DNA from: Morchella semilibera
Lineage: Eukaryota; Ascomycota; Pezizomycetes; Pezizales; Morchellaceae
Direction of reading: 5' to 3'
Assembly (NCBI GenBank): GCA_009192285.1
Contig: WBVU01000005.1
Span: 3,415,251 to 3,479,250 of the forward strand
Length of the DNA stretch: 64,000 nucleotides
Shown: positions 1 through 64,000 of the stretch, piece after piece
Numbering within the stretch: position 1 is the stretch's first letter
Layout of the letters: each line of letters begins with the position of its first letter
The notes under the pieces: generated by a model
Seen by the model: the letters and a program-made list of their open reading frames with translations, nothing else
Told to the model about the DNA's origin: nothing
Databases searched by the model: none
Translations under genes and position numbers: made by a program

Positions 1-1562
1 GACATTGAGCAGGATGGGGGGCGTGGGGGGAAAGGGGCTACCACCGCTCTGCCCCCGAACTGGGTACTTTCGGAGGACGAGATCAATGATGCCAAGATCA
101 GAGTCCAATATGACCCCGGGAACTTTCATTTTGCCATCGCCGGGCAAGCTGGCTCTGGTAAATCCTCGTTGATTAACGCCTTCCTTAACCTCTCAGTAGG
201 AGATCCAGGAGCGGCTACAGTAGGAGTGACAGAAACAACTAAGCACATTTGCCGCTTTGAGGACCGAGGTACTGCTCTCCCACGGCCGTGGACAGTTTGG
301 TACGATATACCAGGCGCTGGAACATTAAGAGTGCCGCACGAGCAGTATTTTAAACACCAAGCTCTCTACATCTTTGATGTTATTATCTTGACAGTCGGAG
401 ATCGTTTCGAAAAGTCAGACTGCCAAATTATAGAGGACTGCGAGCAGTTCCGCATCCCGTACATTATTGTAAGGTCGAAGTCAGATATGCACATTGACAA
501 TATGGTGAAGGATAAGCTGGAGGCTTTTGATGGTAAATCCGACAAAGAGATGTCTAGGCTTCGAGAAGAATGCCGGGACGAGTACAGAGAGTTATCAAGG
601 AAAACGGTGATCAATGAGCTACGAAAGGCTAGTTTGGCCCCTCGGGAGGTTTTGTGTGTTTCTAAAGCTGCTCTCAGAAAAACCTATAGTTCCACACTCA
701 CAAACGGCACTATAAATCCTGATGATCTATTAGATGAGATCGAGCTTGTGAATCAATTGATGTTCGCAGCAAAGAACAGGAGGCATCCGCACGAAAACCC
801 AGCAGACCTTATTGAAGTTTCACGGGTGAGTTCATAAATTCTTTGTCCTAACTCTCATCCATATGTGGGTGGCTTAATATCTGTTCAAGCACCACACTCC
901 CGGGAGAATAATGAACCTTGTTACAGCCATCGGGGATCCGATAGACGTGGGATTACAGCAGACACAAGGACCGCAGACCTTGCTGGAATGGAGGCGTGTC
1001 CTACGTCTTCCCGTCCTTCCTCAGAAGCCAACTGTGAATGATATATCGAGGGAATTGGATACAAATGATACGCCTATTACTTCGATGCTCGCCATGGACC
1101 CAGAAATTCGGTCCAGGACGGTTGTAGTTTTGACCTTCCACCCCGGAACAGAGATTCCTGATCACATTAAGATTTTTGGAGAAACTCTTAGGGTTATCAT
1201 GTATGAAGATAAACCACGCACCACAAGGAATCCTGCTGGAGAAGGTATTGTCTATTCTTGGGATGTTATTTGAAGGGAAGAAAGGGGTTCTGCTAAACAT
1301 TACCACCCTCAAATTGCTAGGCCGGCGTCGAGGAGATTCACAAAACGGAGAAAGGCGCGATTATGGTCGTGGAGGCCGTGGGGAGTCTAGTCGGCGGACT
1401 CGTCAGGCTGAACGCGGTGGGCGGGGTTGGACGAGTAGGGGTGGCGGACAGAGTGAGCGCAGGGAGTATGGCGGGCGGGGTGGACGGGGTGGACGAGCTG
1501 AGCGAGGTGGACTCGGCGAGGGCACCCGGGGTAGTACACCTGGACATGGTAGGCAGGATTAG
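1..1562 (+). CDS. IRG-like (immunity-related) GTPase with Arg/Gly-rich tail; 5' end outside the window
   Basis: Predicted dynamin-like GTP-binding protein of the interferon-inducible (IRG) type. The frame is open from base 1. A Walker A loop GQAGSGKSS lies at about 142-168, followed by a switch-region TETT, the G3 motif DIPGAG near 304-321, and a base-recognition motif SKSD after a hydrophobic strand (YIIVRSKSD, about 460-486). The order and the strand before SKSD are typical of IRG G domains. No in-frame ATG precedes the Walker loop here, so the start lies left of the window. Three exons join in frame: 1-825, 890-1244, 1321-1562. Intron 1 is GTGAGT...AG (826-889), phase 0. Intron 2 is GTATTG...AG (1245-1320) with a CTAAA branch-like site. 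Without the second splice the protein stops at 1273. The third exon encodes many RGG/RGR units, a composition seen in RNA-binding tails. GTPase identity is well supported; the RGG exon rests on splice signals and phase only. Confidence 0.72.
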
Positions 1563-3636
1563 AGAATCAAGTACATGGCCATGCGGGCATTATGGTTGTC
1601 AACGATATATATTTATGTGTTATTAGGTGCTCTGAAGACTACTTTATAAAGTTTTGGGCCCAAGCACTGGCATCCCGCAAATTGATGACGTTTCCGGGCA
1701 TGACCACTATTGCACACCATGAAAAAAGGTGTATTTTCTGTGTAATTTGTAAGTATATACAATAGTAAATTAGGACTAGGTATTATCTAAACTGGTCTCT
1801 GTCGATTATATATAAATCCGGTCGGTCCACATTATAATCTGAGACTTGAACTCTTTATGGGGCCATTTGGCCACACGTAAACTTTCAAATTTTGAGCCCA
1901 AGTTTCGAGCTCTTGGCGGGCTATCCGCACCAAAAACCGACCGCCAAAGACTCAGGGGGTGTAGATTTGATTAGAATGTGGTATACTTACATGTAGTCGT
2001 TAATTAAAGGTCGAGATTTTTAGTACGCATCTGGTTGCAACGATATCCAACTATGTAGGTGTTTAATTTCAGGCATTATTTCTGACTGAAAGCCCAGAAT
2101 ATGGCGTAAGTGTTATATATTATAACCGCTAGTCTGGTGAGGCTATATAAATATCCACTAGTTACGCATATAATTATATCATCAGACTGAATACACACGG
2201 TACGCACATTGTGCTCCACTTCCCTTGACAGTAGGAGCGTAGAAATCATCAGGACGATGAGAGTCAACCACTCGAGGGGTCAGAAGAGTTGCGGGATTAT
2301 GTGGTATCCCCCGCGCCCTCTGTAGGGCGGGGCGGAGCGTACGGGGAAGTAGGCCCATATCGAATACTCAAATTACGCAAAATTGAGAATTCCACGACCA
2401 CCCTCCAGATTTTTTACGGATGCTGGGAGCTCTACATGGTTAGTGACACGCAGATCGACCGGCACGGATACGCAGCCTCCTCTGCTTCTTTACCGCCACC
2501 TATATCATAATCGGCACCCTCACGCATTGGCAACCCGGCGAGGGTACCCACCCGCCTCCAGCGCGGACTGGTTATCTTTTGGGTTGTCAACAGCCAGGTC
2601 GGGATGGTGGTATCACTCTTATCTTTTCACCTCCTCAGCCCGATTGCACTTAAATGGTGATCGGAAGCTTGGGATTGTGTGATGCTCGGGGCTGGGGTGG
2701 GATTCATGTGAGGCATGGTGGATTGGGATATATATGGTGTGCTACATGGGGCAGGGTGTGTTTCTGTTTGGTATCTGTCGGTCTCGGAAAACCAGGTGTA
2801 GATGTGCTCACAAGTGTATTTAGTTAGGGAATATATATATATGCGCGTGCCACTGCCAGTAGAGACGGAGATGTCTGCATATTCAGGCATTCAGATGCAG
2901 GCAACGGTGGCTGGTCTGAGGTGAGTACCCTAACCCTAGGAGAGGTTGTAAATACAGCAATAATTTCGGGGACGTTAGTGGAAAAGAGATGTACCATGAT
3001 GCATTTCCTCCTTTGGTGCAAATCCCTCGACATGCATCATCAATTAATGATGTAAACAAAAAAAAAAAAGAAATCGACATGCATCATGCATTATCACACG
3101 GCACGTCAGCCATCCAAGTTGCAAACCGAGTGCGCACTCATGATTGGCTGCGAGCCTCGCAATAGAGTACCGGGGGTTCACCTAAAGTCTGAAGAAATAA
3201 ATTGGGAGATCTACTCCCATAGCGCCTAGCCTAACGGCGGAACTTTCTCTAATTCCCATACATACAAGAAAAGTTCCTCTAAAGTTCAGTCCATGTAGTC
3301 CGTCCATTTCCTGGGACTGCGTGCCCTGGCACAGTATATAGACTGCACCGGTCGAGACGATCGGCTATTAAAGGGTACTTTGGGACTGTGAGATCAGGCA
3401 CAGCGAGTCCTGCTCAGTTTACTGGCGTCTCTAAAAGGAGCCGCGCGTTAAGCACTGCGCACCCTACTAAATATGCACTTCGCACGTCTTCGTCTAATGC
3501 AGGCTCGGTGTTATGGTAACGTTACCCGGGGCGGCCGGCTGCCAGGTGAGCATGAGCATATATAAAACTGGCCCCGTTCCCCTCGGCCCTTACCATTTCG
3601 CTCAACTATCTACATGTATCTACATGAACCTACACT
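1563..3636. other. Intergenic, no supported gene
   Basis: AT-rich sequence with many stops on both strands. It contains short TA runs (for example near 2830), a poly-A run near 3060 and a few ORFs below 100 codons with no recognisable motif. I see no gene here. Confidence 0.5.
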
Positions 3637-3725
3637 ACTGGTCAAGTTTTTATCAATAGGACTTCGGTTGCTACATGTACAGCCATTACCTACCCCCCCG
3701 TCCTATTGATAAAAATTTGGCAAGT
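3637..3725. repeat. Imperfect inverted repeat (26-bp arms)
   Basis: Bases 3637-3662 and 3700-3725 are near-perfect reverse complements, with the 15-bp core TTTTATCAATAGGAC identical in both arms and a 37-bp loop. It could be a tiny hairpin MITE or the two ends of a collapsed element. No convincing target-site duplication is visible. Confidence 0.6.
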
Positions 3726-4339
3726 ACATACCTATTGCAAAATCTTGAAGTTTCTTTCCTAGAAACTTTTGTAAGTAATGTTTTAGTTTTTACATACCAG
3801 CATCTTTACTAACTCCTCCAAATCTTGCAGTAGCCTCGAAGCACCCAGCCTACTGCAGATATATATTGTTAATTGGACAATGGCACCACCTCGGCGGCGA
3901 ATGACGACCTTCCAGCCGCATATAGCGCTGGCAACGACTCAAGTCAAAAATTCTGAGCCTTTCTATAACTCTGTACGGCCAGATCCCTCTCATCGTTGAT
4001 TAGGTCTGCCACCACCCCAGAGGCCACTGTACCTTACACCGGCTGCAGGTTTTAAACATTGGTCCTGCCGACTGGTAGGATCTTTGTTCAATGCGCCATG
4101 CTAACTTGGACCTACGTGTGTAAACCGCATAGTGATATACTGAACAACGGTACTCGTCACAAGCCCTTAAACAAACCTACCCATGGGGATGGCGGTCTGT
4201 ACGGCGCCGGGGGGACTGCGGTTCTCTCTGGGCGGCCCGCCGTACCCGGAACCGATCTAAATGCTCTATCGGGCGTGCTGGAGGGACCCAGTATGGGCGA
4301 ACTAGATATGGCGGAGGTACGATTCTAATTCGAGACCCT

Positions 4340-5131
4340 GTGCGCGCTCTACATGATATGGCTGACAGTATAGCGGGAGTGCAGTCTATGCGCCCTCTAC
4401 ATGATATGGATGACAGTAGAGCGGGAGTGCAGTCTATGCGCCCTCTACATGATATGGATGACAGTATAACGGGAGTGCAATCTGTACGCCCTCTGCATGA
4501 TATGGACGACAGTATGGCAGGAGTGCAATCTGTGCGCCCTCTGCATGATATGGATGACGGTATAGCGGGAATGCGCGATGTGGCGGGGGTGCGCAATATG
4601 GTGGAAATACTGATGCACGATATGCTGGTGCACGGTATGGAATTTCACGACGTAGAGGGGGTACTCGGTGTGGCGGACATACGCAATATAGCGGGGGAGC
4701 GCGATGTTGGGGGGGTACTGAATGTGGCGGAAATGCTCGATATGGGGGAAATGGTGGGGGTGGACGGTGCGGCGGAGGTACTCGATATGGCGGAAATGCT
4801 CGGTATGGGGGAAATGCCTGTGCCTGGGCTACCTGCCCTGGGCGCACCCGAACCACCTAAACCAGACATACAAGAAACACCCGAACTAGACGTACCCGAA
4901 CCACTGGATCCATATATACCCGAAAAGACCGGCCTAGGGATATTTGAACCACCCGATCTATATATACCCAAACCACTTAATCGATATATACCCGGACAGT
5001 CCGAGGTTCTCTACTCGCCGGAGGAGCTTCAGGCATGGGACCTGCTGGCCGAGACGTTGGTCCCTCCGTCGGGAGGGCCGCAAAGGCACCCTCCTGCCTG
5101 CAACGGGATGTGCAAAGGAGATCTAACGTAA
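4340..5131 (+). CDS. Hypothetical repeat protein (His/Asp/Met repeats, then a Pro-rich tail)
   Basis: A 263-codon open frame, not recognised. It starts at a GTG, so the true start is uncertain; an upstream exon is possible. Residues 1-80 are five 16-residue repeats of the form RPLHDMDDSxAGVQS. A Met/Glu/Val-rich stretch follows (for example LDMAEMLGMGEM, from a degenerate DNA repeat at about 4720-4815). The C-terminal third is a Pro/Glu-rich segment with repeated PEPP/PLxPYIP-like steps, ending in an acidic region. The antisense strand also carries long open frames across the repeats because the unit is a multiple of three and stop-poor, so coding on this strand is not proven. The ordered, non-periodic C-terminal half is the best argument for a real protein. 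No signal peptide or membrane segment is seen. Confidence 0.35.
   Translation: MRALHDMADSIAGVQSMRPLHDMDDSRAGVQSMRPLHDMDDSITGVQSVRPLHDMDDSMAGVQSVRPLHDMDDGIAGMRDVAGVRNMVEILMHDMLVHGMEFHDVEGVLGVADIRNIAGERDVGGVLNVAEMLDMGEMVGVDGAAEVLDMAEMLGMGEMPVPGLPALGAPEPPKPDIQETPELDVPEPLDPYIPEKTGLGIFEPPDLYIPKPLNRYIPGQSEVLYSPEELQAWDLLAETLVPPSGGPQRHPPACNGMCKGDLT
4341..4580. repeat. Tandem repeat, 5 copies of a 48-bp unit
   Basis: Five contiguous 48-bp units start at 4341, 4389, 4437, 4485 and 4533, each containing CATGATATGG about 10 bases in. Units differ at a few positions, mostly in the first and last copies. The length is a multiple of three, so the copy number can change without breaking a frame. Confidence 0.95.
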
Positions 5132-5439
5132 CTCCCCCCTTGCTCCCAATGCCGCAAATATATATATATGGTGCGCCCGCTCTTAATGGTAACCAAGAGT
5201 GACGGCAAGCCAATCGCTAATAACTTCACCACAAAAAAGACACAAAAAAAGCGGAAAAATAGATAGACTTTAGTTCTATCTTTCCAGACTTTTGATATAT
5301 GTCTTGGTTGAAGTTATAGCGTTACGCCGTGCAGTAAAATGGCTAGAAATGAGCCACAATTGTTCCACATCCATATGCCGCCGTGTCACCTTTAAGAGCG
5401 TACGCACTATGATCTAACGCTGCCGCCGTACGTGTGTAG

Positions 5440-5728
5440 TGGCCCCCACATGTGCATCCGCGACAGCAGGAGACGACTTGAAATCACCTGCCGCAGCGCC
5501 AACTGCTCGGCAAAGTTCCCCAACAAGTGTGCCTTTAACCGCCACTGTAAATCTGTACACGGGCTCGGGGATCGGGTGGACTGCGAGTTTGTTAGGTGTA
5601 ATAGGGTTGGCGGCGAGGGATTCTCGCGGAGGGATAACATGCTGCAGCATATGAGGGACGTGCATGGAGTGGATGCACCGATTCGAAGGTATCGGATGAG
5701 GGGGCGAGTGCAGGGCTATGAACATTGA
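5440..5728 (+). CDS. C2H2 zinc-finger protein, 3' exon
   Basis: Two consecutive zinc fingers. Finger 1 is C-x4-C-x12-H-x4-H (cysteines in CRSANC, histidines in HCKSVH). Finger 2 is C-x4-C-x16-H-x4-H (CEFVRC ... HMRDVH) and carries FSRRDN before the histidines, as is usual for fungal fingers. Such fingers bind nucleic acid; the target is unknown. The frame is open back to 5396. A branch-like CTAAC at 5413 and a TAG acceptor at 5437-5439 suggest that this exon begins at 5440 and that an upstream exon supplies the start. If unspliced, the first in-frame ATG is 5450. The stop is at 5726-5728. The product is short and basic after the second finger. An exon link to the repeat ORF ending at 5131 is conceivable but unproven. 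Confidence 0.6.
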
Positions 5729-5761
5729 TGTAGCAATTGTTCTTTTTTAAGGTCCTATTCC

Positions 5762-6017
5762 TGTCAACGAAATGCTGCCCCCCCCAAGGAAAAGTAAATT
5801 TGATGTGGCTTTACTAACAGATCCTGTTATCTCTCTTATCAGATAATAGATCCTCAATACGAATCTCGGCGTTTATTATATAACCCTTAAGCTGTCAATG
5901 CTGCCCCCCCTATAATAGAGGGTGAGAATTCGTATGGAGATCAAATATTTGATAAGAGAGATAATAAGATCTATTATCAACTTTTGCTTTTTTCTGGAGG
6001 GGCAACATTTACTGACA
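5762..6017. mobile_element. MITE family 1, full-length copy with long terminal inverted repeats
   Basis: About 256 bp, non-coding. The left arm (5762-5862) and right arm (5933-6017) are inverted repeats of roughly 85-100 bp, sharing TGCTGCCCC-type ends and TTATCTCTCTTATC followed by AATAGATC. A partial second copy lies at 48769-48862. The middle contains an extra TGTCAATGCTGCCC end-like block at about 5893, hinting at a nested or rearranged copy. Confidence 0.75.
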
Positions 6018-6986
6018 ACCTAAGGGATAGCCTATATAGGAGCAACCGGCAGACCAATGTCTCCGATCCTCGCCTGGTATCGATCACCGACTAGGCCATT
6101 AATTCCCACCTGGTATCTTACCGCGGCCACCCGCTTTCTTTTATACATAGACCGCCCGCTTTCTTTTATCGCTTTCTTTTATCGCCCTCTTTTATACATA
6201 AGCATCCCCCCACTTAACCTTTCTCTACTTTTCTATGTAAAACCCTAAAGTCCCCTTTCCTGTGGCTTGGCATGTGGGGGGGTTTCTGCTCTATGGAGAG
6301 AGTTTTCCCAGCACCCGGCGCCCAAATGGGACATGCAGAGAAAAATGCGGAGGAGTGTGACGAAGCGAAGGTGCTGGCCTTAGATGTCGGTTGGGGTATT
6401 CCACACCTGAGGCTAACGCTCCTATGGTGAAACCCTGCACTGGTTGCTGAGAGAGGATGATACGCCGCCATAGCTTCCGGGCTGCACGAATAAACATCAT
6501 TTGGTCTTATTTTACAGAGTATTATTTTACAAAATATGGTCAAATTTTGTAAGCTTGAAGAGCCTCTGCAAAGTAAAAAATGTCAACTTTGTATGATTGA
6601 CGCGGCCTGGCGACGCCGCCTTTGAGTATTCTCTCGAACCCCGGGATCTGTTCGTATTTTAATCACATAATATCACTCGCTCGCTCCTACTAGAGTCTAG
6701 TCTATTACTCTTTCATCCATGATAAACCACAACACCTTTTTTTTTTTTTCAACTCTAGTCTCGTCCTCTTTCCTATCCCCTATTTTGTTGTGTTAGTATT
6801 TAGTGCTTTTTCTGATTGGCAGTCTTTCCCCCGCAGCCAACCCTGCACTGCATGTCGCTTTATCAGAGATACGCAATGTAGATTATATTTGAAGCATCAC
6901 GAGGTAGCCATGGAATCCTTGATCTTCCCTGTGCCCTATGGAGATATATACATACTTAGTAATTTTGACAAATGAGTTTGTAGTCT
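6018..6986. other. Intergenic with short pyrimidine-rich repeats
   Basis: Holds an imperfect short repeat of CTTTCTTTTAT units at about 6129-6200 and a poly-T run near 6740. Open frames are short and carry no recognisable domain. I see no gene. Confidence 0.45.
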
Positions 6987-7120
6987 TTGCATGTCATCCG
7001 CGGGGTACAGTGGTGGGTAATAACTCATCGGATAGCCTAGCCACAATGTTGCCTGCAAACGCGCATTCTGGTCCGATGACTTATTACCCACCGCTGTACT
7101 TCGGGTCAATTGCATGTCAT
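6987..7120. mobile_element. Hairpin MITE candidate flanked by an 11-bp direct repeat
   Basis: Arms at about 7003-7032 and 7072-7103 are reverse complements over about 30 bp (core GGTGGGTAATAA). The structure sits between identical 11-bp copies of TTGCATGTCAT (6987-6997 and 7110-7120). Long direct repeats of 9-11 bp outside inverted termini are typical of Mutator-like elements, so this may be a MULE-derived MITE. It is non-coding. Confidence 0.65.
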
Positions 7121-7385
7121 AGTTACACTACCGCCCATCCACACATCCATATGAGAAAGGACACCCCACCAGAAAGACTTATATAATTATGTACACAAGA
7201 CTGACTACATACCTATGTGTATAGGAAAGCAAGAGCGTTTCGGAGCTGGCTATTTAACAAAAGCACGGAATTTACGCAATGCACCAAGAGCCCCCTCAAG
7301 CCCAGTAGAAACACCTTTGATCCACAAAAAATCATCTAAGCTTTGAATATCTTGACCTACACCGTTTACCGCCCCGTCAGCTCTG

Positions 7386-8351
7386 TCACCTCAACCCACA
7401 CCTCACATATTGAACATGAACACCTACCCGATATTCTACCACTGTCCTGCACATAGGACACGATACTGTCTCTAAATTTCTCGCCCCTCTCTCCTTGATC
7501 CCCATTTTATCGCAGCACCCCTATTCACTAGTCAACACCATCCCCGACCCCCGAAACCAACATCAAGCAGGATGGATACTCACAGTGCACATAACCAAGT
7601 GCCCACATGGCACCAACACCGTATTCGCCGTCTCGTCGAAACACATCACACAATCTCCCTGCGTTTTCTCTTCCGTGCTGCCCTGGGTGTTTATCTTAAC
7701 CTCCCGCATCCGTAATAGGCTTTCCCTAGCAAGCTTCGCTATCTGCTGCCGCTCATGCTGGTTGATATCCAGGCTCATAGTCAGCTCCATCAGCGAGGCC
7801 GCCTCCTCAGCTAGTCGCCGCACCTCCTCCACGCCCTGTAAAGGCGGAGGTGGTTGTGGCGCTGGTTGTGTGGTGGGGGTATGTGTGCGTGTGGGTGTCT
7901 CTACTCTACCCCCCGGCGTGCTACTACCCCTGACGGAATTAAGAAAATCATGGAGATCTACGGCAGTTGGAAAGGTGATTGTTAGGCCGGCTGAGCGGGT
8001 GGCAGGGCGAGAAGCTGGCTCTACGGCCGCGGTCTGGGTGTGGCGCGGTGTTGGGGCTACGGTGGCTGTGGTAAGGACGGGGAGGCTGTTTGTGCTGCTT
8101 GTGCTGTTTCTACTGTTAGATATGGCTCGTTGGCGTACGGTTGGCGCTCCTGGGGTGAGCGGGCGAGGCAGGTGGGGGTGGAGTTCAGCAGGGGCTGCTA
8201 CGGGTAGTGGAGGCGAATGAGATACTGGGACTGGGGGAGGGGCTGTTTGAGGAGTGGGAGCCACAGAGGGTGCGGTGATAGTATTTGTGTTTGCAACTAC
8301 GTGGGGATGAGTGGTAGCTATAGAGGAGGGAGGTCGGGGAGGGGCAGCCAC
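7386..8351 (-). CDS. RING-finger protein, C-terminal part (two exons)
   Basis: Probable E3 ubiquitin ligase. The unspliced frame ends soon after CGHLVMC, in the middle of a RING. Splicing a 63-nt intron (7521-7583, GTGAGT...AG on the minus strand) in phase 0 completes a C3HC4 RING. The first half is CVMC ... CGHLVMC; the second half supplies the cysteine four residues after HLVMC and then CPMCR, with the stop at 7386. The RING resembles the C-terminal RINGs of IAP/Mulan-type ligases, where it binds E2 and two zinc ions. Upstream are a helical Glu/Arg-rich segment (EEVRRLAEEAASLMELTMS) and Pro/Thr-rich low-complexity sequence. The in-frame 5' end at 8351 is a GTG, and the sense frame continues into the proline-rich ORF upstream after a one-base frame change, so the whole gene probably reaches 9364. 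A possible second donor (GTAGGT) just after CPMCR leaves the last residues uncertain. Confidence 0.75.
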
Positions 8352-9364
8352 AGGGGGGAGGGTGGGGGAGCCGGAGGGGCTGCCACAGGGAAGGTCGCAA
8401 AGGAGGGGGGTGGAGGAGGGGCGATCGTAGAGGAGGGAGGTCGGGGTGGGGCGGGCACAGAAGAGAGGGGTCTAGAAGGGGTGGTTATAGAGGAGCGAGG
8501 TTGAGGAGGGGTGGTTATAGAGGAGCGAGGTTGAGGAGGGGTAGCTACAGAGGTGGGAGGTCGAGGAGAGGCGGCCGCATAGGTGAGAGGTCGAGGAAAG
8601 GCGGCCGTAGAGGCGGCCGTAGAGGCGGTCGCAGAGGAGGGAGGTCGAGGAGGGGCGGTTGCAGAGGCCGGGGGTTGCGGCGGGGCCGCTATGAAGGAGG
8701 AGGATCTAGGAGGGGCGACCACAGAGGCGGTCGCAGAGGAGGGAGGTCGGGGAGAGGCGGTCGCAGAGGAGGGAGGTCGAGGAGGGGCGGTTTCAGAGGC
8801 CGGAGGTTGCGGAGGGGCCGCGATAGAGGAGGAGGGTCTAGGAGGGGCGACCACAGAGGTAGTCGTAGAGAAGGGCGGACGGGGAATTGGTCGGCGGGGG
8901 ATAGTGGTAGTACGGGAGGATAGAGGATCTATGGCCGTGATTGCGTGGGAGCGGCGTCTAGGAGTCGGCGAGGAGGCGGAGGAGGGAGGGGGGGTCCAAG
9001 TGAAGCAGGGAAGAGAATATCCAAATGCGACCGGGTCGGGGTAGGGCTGACGAGGTACTACTCCCACAGGCGCGCACGCCGCCGCTACGTCAGACGGGGC
9101 CACTTCAGGCGCATCAACACCACCGCTCAACACCAACTGCCGAAACCAGACCGAGACTGTCCCCACCCTCGGTATACCTTCCGCCTCGCCTTCCACCTCG
9201 CCTTCCACCTCGCGTTCCGCCTCGCCTTCAGCATGCCTCTTTCGTTCGTTTACCCCTCCAGGCACAGACCCAGCACGTAATAACCCCCAACATGCCGGCC
9301 CCAGACCAGAGCCCTCTCCCTGCGCCTCCTTCGGCCGTGGGTTGGACTCTGCCGGGGTACTCAT
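8318..9364 (-). CDS. Proline-rich N-terminal part of the RING gene, out of frame with it
   Basis: A 348-codon frame starts at an ATG (9362-9364). The first 60 residues are polar, with a Glu/Gly repeat (EVEGEVEGEAEG). Residues 61-120 look globular (VSVWFRQLVLSGG). The rest is Pro/Ala/Ser repeat sequence with many APPRPPSS units. The frame ends at about 8318, while the same APPRPPSS style resumes in the next frame as the start of the RING ORF. The switch lies at a G6 run on the plus strand (8353-8358). This points to one gene of roughly 650 residues broken by a homopolymer indel, either real or an assembly error. Alternatively the two frames are separate genes. No catalytic domain is seen in this half; it would act as a flexible or scaffold region. 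Confidence 0.5.
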   Translation of the reverse strand: MSTPAESNPRPKEAQGEGSGLGPACWGLLRAGSVPGGVNERKRHAEGEAEREVEGEVEGEAEGIPRVGTVSVWFRQLVLSGGVDAPEVAPSDVAAACAPVGVVPRQPYPDPVAFGYSLPCFTWTPPPSSASSPTPRRRSHAITAIDPLSSRTTTIPRRPIPRPPFSTTTSVVAPPRPSSSIAAPPQPPASETAPPRPPSSATASPRPPSSATASVVAPPRSSSFIAAPPQPPASATAPPRPPSSATASTAASTAAFPRPLTYAAASPRPPTSVATPPQPRSSITTPPQPRSSITTPSRPLSSVPAPPRPPSSTIAPPPPPSFATFPVAAPPAPPPSPLWLPLPDLPPL

Positions 9365-9459
9365 CTTTGGGGGGGGGGGGGTCGAGGTTTGTAGCTGGTA
9401 AACTTGTTGAGCTATGGGTTGGCTATGGAGAGCTGTTTGGGGGCCGGGGTTATAATTAA

Positions 9460-12050
9460 TAGATGATGATGTTCAGGCAGCCCACAGTCTTCTATAAGGT
9501 TTGAGCGAAATGCCCCGCTAATCTCCGGTGGGAGGGAACTCTTGCTTGGTTGTTCTAGGCACGGAGATGAGGTCCTTATATATATCTGGGGGGAAAGAAG
9601 AAGAAAGAAGCTGAGGGTAGGAGGATTGTGGGTAACTCTCAAAGTCGACTCTAGAGGTTTATATATAGTGATTGGGGGTGCAGTAAATTCTACCCGCCTT
9701 CATTCAGCGTTCCGTATCAGTCTATCGTAGTAGTTGTCAAAAGGCGCGTCCCCATACAAAACTACCCGCGCGTCTAAGGGATTAGGATAGAGCATTAAGG
9801 AGGACCTTTCGTACTCTCACCGACCTCTTCGATCCATAATAGCTCTGCCCCTGGCGAGTAGTCCTTCGGAAATATTTTTCCGGATACTGATACAGTTGGG
9901 GATCGAAGCCTATATCCGGAACACTTTTGGCCTCAACTTCTAGCGTCAACTCCTCAGCCACCACAAGCCCCTAAATGATTTTTGTATCTATAGAATGGCT
10001 CTTCTGCTTCTTATCTACATTAATTTAGGTGTTGTGGTTAAGGTGTAGTTCAGCTTTAAAGTTGGTACATTTTTGGTGTTGGGCCTATTGAATGCCGCCT
10101 CTATTTATTGCCTATTCGGGTAATTTCCAGAAGAATATTGCTCAATTGGGAGTAGCTCTGTTATATTTGCTCTAGTCTCAGGTATCTTGGCATTAGTCTT
10201 CTTAATCTAATTACCTAAAGAAGTAATTAATTGTATTAGTAATCATCAAACTGAATGTCGCGGGCTTCCCCAACTGTAGAGATTTTTTGAAGGCAGCCAT
10301 ACTAATAAAATGTTGCGTGCCCAGGTCATGCACTGGCGTTTGGTAGACAGGGGAGTGATAAGCAAAGCGGTCCTACACAAGGATCATGTCGCAATCGACC
10401 CCAGACAAACTACATGTAGGTCTTCGTTTGGCAAGATCAGGTGTCTCAAACCTGGCAGCAATTGACAGACGAAGGGATAGCGAGGTGTCGCTGTAGCAAA
10501 GTCTCTAGGCAATTTGGCCAACAACATCTGAATCTAAATACATGTATCTAGTTCCTGGCGGTAGTCGTAAGCGTGATGCCTCGGCCTGGGAATTGAAGGC
10601 TGAGACCGCTGAACCCTAACCCTGTGTCCCAACAACCCTAACTCTTTATTGTTGACATACTCTATGTCCACACGGTTACAGAGCCTATCCCTTAGATGGA
10701 TGAAACTAAAATTTGCGACATCCCTCTTTCAGCTATTACCAGCATTATATGGTAATCTGAACCCTAACTAACCCAAACTAGTGGACAACAAGCAGGCCCG
10801 ATTAGCTTACTTCCAAGGGATAGCCCACCATTCACTTGTATATTCACCTCCTGTCTACCACGCCAAACTTTGATTGGGGCCTTCGTGAGGAAATGATATA
10901 ACCATAAGGGCTGTATGTACCGGGAGCGAGCTCAAACATACACAAACAATTATACAGTTTAGTACCAAATTTGAACCCCCTGTGTTGTTGATCACTGGGG
11001 GACAGCGAAAGAGGGACGTCCGATATTGTGTAAGCATTTAAAGTGTATTGGGGTTGTGGAGATCAAGAGCATCCCTATTATATTTAGATAGCGGGAATAC
11101 AGGGCTTAAGCGAGAGGTAGTTAGTTACCATCCAGCTCATTGCGTTTTGTATCGAATATCCTAGTCTCGTCCCCAGCCAATCCTTGTAAGAGGGGCTGGT
11201 CCTATATCGTTCCGACTTGGGTGGGATCTTTTTGTATGGGTATCGGCATCGGGATGGCTGTTTGGGCGGTTGCCGGTCTCGGTTACGTACAAAAATAACC
11301 TCCACATTGAAATTAAGTCCTATTCTAACCCCAGTCACACCCTCGGCCTTTATATCGAACTTTAGGGTTCCACATCACGTTCCAGGTGCCAGCCAACATT
11401 TGTCAAAAGTTCTAGAGACTATGAATATCCCTATATAATCATATGATTTCAAAACCGGAGGTTAAAGGAAAAGGCGAAGCCCGCCATGCAATCATAAGTT
11501 ATCACTCACCCGCTATAACGCCACGCAATCATGAAATATCACTCGGCCCGATAAACACCATGCAGAATTATTTTTTTGTTTAACTCATTAATTGCATGCG
11601 CTCAGAAATGCTACACAGAATATCCACGTTAACAAGACATATTAGATTCCCCTTGATAACCCCCAAAGATTATCTCTCTTGTGTACGTGAGCGGAAGACA
11701 GGCAGAAGGGCAGCGTCATTTGATTGATTAAGGAAAAAAAGTAGTCCTTCGACCATTGTTTTATAACTATAAATCATAACACACGGCACCATTATCCTCC
11801 TGGACAAACTGTCATCTAGCCCGATAGCCCGAAACCCTCGAAACGAGGCTCTATCGCATTACAGACTGAATCGCGTAGGTCTGAGAGGATTTAGAGTATG
11901 ACTGCCGGGTTCCGATCACGGCACCCGTATGGACAGGTATTCTTTCCTGGCACACAGAAATATTCCGGAGACCAATAAGACTACTGACGTCGTCGTCGGC
12001 GTCGCTGCACGATCTGCGCGAGTTTCCTTTCTTGCGGCGGAGCAGCCGAA
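9460..12050. other. Intergenic, degenerate sequence
   Basis: Mostly AT-rich, with short ORFs on both strands and no recognisable domain. Telomere-like CCCTAA motifs occur at about 10612-10640 and 10761-10774. ATATCACTCG-type motifs are near 11500 and 11540. No gene supported. Confidence 0.45.
10761..10774 (-). repeat. Short interstitial telomeric motif
   Basis: ACCCTAACTAACCC is 14 bases of the terminal TTAGTTAGGG repeat read on the opposite strand. A 14-base match is not expected by chance in 64 kb. Confidence 0.6.
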
Positions 12051-12213
12051 TTAAGTGCATTTTCAGCCCCAGCTGCAGCTGAGCCTCCCGGGCACGTTTT
12101 CAACGCAGCAGAGCCCGCACAGCAATACGTTTGCTTCGTCCCGCCATGGTTATAATAAACCCCCCCCATTATCCTCCTATTCTCATGTTCAACTGCCATC
12201 GAGCCCACACACA

Positions 12214-14051
12214 ATGCACACCGCCGTACCAGAAGTCACAAACAGGACCTCTGCCCCGCCCAGAGTGGCAGACGGATCAGCTGTCCTTCCCCCTGTTCCC
12301 AGACATTCCATGTTCCCACCAAACTCGCCGACCAGGAGCCACGGGCCCGAGGAGGACCACGAGGCTACAGACTCCGGCTACAGCTCGGGCCCCGAGTACC
12401 AGAAGGCACCCGACTACGTCTGCCACTCTAGCCGGATGGCACCCGACCCCGACTGCCGGAGGCGCCGGGAGTCAATCTACACAAACTCCGACTACCGGGA
12501 GGTGTCTGACTCCAAAGACCGCCCTGCCCAGGGTCGACGGAAGCGCCGGGAGAAGCGGGAGGTGCCCGACTTCGACTATCGCCCTGCCCAGGGTCACCTG
12601 GAGCACTGGGAGGCACCCAACTCCGGCTACCGCCGCCCTGTCTGGGGGCAACGGAAGCGCCAAGTGCACCGGGAGTTAGTTTACTCAAACGCCGACTACG
12701 GCGCGCACCGGGAGCGCCGGGAGTCGATTTACACAAACGCCAACTCTGACTCCGACTACTGCCCTGCCCAGAGTCACCGCAAGCGCCGGGATCGCCGGGA
12801 GCGCCGGAAGCGCCGGAAGTCGATTCACACAAACGACGACTACCGGGAGGTGTCTGACTCCGACTACCGCCCTGCTCTATCCCCGACCTCCAGCTCAATT
12901 CCTGCTCATCCTCCAACTACCAGATCCGTCCCTGCTCTGCTGCCGACTTCCAAATGCGTCCCTGCTCCATGCCCCCCGAGCCCCTCCTACGTCTCTGTTG
13001 CGGATGAGTACGACCTCAAGGTTGGGGCCCCCAAACACATTCAAGTTGCTTCACAGGACACCGCTTTGCAAAGCATTGCTTCCCTGGGCGTCATGTCTAG
13101 GGACGTTTTCACCATGGAGGCCCCCCCGTTCTGCCACTGTCCAATATCAAGCACCTGGCTATCAACACAAAGCAACACAGGGCCGCAGTGTCTGGCCCCT
13201 CCTTTCCACCGCTCCCTCCCACCACCGTCCTCTCCCACTACCGTCCCACGACCACCACTGGTGGGTAGCCCCTATCATCATAGACCACCTATGGGGCGCG
13301 TCGAGCCCTCTACGCTTACCGGCGCCGCGCGGGACAAGCGCTCACCCACACCGCCTGGCCACTCCACCGCCTGCTCCATCCTCCTCTCCATCAACTCGTC
13401 TTCGCGTGTGCGCGGCGCCAAGAATTACCGGATCTCCATATTCCGCGGCCACAGAAACGGCGAAACCACCTCCGACAAGGACTTGTTCCTGCAGCTCCGC
13501 CGCGCATATAACGCCGAGCTGCGGTCCTTCTGGCAGCGCTTCTTTTCGTTGCGCGGGCTCCAGTATATTAGTGTTATCGACGTACGTAGACAGTCAGCTG
13601 GCGGGTACAGAATTCAACTGACACACATGAAATACTACATAGTACACGCACCCCGAGGCACCGGTGCTGCTGCCGTCCGACGAGGCCTCGCGCGATATCA
13701 TGCTCTACGCCTTCAACAAGCCACACAAGCTGGCCACCGGGGGTGCCTGGGTGGACTGGGTCTTTTCGCTCAAGGAGCGGCCGCCGCGCCGCTACGGGCT
13801 GGAGTTTGTGCAGGGCTGGGATAGGCGGAAGATTGTGATGCTGGCGGTGGTGCCGTGGGTGTGTAGTGTGATTACAGCGGTGCTTTGGGGAGCCATTGCG
13901 GGCGATGTGCAGGCTGCCATGGCGGTGGCGAGCTATATAATGACGGCGAGCGGAGGTGAGTTTTTCCTTGTGCGTTTGGGATGGAGCGGGGACTAATGTG
14001 GGAGTAGTTGCGTTGGCACTGCTGGGCATCTTGAGTACGTTGGAGGGGTAG
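12214..14051 (+). CDS. Three-exon protein: Arg/Tyr-rich repeats, globular domain, two C-terminal membrane segments
   Basis: An uncharacterised fungal protein type whose C-terminal half I recognise as widespread in ascomycetes, without a known role. Exons: 12214-13581, 13643-13955, 14005-14051. Intron 1 is GTACGT...TAG (61 nt, CTGAC branch, phase 0). Intron 2 is GTGAGT...AG (49 nt, phase 1). The start is the first in-frame ATG; the frame stays open upstream to a GTG at 12055. Order: Pro/Ser-rich leader; about 150 residues of Arg-rich repeats with SIYTNSDY/DYRPAQ motifs; a Pro-rich linker; then a globular region (ISIFRGHRNGET ... FWQRFFSLRGLQYI, then WVDWVFSLKERPPRRYGLEF). Two hydrophobic segments follow (VMLAVVPWVCSVITAVLWGA and a second helix completed only by splicing into exon 3), separated by a short loop. 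The ending fits an integral-membrane tail anchor. Confidence is high for a gene, low for function. Confidence 0.78.
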
Positions 14052-14337
14052 TGCGCCACAAATCCGGGGGGACTGCGCGGCAGGGAGACTAAAAACCTCA
14101 AAATCCCAAACGCCTATCAGCCCGAACCCACCATCATCGCCCCCCTCCTCACCAGTATCAAATAGTGGCGGGCCCATATGCGTGTCACAACTGTGTTTCC
14201 TAGCTTTCATAACCCTATTAGTGGAAGGGGGATGATCTGGAGATACTGTTGACGGAAAAGGTTACCGGTTAATGGCGTAATTTGGTGGGGGAGGGGAGGG
14301 GGAGCTCACCATCAAGTTCAGTATCATAATTTGTAAA

Positions 14338-14362
14338 TATATATATATATATATATATATAT
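14338..14362. repeat. (TA)n microsatellite
   Basis: An uninterrupted TA run of about 25 bases, followed by a degenerate ORF region without recognisable genes. Confidence 0.9.
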
Positions 14363-15808
14363 CCTCTTGGCTCAGTAGCAGAGTCTGTAGAAATATTTCT
14401 AGCAGTATACTTTAACGCCCGAACGTGGTACTTTCTAAGCCTTGTTTCATGCTTACATACATAAACATGATGTCGTTTTAAAACCTCAAGTACGTCCAAT
14501 AGGGTCGGTTTGGATATTTTTATAAGCGTGATGTACGGAAACAAGGCCTGATATCTCGGAAAGCCAAAAATGACCCTATTTTGGGCATCATCGTGACCAC
14601 TGTTCCGCACTCTCTCTGAATAAGGCTGTTTCTGGTGGGCGACCACGACCACTACGTCTACGCAGACTACGTCCGCCGCTCAACGCCGCACCGGGTGCTT
14701 TGCAGCACGGCCCCGAGGGGCCGCCTCTCATCCACCGCCCACCAATCTGTGACGCTTTGCCATCCCGCGCCCAGAATCCGTACACCAATACGCAGGGCCG
14801 GGCGGAGGTTGCAAGTGTTGGCTGCGTGACCGTGTCCCTGTATGTATCATCCTGTGCCAGATCTCGCTAATCCCGGACCCCTGTGGGGTGGTCACACACA
14901 TAAAAAGGGTTTTTCGTGATTCCGACTTCACCAAAATTCCTACAGTTTTATATTATTCTAGTTGATTCGGTGCCGGCAGATGTAGTTTTCCTCGGTTAAC
15001 CTATTTTTGGGGTGGAACAGAGTGGCCCTTGGGCCAAATAAGCTTGTTCAGGGTACGAGTCCCGTATGACTGCGGGGTTCTGACCAATAACGTTATGGTT
15101 GATTTCGGTATGCAAACGGATCCCAACCCATGTATTGACATGCTTGAAATGTTCCTGAGGGTGGTGGAATTGGAGCGGCATAGAGACATTCCTAAAGGTG
15201 ATATGCAGCTCGCAGCGCATAAGGCTAAACGGTTGCGGTTCTGCGGTTCAGAGCCCGAGTGATAGCGTGTGATTTCACCTGTATTAGTAATGCCATAATC
15301 ATGAAAGGCCACTCGCTTTTACTGCTGTCATGGATTATCACTCGCCCACCAGGTGGCATATAGACTCTCACCCCCCGCCCCTGATTTACTGCAGGCGGTG
15401 CACCTGTAGGCACCGCTGGTGCATGCCTATGCGAGGTCCTGGTCCTGTTGGTGGTGGCACTGCAAGCCCGGTGGTGATAGGGGGGGGAAGGGTGGTGTTG
15501 CCTAAATACTGCTTTAAATACTGTCCCAATGGCCCGGTGGTTTGAGAGGTGGGAGGGGCGGTGATAGGCGAGATGGTAGGAGCGGCGGTAGGAGCGGTAG
15601 GGACAAGCGGTGGTGGCGGCGGCGGTGGCAGTGCTGTGGCGGGTAGGGGGTCCGAGCACGTGCCTAGTATTGTACATACCATACATGTACCCAACCCACT
15701 GGGTGTGTTCTTATATCCGAGGTGGGGACATGTACCAGTACACGCTTCACAGGACACTCAGATAAATATTACATTAGATCAGCTTAAGCAGTAGCTCAAC
15801 CCAATTTG
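14363..15808. other. Intergenic with an uncertain Cys/Pro-rich ORF on the minus strand
   Basis: The only ORF worth noting is 15386-15757 (minus). It begins with a cysteine-rich stretch (CEACTGTCPH ... CMVCTILGTC), then poly-proline and a Pro/Thr-rich tail. It starts at a GTG directly after a stop, so a spliced upstream exon would be needed. Bases 15257-15344 form an inverted pair of CGAGTGATA/TATCACTCG ends. I do not recognise a family. Confidence 0.3.
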
Positions 15809-17824
15809 TTATCTTGTGAGACCGAAGATTGATGATCCTCTGCTTAAATACATCAGCACACCGGTTATGGCATCATCTCTAAGCTCCCGCTGTTTTGCAT
15901 ATATCGCTTTGAGTTCATCTTCGGGTGACCCTTCCTGACTCGAAATTGTCTTCTCGACCCATTCCCGAAGTTGAAGCTGTCGCTCTTCTGCCTGTTTTCT
16001 ATCCACTTTTATGATGTGTACTTTCAATCGTATGAGATCGTCTTCTGTACTCTTACCAGCTTCGCCCGGTCGTTGTAGCAACTCCTCACGTACCCAGGCG
16101 AAGAAATCACTCTCTACCCCTGATCTATGACAATTTCTATCCAGCTCTAGGATTTGTTCAATCGTGTCGTCACCGCCCGCCCCCTGACTTTCGCCAGAGT
16201 TGAGAGCGTTTATATCGGAGATGAGCTTTTCGTGTCTAATCATGAGAGATGTACTCATGATTTCAACGCCAGAGATCGTCAGACGACTGAATCTTCCCCC
16301 TCGATTTTGATCCCTGGTCGCCGATGGTTGGGGGTTCGGTACTTTCGCCGGTTCTGTGGCATAGAAGGTCAGTGAATGGTTCTAAGGACTTTGCACTATC
16401 GTGAGACAGACCTGGTACCAAGGGTGACCTTGTTGCTTGCTCTGTGCCATCGTCTAGAAGGCGCACTAGGGGGGTAGTTCTGAACCCACGGCTGTTACCA
16501 GGATGGCTCACAGCGGAGATGCCAGAAACCCGACGCACGGCGGGTGACCCTGAAGACAAGGGCCGGATAGGTTGGGTGGTCCGGGAATACGTCTCCATCT
16601 TATCTGATTCCCCTGAATCGGAAGAGCCCGGGGCTGTCCTTTGGCCCTCATGGTAGGTTTCCCTAGCATTTGTATCACCTGTAAAGGACCTAAGGGAGGA
16701 ACCAACCCTCCGGGTAGTTTGAAGAGCACTGGCGGAGACTGAACTACTCTCCTCCGCGCAGACAAAGCCTTCCCTACTAGATGTCATCGGTAAGGTAGCC
16801 TGAGCATCAGCGATCGACGTGTCGGAAGGCTGATCACCGTCATCTGTTTCAACAGACAATGGCCGGTTGATTTCCCGCTGACCCCACAGATGATCAACTC
16901 TTTTTTGTGGTTCCAGTGACAGCCCCAATATCGTGTCGAGCGTATCCTGGCACATGGATGAAACACTCTCACAGTACACACCAACAACCGATTCCGCACG
17001 GAGGGAGATAAGGCTTTCTCTCGACCGCGACCTATCCTTGAATAGTAAGGCACGCCAGGTAGAGCTCGTACTCCTGCCGGATGCTCTACTTCTAATGGAT
17101 GAGCTATCGCTGTCATTCTCATCTGTATATGGCGTACTACCGGGGGTGTCTTGTGTAGAGCCATGTTGGCGGATCTGGGAGCGCAGTGATAACCGGTGGA
17201 TCACGTTCGCTGAGCTCGAGGAGGGGATCTTCTGATGCAAATGGCTGAGCGAACTGTTGCAAACTGCGAGCTCGCTTTCCACATGTTTGAGGTGAGCGAG
17301 TATGTCTCCGACCTGGCAAGCCATTGATTTTGCGATAACCCTAAAAGAAAGTAAGTTGGTACACTTAATAGTTATAAGCGAGGCGCCTACATATTTGCAA
17401 AAGCTATCGTGACGTTCACCGTTGACTTGTACCCTTCAATGTTGCGTCGTAGCTGGGTGACAAGCTGCTCCTGAGATCCATAGCGATATTGCTTCCAGAA
17501 ACGACTCAGTGAGCCATCATCCGGTTGTTCCCTGTGTTTACCGACTATCTCCTCCAAGGTCTTGAAGTCTATCATCACATTGTCCAAGACCTCCTTGAGA
17601 TCATCCGCCGGGAAGAGGGGTTCGGTGGAGGCGTCATGATCTTTTAGTTTAGTCTCGAGGTACCCTAGTGCCTTGCAGAGTGCCTGAAGCTCTCGACTAA
17701 GAGATCTAATGTTTTCCGGCACAGATCTTATGCTCTCTATACTTTTTGTCAGGATATGAGCAACATGTAGTCCGATAGCGACCAGACTCGTCACAGATGC
17801 AAGAACAGAAAGAGGATCCGCCAT
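15809..17824 (-). CDS. Protein with a fungal STAND-type N-terminal domain and a coiled-coil C-terminus
   Basis: The first 145 residues (MADPLSVLASVTSLVAIGLH..., then IRSVPENIRSLSRELQALC) match the helical N-terminal domain found at the front of many fungal STAND/NLR proteins and related signalling proteins. No NACHT, NB-ARC or repeat domain follows. Exon 1 is 17391-17824. Intron 1 (17341-17390, GTAGGC...TTTTAG, phase 2) leads into a 310-residue Ser/Arg-rich, probably disordered region (exon 2). A second intron ends at an AG at 16354-16355 after a good CTGAC branch. Its donor is ambiguous: GTCTGT at 16411 or GTGCAA at 16396, both in phase. Exon 3 runs 15809-16353 and encodes a charged helical segment (KQAEERQLQLREWVEKTISS) likely to form a coiled coil. 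The start is the ATG at 17822-17824. The role may be regulatory or adaptor-like; this is inference. Confidence 0.72.
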
Positions 17825-18490
17825 TGTTGAGCATCCGTGACCTAACTTTAAACAGAGGTAGAGTGCGCGTCGGGTCTAATGTGTTGGCACTTAGCAGCCG
17901 CCGTCCGAGACTGATTAGTTTGTGGCCGAGAGCCACAACGCTCACAGCCACCTTATGCCAAGTGTTTTTTTTTTTTTTTCAACTATGGTCCTTGTAACGC
18001 TATCCATTGGTCTGTCTGACCCTTTTTCGTGGGGGACGACGATACCTGGCGCGCCCCTTCCCCACTAGATGAATTCTGCAGTGCCCGGCATCGACCGCCG
18101 CTATCTTTTTCGGGGTGTTGCTATGGAAACCTGTGACAGGGTCACAATTAGATGCCTGAAGGCAATAGCTGACGCTAAAAGAGGGGTTGCGATAGCGGAG
18201 AGATGCCGGAGCCTTTCACAGCTATCAACTTCACAACCTACGATTCCGCAACAATCTCCTTCACTCCAAGAGAGCGCCAAGAGCGCCGAGTCTCAAATGC
18301 GCCCTGAATATCAAATGCCTCCTGAGTATCAAATGCGTACTGCTTCACAGATGCAAGCCAGTTCTCAGATGCATGCCGGAGCGCCGAGAGTGCCGAGGTT
18401 GTTAGAGTAGGAACTACAGTCCAAGGGAATGGGGTAAGGTTTTTTCTAGCTAAGAGAAGATGCAGAGAGTTAATAAGATCCCAGATTAGA
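17825..18490. other. Intergenic between the STAND-like gene and the Harbinger element
   Basis: Contains a poly-T run near 17966-17979. A 113-codon plus-strand ORF (18069-18410) ends in short SQM/YQM repeats, caused by an imperfect 18-24-bp DNA repeat at about 18290-18380. No domain recognised; coding is doubtful. Confidence 0.35.
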
Positions 18491-19234
18491 ACCAAGCGCA
18501 CCTACCTGATAGATGCGAACAAGACTTTCTTGATGAGATTATGCATTGAGCACCAGGGACAGCATACCTATGGGAAGAAAACTTCGTTCTGGAATATGAT
18601 TAGCGAGATGCTGTTACAAGAAGGAGGAATAGGATTGAGGGACCCATAGGTAACTGTAAAGGGTTTGGTTGGTGCTAGGAGGACGAGGGTAAAAAAGCAG
18701 CAGAGTGAATCTGGAACTGTTCAGTAGGAAACAGAGTTGACACAGGCGATTGACAAAGTAGGTAAATAAATTGGCTTTTGATAATATTTTAGCTGATAAT
18801 ACCCGTAGTGGATAGAATATGAAGATGACCTGGATCGCCATGTTCAGGACAGACAAAAATCACCTTCAACTGCAGAAATGGAAGTAGCTGAAACACTGGC
18901 AGCTGTCCAGTGGCTTAACCTTTTGGTCCGAAGGGGTAATAGGAGCAAAATGAATGATGATTCTGTATTAGAGGAAAAGCAGGAAAGTGATAGTGAATTA
19001 TTGAACGGAGATGATGAAACTGCACCTTCAGTTTCAAAGATACCACAAAGGAAAAGTGATATTTCAGCTACAAAGACAAAGCTTTTGGTTGGTGCAGTCG
19101 ATAGGTTAGGAAAGAATATTGTAGCTGCTAGTATTGTTGGTTCTTCAAGAAATGATAGCCAAACTACGGAAAGATTAGAAAACTTGAAGAAAAGGATTGA
19201 TGCTCAGCCTAATATATTGGCTCAGATTTTATAA
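18491..19234 (+). pseudogene. Myb/SANT-like partner gene of a PIF/Harbinger transposon, broken
   Basis: One continuous frame encodes the Myb/SANT-like DNA-binding protein that accompanies PIF/Harbinger transposases. The signature is a helical segment FLMRLCIEHQGQHTYGKK, then FWNMISEML, a basic stretch and ELTQAIDKVG, followed by an acidic linker and a C-terminal helix (TERLENLKKRID). In-frame stops occur at 18647 (TAG), 18725 (TAG, in a Gln-rich context) and 18767 (TAA), with more before 18860, so it cannot make a full protein. The last 118 codons (from ATG 18878) are intact. It ends three bases from the stop of the convergent transposase, the usual two-gene layout of Harbinger elements. In autonomous elements this protein binds the ends and recruits the transposase. 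Confidence 0.65.
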
Positions 19235-19237
19235 ATC

Positions 19238-20230
19238 CTATAGTAATAAATATTTTTCTAACGTTGGAGGTCTACAATTAAACCTCCGACTAGTTTGGTT
19301 TTAATATATGCAACTATGAACTTTGGAGAAAAAGACTACTACTATGAAATAATCTCCTATCGGTGATATACCAATCTTTAAATGATTCCTGAACTCGTTA
19401 AACCCTAATAATTTCATAATTTTCGCAAATCCATGTTCAATACTAACTCTTAACCCTAACATTATGCTATTCACCTCTCTCAAAGCAGTATTTAGAGGTG
19501 CTAATGCTCTTGCATAATATGCTGATATAATACCGTAGGTAAAATTGTAGGCTGTATCACCATATAGGTATTATCGATTTTGATTGAGATTATTATGATG
19601 TAACTGACAAAGTCTTTGATCAAGACCATACTTAGGATACATGCCCCAATCACCCCGATGACCAGGCCAAAGCCCAGCAAGATGAGATATTATACTATTT
19701 GGCGTAATTACTGCTTGGAATTTTGCGGTATGGCATTTCTTATAACCAGAATAATAAAGCCTTTGGATTTTCTTTTAGTCGACATATAGTTCGCATCGTC
19801 CCATAAATAAAACTCCAGATATTATTTACTCCTTCTACGCTTTGAACAGCATCAGAATATCGACAAATAGCTTGAATAGTAATTTTCCTCTTATTTCATT
19901 CTAATTTGTCCATGTATCTGAGGATCAAATGCTCAATTACATCGTTGAAGACTGCACACTGCCAGGAACGAGAGCAGTTGAAAAGGTAAATATTTTCTTT
20001 GTACCATTGTGAGAGGCCAACTGAAAGAGTACCAAGCATAAAGATGTAGTAGGTGGACATCTATTACGGTAGCGATACTGGATTTCCTCCAATGTGAGAA
20101 ATGGTAGGAGATTATAGATATCGGCATGTGAAAAGGTATTCAAATAAGCTATCGATACTTCAAATATATTATTTGTCAAATACCTACCGGAAAAACTCAA
20201 TACAGTAATCCTCGTTGATTTCATTCAATG
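19238..20230 (-). pseudogene. PIF/Harbinger transposase (DDE_Tnp_4), degenerate
   Basis: Translating the minus strand gives ordered hallmarks of the Harbinger nuclease: an N-terminal helical part (about 19937-20224, with LTLEEIQYRYRNR and a Leu-rich helix), YSGYKKCHTAKFQ, LWPGHRGDWGMY (second catalytic Asp), YLYGDTAY (GD-AY block), then RVSIEHGFAKI and the terminal CRPPTLEKYL with a stop at 19238. Several stops and frame changes interrupt it, including one just before YLYGDTAY, and the sequence is AT-rich. The family cuts and pastes DNA with 3-bp target duplications. Here it faces the Myb-like partner tail to tail. No intact terminal inverted repeats were identified around 18.4 or 20.6 kb, so this element is unlikely to be mobile. 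Confidence 0.72.
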
Positions 20231-20652
20231 AGAACTGCTACTTTAAAGCAGGAGGAATCGCTAGAGGTGCTCTATACCTTCTTCTACACGCAAACCTTTG
20301 TTCTTCTAGATTGTGAAAGACAACGCCGACAACAGCTATTGCTTCAACTGTATTGATTAATTGCGAATGCTCCATAGCAGATGGTAACGGCTACTACAGA
20401 CAGGTTTGTAAGAACTTTTGTTGTATATACTCTACTAATTGCACTGTACCTCAGCATTCTCAGCATTCTCAGCATTCTGGGCGTTCTCGGCGCAATAGCG
20501 ATCCCTAAGTTGCAGAACCTGATTTTCAAGCAAGTGTTCTGATCCGCTTATTGCAACCTCCAAATCAGGACATCCATCACTGACATTCAGTTGCAGAATC
20601 AGTCTACTATAGAGTACCCTTGCATCTATAAAGGTTCAGCATCTAACGTATT

Positions 20653-20789
20653 CATCAGCAAACTCAACTTATAACTGGAGGCTCCCAACAGTCTCCCGGG
20701 TCTCCTGAGAGTCTCCTGAGACTCCTGGAGGTTTTTTGAGTCTCCTGAGACCCAGGAGACATCAGGAGACAAATGAAGTCTTGCTGATG
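20653..20789 (+). mobile_element. MITE family 2, copy 1 (137 bp)
   Basis: Ends are CATCAGCAA...TTGCTGATG, and the interior is built of GTCTCCTGAG/CTCAGGAGAC blocks. It is flanked by the dinucleotide TT on both sides. Non-coding. It lies just upstream of the Harbinger transposase start, but the ends do not prove a link. Confidence 0.85.
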
Positions 20790-22437
20790 TTTTACGGCGT
20801 AACTGACTATAACCGGGAAACTACTCAGGCAGTGCTTTATATCAACAGCCACCAATAGGACTCAAAAATTGTAAGAAATAAGTATCTTGAGGGGCCAGAG
20901 GACTTCTTCATGTAGTAGAAGATGATGCAGGAGAGGATAAGGCAAAATGGTGAAGATGGATTGGTGGGATTGTCCCAAGGGCCAAAGCTAGGGTTAGAAT
21001 ATAATTCTGGAGTATTGATTTAGTTAATATGAGTATTAGTATATGAAAAAGTATCAGATAATTGGTATTATTGGCTTATATCAATACTACAATCTAATGA
21101 GAATATGTTGTCCCGGCGTTTTGGCATCGGTCCCTAGGGTTCGGTAGTCGAAGCGCCGTTGTGATCAATGTGGTATTGTTAAGCGAGGAAGGGGTATATT
21201 ATGGAGGGGGTGTCGTCATTGAGTTTTATAAGGATCGATGGCGTGATTGATTTGTAATGTAAATAGCAAAGATGGTGGGGAGGAATACCAGGGGTGGTTA
21301 CGATGGATTTCTATGGGTATCACGGCGTACCACGGACTTCGCAGAAGAGAAGGATATTAGAGAATAGGCTTTTGGGTATAAGGTTTCTTTTGGGTTCTGG
21401 GAGTTTCTATGGGTTTCCGTTACACGATGTTATGAGTCATGATTGTACAGGGATTAGGAGGGATATATATATACGTTGCTACAGATCTCTCCTTTGTTCT
21501 TTTCTTTCTCTTTCTTTCCTTACGTGTTCTTCCTGTTATCATCCCTACGGTTTAGTTTCGTTTCGTCCTGTGTCTTTAGTTTCTGAATATATTACGTCAC
21601 AACCATAGTCTTCGCCAAGACCCCCTTGGGTCTTCATAGTATCTTGTCTCGTCTCGTTTCGCGCCGCTTTGTCTCGTCCTCGCTTCGCCTCGTCTCGTTC
21701 TAGCCTCGCTTAGCTTCGACCATAGCCCATGACCGTAGTACGTGTCATCTATTGGTATCTTTGTTTACATAACTTCGTCCGAGAGGCCATCTGGACTCTC
21801 TGCCCTACGACTCTGCTCCTCGGTTAAGTTCCCTCGCCCTTGTCCCTCGTCTTCGTACTCGTTCCCGCCTCGGTTGTGTACCTCGGCTCTCTTGCCTGTT
21901 GTCTCTGTGTTGCTCTGTAACAATGGGTTTCTATGGGCTGATGTTTCAGTCATAGCGGACTAATGGAGGAGAGGTGTTAAATAGCGGGGATAGATGTTTT
22001 CCTTAGTTCTTTCTTTCTTTTCTCTCTGTCTCGTCTTCCTGTTATCCTGGTATATAGGAATATGCTCCTATTTCCAAGCCATAGTTCCTCGCCTCCAAAA
22101 TCTTGTCCTCTATAAGAGGAAAACTCATAGCACCTCTCATCGTTCTCGTTGAAGTCCATCTGGCCCTCACTTCCTCTGCTCTGCGTTCTTGTATCTTTGC
22201 CTACCACGGCGTGGAGCATGGTTTAGCGGTATTGCGGGAAGAAGAATTAGTCAGTGGTTCTCTTATATTCTTGGGGGTTCGGTGTCAGGGGTTCAGTTCT
22301 GAGATAGGGTATCGGGTATAGGGGATAAGGTCGGACTCAGGTATATAGGTCTTGGGGGATTATATGAGGTTCTGTATAGGGATATTCGGGTTAGTCATTG
22401 GGTTCGATGGTGTGATATATATATGGGTCTTACCCTC
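20790..22437. other. Repeat-rich intergenic DNA, no gene seen
   Basis: Pyrimidine-rich on the plus strand, with runs of CTCGTCTCG/TTCGCCTCG words around 21640-21720 and 21780-21900. A segment at about 21395-21500 resembles, in inverted orientation, one at about 24350-24430. The ORFs look like low-complexity shadows. Confidence 0.4.
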
Positions 22438-22574
22438 CATCAGCAAGACTTCATTTGTCTCCTGATGTCTCCTGAGTCTCAGGAGACTCAAAAAATATCC
22501 ACGGGTCTCAGGAGACTCTCAGGAGACCTGGGAGACTGTTGGGAGACTATAGTCACAAGTTGAGTTTGCTGATG
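22438..22574 (-). mobile_element. MITE family 2, copy 2 (137 bp)
   Basis: Same length and ends as the copy at 20653 but inverted. It is flanked by TC on both sides (22436-22437 and 22575-22576). Confidence 0.85.
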
Positions 22575-24943
22575 TCGCTTGTAGATAGCTTCTTCTCTTT
22601 TCTCTTCACACAACCTTCCTATCTCTAGGGGATTGTAGTCTCTCGTCAAATATATCTTAGACTCCAAAGTTTTCTCGTCCCGATCTTCCTCTGAGTTCCC
22701 ATAGCCTCGTTCGTCTTTAGTCCTCATCGTTTCTTGTTGCTTCGCCCTACTCGATCTCGCTTGTATATCCTTGACCTCGCTCCGCCTCGATCCTGTTGTA
22801 TACCTTGGCATCTCTGTCTACGACCTTGCTACGCTCCATGATATTGCCCTTGCCTTTGCCTTCGCCGGTGTCTGTGCTTGTTCCTGCCCGGTGTTGTCCC
22901 TGTCTTCGGCGGTTTACTTGTTGCATAGGTTGTGCTCCTCGAGTCCTTCTGCGTCATCATTGTAATCTTCTACTTTGCGTAGGGTTACTCCGTTACATAT
23001 GTCAAGCTACCAAGTACAAGAGAAGAAGAGTTGGAATTTTCGTAACTTTCAGTTATACTAATTAGTTGCCCGCTTGGTTCCTAGCAATCCGTTTGAATTT
23101 CATGCTCAACAAAGTCGCGTAATGATGTTAGACTTTATCCAATGCATGCTGTATCCCAAAATTCTTTTGGGTTGAAAATTTTATTTAGAGGGAACTGGAG
23201 CCTTCCAAACAGGGATCGAGTCAAGTAAGACACTAGATTAGTTAGTTAGGATTTGTTACTAACAAGTTCTTAGGACTTATCTATATACAACAGCTAGATT
23301 TTGTAGTGGAATGTGCGATCTCTCGGCCAATCGGGATGCCGCTGCAGAGAATTCTAGAGTTTGCCTTCACAGTAATGATGAAAGCATTCTTATTCGGATT
23401 GCTGTCGCGCAAAGAATCGGGTATAGTCTTAAACAGGGGTAAAGGGTCCGTTTTGGAACAAGATGCGGGCTTTTCTAAAGAATGAAGTTGCTAGAGGCCT
23501 TAAGCATCTAGATAGTAGAATGAAGAAAATAGCTGATGAGTGTAGAGCTCTTGTATGTACCTACAGAAAGAAAGAAAAGAAAGTGGCAACGTGCAGGCCA
23601 ATTTTGAATTGGGCCGGAACTTGAATTGTTGAGGGAGAGTAGCTTTTGGGGGAGAAAGGGAATGCGGAAAGGCCAAGAGATGTTGAATCCAAAGCTGTAT
23701 ATGTAGTAGTTCACTAGGATAATATATTATTGACACGGGGTACTTGCCTCGAGAATAAGTTTCTGCCACTACTTCTGTGTTGCAACAGCGTCTTCTCGCG
23801 CAAACCTGCTGGAAGCTTATTCTCGCCGCAAGTAGTCAACACAGATATTTTTCCGAAAGCCAAAAAGTGAATAACGATGGTGGTAGAGGTTCAACAATTA
23901 ACTGTCAGAGAATTGAACCTGAATCATTTTAATAGATTACTGAAGAGCTAATCTATTATACCATGCTATAAATTGATATGATTTCAACCTTTTCAGGCAT
24001 GCTATTGACTATTCACAGCTAAAGTATCACTAAATGTGCTAGCGTGATCAATAAATTCTTTGCTGTAATGCATCAAAATTCTTCGTTACATTTAATGCAT
24101 CTTTCGATGCATTCACAGATTCTATTTTATTCTAACGGGGCGGGGTCGGGTTCAGGGATGAGGCGGGGTAGAATCTAGAAACAGAGGCAGGACGGGGTCG
24201 GCTCAGGATATACTCAAGGCGAGGCAGGTTCGGGTTCAGGTTCAGGTTCAGATTCAGGTTCAGGTTCAGGGACGAGGTGGAGACAGAAGGGCCGAAGCCA
24301 AAGTAATGTATTGCTAACAGAAAGAAGACGTTGCCTAAAGAGGCAGAAACATAGGAAAGAACGAACACTATATATACAACTATCCCCCCGCACCAATGAC
24401 TCATACCATAGAATCCCATAGAAACTATTACACTCTCGTACCACCCATACTATTCCCGATAACCCCAATTCTATCTGTTGCTACCCAATCCTTCCTAGCG
24501 CTTACATTCCATTACCCGAGCTCCTTCCTAATTTCTCATTCTACTTCCGACAACGACCGATACTATCCAACAACCCTGTTCTGAAGACGCCTTTGCGGGG
24601 GGCGAGGTGCAGGAGGTGGAGCCGTGATATTTATATTGGTAAATGGATCAAATGATGCATTAATCGTGGTGCTAGAGAGTGCAATTAACAATGTCAGACA
24701 AATGCACAAAAATCCCCGGAAGAGGAAGAGAGATTTCTAGGGAAGAAGGGCTTCAAGTTGTTGGCGCTCTGGACAACGTAGGTGTTATGATATCTGTCGC
24801 ATTGGAAAAACTTGCAGAATCAGGCATAAGCAATGATATCGATATGGAAACGGGTGCTAAATCACCTTAATGGCCAAGAAGTACATCATGTTTCAGGAAC
24901 CTTTTAGGGTACGGTGATGCGCTTCACTTGGGAGTGTTTCTAG
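22575..24943. other. Intergenic, no supported gene
   Basis: AT-rich, with short ORFs only. A 60-codon ORF at 24691-24870 (starting at ATG with MSDKCTKIPG) is open but unrecognised. A hexamer repeat lies at 24222-24272. Confidence 0.4.
24222..24272. repeat. (GGTTCA)n-type hexamer repeat
   Basis: About eight imperfect copies of GGTTCA/GGTTCG in tandem. On the minus strand it would encode a Leu-Asn/Glu-Pro dipeptide run, so ORFs here are artefacts of the repeat. Confidence 0.85.
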
Positions 24944-25225
24944 CATCAGCAAGACTTCATTTGTCTCCTGGTGTCTCCTGAGTCCATCAGCAACTTGAAA
25001 CTCAACTTATGACTGCAGTCTCCCAATAGTCTCCCGGGTCTCCTGAGAGTCTCCTGAGACTCTTGGAGATTTTTTGAGTCTCCTGAGCCTCAGGAGACAT
25101 CAGGAGACAAATGAAGTCTTGCTGATGTCTCAGGAGACTCAAAAAATATCCGGGAGTCTCAGGAGACTCTCAGGAGACCTGGGAGACTGTTGGGAGACTC
25201 CAGTCACAAGTTGAGTTTGCTGATG
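24944..25225 (-). mobile_element. MITE family 2, copy 3, split by a nested copy
   Basis: The outer copy has the CATCAGCAA/TTGCTGATG ends at 24944 and 25225 and AG on both flanks. It is interrupted at 24985 by a second family member in the opposite orientation. Removing 24985-25129 (inner element plus duplicated TC) restores a contiguous 137-bp element. Confidence 0.85.
24985..25127 (+). mobile_element. MITE family 2, copy 4, nested (143 bp)
   Basis: Inserted in the copy spanning 24944-25225, flanked by TC (24983-24984 and 25128-25129). It carries a 6-bp internal duplication near its left end (ACTTGAAACTCAAC), which accounts for 143 instead of 137 bp. Confidence 0.85.
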
Positions 25226-26279
25226 AGATAAGACCCATGCTCTTTAGGCGCCGTGGAAATGTCTACTTCGAATATTAAGTCGTTGGGAAATTTGAAGTCG
25301 TTTCTGAGCTACTAATTTTCGAGGGGATGCCAATATTTGAGTCATTTTAAGCAAAATCAGACGACTTTGCTGGCGTTTTTTAGATACTGGAAAAAGCTTT
25401 ACCAACAACTTTAACGGCCACACCTCTGTCACATATTTTGAGCGTATACACAGGGTGGGCTAAGTTTTAACCACCGGTGATGCTTCACATGATCGACTAT
25501 GGCCATCGCCAATGAAATTGGTCATTACAAGGCATCCTACTGCAATACTAAGAGCATCAAGCCAGAATATTCTCCATGTATATGCCATGCAATAGCTCCA
25601 TCGATATTAAATTCAATTTCCCAAATGCTATACAAGCCCATTCATTGATGCCGGATACCATCTGATAACCCCCTATCAAAACATTCAACTTGGGGACTCA
25701 ACCATCTCAAGATCCAGAGGAGGGGGCTTCACCGGAAAACATTGATTTTCCAGCGGAAAACGGGAAACACGGGAAATAACTGGAAAGACATCAGTAAAGC
25801 CGTATTTTATTCCCATTAACGGGAATGTCGCCAGTAAAGTCATATCTGATTGCCTTTAACAGGTAAATACATCAATAACGGTGTAGGTAAAGTGTCGGTA
25901 AAGAGACAGAACTGCCTTTAACACACAGTCGTGCGGTTATTGCATCATTCGATGCCCTTTACACCACTTTTTGTATGGGAAGCGTCAAAATTGATGCATT
26001 TCCACCGCTACTAGAGTCTCCAATGAGTAGCTATAGGTGAAGTCACTTAATTTATTGAATATGAATTTTCAACTAACACCATGCACGACCCATAATATAG
26101 TTGAGCTTCCTATCCCAATACTTTGTTTGCTCGGAGCAGATGTTTAAGCTCTTCGCTCCCTTTTTCGCCCCACTCTCCTCAAGTCTATCTAACACACCCG
26201 TACCTCGCTCCCAGAGAAAACCTGGAATCTCCTTGTTCTTGCCACGGCTGCCCAGGGTTGCCAATGGCTCCCCGTAGGA
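25226..26279. other. Intergenic, no supported gene
   Basis: Short ORFs without motifs. The stretch 25730-25930 has repeated GGGAAA/AGTAAAG words but no clear unit. Nothing else seen. Confidence 0.4.
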
Positions 26280-28578
26280 CTAGGCCTCTCTGATATCGAC
26301 ACCCGCTTCTACGAGTGCCCGTATGATATCGATATCTCCGCATTTTACTGCGATGTGTAGTAGCGTTTTACCACCGAACGAAGGATTAGTCGTCTGCCAG
26401 TCGTCACCAGCCAGGAGGTTGAGAATATCGAGATCTCCAGTTCCGATAGCCAGGTGTACGGCAACTTCATCCGGCAAAATACCTCGGTTTAATACGTTGG
26501 TAATAATGTTTCGACGTTGAAAGAGGATGGCTTGGTGTAAAGCGGCGGTCAACTGGCTCTGACCAACTGCTTGTTTTGCAGCCCCAGCATCCAGGAACAA
26601 GTCGACAATAGATTCTTTATTTAACTCGATAGCAAAACTTAAAGCGTTGAGTTCGCTGGCTACATTGATCAAGCTGGATCCGTTTTCAGAAAGTCTAGTA
26701 ACAATTGCCGCATTCCCACCGATGATAGCGCTCCTAACAATAAAGTCACCAGTCGCTGGGTGACACTTGTATGTCACTGCCCCATGACTTAAAAGAGTAT
26801 CAACCATCCCCAGATCACCTTTGGAAGCAGCGATTTGCAACGCGTAGTCCCCGGACGTGGGATGGCACTGATTGATTTCCGCCCCGTGATCTAATAGTGT
26901 CTTAACCTTTGTCTGGTCTCCTCCGGCTACCGCAATCAGTAGGGACATGCCATCCAGCCGTGGGTAAGACGGGTTGATGTCGGTTTGTATGTATGATGGC
27001 GACTTTTCCAAATACTCGTCACCCCTCGCAGCCCCACCTAGCACTGACAACACCTCCGGCACTTCCGACGCTGAAAGGGTATTGTACTCGTTGGGCCTGC
27101 GACCTGATCCTGCCGTCATGGGGAGATCTAGGCTGGGCTCATGCATGACAGGGCTCTCGATCATAGAGGCGTGTTTTAATGTCGGGGAGGTTGACAGTTC
27201 GTCGGGATGATTCGTGTCTAGGGATGTGTATGATTCACAAGACATACGTGTGTTCTGTGGCGCCGATCGGATGGATCGCTGCTGGGGTGGGGTCGGCGGC
27301 GGACCACTGCTGGTTGAGTTTGAGCCGTTCCCCCATAACTCTACTTTCCTTTGTGCCTTTGGGGGCGATATGTCTGGGGGTTCTCGTGTATTAATGGATT
27401 GCTCTTGTTTTTCGTCCAGCTACCACCATCCGGTTGTATCCAGGAGTGGCACTATGACAACACTTTATGAGAAAGCCTACCTCGGATATCTTTCATAAAA
27501 AGAGAGGTTCGCTCATTATCCCTCCGTATGCGCACTAGAAGACCAGAGAGACCCCGACCCACTGCTGACCACTCAACTACAGGACTCCCAGCCTCACACA
27601 ATTGACAAACTAGGGTCAACGCATAGGATAGGGTAACTCCGCAACTCTGTAGGTTAGAGCGAAGTTCCGTGTCAGCTAATTTGGATTGGAGTGCAACGCC
27701 GATGGTACTGTGCAAGTATAGCTGAAGCTCCCGAAAGGTTGAACCGAGCCCCTGGAGCTCAAGATCGATCATTTTGGCATTCAGCGGAGCATACCCACCA
27801 ATTGGGAGGAACATCTGCAAGGTGTTATGCACCACGGTGACATATTCAATAAGAGAGACGATATGTACTGCGGTTGTATTGATACCTCCGCCTAATGACG
27901 TGCCCCCGGTCGCCAGAGAATCATACCGTAGTAAGTCATTATTTGGCATCCCAGCGTCAGCGTCATTTGAGGATGTTATCGCGTCAACCTGGGCAGCTGG
28001 GTCGGGGGCTGAAGAGTGGTTGTTGGCGTGTCGAAGTTCCTGTAATTGCTGGTTCAGATGTTCAATGGATCGTTCGGTCTGCGCCGACGACTCGCTATAT
28101 TACATGCATACACTATCAGTACCTTCCAGGTCAACCTGTCCTCAGCCATGGACGGCGGTTACCTCATCCAGATAGTCAACATTAGGTTCAAGGTGTTCTT
28201 ATGCTGTTGGATCCGGTTGATGAGTATAGTGAGGTCTGATCCAGCTGCAGAAATCCTCATGCGAGCAATAAAGGTTACCCCGCGCCCGGGAAGCAAACGA
28301 TCCATCACCACCTTCACCTCCGAGAGGGTAGTGATACAGGACTTGAGAGTGAGGACGATCTGTTGGGTGCTTGCATCCCCATGAAGGTTGGTCTCCGCCG
28401 GCCGCGTGACATGTTGAAGCTTGGTGAGAACATAGGTGAAGTCTCTGAGTTCATCGTAAGCAGTTCTGGCGATCGCTGGTACACTCTTGGAAACGGATAG
28501 AAGTTCCCCAAATCTGCCGCGGATGGTGTTCGATAAAGCCAGGAGTCCGATGATAGATGAGGCAACTTCCATGGCCAT
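26280..28578 (-). CDS. STAND-N-terminal-like protein with ankyrin repeats (three exons)
   Basis: Exon 1 (28163-28578) starts MAMEVASSIIGLLALSNTI, the pattern of fungal STAND-type N-terminal domains. Intron 1 (28095-28162, GTAACC...TAG, phase 2) joins exon 2, which continues the helical domain (RSIEHLNQQLQELR ... LVRIRRDNERTSLF). The second intron is less certain: GTAGGC at 27480 to an AG ending at 27404 keeps the frame, as does GTGTTG to the TAG ending at 27420. Exon 3 has a Ser/Pro-rich linker and then ankyrin repeats from about 26950 down to 26280, for example MSLLIAVAGGDQTKVKTLLD, YALQIAASKGDLGMVDTLL and KTLLHIAVKCGDIDIIRALV. Ankyrin repeats bind partner proteins. No NTPase domain is visible between the two parts. 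The protein ends shortly after the last repeat, so it may be C-terminally short. Confidence 0.78.
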
Positions 28579-28927
28579 AGTTCAAACTGTTTGATGCTCA
28601 ACGATGAGGTTGCGAATGACCCGGGCAAAGATCTCTGAGATAGCCTGCTAGACGCTTGCATTGTGGCTGTGGTGACGCCAAGACCTCTTTGAAATTTGGA
28701 GGGCAGAAAGAGTACCGGTAGTGTAAGCACCGTTCAATTGATAACGCCGATCTCTTGGATATAAGGTAAACAGGGCCCCCTTGATCATCCTGTCCACTCA
28801 GAATTTTAATATCTTGTGCGGTTGTTGAGATTGCAAGGGGGTGGTGGTCGTGCGTCAAATTCAGTCTTGGCGTGCATATGGAGGCAGGGTAACCACAAAG
28901 CACTGAGTGAGGTAGGGTAACTCAAGG

Positions 28928-28950
28928 TAGTTAGGGTTAGTTAGGGTTAG
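28928..28950 (+). repeat. Interstitial telomeric decamer repeat
   Basis: 2.3 copies of the same TTAGTTAGGG decamer that forms the right end of the window, in the same orientation, 35 kb inward. It sits about 350 bp upstream of the ankyrin gene start and about 680 bp beyond the 3' end of the retrotransposon ORF. Confidence 0.9.
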
Positions 28951-29632
28951 TGATCAAGCTGTATTTGTTTTAGGGTACAAATAGCAAACCACAGCTAGGG
29001 AAAGCCTAGGCACATGACTACAACTATAACCGCAGGTACAAAAATGAAACCCCACAAGCCCCCCAAGAGAGCTCAACCCAAGTTCGGAAGCGCAACCCTC
29101 AAAGCCGAGTCTTACAACACTCGAGAAGAAAACAGGAAAACACCAAGCACGGGTCCTATGCATGCCATCACCCTTATAACAGCAATCCATGCGAGGGAGG
29201 AAGAGCCCCTGCCCGAACCAACAGCTCAACCCAAATCAGAGGCACAACCCCCTAAGTCGAGTCTAACAAATCAGTCCAGCAAAGACCAAAACCCAACAGC
29301 CCAGCCCAAAATGAGGCACAACCCCAAGATCAGGACTAACAACAGGTACATCCTCCAAGGAAAAAGAACCAGAGAGAAACAAGTAACCTCACAGAGGAGG
29401 AGACCCAGAAAAACCTGACTCCTAGCGGCCCCAGACCTCCACTCCACCCCACCATTCCCGTCTCAAGGCAGGAACGGTCGATGGGAAAATAAATAAGAGA
29501 CAAGACATAAGAAAGATAATTAGAATGAGTGACATACGTGAGACAACAGAAACAACAATAAACAGTAAGGAAATAGTACCGCCGTATCCTTTTCCAACCC
29601 CAAGCATATATATACACCACATCAATCAAATC
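28951..29632. other. Probable 3' region of the retrotransposon remnant
   Basis: A 134-codon plus-strand ORF (29014-29418) is Pro/Gln/Lys-rich and repetitive (QPK and KTP words). It lies antisense to the region following the reverse-transcriptase fragment and looks like low-complexity 3' sequence of the element. I do not call it a gene. Confidence 0.35.
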
Positions 29633-30069
29633 TCAATCACCAAACTCATCCATCAATCGTTGTACCTCGTCCAGTTGGAATGCTGTTGCAAGCCGTTTAT
29701 TCCAATCGGTCAATATCTTGTATGCCCTATCGTGCGCCTTGATGTTGAGCAGGTAATCAATGACGGTGTACTTGGTGTCCGGTGGATGGAAAAGCCTATC
29801 AAACTCCATCATCTCCTTCTCCTCATCATTCAACACCAAGTCCAGGTCCATACATCGGACATGGCCCCTATCAAACCTCTCACCGCACAGACATTTCCTG
29901 CCCCAACAGTAGATTCCTCGCCTCCAATCCCAGAGCATTCTCTGCATGGTCGGATCAGATATACCTGTAACGGTAGAAAAAGGGTGGAGATGAGAAGGCA
30001 ATATCAGCCATCAATCCATTGAAGGGGAGGAGGGGCGAAAACCTAAACATGAATATTCGACATAGAAAT

Positions 30070-30146
30070 CCATGCGGTCCACCAAGACATTAATGTCTAG
30101 GTGGACCATCAACTCAAACAAGGCAAAAGGGGGAGGGTTGGAGGGG
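30070..30146. repeat. 77-bp direct repeat, copy A, with a 32-bp palindrome
   Basis: Nearly identical to 30257-30333. It contains a 32-bp near-perfect palindrome (30076-30107) with outer arms GGTCCACC/GGTGGACC around AAGACATTAATGTCTA. The copies are about 187 bp apart start to start. Confidence 0.9.
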
Positions 30147-30148
30147 AA

Positions 30149-30461
30149 GCGGAGAGGGTGGGGGGGGTGGGGGGGGGGCAATCATATGTAGGTGGGCTGA
30201 ACATATATATGTATATATATATATATACAAGATACAACTCTATACGGGATACAATTCCATGCGGTCCACCAAGACAATAATGTCTAGGTGGACCATCAAC
30301 TCAAACAAGGCAAAAGGGGGAGGGTTGGAGGGGGAGGTAGAGGGGAGGTGGGGGAATCATAGATAGGTGGGGAGAATTATACATAGATAGGTGAGAATGG
30401 GTGGGCAGTTGGGAGGGTGGGGCGTGGGGGTGGGGGGTGGGGGGGGTGGGGGGGGGGGACC
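30149..30461 (+). other. G-rich tracts with quadruplex potential
   Basis: G runs of 4-9 bases separated by single T or C at about 30158-30178 and 30417-30461. Four or more G runs lie within 30 bases in each, satisfying the usual G-quadruplex pattern. They are inside the retrotransposon remnant. Confidence 0.6.
30257..30333. repeat. 77-bp direct repeat, copy B, with the palindrome
   Basis: Second copy, palindrome at 30263-30294. It differs from copy A at the centre (AATAAT instead of ATTAAT). A long G-rich tract follows both copies. Confidence 0.9.
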
Positions 30462-30780
30462 AACCAAGAACGGCAACCGCATCCAATCCAGTCAACCTGG
30501 CCTCCGGCTCAACAATGGCACTCAAGGATAGAGTCTTCATATCCCTCTCACATACGGTCACAGTCTTCCTCCAAGCTAAAAAGGAAATCATCTTGTCCTT
30601 CAATTCCTTGCCATCAAATAGGTCTCGCTGCTCCAGGAAGGAGGAATACATCCGGTCCTCAGGTAGGTAACCAGCAAGGGGGCCATCGCATTCCCTGCAT
30701 CGTCGTTTCTCCCCCCCCCCACCCGGCGTGTCGACGACCTCGAAAGGGTGGACCTTCCATGACCCCTGGCAAGTTCAGAG

Positions 30781-30828
30781 TAGGAAGAGGAGGAGGAGGA
30801 GGAGGAGGAGGAGGAGGAGGAACAAATA
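30781..30828. repeat. (GGA)n trinucleotide repeat
   Basis: About a dozen GGA units in tandem. On the minus strand they encode a run of serines in the RT fragment. Confidence 0.9.
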
Positions 30829-31405
30829 CCATCCAGGATCAGTCTCATCGGGTTGTCACTGTACATGGTTTCCAGGTGGTGTTGAAATCCACACCTCAAG
30901 TGCTCCATCCGTCTCCGCATATCCAGCACCCCACAGAGATTTCCAAACAAGCCAGGTCTATTGGAGCAACCACCAGCAATCCATATCATGCACTCCTTCC
31001 AGGCAACCTCCAACGGTACAAGGAACTTGCGGGCTCCAGCACGGCCACCACCACCACCACCACCGGATCGGACCCAAGGATCAACAAGAGCCAGACCATA
31101 CTCCATGACCGGTCTTATGAATATCTTGAACATGTTCAGCCTGACCCTAGGAGTCCAAGTATCGGAGCTGAACTGGAGGAAACCCTTGACACCCATCGCC
31201 TTCGCCACCATCCGGTCACGATGCGCCTCAAAGTCAATACCATCCCTATCGACCGGAAATCCCAGATAGCGATAGGAGTCAACAACCGGAAGAGGTAGAT
31301 CATATAGGGTCAGAGGAGCATGTCCAATCCTACCCATCGACTCGCTGGCAACAATCCCGCACTTGGCCACCTTGAATCGCATATCATGGTCTTCGGCCCA
31401 CCGCT

Positions 31406-34400
31406 GTCAAAACCCCGTCCCCTACTACGCCCCGCAATCGTGTACCCCTTGCACCCTCACCATACAATATTTAAAGGCCAGTTCGCGACACACACATACA
31501 AATTAATGCCACGCTGGACGACTACGGGTCGCATACAAATTCAGCGCGCCCGCAGCACTCAGGCTCACAACCACACCTTGGCCATGTTGTCCTCAATCTC
31601 CACCGCATCCAGACATTGCATCTCACACTGCCTCGACACTCGCCTCCACACCCTTGATTCCATTAGAAAGCACCACCCAAATTGCTTCCCGCCGGGTTCG
31701 TGCGGGCGCAGTTGACCCTCGTTTGCACCCATATAGAGTAGTAATTCTAGAGTGAGTGACAATTCATGGCCCTGCCTCTACACTTGCTTCCACACGTGGG
31801 GAGCAATTATGGAGCCATACTCAAGGGGCCTTCCCCGGGTGTGGGCAGATGTAAGGAATTCTGGTTCCCGACCTTACATGTGCAGGCATGCACCACGACA
31901 CGATGATGGGGAGAATAATCATTTATGATTCTGCATTAGATGCATGCTTTTTTAATGGCTTCAACTGAACTAGGGGGCTTGCCTTTTTGGCGCATGGAAT
32001 CGTGGTTTCTTAAAGCATTGAATTGTGGTTTCAGTTTCTTCGAAATCATGCTTTTCTGACGCGTGAATATCACGCCAGGCCAGAAATATATGGCTCCTCA
32101 TCTCTATACTCGCTCTCGCGCCCCGGAGGCTCTCATGGTGCCGCACCTGTGTGGTCTCCGGCCGGGCGTAGGCATGCGCATTGAATCCTCGTTTGCACCC
32201 TTCCATATGAAGTCCCGGTTCTAGAGCGAGTGATGATCTATGATTCTGCCTCTACACTCGCTTCCACAGCCTAGAAGCCACATGCATATGGCTCCCTGCC
32301 TCTACACTCGCTCCCACAGCCTGGAAGCCATTATGGAGCCACGCATATATGGCCCATTCTTTGTACACTCGCCTCCACACCATGGGCCCATTATGGAGAC
32401 AGAGTCATATGACTTCCTGCCTCCGCACCCGCTTCCATACCCAAACGGCTCCCCACCTCTGCACTCACTTCCACACTATCAGAGCCATTCTGGAGCCGTA
32501 TTTATATAGCTCCCTGCCTATACACTCGCTTCCACACATTGGACGCCATTTTGGAGCCATGCACATATAGCTCCCTGCCGGGTACAGGCGGGCGCAGTTA
32601 ACTCTCGTTTGCACCCTTCCATATGGGTCGTGGTTCTAGAGCGAGTGATACTCTATGATTTCGACTTTACACTCGCTTCCACACTCCTCCTCGTTCCCGA
32701 ACTTACATGAGCAGGAGTGCACCATGGCGCAATTGTGGAGAGAGTGAATCTGCATCGGATGCATGCCTTCCCGACTGCCCTACCTGTGCCTGTCAGAACC
32801 CCGTCCCCTACTGCGCCCCGCAATCGTGTACCCCCTTCGCCCCCACCACACAATATACTGAGGCCAGTTCGCATCACACACACATAAATTAATGCCACGC
32901 TGGACGACTACAGGTCGTATACAAATTCAGCGCGCCCCCAGTACATTCCTACTAGGGGTTACTACCTCCCGACCGCGAGTTGGGGACAGCGGTCTCTCTC
33001 TACGGTACGTACATGTAGTTATGGGTTTGCCCCCCCCCATCCTCCGCTCCTCCTCCCGATTCCCACCACCACCACGGTCGCAATTACCACTACTAATTTT
33101 ATAACATTTCCGAACACGACCAATATTGCATACACACAACAAAGTGCCAAGTGCTCTTATTTGTATGGTATGTAATATTGGTCTTGTTCGCCTTTGTTTG
33201 CACCCTTCTATATGGGGTAGCGATTTAGAGCGAGTGCTAATCTATGATTCTGCCTCTACACTCGCCTCGTCTCTATACTCTTTCTCACGCTCTGGAAGCT
33301 ATTGTGGAGCTACACCTATATAGTCCCCGGCCGGGGGCGGGCGGCCGCTGTGAATCCTCCTTTGGACCCTTCAATATGGAGTCCCGGTTCTAGAGCGAGT
33401 GATAATCTATGATTCTGCCTCTACACTCGCTTCCACAGTCTTGAGTTGCTGCATGCTAATATTCCTGTAGAATCACATATGCTGGCAGCCTCTGCGCCGA
33501 TCTGTCACTCAAGGTGCAAGAAGAGCGAATTACACATGTAAAACAGGAACGTGGGGAACTAAAGAGGCGGAGAGCTAGGGATTAAGCCAATAAATAACCA
33601 TTGACTATGCACCAGATTAATTCTCAAAGACGTATTTTTATTTTTTTTATTTGACTTCTATTCTGGCTCTACATTTGCCCCGACTCCGCCCCCATAATCT
33701 GGAAGCCAAACTGAAGCCACCACCCAACAGGATTCCCAGCCGAAGGTTACACTTTCTCAAGCTGTGGTATAGGTGGCTGACTCCACTTTGTATGTGGATC
33801 GGAAGCCAGGCTTACAGTCCCCCTACCTCTACACTCGCTTCCACAGCCTGGAAGCCATTATGGAGCCACGCACATATGGCCCCTTCTTTGTACACTCGCC
33901 TCCATACTATGGGCCCATTATGGAGATAGGCTCATATGACTTCCTGCCTCCATACCCGCTTCCATACCCAAACGACTCCCCACCTCTGCACTCGCTTCCA
34001 CACCATGGGAGCCATTCTGGAGTCGTATTTATATAGCTCCCTGCCTATACACTCGCTTCCACACATTGGAGGCCATTTTGGAGCCATGCACATATAGCTC
34101 CCTGCTGGGTACAGGCGGGCGCAGTTCACTCTCGTTTGCACCCTTCCATATGGGTCGTGGTTCTAGAGCGAGTGATACTCTATGATTCTGGCTCTTTTTT
34201 TTGGTTTACTTTATTATGATTCTGGCTCTGCACTCGCTTCCACACCATTCCTCGTTCGCGAACTTATATGAGTAGGTGTGCGCTATGGCTCGATTGTGGA
34301 GAGAGTGATTCTGAATTGGATACATGCTTTTCCGACTGGTACACCTGTGTCTACAATCATACTCTTTAGGCCCCCGGAATCGTGGTTTTTACACTTTCGA

Positions 34401-35450
34401 AATTGTTCTGTTTTGACTGCTTGGTATGTGGATGGAGACATGCTTTATTGGCGCATGGGGGCCATTACGGAGCCAAACCCATACAATATCGTGAGGCCAG
34501 TTCGTGTCCCACACATATAATATACTGCCACGCTGGACAACTATAGGTCACATATCCAAGCTCGCAACCACACCCTGACTATGACAACTTGTTCCCAATC
34601 CCCACCGCATCCAAGTCGGCACCCACAGGGACTCTTAATGGTATTCATAGCCGTATGCCGTTCGACTCCCACTCCTGCCTCCACCCTCACCCTGACTCCG
34701 CCCCCAAGTGTGGAGGCCATTAGGGCGCCATACCCAAATGGCTCCATGCCTCCACACTGGCCTCTGTACCATGGAAGCCACATCCAACTGGCTCCCTGCC
34801 TCTACACTCACTTCAACATCGCGGAAATCATTATGGTGCCACACTCATATGGTTCCTACCTCTGCACTTGCCTCCACGCCATGGAAGCTATTATGAAGCC
34901 ACATCCATATGGCCCCCTCTGCACTCGCGTCCACGCCATGAGAGCCATTATGTAGCCACACCCATATGGCTTTCTCACTCTGCACTCGCTTCTACACAAT
35001 AGAAGCCATTAGGAAGCCACACCCACATGATACCCTGCCCCTACACTTCCTTCCACACCCTGGAAACTATTACGGAGCCATACGTATATGGCCCCCTGCC
35101 GGGTACGGGTGCAGTTAGCTCCTGTTCGCACCCATCCATATGGAGTCGCGATTCCAGGGCGAGTGGTAATCTATTGTTCTGCATTTAATACATCCTTTTT
35201 TGATGGCGTCACCTGCGCCTGCAAACATGTTTTTTCGTCCATTTCATATCTTCATGGAATCGTGGTTTTAGCCTTCTCGAAATCATGCTTTTTTTGGCAA
35301 ATGAGGGCCATTAGGAGGCTACACCCAAATCGCTCCCTGTCTCTACACTGGCCTCCGCATCATAGAAGCTACACCCAAGTGGCTCCTTCCCCCTACACTC
35401 GCTTCCATACACTGGTAGCCATTATGGAGCCATGCATACATGTAGTATTG
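31406..35450. repeat. Degenerate satellite with higher-order organisation
   Basis: About 4 kb of related short units. The basic unit (about 55-65 bp) reads like CACTCGCTTCCACA, GGAAGCCATTATGGAGCC and a CATATGGCTCCCTGCC step. A second block (GTTTGCACCCTTCCATATG ... CGAGTGATAATCTATGATTC) recurs near 31710, 32190, 32605, 33200, 33355, 34135 and 35125. A third block (AACCCCGTCCCC, then CCACGCTGGACGACTA) recurs near 31411, 32812 and partly at 34490, defining units of about 1.4-1.7 kb, about 2.6 copies. Segment 32298-32770 is duplicated at 33826-34335 with a T-rich insertion. ORFs across it (repeating HSLPHHGPIMEP-style words) are products of the repeat, not genes. Confidence 0.85.
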
Positions 35451-36220
35451 AACACATTACTCCACTACCCCGCTATCCACTATCCAGCTACATGTACCCC
35501 GCTACCCCGCCAACCCACTAAAAATAATACTATCGCTTACTCTACCTACTGTGAGTATGTTCTCAAATACGGTATTTCTTTTGTGTTTGTTTTGTTGCAA
35601 CCCGTCTCAATATATGAGCGTGGTTATGCATATATGTATCTTATCCCACTCCACCAATTTCGCACTATATGTATACAGCCTCACCGCTCCCTCATCTTTA
35701 TAGCTCATAATGTATAATGCATGATTACAATATAATTACACGTGAAGTACTTACATCTTGTACACTTTTTAAAAGTTATGTCCTTATAGCACGGATCGGT
35801 AATACATTATTTTTTTGATAGTTATGGCCACATATATATACTGTATACGTGTACTTCTACGCCTGGCTTGACCCCTCCTAACCGGCCACAACTCCTCTCT
35901 CCCTCTCCCCTTTACCTCCGCTCTCATCTTCTTCTCTTCTTCCATCCCCATCTCTCCTTTCATCTCCATCTCCCTTTCCATCTCCCCTTTCTCTGTCAAC
36001 TAATCATCGACGCTCAAGCTCTTGATAACATCATCAATGGATATTCATCCATATGTTACATGTACCTATCCTTATGGTCATTCCGGTAAGGTAATCTGCT
36101 CTGCCCCTCAACTGACACTATACAGCTTCTACATATAGATTCGATGCTATCATACCCAGCCAGAATATCAAAGAGACCCCCCTTTCATCATGGTTCGCAG
36201 GCCTACTGCATACTCCATCC

Positions 36221-37425
36221 AATGCTTCCCCTTGTTATCATCAATGGTGAGCGGGTTTACCGTATATTCCATCAATTACATGTCTGCCTACAAGAGCTGG
36301 TACCTAATGGCTCAGCCTTATATTCTACCACGAAGCTCTAGCAAATCATGCATTCCCCATATATACCCAGCCCAACCGCATACTCAACCCTTTCCTCTAA
36401 TTCAAAAATCAAATATATGGTTAGTGGGTAAACCACAGAGTCCATACAAACCGCCCCCCCACTACCCTCAATGCTAGCACCCAATATATGGTTAGCGGGT
36501 AAACCGCAAACTCCATAGTGCTCTCTTCCCGGCGCACATATCTTCTCCTTCTATCTTTAGCTGCTCGAGAGCGTGATCCATCCGATTTTCCTTTGTTTTC
36601 ATCGGTGGTGAGCGGGTTTACCGTATATTCCATCAATGGTATGTCTACCTGTGAGAACTGGTAGCTTTATATCCTATCTCGAAGCTTTGGCAAAGCATAC
36701 ATCCCCCATATATACCCAGCCCAACCGCATGCTCAATCCCCACCTTAATCCAAAAATCAAATATATGGTTAGTGGGTAAACCACAGAGTCCATACAAACC
36801 GTCCCCCCTACCTACCCTCAATCCTAGCAACACACCTATGGTGAGCGGGGCAACCGCATATTCCATACCCTTCTCCCCACTCTTCAATTCATATTTCTGG
36901 CTATGGTTTGCGGGTCAACTGCATATTCCATATTCTTCTCTCCGCTATTCAATTCATGATTCTTTCTATGGTTAGCGGGTCAACCGCATATTCCATACTC
37001 CTCTCTCCGCTATTCAATACATATTCCTTTCTATGGTTAGCGGGTCAACCGCAAATTCCATACTTTTATCTCCGCTATTCCACTGATATTCCTAGCTATA
37101 GCAAGCAGGTCACCCGCATATTCCGTACCCCTCTCCTCGCTTTCTAATTCATCTTTTCTATGTTTAGCGGGTCAGCCGCATATCTCATACTCTTCACTCC
37201 GGTATTCCTCTCATACTCCTGGCTATGGCTAGCAGGTTTCCCGCATATTCCGTACTGTTCTCTCTGCTATTCAATTCATATTCCTGGCTATGGTTAGTTG
37301 GTAAACTACATATTCCATATATAATGTCTCTACACACAGGATCTTTAGGGGTTAGCTATACACCCTATCATTTACCGTTTTTGAAGCATATTTTGACGCT
37401 ATGGTTAGCAGGTCCGCCGCATAGT
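36221..37425. repeat. Minisatellite of about 60-75 bp with a near-palindromic core
   Basis: Around 13-14 degenerate copies of TATGGTTAGCGGGTCAACC followed by GCATATTCCATAC. Cores lie near 36236, 36420, 36490, 36608, 36770, 36840, 36907, 36971, 37036, 37105, 37166, 37228, 37292 and 37402. Each core contains GCGGGTnnACCGC, almost its own reverse complement. An overlapping direct duplication of about 230-245 bp links 36221-36465 with 36587-36812. Confidence 0.9.
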
Positions 37426-39031
37426 CCATATCATAATCAGGGTTCTTTATTGGTGGTTGCCAGTACAAAAGGTGACCCCGCTTTGGGTTGTTTATTGACG
37501 CCGCTAACTATACCTCTCATACTCCGCTCTGTGCGGATATCAACTACAGATATAAAACACAATCACTCTCTATCTGCAAAATTCTAATACCCAGTTGATC
37601 CTGAAATATTATTGATGCTTTACCGGCTGGGCCAAATTTATTCATAGCCCTAGTTGAGATGTGAGTACCGACCATAAACCTACAATCCTAATTCTCCTTC
37701 TGATTTGACTATGTATAGTTCTTCGTTTTGGAGGATCGGGTGGGAGGGTTCGATGTATCTTCAATAGGAATAAGGAAAATATTTGAGGTTAATGAGTGTT
37801 GGGAAGGGATGAAATTTGAGGCAGGACAGGTCTTGATATGTGGCAGAGAAGAATCCTGGGAAGTATGCAAGTGTAAGCTTGTGGAGTGGTACTCGGGATA
37901 AGATGGCAGTATTGAGGAGGGCTCTATTTCTGTCTTTGGAATCAGCAATGAAATTTGTGGAGTTTCATCGGTAGTTGTTTGGGGGATCTCATCGGCTTGG
38001 AAATTGTCTTACTGAGGGCGTAGAGATTGGTCAGGAATTTCAATTAAACTCAAGATTTTTGTCGAGTTGAAGTATTAATAGCATTTATACCTGAGTTTGC
38101 CGTACAATACAGAAATAGCCATTAGGAAAATCCGGAAGCTTTGAGGGGTTAGTTGCTAGTACTTGGCGATGTCAAACACGCATGCCTTCGTCTTATACCT
38201 TCTACACCTCCACCACCTCTGCAGCTTCATCATAGTCACAGTATCATCTCGGCAGCCTCTTCATCTCTACAGCTTCATTTCTATGCCTTCATCCACGCCT
38301 TCATCCACGCCCCCACCCCCACTGCAATCCAACATCCTATCATCGACCAGACATGAGCTAACTGGTGAATTAGGCAGCGGATCCAACAGTAAATCCAGTG
38401 GCGGATCCAGAAAATTTAGCAACAAGCTCAGCGATCCCAGTAATATCGAGCACCTACTAGTAATCAAGCAGCGAATCAAGCAACGAATCAAGCAGTGAAA
38501 CGAGCGCATCTACACCTTCACCTCTACGCCTGTATCTACACCCCCCCCCCCCCGAGAGTGGCCCAATTAGTGAAATAGGCGCCCAATGCAGCGAATCCAG
38601 CGAATCCAGCACCCAATCAAGTAGCACCCAACCAAACAGCGAACCAATCAGGCATTTCAAGCAGGCAGGGATAATGGCAGGCAGGACAGGTTGTTAGTGA
38701 AGAGTAGATGCACATACTAGATCGAGGAATATTCAGGAGTATTATTTGTGAAATTCACCTATGCCAGAAAGAGCGTGGATACTAGCCTACCTGCGCATCC
38801 GGGTCTTTCAAGGACTTTATAAAAAATACCAGAATTAATGGTTGATCCGGAATTATGTGAGCATAATATATAACTCATACAGATTTGCGGACGGCGGTAA
38901 AAATTCTAGAACTTGAGCCGCACTTCGCCCCATCCCACATACATCACCCTTTAGCCCCATCGCGCTAATACTTGATCATCTACATCTACCCCGCTTTTAC
39001 TCAACTCCAAACATCCCACAACTCCACCATT
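37426..39031. other. Intergenic, low complexity, no supported gene
   Basis: Contains CAGCGAATCCAG/AATCAAGCAGCGAATC-type short repeats at about 38370-38650, giving repetitive ORFs on both strands. Otherwise AT-rich. No recognisable domain. Confidence 0.4.
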
Positions 39032-39445
39032 TCATCTATTATATTCTGTGACCACCGCCTTAGCTAGATCAGGATCGAGCTTACACCATGCCTGACCTTC
39101 CTCAAAAGCCTGTAACAGGCGATTCAGCGACTTATAGCGGCTTTCCAATTCTCCCATATGGTGCGATGGAAATAAATAGTTCCTCTGGCCGCCAATATCC
39201 TTCTCTCCCGTCACTAAATACACATTGGAATCAAACAGCACATGCTTACCGTGGACAGCCGCGACATAGGCGAGGGGGTTATCAGGGGGTGTCTTCTGGT
39301 CCGAGTCACCATCCCCATGGTCATGGAGCCATGCTGAGTTCCAACGGTAAGGCACAAACTCTCCTACTACCCATCTGTATTTAATCAAATAATAGCTCCG
39401 GTACCTGAGCCCAATGAGCAAGGGGCCATACCTCTTGGTACCCAT
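39032..39445 (-). CDS. Hypothetical protein, 137 codons
   Basis: Not recognised. It is an ORF from ATG with balanced composition (WVVGEFVPYRWNSAWLHDHG near the N-terminus, HVLFDSNVYLVTGEKDIGG in the middle, and a helical Glu/Leu-rich end). No signal peptide or membrane segment. Its 5' end overlaps the first, uncertain exon of the JmjC-type gene on the other strand by a few bases, so the two would be divergent. It may be a whole small gene or one exon of a larger one. Confidence 0.3.
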   Translation of the reverse strand: MGTKRYGPLLIGLRYRSYYLIKYRWVVGEFVPYRWNSAWLHDHGDGDSDQKTPPDNPLAYVAAVHGKHVLFDSNVYLVTGEKDIGGQRNYLFPSHHMGELESRYKSLNRLLQAFEEGQAWCKLDPDLAKAVVTEYNR

Positions 39446-42444
39446 GCTCTAGGGGCACACCACCCATTCTCCCGGGAGTCATCACATTTTTCACATCAAT
39501 CTAGCATCTCTAGTAGTTTCAATCCCACTCATCTCAATTATCAGCACTTGCATGATTCTGCTGGCTCGGCTGGTCCATTTCACTACCCTGGGCAAGGTAG
39601 CGGCGGCACGAGGGGATTTACCAGGCGAGAAGCAAAGTATGACAGGAAGGAGGAGCTGCTGAAAGTGCGGGCAGAAATAAAGAAGGAAAGGCGGGCGTTG
39701 GGGTAGGTGATAGCCTGTTTTTCAGATATTTACCAGCCGCTGAAAACTTCGGTCCCACTAATCAATTCTCAGGCACCGACCTTGTCAATGGCAGCTTTAT
39801 GGGTGCCGGAATATTATTGTCATTCCAGATAAGGAGAGCCCCCGGCACGAGGATATTTGTGAGTTCAGGTGCCATCCAGAGGTACATAAGCTCTGGACTG
39901 TGCTTCGAAACTATCAGACTCGGTACCAGGACTTCAAACCAGATTTATGGGGCGCGGTCGCTCCAAAGGCACACACCTTCATGCCGGTTGGTATTCATGA
40001 CAAGGCTCTCATTCCGAACAAGGATGAGCCTCTGATTTTCGATCCTGCGGATTTGTGGGATAAAGTCATGCCGAGTCAATACATTGTGTCTCACGCTGTC
40101 CTACGCAATATTCAGGCGTCAAAACAGGACGATGTTGATGTGGTAACTCTCATGCACCAGCTGCAATATCCTAAAGAGCATCAACCACGGGATGTACAAT
40201 ACATTCTCGATGTAAAGCCTAAGGAACATAACGCAGAATATCCACTATCAGTCCCGGTCTACCTTGATACTCCTCACCGCCTGGGATATATTGGATATAA
40301 TGTCACACCGCTCCATTCCTACGTGGACCTGCATGTCGGTAAGCTAAATTACCCCCATTGAGCCTTTTCAGTTATTCGATCAGGAGGCTTTACAGTGCTG
40401 TGGTCAATACCGCACTATCATCAATCTGAAATATACACCAGAGTAATATGCGAGACATTTAGCCCCTTGAATTTACCATACCATGCATTTACGACGCCTA
40501 TGTGCTAAACCTTGCTCTACTAACCATGGATATATAGACCGCGGTCAGGATACCGTCTGCACTGTGTTTGGTGACGCCGAAAAACTCTGGCTACTTTGGC
40601 CACCAACTAAGGAAAACGAGACAGCGTACTACAAACGCGCATTCTCGGCAGATACTGAGTCGGTCAAGTTTTCCTCTAGGTTAATCAACGTGGCTCCGCA
40701 TCTATCCCATGGCCGGATAATTAGGACCAATAGGAGTATGGCACTTCATATACCTGCTGGTTGGCTTCACGCTGTCTTGACCTTAACCGGAGGGCTTTTG
40801 GTTGGTTATACATGGAGTGCCCCTGACAGGCTAGGGCACATTCTCCGCTCTTTGTGCCATGAAGTCCAATTTGGAAACTCTATCAGCGATTTATATGATA
40901 CAGTCATTCTTGCCGTTGATATCCTAGAAATTATTCTTGCCAAATCTGTAGAGGATGAGCTTTATACCGGCATCAGGTCTTGGCTGACTCTCCTCGAAAT
41001 TCTCAAGATTCATGATCATGATTGGACGAATGAAATTGCCAAAAGGACTCTTACAATCATGGAGAATCTTTCCTATCGCATCAATATTCTGCCAGGGGTG
41101 TGTCCTTGTCAAACTGGGGAACAAAAAAAGCAAAAGCTTGATATGGCTAGCCATTTACTGGATCACATATATTCTCTTCCAGATCGTACACAGTCTAAGG
41201 CTAGAGCAAAGATGTTAGGTAAGGATAAACCTACGCCGTTGATACAAGCCGAGATGCAGAGACCAGCGCCTCGCTTTATGAATACAAAGCAGTCAGGATC
41301 GGTAGCCGGTAAGGAAACTCAAGCCGTATCTCAATTAGTGTCTAGCTCTGGGGGGCCTCAGGACTCGGAACTTTTTACATATGACATTTACAATCATGTG
41401 GGGTCAGATATCATCCCGGATACATTGGAGAAGAATGGTCCTGCGAAATCTAACATGACTCTATCTGGGCTTAGCGAGGTATATGGTAGTCACTTATCAG
41501 CTAATACCACAGCGCAATCATATTCATTTGCGGCAAAGAAACATCCTCAAATTCAGGTCGAACCTGCTGCTGGGGGCATGGCGCCTAGGCGTGCTGTGGC
41601 AAATACTTCTGTAAACCGCTTAAACAAAACTATGGGGGGGGACGAAACAGTCTACATAGACCTCGACAGCCCGCCAGCCGCTGAGTCGGCCATACATTCC
41701 AATTCTGTTGTTGGGCAGTTGCAGATCTCGGAAATGGTATCTGAACATAGAAACAATGCGCGTAGAAATTTGGTAAACCAGGTTCAACTTCACTATGCCC
41801 CTACTCTTGAACTCTTCGCTAACGGTTTCCTGAAGGGCTCCTCTACTGTTCGCAAATTATTCCCAAATACTACTCACATGGCAGGAGTCCAACGTGCAGC
41901 AAACCCTGAGCCTGATCTTGAGTTGTCTGATGAAGCTAACGAACCGGAGATATCTGATATTGTAACTGTCGATAAAGCAGCCCCTAAGCGTCAGTTGAAG
42001 ATTCATGAAAAAAGCGCAGTCAAAGGCATTATCAAGCAGAAGCGCCCTGTCAAATCCGCCCCCAAGAAAGCTTCCAAAGTTCAGGAAAAGCCTAACAAGG
42101 ATAGCCAGAAGCCTATGCCAACTACTATGGCTAAAAACACCAGGGCCGCCAAAGCCCAGGCGGCCAAGGCACAGGCGTCTAGTGCCAAATCTAAGCTAAT
42201 CCCGAAAAAATTGACTAAAAGCAGCACATCTCAGGTCAAACCTAACCCCAAGAAGCAGAAACGCCGTGTTTATGTAGAGGAATCAGCGGAGGAGGACGGA
42301 TCCGGCGATACTGAGAGTGAGGGGGCGGAAGAGGAAGACGAGGAAGAGGAAGAAGAAGAGGAGGAGGCGTCAGAATATGAAGATACCATTATCGTAGCAG
42401 GGTCCCATAATAATGGCGATGAGTACTATGAAAGCTCTAGCTAG
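39416..42444 (+). CDS. JmjC/cupin-domain protein with long basic-acidic C-terminal tail
   Basis: Predicted Fe(II)/2-oxoglutarate-type JmjC fold, of the kind found in many fungal genes of unknown substrate. Exons: about 39416-39702 (5' end and ATG not found), 39773-40338, 40538-42444. Intron 1 is GTAGGT...CAG with a CTAAT branch. Intron 2 is 199 nt, GTAAGC...TAG, with TACTAAC. Both keep phase. A Lys/Arg-rich helix (RREAKYDRKEELLKVRAEIK) precedes NIIVIPDK. The domain core is VTPLHSYVDLHV, then FGDAEKLWLLWPPT and HIPAGWLHAVLTLTGGLLVG. Splicing turns HVG into H-V-D, the metal-binding HxD; the distal His is in GWLHAV. Helices follow (about 40850-41200), then Ser/Lys-rich disordered sequence with PKK/AKAQ motifs and a final acidic run of Glu, a layout common in chromatin proteins. 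Whether it acts on histones is not known. Confidence 0.75.
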
Positions 42445-44593
42445 TTGGACATATGAGATGCTATCTCCTCTTCTCAAACGTGTAACCGAGCACGACATCT
42501 TTGCTATATTTACTCGGGTGTACCACAGCTACATTTCAGTGTCTAACTTAACATTATGGGTAGTTCCTCAGGAATCATGTAGTGCTCGCGCCGCCCTAAT
42601 ACAAAATCTTGACACATAGAGGAGACTTCCATGCTCATTGGTTATATTTTTAGGCAGCGACCCGTCTGATCAACAAACCCCTGTACTCCCGTGCTCGCGC
42701 GAGGATAACAGATCTAACCCCTGCCCCATTCGTACCGTTCTCAAAATAGGAATTACAAGCTCCGCGATCTTGCTGTTCCGGAACACCATGCCAATCAACC
42801 CCTCCGGCTCAGAAAGTCCGACATGGCTCGGCTTTCACTATTTATTGTTTTAGATATCAACAATCTCGGCTTTCACTAAATCCATCGAAGACACAAAGAA
42901 TTATTAATTAACATTGATATCTACAGAGAATCTATGCTAGGCACGAGCCGGCTCGAGCTGGCTCGAATTGTGGAGACATACGCTCGATGTGTCCGGGGTC
43001 TGGAGCTAGACGGTATTCGCAATGGGGCAGTCCGTCGGCCCCAGAGGCAGGGCCAGACCAGCTTCAGGCTGTAGTCGGTCTTGAGCGAGTATTGAGGACT
43101 GACTACAAGCTATGGGGCTAGGACTATCTGCTATAGTCTGGATTATAGGGGTTTTAGCTTGGGATAGATATCTACGGTCCTGCATGGACATCTACTGTCT
43201 CACATTATCTAATATCTGCAGTCAACACACAACCCGCGCTTAAGATTGAATATATTTTCGCCACAACCGAGTGATCATTCATGGCCCTTAGATTTTTTTT
43301 TTAATTCTTTAACTGTACAATGACCTTAGATATCTATAGTCCACCACCATACCTATAAGCCTGGCAAGGGCAAGGACTAGACTCACCACGACCATATAGT
43401 CCGTCTAGTCCGGAGGCGCTGCCAGGGCATCTACAAATATCTATAATCCGGATCTGACCGTTGCGAACACTGGGCCGCCGCCTCAGCTAGGCGCGATCAA
43501 AGGCTCGGGCTATTTATTATTTATTTATATTACATACATGCATGCAGCCCTTAAGCTATGGCAACCATTTCCTCTCTCCTCCCGAGGTAGATGTAATTTT
43601 CCTCCTGCCGCCAAGCTCAACGGATCAAAATGAACAAAACGAACAAAAAAAACAAGCTCAGGCTCGAGCTATATACGCCCAAAACTATATTTCCCAGTCA
43701 GCCGACATATAGAGTAGCAGTTAGAATGATTAATGGGGATGTATTGTCGGGTGTTATAAGTAATTGAGCATTCGCATCGCAATAAATTTGTATGGGAACG
43801 CAGCTTCAAATGATTTTTACTCCGCAACCAGGAGGGAAACAGGGATGAAAGCTTTTTAGACAGACTCCCTGGTAGTGATAGTATATTTAGCTCAAGTGTC
43901 ACATCAATAGTGATACTTTCAAATTTTCAACTTACTAGGTGGTTTTGGTGGTTGCTCTCCCAATGTTCGCTTACTTGTGACACTCGACAACACTGTTATA
44001 CTGTACCGGCCAATGAGGTTGGGACGTCAGGTGCCAGAGGGACCTGTCCCGAAAAAACCTATTTTTTCCGGCATTTTCAAGGGGTTTGACAAGACCCGGA
44101 CTGGTCAGAAATATATTGTCTTGTCCCAAATTTTATTGTCAGAAGTCAGAACGTACAGGGTGTAAATTCTACAATTAAAACTTAAGAAAAACTATCTTCT
44201 TCGCCTGACGCCTCATCTTCATCTGTACCAGGCTCACAATACCTGATTGCGGCACCACGAATTGGGTTTCTACGATACCATTTTGGGAGCGAGAATCTCG
44301 AGCTTTAGGTAAAGTAGTTTCGGGTTTGGGGTTGGTATCGTTTAATACACCTTCAATCAAGATGTTGAGTGGGATATCTTCTTCGTCTTCAGCCCCAGGT
44401 TCATCCTTTATTTCCTCGATATCCTCCTCTTCCCCCTCCCATAAAGTCTCGTCTTTATTCCGGAATATATTCCTTTAGCCTCGCTGATATATTTGTTTAA
44501 CAGTTAGGATATATCATAAAATCATATAGATCTGCAACTCACTCAGCGGGCCTTCCCATAGATGTAATGATTGCTTCCTTAGACGTAATCGCT
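42445..44593. other. Intergenic with dispersed-repeat remnants
   Basis: Holds GAGCCGGCTCGAGC-type repeats near 42945, a family-C repeat at 43511-43566, and short ORFs without motifs (for example 43977-44165 plus and 44175-44360 minus). No gene supported. Confidence 0.4.
43511..43566. repeat. Dispersed repeat family C, copy 1
   Basis: TATTTAT words, then ACATACATGCATGCAGCC and AAGCTATGGCAACCA. Related copies lie at 53025-53080 and 59215-59263. In all three the core ends with GTAGCC/GCAGCC, a short spacer and GCTATGG. Confidence 0.7.
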
Positions 44594-45840
44594 TCATAAG
44601 ATTTCAATTGCCAATTTTGCAATTCCCCAAGCTGTCCCAATGAGATTTGGTGTGTGATTAAGGTACTCAGTGGCTTTGAGCAACCAACGTGGTGTTTCAT
44701 TTCTTAAATATCTAGCTTCTTGGATAACTTGATATCTTCAGGTGCGGTGCTGTCCTTTATCTGTTGACGCACTTCCTCCACGGAGAAATTACTAGCTTCC
44801 TGCCGGATAATTTGTTTAGAAATTCTTTGTAAACCGACGTCACATGGTTGAAGCACACCTATAGGTGTTTCAGGTTATTAGCATTTTCCGGTCAATATAG
44901 CCATAAATATAAAGAATAGTAACTTACCAGTACAGTTTGCGGGTGTATTCATAGTAATAGGCCAAGGATATGTTGATTTTAGCCAATCTCGGAGAGGTTT
45001 TCCTCTATGTACTGACCAGCAATCAAGTACAACGATAAGCTTTGCGTCACCCTTGAGTTTATTCTCTTCTATCATCGCTATACGGTAAGAAACTAATACT
45101 TCCACAAACCATGGCTTGGTCGTATCAATAGACGACCAGTGTTTATTCCGATTAATAATTAAGCGGTGACCCTTGTTTTCTGCTTCCTAGCGTTGACTGA
45201 TTTCGTTACTTCTATCCAAATGTGATAATGAGCGCTCGGTTATTCCTTTCCAAACTGATCGAGTAGGCAGGATAAAGAACAAGACTTACAAGTACGGCTG
45301 TGAAAGGTCGTTTTTATTCCTTGAATTGGGGCTTGGTGTGGCCCGCGCTTTTCACAGGTTTTAGAGGAACCACCAGGGACTAATGTAATTTTAGTCTGAT
45401 CAAGATCAAGGATCATTGTTCTGTGGATTTTTTCTGTAAAAACAGTATAAACTATACGGAAGAACATCTTTTCACATTCACTTTCCCAGTTTTGGGGTAG
45501 TTTTTGAGCACTGTTTGTTCCAACTCTTACCGTCCGATCGCGTTCGATGTGGAGAAAACGGCGTACTGTCGAAATTGACAGAGACGAGGAGTGTTTAGGC
45601 CTAGGGGCGATTAAAAGTTCAAAATAGCTCTCGCTTATATAACCTAGCATTATGTTCCGTGCAATGGCCGCATTCACAGGTAAACCAGCAGTTCGTAATC
45701 CCAATAGGGGCTTTTTGGTGTCTGTTGCTAAAGGGGGATAGGGCGAAGGAATTGTGACTCGTCCAAAACCTGCAATATACCACAGTTCAGACCTTATATG
45801 TTCCCAACCTTTGGGAGCCAAGAGCGTTTGATAGATGTTT
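44594..45840 (-). pseudogene. DDE_1-type transposase remnant with an intact intron
   Basis: Minus-strand translation gives, in order: STVRRFLHIERDRTV, AQKLPQNWESECEKMFFRI, the first acidic motif LDLDQT with APGS-like VPGGS, HWSSIDTTKPWFVEVL, the second motif VVLDCWSVHRGKPLRDWL, NTPANCTG, and after a 69-nt intron (44859-44927, GTAAGT...TAG) the block LQPCDVGLQR. This order matches fungal DDE-superfamily endonucleases (DDE_1 type, Tc1/mariner-related). The middle, between the DQT and HWSS parts, is scrambled with stops, and the C-terminal end needs a frame change to read RNETPRWLLKATEYLNHTPN. The intron splice sites and CTAAT branch are still good, so decay is recent or selection kept this part. 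Not expected to be active. Confidence 0.7.
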
Positions 45841-47858
45841 TATCGATCCAGTTATCAACTGTTGTAAAGTTCAACCACGCAAATATCTCATCTTGACTGT
45901 ATCTTCTTTGTAGATCAGCACAATCTCACGTGCGCTGTGAAATCTCTTTTTAAAACTGGATGCATGAATTATTGGCCAAAGAATGTTGACATAAACCCGT
46001 CTCCTTGAATTCGTGGTGGCAGTTGTATTATCTTCAGTCATACTTTTAAATTTCGCTATGGAGGATTAGATGCATTCACTAGTGTTTGCTGTCTAGTTGA
46101 AGGGATATCCGTATATGTATTTATACTTCTAGTGCCTAATAAAGCCATTGGGCTCCGAACGGCGGCTTTGTTAAGAGATTTTCCGGTAGTTCAGTCCAGA
46201 TATATAGAATCTCCCTTGGCGATGGATGCTTACCTGTAACTGAATCCCGAAGCACCATTCTAACCTCCTTGTCCTTCTGCCTGACGTGGCTCCGACCGAT
46301 GCTCCTCACTCCTCACCCGCCTAAGCCCCCGCCGAAGACGACCCCACTCCATTTCAACCGCTTCACTACTTTCCGCTGTCTGAAGCTGGTTTATTCGAGG
46401 ATTGAGCTAATTGATTATTGAACTCCTCTCTCGTAACAGAAGGGAAAAAGGACCGGTCAGTTTGTTGATTTCTTGAAATAATAGTAGCCAGCGGAGTTGC
46501 TTGCATTGTTGAGCCTGCCAATAAACCACTTGCCATATAGATCTCATTTGGAGTTGAGAGCTCAACTGGAACTGACGGACTAGAGACCTCTTCAATCTCC
46601 CTTAGCCCCGAAGGTATAAACTAATACTGTTAGTGCAGAGAATCCTTCCATCTCGTGTGAAGTTCATACAATGCCTGGTACCGGTAGGGTTGAGACGATT
46701 AACAGGTACTGACAGAGTGCAGTGGCGGCTGGTAACGGTTTTTTTTTTTTGAGTTAGTAAGTGTGAGAAATTGTCAGGACTTGAACCCACGGGAATTCTG
46801 TCCTAATATGCAGTTAGGGATCGGTCTCTATTAATATAGAGTTGGTCAGAAGCCGGTTGTACTAAATGTAGCGGCTGTCAGAAATGGTGGACTATCCTAA
46901 CCTCAGTGACCGGTACGGTATATATCACAGAGCTCTGGCTTTCTCGAACCATTACAAATTCCTGAATGGACCCGAGCTTTTGAATATGCTCTCAAGCTGG
47001 CTCTGGCTCGCCGGTGAGAGTTCGAGCCAGCCCGGCTTGCTCCCACCACTAGCTATATGACGAGAGCTCTGCGCACCGATGATAGACATCATCAACTCTA
47101 TCATTCCAATGTCATGTGAGATACTATTGTCTTTATATGGCTCGTACTGGTGCCTTGACTTTATGAATTCAGCTTCCATGTCCGTTTACACTTTCAAGTT
47201 TGAAAGGCGCCCGTGGGAATTGCACAAAGGATGAATGGACAAGAAAGCTTCTCAAGGCCTCGACTTGATATGGAAATCTACCAATACACAAAGCATGGCT
47301 CATACTGAATCAGACTAACCCGCTTACACACGCCCATTCTGCGAAACGGCTCATGTTTGGTGGATATTGCTAACCGGGTGAAAATGGTAAGCAATTTTAC
47401 ATGGTCCGAAAATAGCAAGATCAGAACATACACTTTTAGTTTTCGGCTTACTAATCCCTCACTACTCTCCACCTCATTCAATGTTTGCCGGAATGCTGTA
47501 GCGATACTTTTTTTGTTCTATGGGGCACCATATTTAGACTCTAATTAGTTTAATATCTTCTGAGTCTCGGGCCCTGGGTTAGTTGTGTTACCGTTCTTTT
47601 TGTTTTCCGAGCACCTATTTTATAGCAAGCCATTTTGCACTTCACTCTTTGTATATCCCAACCCAGCCCCCAGCAAATGCACCTTCCTCCCGGTCCCCAC
47701 GGCAGATCGGAAGCTCCACGCGGAGTCTCTAGTGGTCCCATTAACCATGCCGATATCATCATTTGGTCGGGGAATAATCCGTGAAGCTTACCTGAATCTG
47801 GTTATTAGAATCTGAAACGATATAGTCATTAGCAAAACTCTCTGGAGAACTAGAGGCT
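45841..47858. other. Intergenic with TE-like debris, no supported gene
   Basis: Short unrelated ORFs and a poly-T run near 46740. A GAGTTCGAGCCAGCCCGGC segment near 47020 resembles the ends of the element at 51957-52688. No recognised domain. Confidence 0.4.
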
Positions 47859-48326
47859 ATGAAATCTCTAAAAACACCAGAAGATTATGACCTACTCCCT
47901 CTAAACGCTAGCGGGGGACTCTGGGATTTTCCCCAAATATTTCTGGAGCAGTTTTCTTTTAGCAGGTCAGGACCCGCCACGCCTGGTGGTCGGCTTCCGT
48001 TGAGCATTGTCCAATGTTGCATGTTGTATACTACGGATATGGCCCACCGGAACCTTTCTGGAGGTGGGGCTTTGGTGGTTTCTGCCACACTACCAGACAT
48101 TAGCTTCGCGAATTCGGCTACTTACTATCTCACTAGCAAAGAACCCTTGGCGGAGCCATTCCACTTACCATCGCTTCAGGTTGATGAAATTGTCGATGGA
48201 TGTGGCCGGAAGATGTGGTGGTATCTATACGATGGAGGACTATTACCCCTCCATAAGCACTCAGAGGCTACGTATACTCGTCATCACCCCACCATAGCCG
48301 CTTACGTTTTTTATCCTAGTCACTAG
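47859..48326 (+). CDS. Hypothetical protein, 155 codons
   Basis: An ATG-initiated ORF of ordinary composition, not recognised. Features: a Leu/Pro-rich start (DYDLLPLNASGGLWDFPQIF), a Gly/Ala-Val segment (SGGGALVVSATLPDISFANS) that could be a short strand-turn region, and a His/Tyr-rich end. No transmembrane or signal segment is certain. The 5' flank has no obvious splice acceptor. It lies amid TE remnants and may itself be a fragment. Confidence 0.3.
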   Translation: MKSLKTPEDYDLLPLNASGGLWDFPQIFLEQFSFSRSGPATPGGRLPLSIVQCCMLYTTDMAHRNLSGGGALVVSATLPDISFANSATYYLTSKEPLAEPFHLPSLQVDEIVDGCGRKMWWYLYDGGLLPLHKHSEATYTRHHPTIAAYVFYPSH

Positions 48327-48768
48327 CTCGCATCCCGCGGTTTCTCAACTACTTAGCTTGGGCGTACAAATTTTTAAAAATCTCTATATACCAGTGCATA
48401 TCGGTCTTTGGTAAAATATATCATCCGGTATTATCCAATTCTTGTGGACTGTAATAAAGGGAGGCTATATGATGATAAAAAGTCAACGGGAGTATGTACC
48501 GGGTGTTGAGGTAAATACGAAGAATCTGAAAAATCTTTCTGTGAAATGTCCGATTCTCGGTATTTACGGTTAACCCCCGGTACACCCGTGTGAAAAAGTA
48601 AAAAAAACTTTGCCACGCCATGAGGCAAGTCCGGTGATGGAGGCCGCTCAGGATGAGAATTACACTTCAGAAGTTATATTATCTACACTCCTTCTCATTC
48701 CATAGTTGAGTAGGGTGCCTCTCGTTTTTTTTCTTTTTTTCTTTTTGGTATCCCGTTGTCGTCGGTAG

Positions 48769-48862
48769 AATGCTGATCCTCCCAGAAAAAAGTAAGTTTA
48801 GTGTGGCTTTACTAACAGATCTTGTTATCTCTCCTATCAAATAATAGATCTCCCATACGAAT
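48769..48862. mobile_element. MITE family 1, partial copy (one arm)
   Basis: AATGCTGATCCTCCC, then GTGTGGCTTTACTAACAGATC and ATAATAGATCTCCCATACGA closely match the left arm of the copy at 5762-6017. The right arm is missing. Confidence 0.8.
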
Positions 48863-49141
48863 TTAATTGCTCTGTTATAGGGGCTCAGCATCAACGGACC
48901 ATGGGATAACTGTATGTTCCGTCACGTTTTTCATGTGGGTGTACTAAGACTTGTGTAAAAGTGTTTCATACTTGTCTATCATCCATGCACGGTTAATAGA
49001 GCCTAGATACATCCGCCATTTTGAGAGACATGTGTGGCTCAAAGGAAAATAACTTGACTGGCTAAATTTCTTCACCTGCTTTTTTCGTATCGCCAGCCAT
49101 AATAAACCCAAATTTGGTTAATGATTCCTAGCCTTCAGGTT

Positions 49142-49384
49142 GCTTACCGCGCATGGAAAGAAGCTTCTCTATTGCTTTAACCTTGGCCTTCTTCTTCCTA
49201 TCCTCAGCAGCCTGTTTACGCCTGTGTATCTTTTCTCTAGTCTGATAAATGCCTTCCGTTTTTCTTCCTCTGCTTTGAGGTTGGCACGAAGCTGAGCTTC
49301 AGAAAGGGTGGCCCTATTGTTGGCTTCTCCTTTCGCTATTTTCTTGGCCCTTTTACTTGTCATTGCTGGACGGGAATGACCCAA
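49142..49384 (-). pseudogene. Transposase C-terminal tail remnant (probable)
   Basis: The frame from 49384 encodes a Lys/Glu/Ala-rich helix (TSKRAKKIAKGEANNRATLS ... NLKAEEEKRKAFI). Shifting one base near 49260 continues it as a Lys-rich coiled segment (RRKQAAEDRKKKAKVKAIEK) to a stop near 49138. Such tails are typical of fungal pogo-type transposases. No catalytic motif is readable upstream in the same orientation (49400-50310), where only broken ORFs are found, so the assignment is tentative. Confidence 0.35.
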
Positions 49385-50962
49385 GGTTGATCCAGCGGGT
49401 CAGTTAAAGGCGCTTTGTGTTTCTGCGAAGTGTCTTGTGAGGAAACCCCTAATCTCGAGTTGTCTAATTTCGAGTATTCTAGGCAAGGTTCTTGGATCCT
49501 GTTTTTGCCTATAGAATGAGGTTGGAGGCGCTTCTATGTAAGAAATACATTTCGATAAATATGATAAGAGATCATGGTATAGATAGCTAACCCGCTGGCC
49601 CCTTCTGGGGATTTTATTCAAGTAGCATGGTATTGCTAGTTGAGATGACTTGGACGAGCAGTCGACTAGGCATGTCTCTATGATATTTATGCATAGTGAA
49701 TTTATTTTGACACGTATGAGTGGTGGTGTTTTCATAGGTTTGGCACTTGCATCTGCTATACGTACTTGATTGATCAACAATTCCTAGAGACCTTCTGGCC
49801 CGTTTCGCTGGCGATTACATGTTGTCAACTTTTGAAGGGCAACCTCCGCCACGGTTACAAACATGGACCAGCGCCTGCCTGTGTTCGGAGGACAGACCGT
49901 GTATTCCTGAAGGAATCTTTGGTGCACGGCATTATTCGGCCTCTTGGAATGTTGGTAGCTCATCAGCTGAGACGTAAAAGACTTCAAAGCCTCTCTCTGC
50001 TAATCCGTAATTAGCTCTGCACCTGGGGCTAGTATGCCTGGACTGTATAGACGACCTCCCTAGCCACTGGGACACCCCCCTCACTCGGACAGTCAATACG
50101 AGGTTGGAGAATTTGGTATGGACCCAGACCTTATCCTCTGGCTGAATGATTTAGTAAAATTCTGCATTATTCGTGGGGCCTTGAAGGGGTTTGGTACAGT
50201 ATGATATTGCCGGGTATATCCAAGAGCAGGATGGTGATGATTATGCGAACATAGGTTGCCAAAAGTATTAAATTGTACTAAATAGCTTCCCAACCCAGCA
50301 TTTGGTCGCAATAATCATATTAAATTTTCCCACCGCGCCGTGTCGTTGAGCCTTGAGGACCCATAGTGGTAGGAGGTATAGAAGCCATTTAAACTGTTGA
50401 TCTTCTTTATTTTACGAGTGAGGGGGGTGTCAGAATCTAAGCACGATCGGGCCTAGCGTGCGTCAATCACGTCCTCTTGGCGCTGTTTATCCTCCCGCCT
50501 TCGCCTTCACCCCCACCTCATCTTCACCTCCACCTCCACATCCATCTATCTCGAGTATCTCCCTACCTATCTATTCTGACATCTACCCACTGTGCGAATA
50601 TGTTTACGCCAACCACTTTTGTATAGAAACCGCACAATTTGGCGGAAACGTATTCTCACCGCAAGTATGCTAACGTCTGTACAGAGTACTTATTTACGCC
50701 CAAAAGCACGCCGAAGTCTACACTTCTCCAATCCCTACTATGACGTCATTATACCAGCTAAAACGTGGGTTAAGGTCGTGAGTTCTGTGTTGATGCTTTA
50801 CTAGCGAAAGAGGTATTTACCATGTTTTAATTGATACGTTAAGCAAATTAAATTTCTTTAATACTGCCATAACTAACCAGCTGAATTACGAAAGCACAAT
50901 ACTATCAATAGATATGATCTACGTTCAACCAGTTGACCCTGCAGTACCTCAATTTTCGTGAT

Positions 50963-51442
50963 TCAGGCACATTTTCTGTGAAGCGTTACCATTCTGGTGG
51001 CAAGCGGGTGTACATGCTCTTTTAGATTGTTTGCAGGGGCAAAGCCTTGTTGGGCATTTGGTGATACATTTGCAGACTGGTCCAGAGTCCTGAAAAGGAG
51101 GAAGATTAGCAACTGTATACTAGTCGGGAGTGAATGGTATAATACCGGAGATTTGGGCTCCAGGGGTGAAGAGGATTTGTTTGGCTTCTTGCGATTGAAG
51201 TATGCCTGGAGGGAAAGAGCAGTTGGATACGATAAGCCGTTAGACAGCAGATAGTCTAATGAAGTGGGATCAATGAACCCCCGTTTCCCAGGTTTCATCA
51301 CCGGGGGGTGGCGGACTGTTTCTAGATCGCTTTCGTCAGGTAGTCCATAGGCATCATCAAATTCCTTCATTGCCGCGGTAATCTCTTTTTTGATATTTTT
51401 TCCCATAGCAAATGTGATATGTGATGAAGGAAGGCGTTTCAA
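50963..51442 (-). CDS. Hypothetical protein, 159 codons
   Basis: Not recognised. The first 85 residues look globular and charged (GKNIKKEITAAMKEFDDAYG, then DYLLSNGLSYPTALSLQAYF). The remainder is Ser/Pro-rich and may be read-through of an intron. The start is a plausible ATG, but with a second at residue 13. It may be part of a mobile-element protein given the surroundings. Confidence 0.3.
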   Translation of the reverse strand: MKRLPSSHITFAMGKNIKKEITAAMKEFDDAYGLPDESDLETVRHPPVMKPGKRGFIDPTSLDYLLSNGLSYPTALSLQAYFNRKKPNKSSSPLEPKSPVLYHSLPTSIQLLIFLLFRTLDQSANVSPNAQQGFAPANNLKEHVHPLATRMVTLHRKCA

Positions 51443-51956
51443 TGCTCCTTTTATTGGTAGGTATGGCCTCGGGAGGGGATCTGTTCTATCTGGTTGTCGC
51501 CATCTATACTACTTAGTATGCAAAGTGTAACGTGGATTGATTGATTCATATCAAGCCAACAAAGAACCTTGTATATACTGGGAACTATTTCACTTGCCGC
51601 GGTTGTCGTATTTCCATGAGAGACTTTTATCTACGGGAGTGAAAGGCAACGAGCAGAGAATTTTTAATTCCCAAGACTATGCCACATGCGTTTGCCTCTT
51701 CCGCATAGGGGCTCACAGGTACTCTGAGAAGGAAAATACAGGCATAGGGATTGGATATATCTCCATGTGTATGTTTGAGTCTTGCAGCCGAAAATATTAT
51801 ATCACATGCTACTTGCATCTAACTTTGCATGGGAGTCTAGGGAGAAGCTATGTTTTATTAGTTGACTTTCACACCGTGGCTAAAAGTCTCTATTCTCTGA
51901 GTGAGCCGCCGCCGCATCAGAGATATCACTCCGCATTAATGAAGCGAACAAATAGT

Positions 51957-52688
51957 GTTGGGCACGAGCCTGTTTGAGACGAGCCTGGCCTAAAACCCGA
52001 ACTGGCCCGGGTTGTGGGAGGCTCGATACGTTCGGGTTCAGGGATGCCCGAGCTTAGGCTCGAGCTCTCAAAGATGTAGCTAAAGATAGTCATATCGATA
52101 TGTATTTCATTTTCAGGTAATTCTCGGAGGATCTATCCGCTATATTTACAATTTTGCCGGTGTCAACCCATTGCTAATAGGTTAGATCGCTCGAGCCATA
52201 GCTCGAGCTTTTCCGGTATTAAAGGGTTCCGGCAGATGCTAAGGAAATTCGCCCGGAGTAGTTTTTATGTGGAAAATCTACTGGGAAGACTCAGGGATCC
52301 GGCAAGACTAAGAAATTCTGGGAGGCCGACTAGGTGACTTCTGTGATCAAGTGTAGGGAGGTAAAACAAAGAGGAATGGCGATAGCCTAATACATTTGTT
52401 TGCACCTCTTAGTTCTGTTTGGATCTAACTGTGTTGGATATTATTTCGTAGGGATTTGAGACACCCCGATCCTCTGAACTTGACATGGTGGTCAACATAT
52501 CCCAGCAGAAAATGTTCACGATTTTCCGCTTTTCTACTTCTATCGATGTTACTGTGGTTACAGCAGGACTTGCAGGCAATTTGAGGTTTTCCGGAACCCT
52601 CTATCAGCACGAGCTGGCTTGGACCTGTGAGAAAGAGAACTCGAGGTGTCTGAACCTAAAGCTCGAACCAGCTCGGCCTGTGCCCAAC
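51957..52688. mobile_element. Non-autonomous element with GTTGGGCAC termini
   Basis: About 732 bp between inverted ends GTTGGGCACGAGCC (left) and the reverse complement of GTTGGGCACAGGCC (right). Terminal regions are rich in CTCGAGC/GAGCC words. Similar end fragments occur near 42941 and 47020. No transposase ORF inside. No clear target duplication. Confidence 0.55.
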
Positions 52689-53024
52689 CTGAAAAACAAA
52701 ATAGGAAAATGTACAGCTCTGCGCCCAGTATGACACGATTAATACACCCACTGAGATTAAGTATTGAAAGGTTCTGTTCAATCTAGCTGCAGTTCTCGTA
52801 TTTCCGGTCTTAATGCCAAAGTATTTCAATCATGGAATATCACTCGTTCGAGTTCACCCATCCAATGCCACCACAGGAGTGGAGTGATAGATAGAGGTGC
52901 TAGGGAGTCAAATGATATGTTTCCAATCTGTTAGATTCCGGTTCGATGCTATTTTTCCATCTTTTGAGAGACATAATTAGCATCACGAGATATCACTCGC
53001 ATTCACCACCGGCAAACCCTTTAG

Positions 53025-53080
53025 AATTATTTATTTATTTATATTTCATACACGCATGTAGCCTTCCGGCTATGGCAACC
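53025..53080. repeat. Dispersed repeat family C, copy 2
   Basis: ATTTATTTATTTATATTTCA, then CACGCATGTAGCC and GGCTATGGCAACC, preceded by ATCACGAGATATCACTCGC (52982-53000). Confidence 0.7.
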
Positions 53081-53604
53081 ATCTCTCCCCTATCCCACTT
53101 GAATATGGAGGGGTGAAGATCTTCCCCGGCACTCAAGCAAAACAAAAAGAAAAAAAAGAAAAACACACTCACTCTTCCTCAACACTAACCAACCCGGCGC
53201 GCTCTCTCGGGCATCATTACTCACCGGGCAAGTAACCTCCCCGAAGTAAAAGAAATTCATTCTCTCTCGAGTGTCGCCCTTAGTCCCCCTCTTCCGAATA
53301 GTTGCATGCCGTCAATAATTTTCTCTTGGTGCCGGAGGATCCTGAAGTCAAATTCTGTTCTGTCCAAAACCCTTTAGAATAAAGTTGTACTTGCGGTGAA
53401 ATTAAGAGTTGTCTCTCGCGGACGGTAGTAACCGACCTCACCATGATGGCTAAAGTGGGATACAATTGTTTTGGGGTCAGAAAGCACTGCAGTTTGGGTT
53501 CGGTATACTTGGTGATTGTGATTCTCTATGGTCTCAAGTCTGGTGGGGCTGAATGGTTGCCGGCGCAATAAGTAGTTGGGACAATACTTGATTCCACCGC
53601 AAGT

Positions 53605-54062
53605 ATATTAGAGAGAGAATAGCCTGCAGACTTTTTCTATCAAAGTTGAGTACAAAGAGGCGCCCTATCCATAATCTGGTACTTGGATGTCTATTTAGGG
53701 TGGCAGTCGAATGTACGTGATCTAGACACAGTGAGTGCACCGCTCGAATCAATAGGCAGCTTCAACGGATTACGGACTAACGGTTCGATCCTGTTTTTCC
53801 ATCTTCAGAGAGAAATATTAGCATCACGAGAGATCACTCGCCTTCACCACTGGCAAAACCTTTAGAATAAAAATCGTATATTAGAGAGAGAATAGATTGT
53901 AGACTTTTTCTATCAAGTTGAATCCAAACAGGCGCCTTATCACACAATTCGGTACCTTGATGTTGTCTATTTAGGGTGGTAGCTGAATAGTAGAGCGATC
54001 TAGACATAAGCTACAGGTGAAAGTTCACCACAAGAATCAATAGGTAGCATTAACGGATTAGA
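53605..54062. repeat. Tandem duplication of about 275 bp, diverged
   Basis: 53605-53790 and 53882-54062 share GAGAGAGAATAG, TAGACTTTTTCTATCAA, GTCTATTTAGGGTGG, GATCTAGACA and GAATCAATAGG in the same order. The copies differ by small indels. The intervening piece repeats the ATCACGAG-GATCACTCG motif (53822-53840). Confidence 0.7.
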
Positions 54063-54168
54063 GGATAATTGCTTTATGAATGTAGAGATCTAAATAGTCT
54101 TTCTAGACACAAACTCCACTTGTATATCAGGTTACATGCCCTGTAAGGGTACGACCTCGCGCCACTTT

Positions 54169-54237
54169 TGTACCCTTATAGGGCGACCTGACTGTAGCAA
54201 GCCGAGTACTACAGTCAACTCTTGTTATAAGGGTACG
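54169..54237. repeat. Inverted pair of pogo-like termini
   Basis: CCTTATAGGG ... CTGACTGTAG faces CTACAGTCAACTCTTG ... TATAAGGGTAC across a short spacer. CAGTnnAACTC...GTTATAA is close to the ends of pogo/Tigger-type elements. A further TAAGGGTAC lies at about 54143. Confidence 0.45.
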
Positions 54238-55007
54238 GAAACCTTCAAAGATCTGACCGCAAATTATATAGAGAGGATACCCTTATATGAAACCAGGGTA
54301 AGGGTTATTTATTTGCGAGTCCGGCGCGACAGTGATTTTTGATTTCCCCCAACCACAACATGACGGATAAAGGAGCTATGAATTAATTACGACTTGGAAG
54401 TAGTAGAGGAAGAAGGAGGGATTGATACTGATATTGCAAGTTGCAAAGCGAAATTGTTGTGGTGTTAAGGTAAGTGAACTAGTTGTTGAGTGCAGGCTTT
54501 TTCGTGGGCCGCCGGGTATATGGGCTGGATAGATTAATTATATGGCGGTGGTCTGGTGTTTGATCTTTCTCTCGAATTTTGGGCCGGTCCGGGTGGTTTT
54601 TGGACCGGTCAAGCGGAATAATATATGGGCGGTTTATGACTTCAAACGGCCTTTTAGCCCTCTCAGTTTCAGGATATCTTTTGAGGGACATGTCTTTATT
54701 TTTCTGTGGCCGGTCCTGGCTCTACTCGCCAAATCTTTAGGTCTGTTAATTTTTTAGGTGTAGTTGCCACGCAAAATATCAACAGACTTTAAAAATTGGC
54801 GAGTATATGGGCCACGTAGGTCCGGGCCATCCTTAGTGGACTGGGCTGGGCCGGACCATTAAAAACCCTGGTTGAGTGCGTATAGTTCAGCGATCAAAGC
54901 GTTGCAGACTACTCGTAATGCGAAACCAATTTATATCATTTTCTATTGCCCAGAAATCTTGAGCTTGCCTTCCCAGAGAGCGAACTCCTCAGTACTACGC
55001 TCAGCAG

Positions 55008-55412
55008 TTCCAATGGGCTAGCTCTGGCGTAGAAATGCCTCCTCCCAGCCAAGAACAGCCCGCGGGATACTCGTCAGCCCGGCCCAGTTAGCAGAAGCCC
55101 GGCCAGGCCCACAAGCCCATAGGTTCCGGTGCAAGTGATTGGGTTGGAGGTGAACATATATTCGACGGGTAGAGGCCTAATAGATATTAGATGCATGACT
55201 CTGAAATAAAATTAATTTTAATGATATTGTTCGAACCTTTAAGCAAGTGTCATCTGTCGGTGCTAGTACTAGTAGAGCATTTCTATCCGGAGATAATACT
55301 GTTAAACTAGGGCACATATATTTTTTTGGGCAGCCTGGCCGGCCCAGCTAAAAATAAAGCCCAGCCCAGCCCGCGTCCCGGGCGAGCCCACTATTGCCAC
55401 GGCCTATTGGAA
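55008..55412. mobile_element. GC-rich MITE-like element, copy 1
   Basis: Bounded by inverted TTCCAATGGGC and GCCTATTGGAA. Its two end regions are rich in GGCCCAGCCC/GCCCGGCC words around an AT-rich middle. A 3-bp direct repeat GCT flanks slightly wider ends (CAG...CTG). It is related to 56797-57245. Confidence 0.65.
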
Positions 55413-56592
55413 GTCCTGGCTACGCTTAAGCATCCTCAATAGTGAAACTGCAGATTCACGGTAAACTGCTTCGAATTTCCATTTATATTACCTTGAGCAC
55501 TCCAAGGACCCTTCCGTTGAATATAAAAGTAATACAAGCCTCGGTGCTATCGGTTGCTGCTTTATATTCGGTGCTTGGCTTAATCTGCAGTGTCATCGGA
55601 TATCAAGATTCTCGGGTTGGGCCCGGGTTTGCTTGTTCCGAGTGTGGCCTTGATGCTGTATTTAGAAGCTCGCGTAAGTGCAACTATTTAGATTAATTAG
55701 TTATAAATTATGAATGTGGGGGTCTCTGCTACCAACATTTAGGTTTTTTACCTATCCATTACAGATTCTTCAACGGGATACAAGTAACTACTTAAACTCA
55801 TTGCCTCCCTATATGATTCTGTTTCTGCAGTATATTGATTTTTTGAACATCATCCAGAACAGTTAGCGTATCAGAATCTACTGGTTCCTGTCGTGTGGTA
55901 TTTTGAAGAAGGGTCAGGTTATGAGTTTCAAGATTATATTATCTCTACAGGAGAAACGAAGGCTCGAGGTATGTGATATTGCCTTTAGTGAAATAATTGA
56001 ATATTGTGGGAGTTTTAGCGTTACTCTGTGATTATATTATTTTGACGGGAGAAATAAAGGCCCTATTGCCTCCAGCGAAACCGGAGTTTGAATATTACTC
56101 TATGGCTATATTCTTTTCACGGGAGAAATAAAGGCTCGAGGTATTTCATACTGCCTTGAGTGAAATTGAGGGTTTCCAGTCGTTTACCGGTCACATGGTT
56201 CAAACCGGTTTAACTGAACGGTTTAACGGAACAGTTGGCGCAGTTCTTGCTGCCATCAATCCATGGTTTGAGTAGTTTAGGAATTAGCAAGACCGGTTAT
56301 ACTACCAGTTTAAACGGTTTAATAGCTCATGTTCATGGGCTCAAACACCCAGTTCCGGAGTTTGAACACCATGTTAGAGAAATTGCATAGATATTTTTTG
56401 GACTATTAATATGGTGAGGATGCAAAGAATCAAAACCGGAGTTTAAACAGTTGAACCTGTTCAAACTGTCGAGATAAACAGTTGGTACAGTCGTAAAGTT
56501 TAAGCTCCTTCATTTAGTGGTCGGTGCTGTTTTATTTTATATTACAACTGGTTTCTACCATTGGAGACCTTGGTGAAATTGGAATTTCGACA

Positions 56593-57915
56593 TTACTCCA
56601 TGCCTCTACAGCCGGCCGGACAGCCTGAAAAGTATTGATTTTGGGAGGTTTTGGAGTTTCGAGAGATTGAGCTTATCCATTTCCTGGCAAAACGAAATAC
56701 CACCGAGTGAATGCTACTCATGATTCCCTGATCGAGAGGTTGCCAAAGTGAAGTGGTATCGGCTATGCTGCGAAGAACTCTTTCTCCACTAGATAGCAGG
56801 GGTTCCAATGAGTGCCCGGGCTCAAAGATGCCTCCACCCAGCCCAGCCCAGCCACGAGATATTCGGCCCGGCCGGCCAGGCCAAAATAGCAGAAGCCCGG
56901 GCGGGCCTATGAGCCTATAGAGAGACCTAATTGCTACATGACCTTTATTCGTATTAATCTTTAAAAATCTTGTTCTAGGTTTAAAAGCATTGTCTTATCT
57001 CGATGCCAGCAATTGTCATTGGTCAGGGATTTCTATTGGGAAATAATATTGGAGTTGATTGGGGTCAATGGGTTTAGTTTTGGTTTGAAGAGGAAGAAAA
57101 ACTACGGCCCATCTATTTATTTGGGCAAGCTCGGGCTCCAATGAATCCCGGCCCGGTCCAGCCCAAATATTAAAATCAAGGCCCAGTCCAGCCCGCCCAA
57201 CTACCAGTCCGAGCCCAATAGTGACATGGCCCATTGGAAGCCCTGATGAATAGAGAGGTTTTGCAACTCGTGTATCTACTTGATTCCACAGGATTACGCC
57301 GCCAGGTTAGTACAAGACGAGATACAGACTCTTAAAGCTGCACGGAGTTGGTGAAGAATTAATACAGACTTAATTCATACAGGCAGACCACTTTATTGGA
57401 CAATTCACGCCAATATTCCACAGACCAGTACAGCTGAAGGCATCACAACCAGAGTACAGATTAAATCTGCGAAACCTCTGATTGTATATAGTACCACGTC
57501 AGCTGCGAAATCTCTCTCATATCTTCATTGGAGCTCCGAAGAGTTATCCATAAGCAAAATTGGTTTCAATCAGCGGCACTCATACAACGATGAACCCGAA
57601 TAAGGATTTAGTCATGATGTCATGCTGTTTTATTTGCACGAGAGAAACGCCCAATCTGGATTTCGGCTGTCTCAAACCAGAGTTGAATTTTGTGTGTACC
57701 TGTAGCATTACAGGTAAAAGCGAGTGTCATCCGTAGCTTGTCTTTTTTATATTTTCCACAACCTGTTTGCTTAACCTTCGATTAGGGTGCATAAGGTAAT
57801 AGTAGCCGGCTCCATCGAAGTTATAGATATCGTCAGTATCATGATATCGCAGAATCCCTCTGACGGCATTCATCTGATTAAGACACAGTCTTGTGCAACA
57901 TCTCCGGATTTTCAC
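56593..57915 (-). pseudogene. Pogo/Tigger-like transposase remnant, interrupted
   Basis: Two fragments in the right order on the minus strand. At 57727-57915, DDIYNFDGAGYYYLMHPNRR matches the first catalytic Asp region (IYNFDETG type, here with Gly in place of Glu). At 56593-56808, DTTSLWQPLDQGIMSSI matches the third acidic region (TSxxQPLDQG). Between them lies the GC-rich element at 56797-57245 and degenerate sequence. Family: Tc1/mariner superfamily, DDE_1 nuclease. Frames are broken and the second Asp region was not found. It is a dead copy. Confidence 0.6.
56797..57245. mobile_element. GC-rich MITE-like element, copy 2, inside the pogo remnant
   Basis: Inverted ends CAGGGGTTCCAATGAG and CAGGGCTTCCAATGGG. 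The same end composition as the copy at 55008-55412, including CCTCC-CCAGCC near the left and GCCCAGTCCAGCCCGCCC near the right end. Confidence 0.65.
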
Positions 57916-58513
57916 TATGTTGCACAGGTTGCTTTATCCGATGTTTTCTTTTTCCACGTGTTGAACCAGCCTTCAGAGATTGCAGGCAGTGTCTGAGATA
58001 TACAGCCAGCTCCCATATGAATATTTCAAGTCCGATTACGAAGATATTGAAGAGAGTAATATGTGGGGAGCAGTTGGTGGCAACTGATTCCGCGCGGCAG
58101 CCCGTCCATAACAATCGAGCTGAGAAAGCGAGAATGATCCGAACCAGGCTCAAAATAGGGCCTCCTGAATCCAGGGAGACGATCACATTAACTGTGACCA
58201 ATAGGGGGCTTAGCGACAAATTGCCAAGAATTACTATATGTAGCGAGTTTTGAAATATTGATTGCCGGTTTCTGAGTGACTGGCACCTGTTGTCGCTTTG
58301 CACCGATACCGTAATATATACTGGAGCAATGGATGTTTTGTCCAGGGACAATAAACAGACAGTTAGCCCGGTTAACTCACCAGAATATGGCTTCAAGGAG
58401 GTCTTTGGCCTTCTAGTTCACCACCCAGGATAATTGAGTGATTATCGTAACCTTTTCCAAATATGTATACCAATTTTGCCGTTAAACCATTGAGCGATCG
58501 GTAACTAGGTTGC

Positions 58514-59140
58514 TTGCCAATTTTAACATACTGTTCGTTAGCCCAATCGCAAACTGCCCTTATTCCACCTCATTGTCTCTTTTATGTCAGACTGGTTGTG
58601 CGGCCCGCGAAAATCCGGGGTGGCGAGAGTGTACATAACCTTTGCTTGGGTTGCTTAGAGGTGTGTTGCCGGTATTGCACAACTTGTGAAAAAATATTTC
58701 TCCGATCGCCCTATTCACAAGGGTACGCACCAGAGACAATAGTCAAGGGTCCCTTATGGCAAGATCCGATCATTCCCCCAACTTCAAATATATCCTTGAA
58801 TAGTACCCTTCTAGCAAAAGTCGACTGTATGTGTCGCCAATGGCCCAGTTTTGTGGCTGGACTCATATTTCCTATATTTGATCGAGCGTACCTCTACCTG
58901 TGGGTCTCGCACCTCACCAGCTGTCAAGGCAGTACGGAGGGTATGCCGGTAGGGGGGGGCGGTACTATGTGTTGTGAGGTGCTTAGTCTTCCATCTGGAC
59001 TTGCGTATCTAGGAATTGGGAGAATCGTATCCTTGCATCATGAGTTAACATTCTGTCTGGTGTGGTGCGAGAGGTACTCTGACCAAGAGCAGCCTGATAT
59101 GGAGCCGAGTGCTATGCGACCTGTTAGTTTTGCGGGGTGA
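58514..59140 (+). CDS. Hypothetical protein, 208 codons
   Basis: The longest open frame near the right end, not recognised. Cysteines cluster in the N-terminal third (CLGCLEVCCRYCTTC), suggesting a metal-binding or disulfide region, and a hydrophobic stretch follows (FVAGLIFPIFDRAYLYLWVS). The start codon is not ATG-proven, and no splice signals help. It could be an exon of a degenerate element, since flanks on both sides are repeats. Confidence 0.25.
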   Translation: MPILTYCSLAQSQTALIPPHCLFYVRLVVRPAKIRGGESVHNLCLGCLEVCCRYCTTCEKIFLRSPYSQGYAPETIVKGPLWQDPIIPPTSNISLNSTLLAKVDCMCRQWPSFVAGLIFPIFDRAYLYLWVSHLTSCQGSTEGMPVGGGGTMCCEVLSLPSGLAYLGIGRIVSLHHELTFCLVWCERYSDQEQPDMEPSAMRPVSFAG

Positions 59141-59214
59141 ATCGTATTTTTGGACGGGAGGAAACTCTACATCTGAGATTTCACTCGCTTTCACCAACGG
59201 CCAAGAGGGCATGA

Positions 59215-59263
59215 ATACATTTTTTGCTTAGTTTATACTCGTATGTAGCCTTCAGGCTATGGT
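59215..59263. repeat. Dispersed repeat family C, copy 3
   Basis: CTCGTATGTAGCCTTCAGGC then TATGG, preceded by the CATCTGAGATTTCACTCGC motif at 59170-59188, the same order as the copy at 53025. Confidence 0.6.
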
Positions 59264-61618
59264 AGCGTACTAGGGCTAGTCGGGCGTGCGTGCAAGAGTA
59301 ATTCATTCTGGCACTGGTTGGCATCAACTGTTTGTGCATGATAATCCTCGGCCGGTTGTCGCTTTGCGGACCACTGTGTATTTCTGGTGGCTTGTCAATT
59401 GTGTTTCTGCGCATATGTAGGTAGAGATGATCTAGCGGTAAACTAACCACTCAGCCTAAATCTCACACCGATCCTTATCATACCACATGTGGCGTGTGCT
59501 TTGGTCGGCCCTTGGCCCACCAAGAATAAGGTAGGGCTGCCAACTAAGTCTCAGTTTGTGGCGTGCCCTGCCGGCATATTTCGTCCGTTTAATCGTCCTG
59601 TATTCCTATAGGGCCATGCCGCTTGTATCCCTTCCACTCCTCTCGTCTAAGTTTTCCAGCCGTGGAACTACTGCATATCGTGTGTAAATAGCCCTCAAAT
59701 CCTTAGCCCTATAGGACATCCGGTTTTCTTAATTAGGGACTTCTGCTTGCGCTAAAGATATATTGGCGTTTGAGGGCTGGTGGCGGAGGGCTGGAGAGAT
59801 TTTATTAAAAAGAGGATGGACGGCTGTTAGTTTGGGTCGTGGGAGAGGGGCAAATAATCAATGAGTACCTATAGTGGTAATCGTGGTTCTGGCGTTCTAA
59901 CCATGGAATACCCCATAAAGTACACATACTGGCCCAAAGGAAGCCATTCCTCGAGAACTCTGCAGCTAAAACTGAGGGTAATGCGTGGCCCGTCAGTTGT
60001 CTGGTATATAAAACCCCAGAGAAAAATACACATACCTTCTGAATAGAGGAAATAAATATGTGGTGGACCGGTCTCGGTCACACCTGCAGGAGGTGCATCT
60101 GAACTTTCAATAACCCATCTAGCCCAAGGCAGTGCACCTGATCATGGCCATGGAGCCTTTTCTGCATCAATGAGCACGGAATATCTGAAAATACGAAATG
60201 AAACGGTTAGTAATAGCTAGGTTTGTATTAAAGTAGTTTTCACAGCGTTTTGCAGCCATTCACGCTGGCACGGGGGACGTTCCGGTTTGTTTGCTTCCAC
60301 ATCGTTATCCGTTGATCAGTACGGATGGCTAAAAGGTTTCGGTGATTGCTCGCTATAAACTCGGCTGGAACACATACCCCCTCAATACCCTTCAACACCG
60401 GATGAACCTTGCAGCCCAACTTCCCGCTCTCAGTACTCTAGTCGCACCATTTGAATGTTCTAGTAACCTGGTCACACAGTATTTTGAAGCGAGGGGTGTA
60501 TGCCTTTATGTACCATAGCTGCCGCAATCTGATAGGGTTTCTAGCTACAACTGGGATAAGGGCTGCTCTTCAGCCGTCATAGCCGGGGGGTTGTATGAGT
60601 ATGAATTAAGCAAACAAAAAAAAAAAGGGCTGCTCTGGAAGCTCACCACAAATGCAATGCGAAGAGAGAGGTTTTCCCGTGCTGGGGGTGTCTGTTCGGG
60701 TAAGACGTTGGGAGAAACCTCGGCACCGGGGCCTTTACTTACAAAACTCTGTGAGTTGAATCGGGGATGCAACACCCACAGCGGTAGCCCTCAAGTGGTC
60801 TTCGGAGGGGCCTGATTTCGTGACTGCTCTCTGATTCTGTCTATGTTAGATAGGTTTTGCAGGAAGATATTAAATTCGGCTAACGGCCTGAAGAATGATT
60901 GGCGGATTGCCAAACCTAGCGAGACCTCGTCCTCCAACCGGTTCTATATTCAGTTCAAGGGCTGGTTGCGGAAGCTCTGTATTTAATTAGTATGGAGGTA
61001 GCAGAGGAGTATCAGTTAGCATCTACCCCCAAATGGACTACATGCTCGGTCCGCCCGGAGCAGGAGTGAGACTTGATCCTGAAGACGCAACTCACACGCT
61101 TTCCTGTTGCCGAGGTCTTTAGAGCGGGGCATCCTTCTGGGGCGGGGTGAGGGGGGGGGTGGATGCTGGGCACATGTCTCCGGTCCATCACCGGCGGTGG
61201 TTGTGTAGCATCCGTAAGTGCCATGTTGGTTCTGTTGATCCCACTGACTGTAGATGATCTTGCTAGATATTGTGGGTCTTTTTCTGTGATGAGTGGATGA
61301 GAGGTTGATGGAGTTGAGAGGTGGGGGGGGTGGGGCTGGAGGCGATGATACTAGCGTCCCCATAGTACATGTATTTATTGCCGCCCGTTTAGGATGTAAA
61401 GAGATGCATCTTTTCCGGATAAAATGAGGAATAATATGTTGTTTTATATAGATTGGATTATATTATTAATCTGTGATAATTATTACGTATAAAACATTGG
61501 TTGAAGGGTTAGGGTTTTTTTTACTCACATCGCCTCGGTGATTTACACCCCGCCACCGTGATTTACACACACCACCACATCTACTACTAACAGCCCTCGA
61601 TCTAATAGGTCACAGCTA
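59264..61618. other. Subtelomeric intergenic DNA, no supported gene
   Basis: Short ORFs only. Poly-A near 60617. The 61012-61363 minus ORF is Pro/Ser-rich low complexity. GGGTTAGGGTTT near 61508 is telomere-like. Confidence 0.4.
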
Positions 61619-61621
61619 CAG

Positions 61622-61766
61622 TACTGGAAAACTCGACAATAACGAACGGGCTGCAATACTGTACTCCCTGGCTCGGATCGTGCAGGTTTGCTCTTTTGGC
61701 GGTTTGGATTGATTCGACAAACAAGCAGTATTCACTCCGACCCCGTTATTGTCGAGTTTTGCGGTA
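61622..61766. mobile_element. Small pogo-like MITE candidate
   Basis: Perfect 17-bp inverted repeats AAAACTCGACAATAACG (61628-61644) and its complement (61744-61760), extending outward as TACTGG/GGTACC. The end style resembles CAGT-AAACTC-ATAACG termini of pogo elements. No ORF inside. A TA flank is possible but not certain. Confidence 0.55.
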
Positions 61767-63281
61767 CCGCGAATGGGCAGAAAATGATCTCCGTATTCCA
61801 GCCATTGCGGTGATTCTGTACGGTATTGATGCGGTATCGATAGAGTATTCTACATATGATGTTAAACCGGCGTTGAGTACCGTAGCCCGCGGTTACATTT
61901 TTACCCCATTTCAGAGACTGTAGGTTGGTTCCGTACTCTTTCCGGACTGCGCTAATTTACTACCCATAGCCGCGTTAAGCTGGGTGTAGACCACGGATTC
62001 GCAACCAGTCTGTGTCTCGTCCCGAGACTTGATTAGGCAGCAGGGCCGAGGATAGCTCTCTCTCCAGTAACATTAGTAATCCTCTAGTAACGTTAGCAAA
62101 CTCGCCTTCTCCTAGCGCAAACCCCTACGCCATGGCGGAGGCTCTAAGCCTAGTGCCCGGGGCCCTGGTGAGCCTCGGGCAACCCAAGAATCAAAGATTA
62201 ACGAGTCGGGCTGTTTCAAGATAACCTGTAGCCAACCGTATCGTCTTGGCTCTTTCGTTACCAGCTCTGGGGGCAAGTCTAACAATAAGATGCACTGTGG
62301 TAGCGGTCATAAGCCCAGCACTAAGATTTTTCCCATACGGCACGAATGCGATCGATTCTACTACGCATCGAGCCACTATCCTGACGGATAAGTCAGTCTT
62401 GGCGTGATCTCTAGGTCTTGGTATCCCGGCGTCCTCGAGTATCTCCCTGCCCTACACTCCGACAGCTAACGCCTATGATAATAATAAATTCATATACAGA
62501 GTCCTTATTAGCGCTCAAACCTCGCCTAGGACACGCCCAAGTCGATGACTCCTGCAGGGTAGTCGTGCGTGGGGCATACATATCTAGAATGAATAAGGAC
62601 CCGTGCAAGGTCATTGATTGATTATCTAGCCGCGTGCGGTGGGGGTGCCTCTGGAATAATACGCGCCTGGTGGATACATGTAAGTTTGCTGATGAAGGGT
62701 CACCAGAGCGAGTGTCCTTTTTCGTGGATCACTGAAGGCAGAGTACAGTCGCAGATGCGGGAGAGTGATTTGGCCAATCCCTGTTTTTCAAATTCTGAGA
62801 TCAAATTCTGGGTTCTTGGCGGGATTTTCACACCAAAAACTATCGCCGTGAACTAAATATTTAGATTCAGAGGTTGTTGGCCAATCACTCTAATATGCCG
62901 GGTTGCTTTCTGTCCCGGGAGGAACTCTCTGGGGTTTTCTTTTTTACTGCGAGGTCTGTTTGCTATCCAGATTTTTTGCTATTCCGTACAAAATCCTTGG
63001 GATCTTGGCAATCCCGAGTTACTCGAGAGATTATGGTACTGACCCTTTCGCCTGTATTATTGAATGGAGCGTAACCTTCTGCGCTCATGCATACTGAATA
63101 TATTTTCTACTGTATCTTTGGCGATATTAGATCTTGGTGCCCAAATAGGCCTAGCGCCACTTTTTTCGCAGGTGTGGGTGCCAAGAGAATTGAAAATTAA
63201 GCTTTTGCTAGTTAGATTAGCGAGAGTACGCCAAGCGCAGCAGCGATGAGCGCAGCAGCGGTGCAGGTGCTAGCCGGAACG
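61767..63281. other. Subtelomeric intergenic DNA, no supported gene
   Basis: A run of ORFs of 60-80 codons without motifs. 62435-62560 resembles parts of 50550-50720 (CTCGAGTATCTCCCT and TACAGAGTCCTTATTAGCGC-like words), so it is repeat-derived. Confidence 0.4.
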
Positions 63282-63365
63282 GGTTTAGCGGGGTGCGGGT
63301 GCTAACTGAACAGGGCTTAGCGAAGTGTGGTGCCAAACCTTAATTAAGCGAGGTGTGGGTGCGAA
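63282..63365. repeat. Short tandem repeat of an AGCG-GGTGnGGGTGC unit
   Basis: Three to four imperfect units (TTAGCGGGGTGCGGGTGCTA, TTAGCGAAGTGTGGTGCCAA, TTAAGCGAGGTGTGGGTGCG) at a spacing of about 30 bp. Confidence 0.6.
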
Positions 63366-63439
63366 AGTTTAATTTTTTGTGAGCGCCGCGTAAGCTACTG
63401 TCCCTCAACACGGTCAGGAGCGGGACGGTAAAACATGTT

Positions 63440-63515
63440 CACTAGTGTAGTGGTATAGAGCTGGCCCTCATGCTTGGGGGGTTGGAGGTTCGACTCTCTT
63501 TGGAGTTGCGCTTCT
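63440..63515 (+). ncRNA. tRNA-like A/B-box sequence (pseudo-tRNA or SINE head)
   Basis: An A-box-like TAGTGTAGTGG (63444-63454) and a B-box-like AGGTTCGACTC (63486-63496) are spaced as in tRNA genes, with CTCATGC between them in the anticodon-loop position. The acceptor and T stems do not pair well, so a functional tRNA is unlikely. Confidence 0.25.
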
Positions 63516-63550
63516 TTCTGCGATTGCTTACTGATACCTAGGGATGGGTT

Positions 63551-63675
63551 TGTGGTTTAAGAGTTTTTCGGTAACCCGCTCGCCTTAGGAAGTCGGTTTG
63601 TCTCTAACGCATCGGTTTCATTATCGCTACACTTTCGGTCTGGGTGTGTGGTTTAAGATCTTTGGATCGGTAACC
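63551..63675. repeat. Direct repeat of TGTGGTTTAAGA...CGGTAACC
   Basis: TGTGGTTTAAGAG...CGGTAACC at 63551-63575 recurs as TGTGGTTTAAGAT...CGGTAACC at 63647-63675, about 97 bp apart. Confidence 0.7.
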
Positions 63676-63774
63676 TGCCCCAGGCCCACTCCAGCAAGAA
63701 CGTCTTTTCCCGGGCGAGTGGTTGTGGTTGAGAGGCCGTCACCCGTTGGGTAGCTGCTTAGTCAGCTGCCAAGC

Positions 63775-63837
63775 GTCACGTGACTGTGGCGTTGCGAACC
63801 GCCACTGTGACCCGGCGCTTAACGGGTGTCACGTGAC
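63775..63837. promoter_or_regulatory. Paired GTCACGTGAC palindromes around a hairpin
   Basis: Two identical perfect decamer palindromes GTCACGTGAC (63775-63784 and 63828-63837), each containing the bHLH core CACGTG, flank an inverted GTGGCG/CGCCAC (63786-63791 and 63800-63805). They lie about 70 bp from the telomeric repeat. A protein-binding role is inference. Confidence 0.45.
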
Positions 63838-63906
63838 CGCGGCTGTTAGTGGAACCCGCCGCTTGTCTCCGCCCGGACTTCAGCGTGGACCACAAGGCCG
63901 GGTAAG

Positions 63907-64000
63907 TTAGTTAGGGTTAGTTAGGGTTAGTTAGGGTTAGTTAGGGTTAGTTAGGGTTAGTTAGGGTTAGTTAGGGTTAGTTAGGGTTAGTTAGGGTTAG
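63907..64000 (+). repeat. Telomere: tandem TTAGTTAGGG decamer
   Basis: 9.4 perfect copies of a 10-base unit run to the last base of the window. The G-rich strand points outward, as at a right chromosome end. The unit is longer than the common TTAGGG and reads as TTAGGG alternating with TTAG. Confidence 0.92.

Follow-up and report, generated by a model that had tools for sequence, protein, structure and literature searches.

A ten-base telomeric repeat at contig ends of Morchella semilibera, very probably made by telomerase, and a retrotransposon associated with it

The question raised by this locus is whether a repeat of ten bases at the end of a morel contig is a true telomere, and how such a unit would be made. 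The window, by which we mean the whole stretch of 64,000 nucleotides analysed here, corresponds to C21:3415251-3479250. The length of this contig (C21) is 3,479,250, and since it ends at base 3479250, where the array of the window stops, the array is the contig terminus. About 9.4 copies of TTAGTTAGGG follow one another with no error in the last 94 bases, and TRF reported a period of 10 with 9.5 copies, 100% matches and 0 indels for 63906-64000, in agreement with the perfectly regular decamer of the preliminary description. The unit was found 12 times in the 64-kb window versus 0.14 copies expected, and at least 12 copies were reached in none of 100 dinucleotide shuffles. The terminal array accounts for nine of these copies; of the other three, one (28937) is part of the tail of a retrotransposon (see below) and two are single copies (2820 and 10762). 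Across the whole window, no Rfam family was matched at its gathering cut-off. The features of the window are collected in Table 1.

Table 1. Positions and basis of the features in the window that concern the terminal repeat.
Feature	Positions	Strand	Basis
Terminal telomere array (TTAGTTAGGG)	63907..64000	+	TRF; pattern count; 3' end of the G strand is the last base of C21; unit also at 26 other contig ends
Subtelomeric stretch common to the start of C2	63343..63525		blastn of the window versus 46 contig-end loci: 87.6% identity, 185 columns
5'-truncated copy of the retrotransposon	28928..31411	-	blastn to contig-end copies, the match stopping at 31411 where the C17 copy continues; 100% place in the genome search

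A survey of contig ends has been employed to place the array in the context of the genome, which comprises 56,756,124 bases in 23 contigs (C1, 7,341,407; C3, 2,999,225). Sequence of 4 kb from each end of all the contigs, i.e., 46 ends, was inspected. A terminal decamer array with the G strand directed outward was observed at 27 of them, with a length of 61-242 bases (median 130), and each array-bearing end carries the same unit. Arrays at both ends are present on C1-C8 and on no other contig. The remaining 19 ends show other sequence, C15, C16, C20 and C22 having no array at either end, and we take them as unfinished ends. The 20-mer made of two units has 363 places in the genome, while its reversed control pattern has none. 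A plain (TTAGGG)n array, named beforehand as the outcome that would contradict a decamer, was found at none of the 46 ends, and (TTAGGG)3 occurs at 13 places genome-wide, two of which are short runs within the decamer arrays of C12 and C13. The array ends of these two contigs are near-identical, and the contigs themselves are near copies of each other.

The composition of the arrays was analysed by cutting them into tokens at runs of at least three G. Among the 331 tokens of the 27 arrays, 263 are exact TTAGTTAGGG and 267 have a length of exactly 10; the variants include TTAGTTAGGGG (17/331), TTAGGG (7/331) and TTAGTTTAGGG (5/331). In the inner halves of the arrays 115 of 157 tokens are exact units, in the outer halves 148 of 174. 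Variant tokens are present in 21 arrays and absent from six, so the decamer, called homogeneous in the preliminary description, deserves that term at the window end but not across the genome. The occurrence of the decamer at 27 of 46 ends, the predominance of the exact unit and the lack of any plain hexamer end indicate a real telomere. The terminal position and the outward G strand of the window array, together with the other contig ends, likewise bear out the earlier assignment of the window end as a telomere, and the arrangement, a short G-rich repeat at the tips with the 3' end of the G strand outward, is that of a telomerase-type telomere. Taken together, the window end is very probably a telomere of the morel made by telomerase with a ten-base repeat.

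Decamer arrays were also observed inside contigs. Among the first 100 of the 363 places of the 20-mer, which cover C1, C2 and the start of C3, there are at least four internal arrays (C1:1462166, C1:4005228, C1:5769901 and C2:4063760). Interstitial telomeres were the first reading of these places, which was dropped as a stretch of N or a single N lies within about 15 bases of each of the four. They are probably scaffold joins of chromosome tips; if tips were joined in scaffolding, C1 (7.34 Mb) may represent more than one chromosome. It is noted that the N may alternatively mark masked stretches in the copy of the sequence used. In the case of C9/C10 and C12/C13, both ends are common and the lengths nearly equal, and C21/C22 have common starts. 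These pairs may be duplicated contigs or very similar chromosomes, although the strain is a single-spore isolate (PMC7014384, accessible text).

The decamer can be read as TTAG followed by TTAGGG, and two ways of synthesis were considered. In the first, a hexamer template would be copied in stalled (TTAG) and full (TTAGGG) rounds in alternation, with which the free TTAGGG tokens would be consistent. Random stalling, however, would lead to mixed runs, yet TTAGTTAGTTAGGG and TTAGTTAGTTAGGGG were each seen once among the 331 tokens besides the 7 of TTAGGG, and the great majority of tokens share the length of exactly ten. Such an alternation is, therefore, highly improbable. In the second, which we favour, telomerase would copy an RNA template of about 13-16 nt, consisting of one full decamer and a short alignment repeat, and each round would add ten bases. 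A template of this length is expected because the templates of telomerase RNAs are longer than one unit, that of Aspergillus comprising one repeat plus an alignment repeat of 3-6 nt (PMC3603654, accessible text). The decamer may derive from TTAGGG through four bases added to the template, amounting to a second TTAG, since the composition of the unit makes such a gain the simplest origin. A template like CUAACCCUAACUAAC would be possible, which is offered here as a guess and not as a finding.

The gene for the telomerase protein (TERT) is present in the genome. The telomerase RNA-binding domain, PF12009, was found at C11:243869-244273 in the genome search (E 4.2e-48) and again on the fetched piece of C11 (E 4.7e-49), where a 395-aa open frame surrounds the domain (the part of the gene covered is about 1.4 kb long). 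The frame presumably runs on into the reverse-transcriptase motifs. A second and weak PF12009 match at C5:306657-306866 (28.8 bits) contains three stops and is a decayed TERT-like fragment.

For the RNA, template-like runs were searched with three 11-mer cores, with continuation of the repeat barred on both sides; these cores cover templates of at least 14 nt and most but not all 13-nt templates. Isolated C-strand runs were obtained at 50, 49 and 96 places for the respective cores versus 59, 25 and 39 for the reversed controls, the first being below its control. The 195 rows merged into 183 distinct runs, 64 of which are at least 14 nt long, too many to choose from. Seventeen of these 64 contain the string of the retrotransposon tail, and at least the pair at 1.57 Mb of C12 and C13 are also tails. 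Two candidates, C11:1167218 and C14:118203, were taken up with 500 bases each, and neither gained support as a telomerase RNA: no Rfam match was obtained at E<=5, and the possible template-boundary helices were not convincing, since 77 of 300 shuffles did as well in the first case and 119 of 300 in the second. The Rfam ascomycete telomerase model gave no matches over the genome, but scoring covered 2 of the 7208 candidates from the first look and the control genomes gave no match either, so that this result carries no weight. As a search target, a unit of ten bases is more tractable than TTAGGG, and it provides a handle for the telomerase RNA of morels.

A retrotransposon ending at its 3' side in a tail of C-strand decamer was found at 17 of the 46 contig ends (on C1, C4-C8, C12-C17, C21 and C22) and once in the window. 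It is present at 11 of the 27 array-bearing ends and at six of the 19 array-less ends. When a 231-base piece of its 3' part was searched for in the genome, 27 places were obtained, of which, by hand count, 16 lie no more than 4 kb from a contig end and the other 11 farther inside. Read from the contig end inwards, the recurrent junction is formed by CTTGATC (or GATT) at the end of the element and then ACTAACCCTAAC. Junctions were counted across the window and the 46 contig-end loci with two variants of the 3' part as queries, the tail not being required. Among the 20 junctions so obtained, which include two pairs on near-identical contigs (C12/C13 and C21/C22), 18 show at least 12 nt of exact C-strand decamer before the sequences diverge, while the other two stop after 4 and 5 nt. 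In all 20 cases the tail is directed from the nearer contig end towards the interior. The tail of the window copy comprises 24 nt (28928-28951) and is likewise directed away from the telomere.

The 3' end of the element exists in at least two variants, and the 5' truncation is variable; at the end of C1, the start of C6 and the ends of C12 and C13 the match begins within about 10 bases of the inner edge of the array. The truncation suggests a non-LTR element. Two pieces of the C17 copy matched RVT_1, one with E 1.3e-7 (31.9 bits, above the cut-off of 29.6) and the other with E 1.1e-5 (25.7 bits, below it), while a third piece of that copy and the longest piece of the window copy matched no Pfam family. 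In the paper on Morchella crassipes (PMC7014384, accessible text), 178 Tad1 LINEs were counted, among which the present element may be included. Near the copy in the window, an open frame on the minus strand (26283-27419) encodes ankyrin repeats (Ank_2, E 4e-25). Five matches of the 3' part lie mid-contig at C22:1661584-1676254, three in one orientation and two in the opposite one, separated by about 10 kb; this place may be an inverted duplication or a joined pair of chromosome ends.

The element shares with the MoTeR and FoTeR elements the insertion in telomere repeats, as is seen from its places near contig ends and from its junctions. According to the accessible texts (PMC8381367, PMC12857005), those elements also have telomere repeat on the 3' side and 5'-truncated copies, like the morel element. 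A C-terminal restriction-like endonuclease and a place in the MoTeR clade would be further marks of such an element; the likeness of the morel element to them seen here lies in insertion site, 3' repeat and truncation. The repeats flanking FoTeR were taken as part of the target (PMC12857005, accessible text), and by analogy the tail of the morel element may be left over from the target. A near-constant minimum of 12-13 nt of repeat in front of non-telomeric flanks suggests, on the other hand, that the tail is the element's own, in which case the RNA of the element would end in ACUAACCCUAACU. It is tentatively proposed, as a possibility we regard as somewhat unlikely, that the RNA carries about 1.2-1.6 C-strand units at its 3' end, pairs with the 3' overhang of the chromosome and is reverse-transcribed onto the tip. 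If true, one template-like sequence would be common to the telomerase RNA and the retrotransposon, and the two together would lock in the odd decamer.

These observations bear on a further reading, that upkeep of the chromosome ends falls mainly to the telomeric retrotransposon, the decamer being just its target and tail. The clustering of the 3' part within 4 kb of contig ends and the C-strand decamer in nearly all junctions speak for such upkeep, but TERT is present, and 16 of the 27 array-bearing ends have no match to the two 3' variants within 4 kb, which shows that the element is not needed beside an array. We consider upkeep by the element very improbable, and telomerase remains the preferred source of the decamer.

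In the preliminary description the unit was not known to have been described, a point that is not upheld, as it had been printed for morels twice. In 2020 it was given for Morchella crassipes M10M26 (Int J Mol Sci 21:483, PMC7014384) as TTAGGGTTAG / CTAACCCTAA, which is TTAGTTAGGG in rotated form. By its numbers, though not by accession, that assembly is the one examined here: 56.7 Mb in 23 scaffolds from 97 contigs, the longest of 7.34 Mb, with N50 of 3.00 Mb. Telomeres were reported at both ends of LG1 to LG8, which correspond to C1-C8, and three scaffolds were without telomeres versus four array-less contigs in our count. The structure was called TTAGGG/CCCTAA, and the accessible text holds no remark on the oddity of the unit and no search for a template. 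In 2026, tidk yielded AACCCTAACT for Morchella sextelata (J Fungi 12:352, PMC13208314), located at both ends of 16 pseudochromosomes and at one end of 10. Its reverse complement, AGTTAGGGTT, is again a rotation of TTAGTTAGGG; the same decamer is thus seen in another species and a separate assembly, where the accessible text gives it without comment. The decamer is, therefore, known for the genus Morchella, and neither paper, in its accessible text, calls the unit unusual. A literature search on the exact spelling of the unit gave, among the papers listed and judged by title, nothing on a telomere unit, and Morchella is unnamed in the main texts of TeloBase and TelFinder.

In the 2018 genome paper of M. 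importuna, the telomeres were written as (TTAGGG)n of 112-436 bp (PMC6164635). There the decamer may have been taken for a hexamer, and morel telomeres so written may deserve a second look. An artefact of assembly or polishing, by which errors would have turned a true TTAGGG repeat into a decamer at the window end, could draw on this notation and on the variant tokens, but it is scarcely credible with the same decamer at 27 contig ends, 363 double-unit places against none of the control, the recurrence in the separately made assembly of M. sextelata and only 13 places of (TTAGGG)3. The ten-base telomere repeat is thus retained as the reading of the window end.

TTAGGG is the unit of most Pezizomycotina, Aspergillus oryzae being among the exceptions (PMC10100673, accessible text), and the decamer is an unusual unit for a filamentous ascomycete. 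The 12-nt unit of A. oryzae, TTAGGGTCAACA, is likewise longer than TTAGGG in a filamentous ascomycete and is set by the template of the telomerase RNA (PMC3603654, PMC10100673). It differs from the morel unit in having twelve bases and a different insert, and RT-PCR and comparison served to identify its RNA (PMC3603654). By sequence, the closest unit is that of Yarrowia lipolytica, TTAGTCAGGG, in which one base differs (PMC6746865, PMC10100673). Units of the Yarrowia clade have the form TTNNNNAGGG, ten bases with a four-base insert and a TT-AGGG core, and the morel unit has the same form with NNNN = AGTT. TTAGTTAGGG is, accordingly, a Yarrowia-type decamer as a kind of unit but not as a lineage, its host being a Morchella. 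An identical unit could exist in some species of Yarrowia, the comparison extending to a part of them. Yarrowia are budding yeasts, in which the telomerase RNA and the binding of Tay1 have been tested, whereas the morel unit is known here from sequence. The template of the telomerase RNA agrees with the decamers in Yarrowia, and Tay1 binds them in vitro, tolerating the insert (PMC6746865, accessible text). By analogy, proteins of the TRF/Tay1 type could still cap morel ends, as the TT-AGGG core is kept. The changes in morels and Yarrowia look independent because TTAGGG is kept in most Pezizomycotina. The morel decamer would, then, be a second instance, apparently separate from that of Yarrowia, of a four-base insertion into TTAGGG that leaves the TT-AGGG core intact, and both cases fit the idea that the core is held by the capping proteins while the insert is free.
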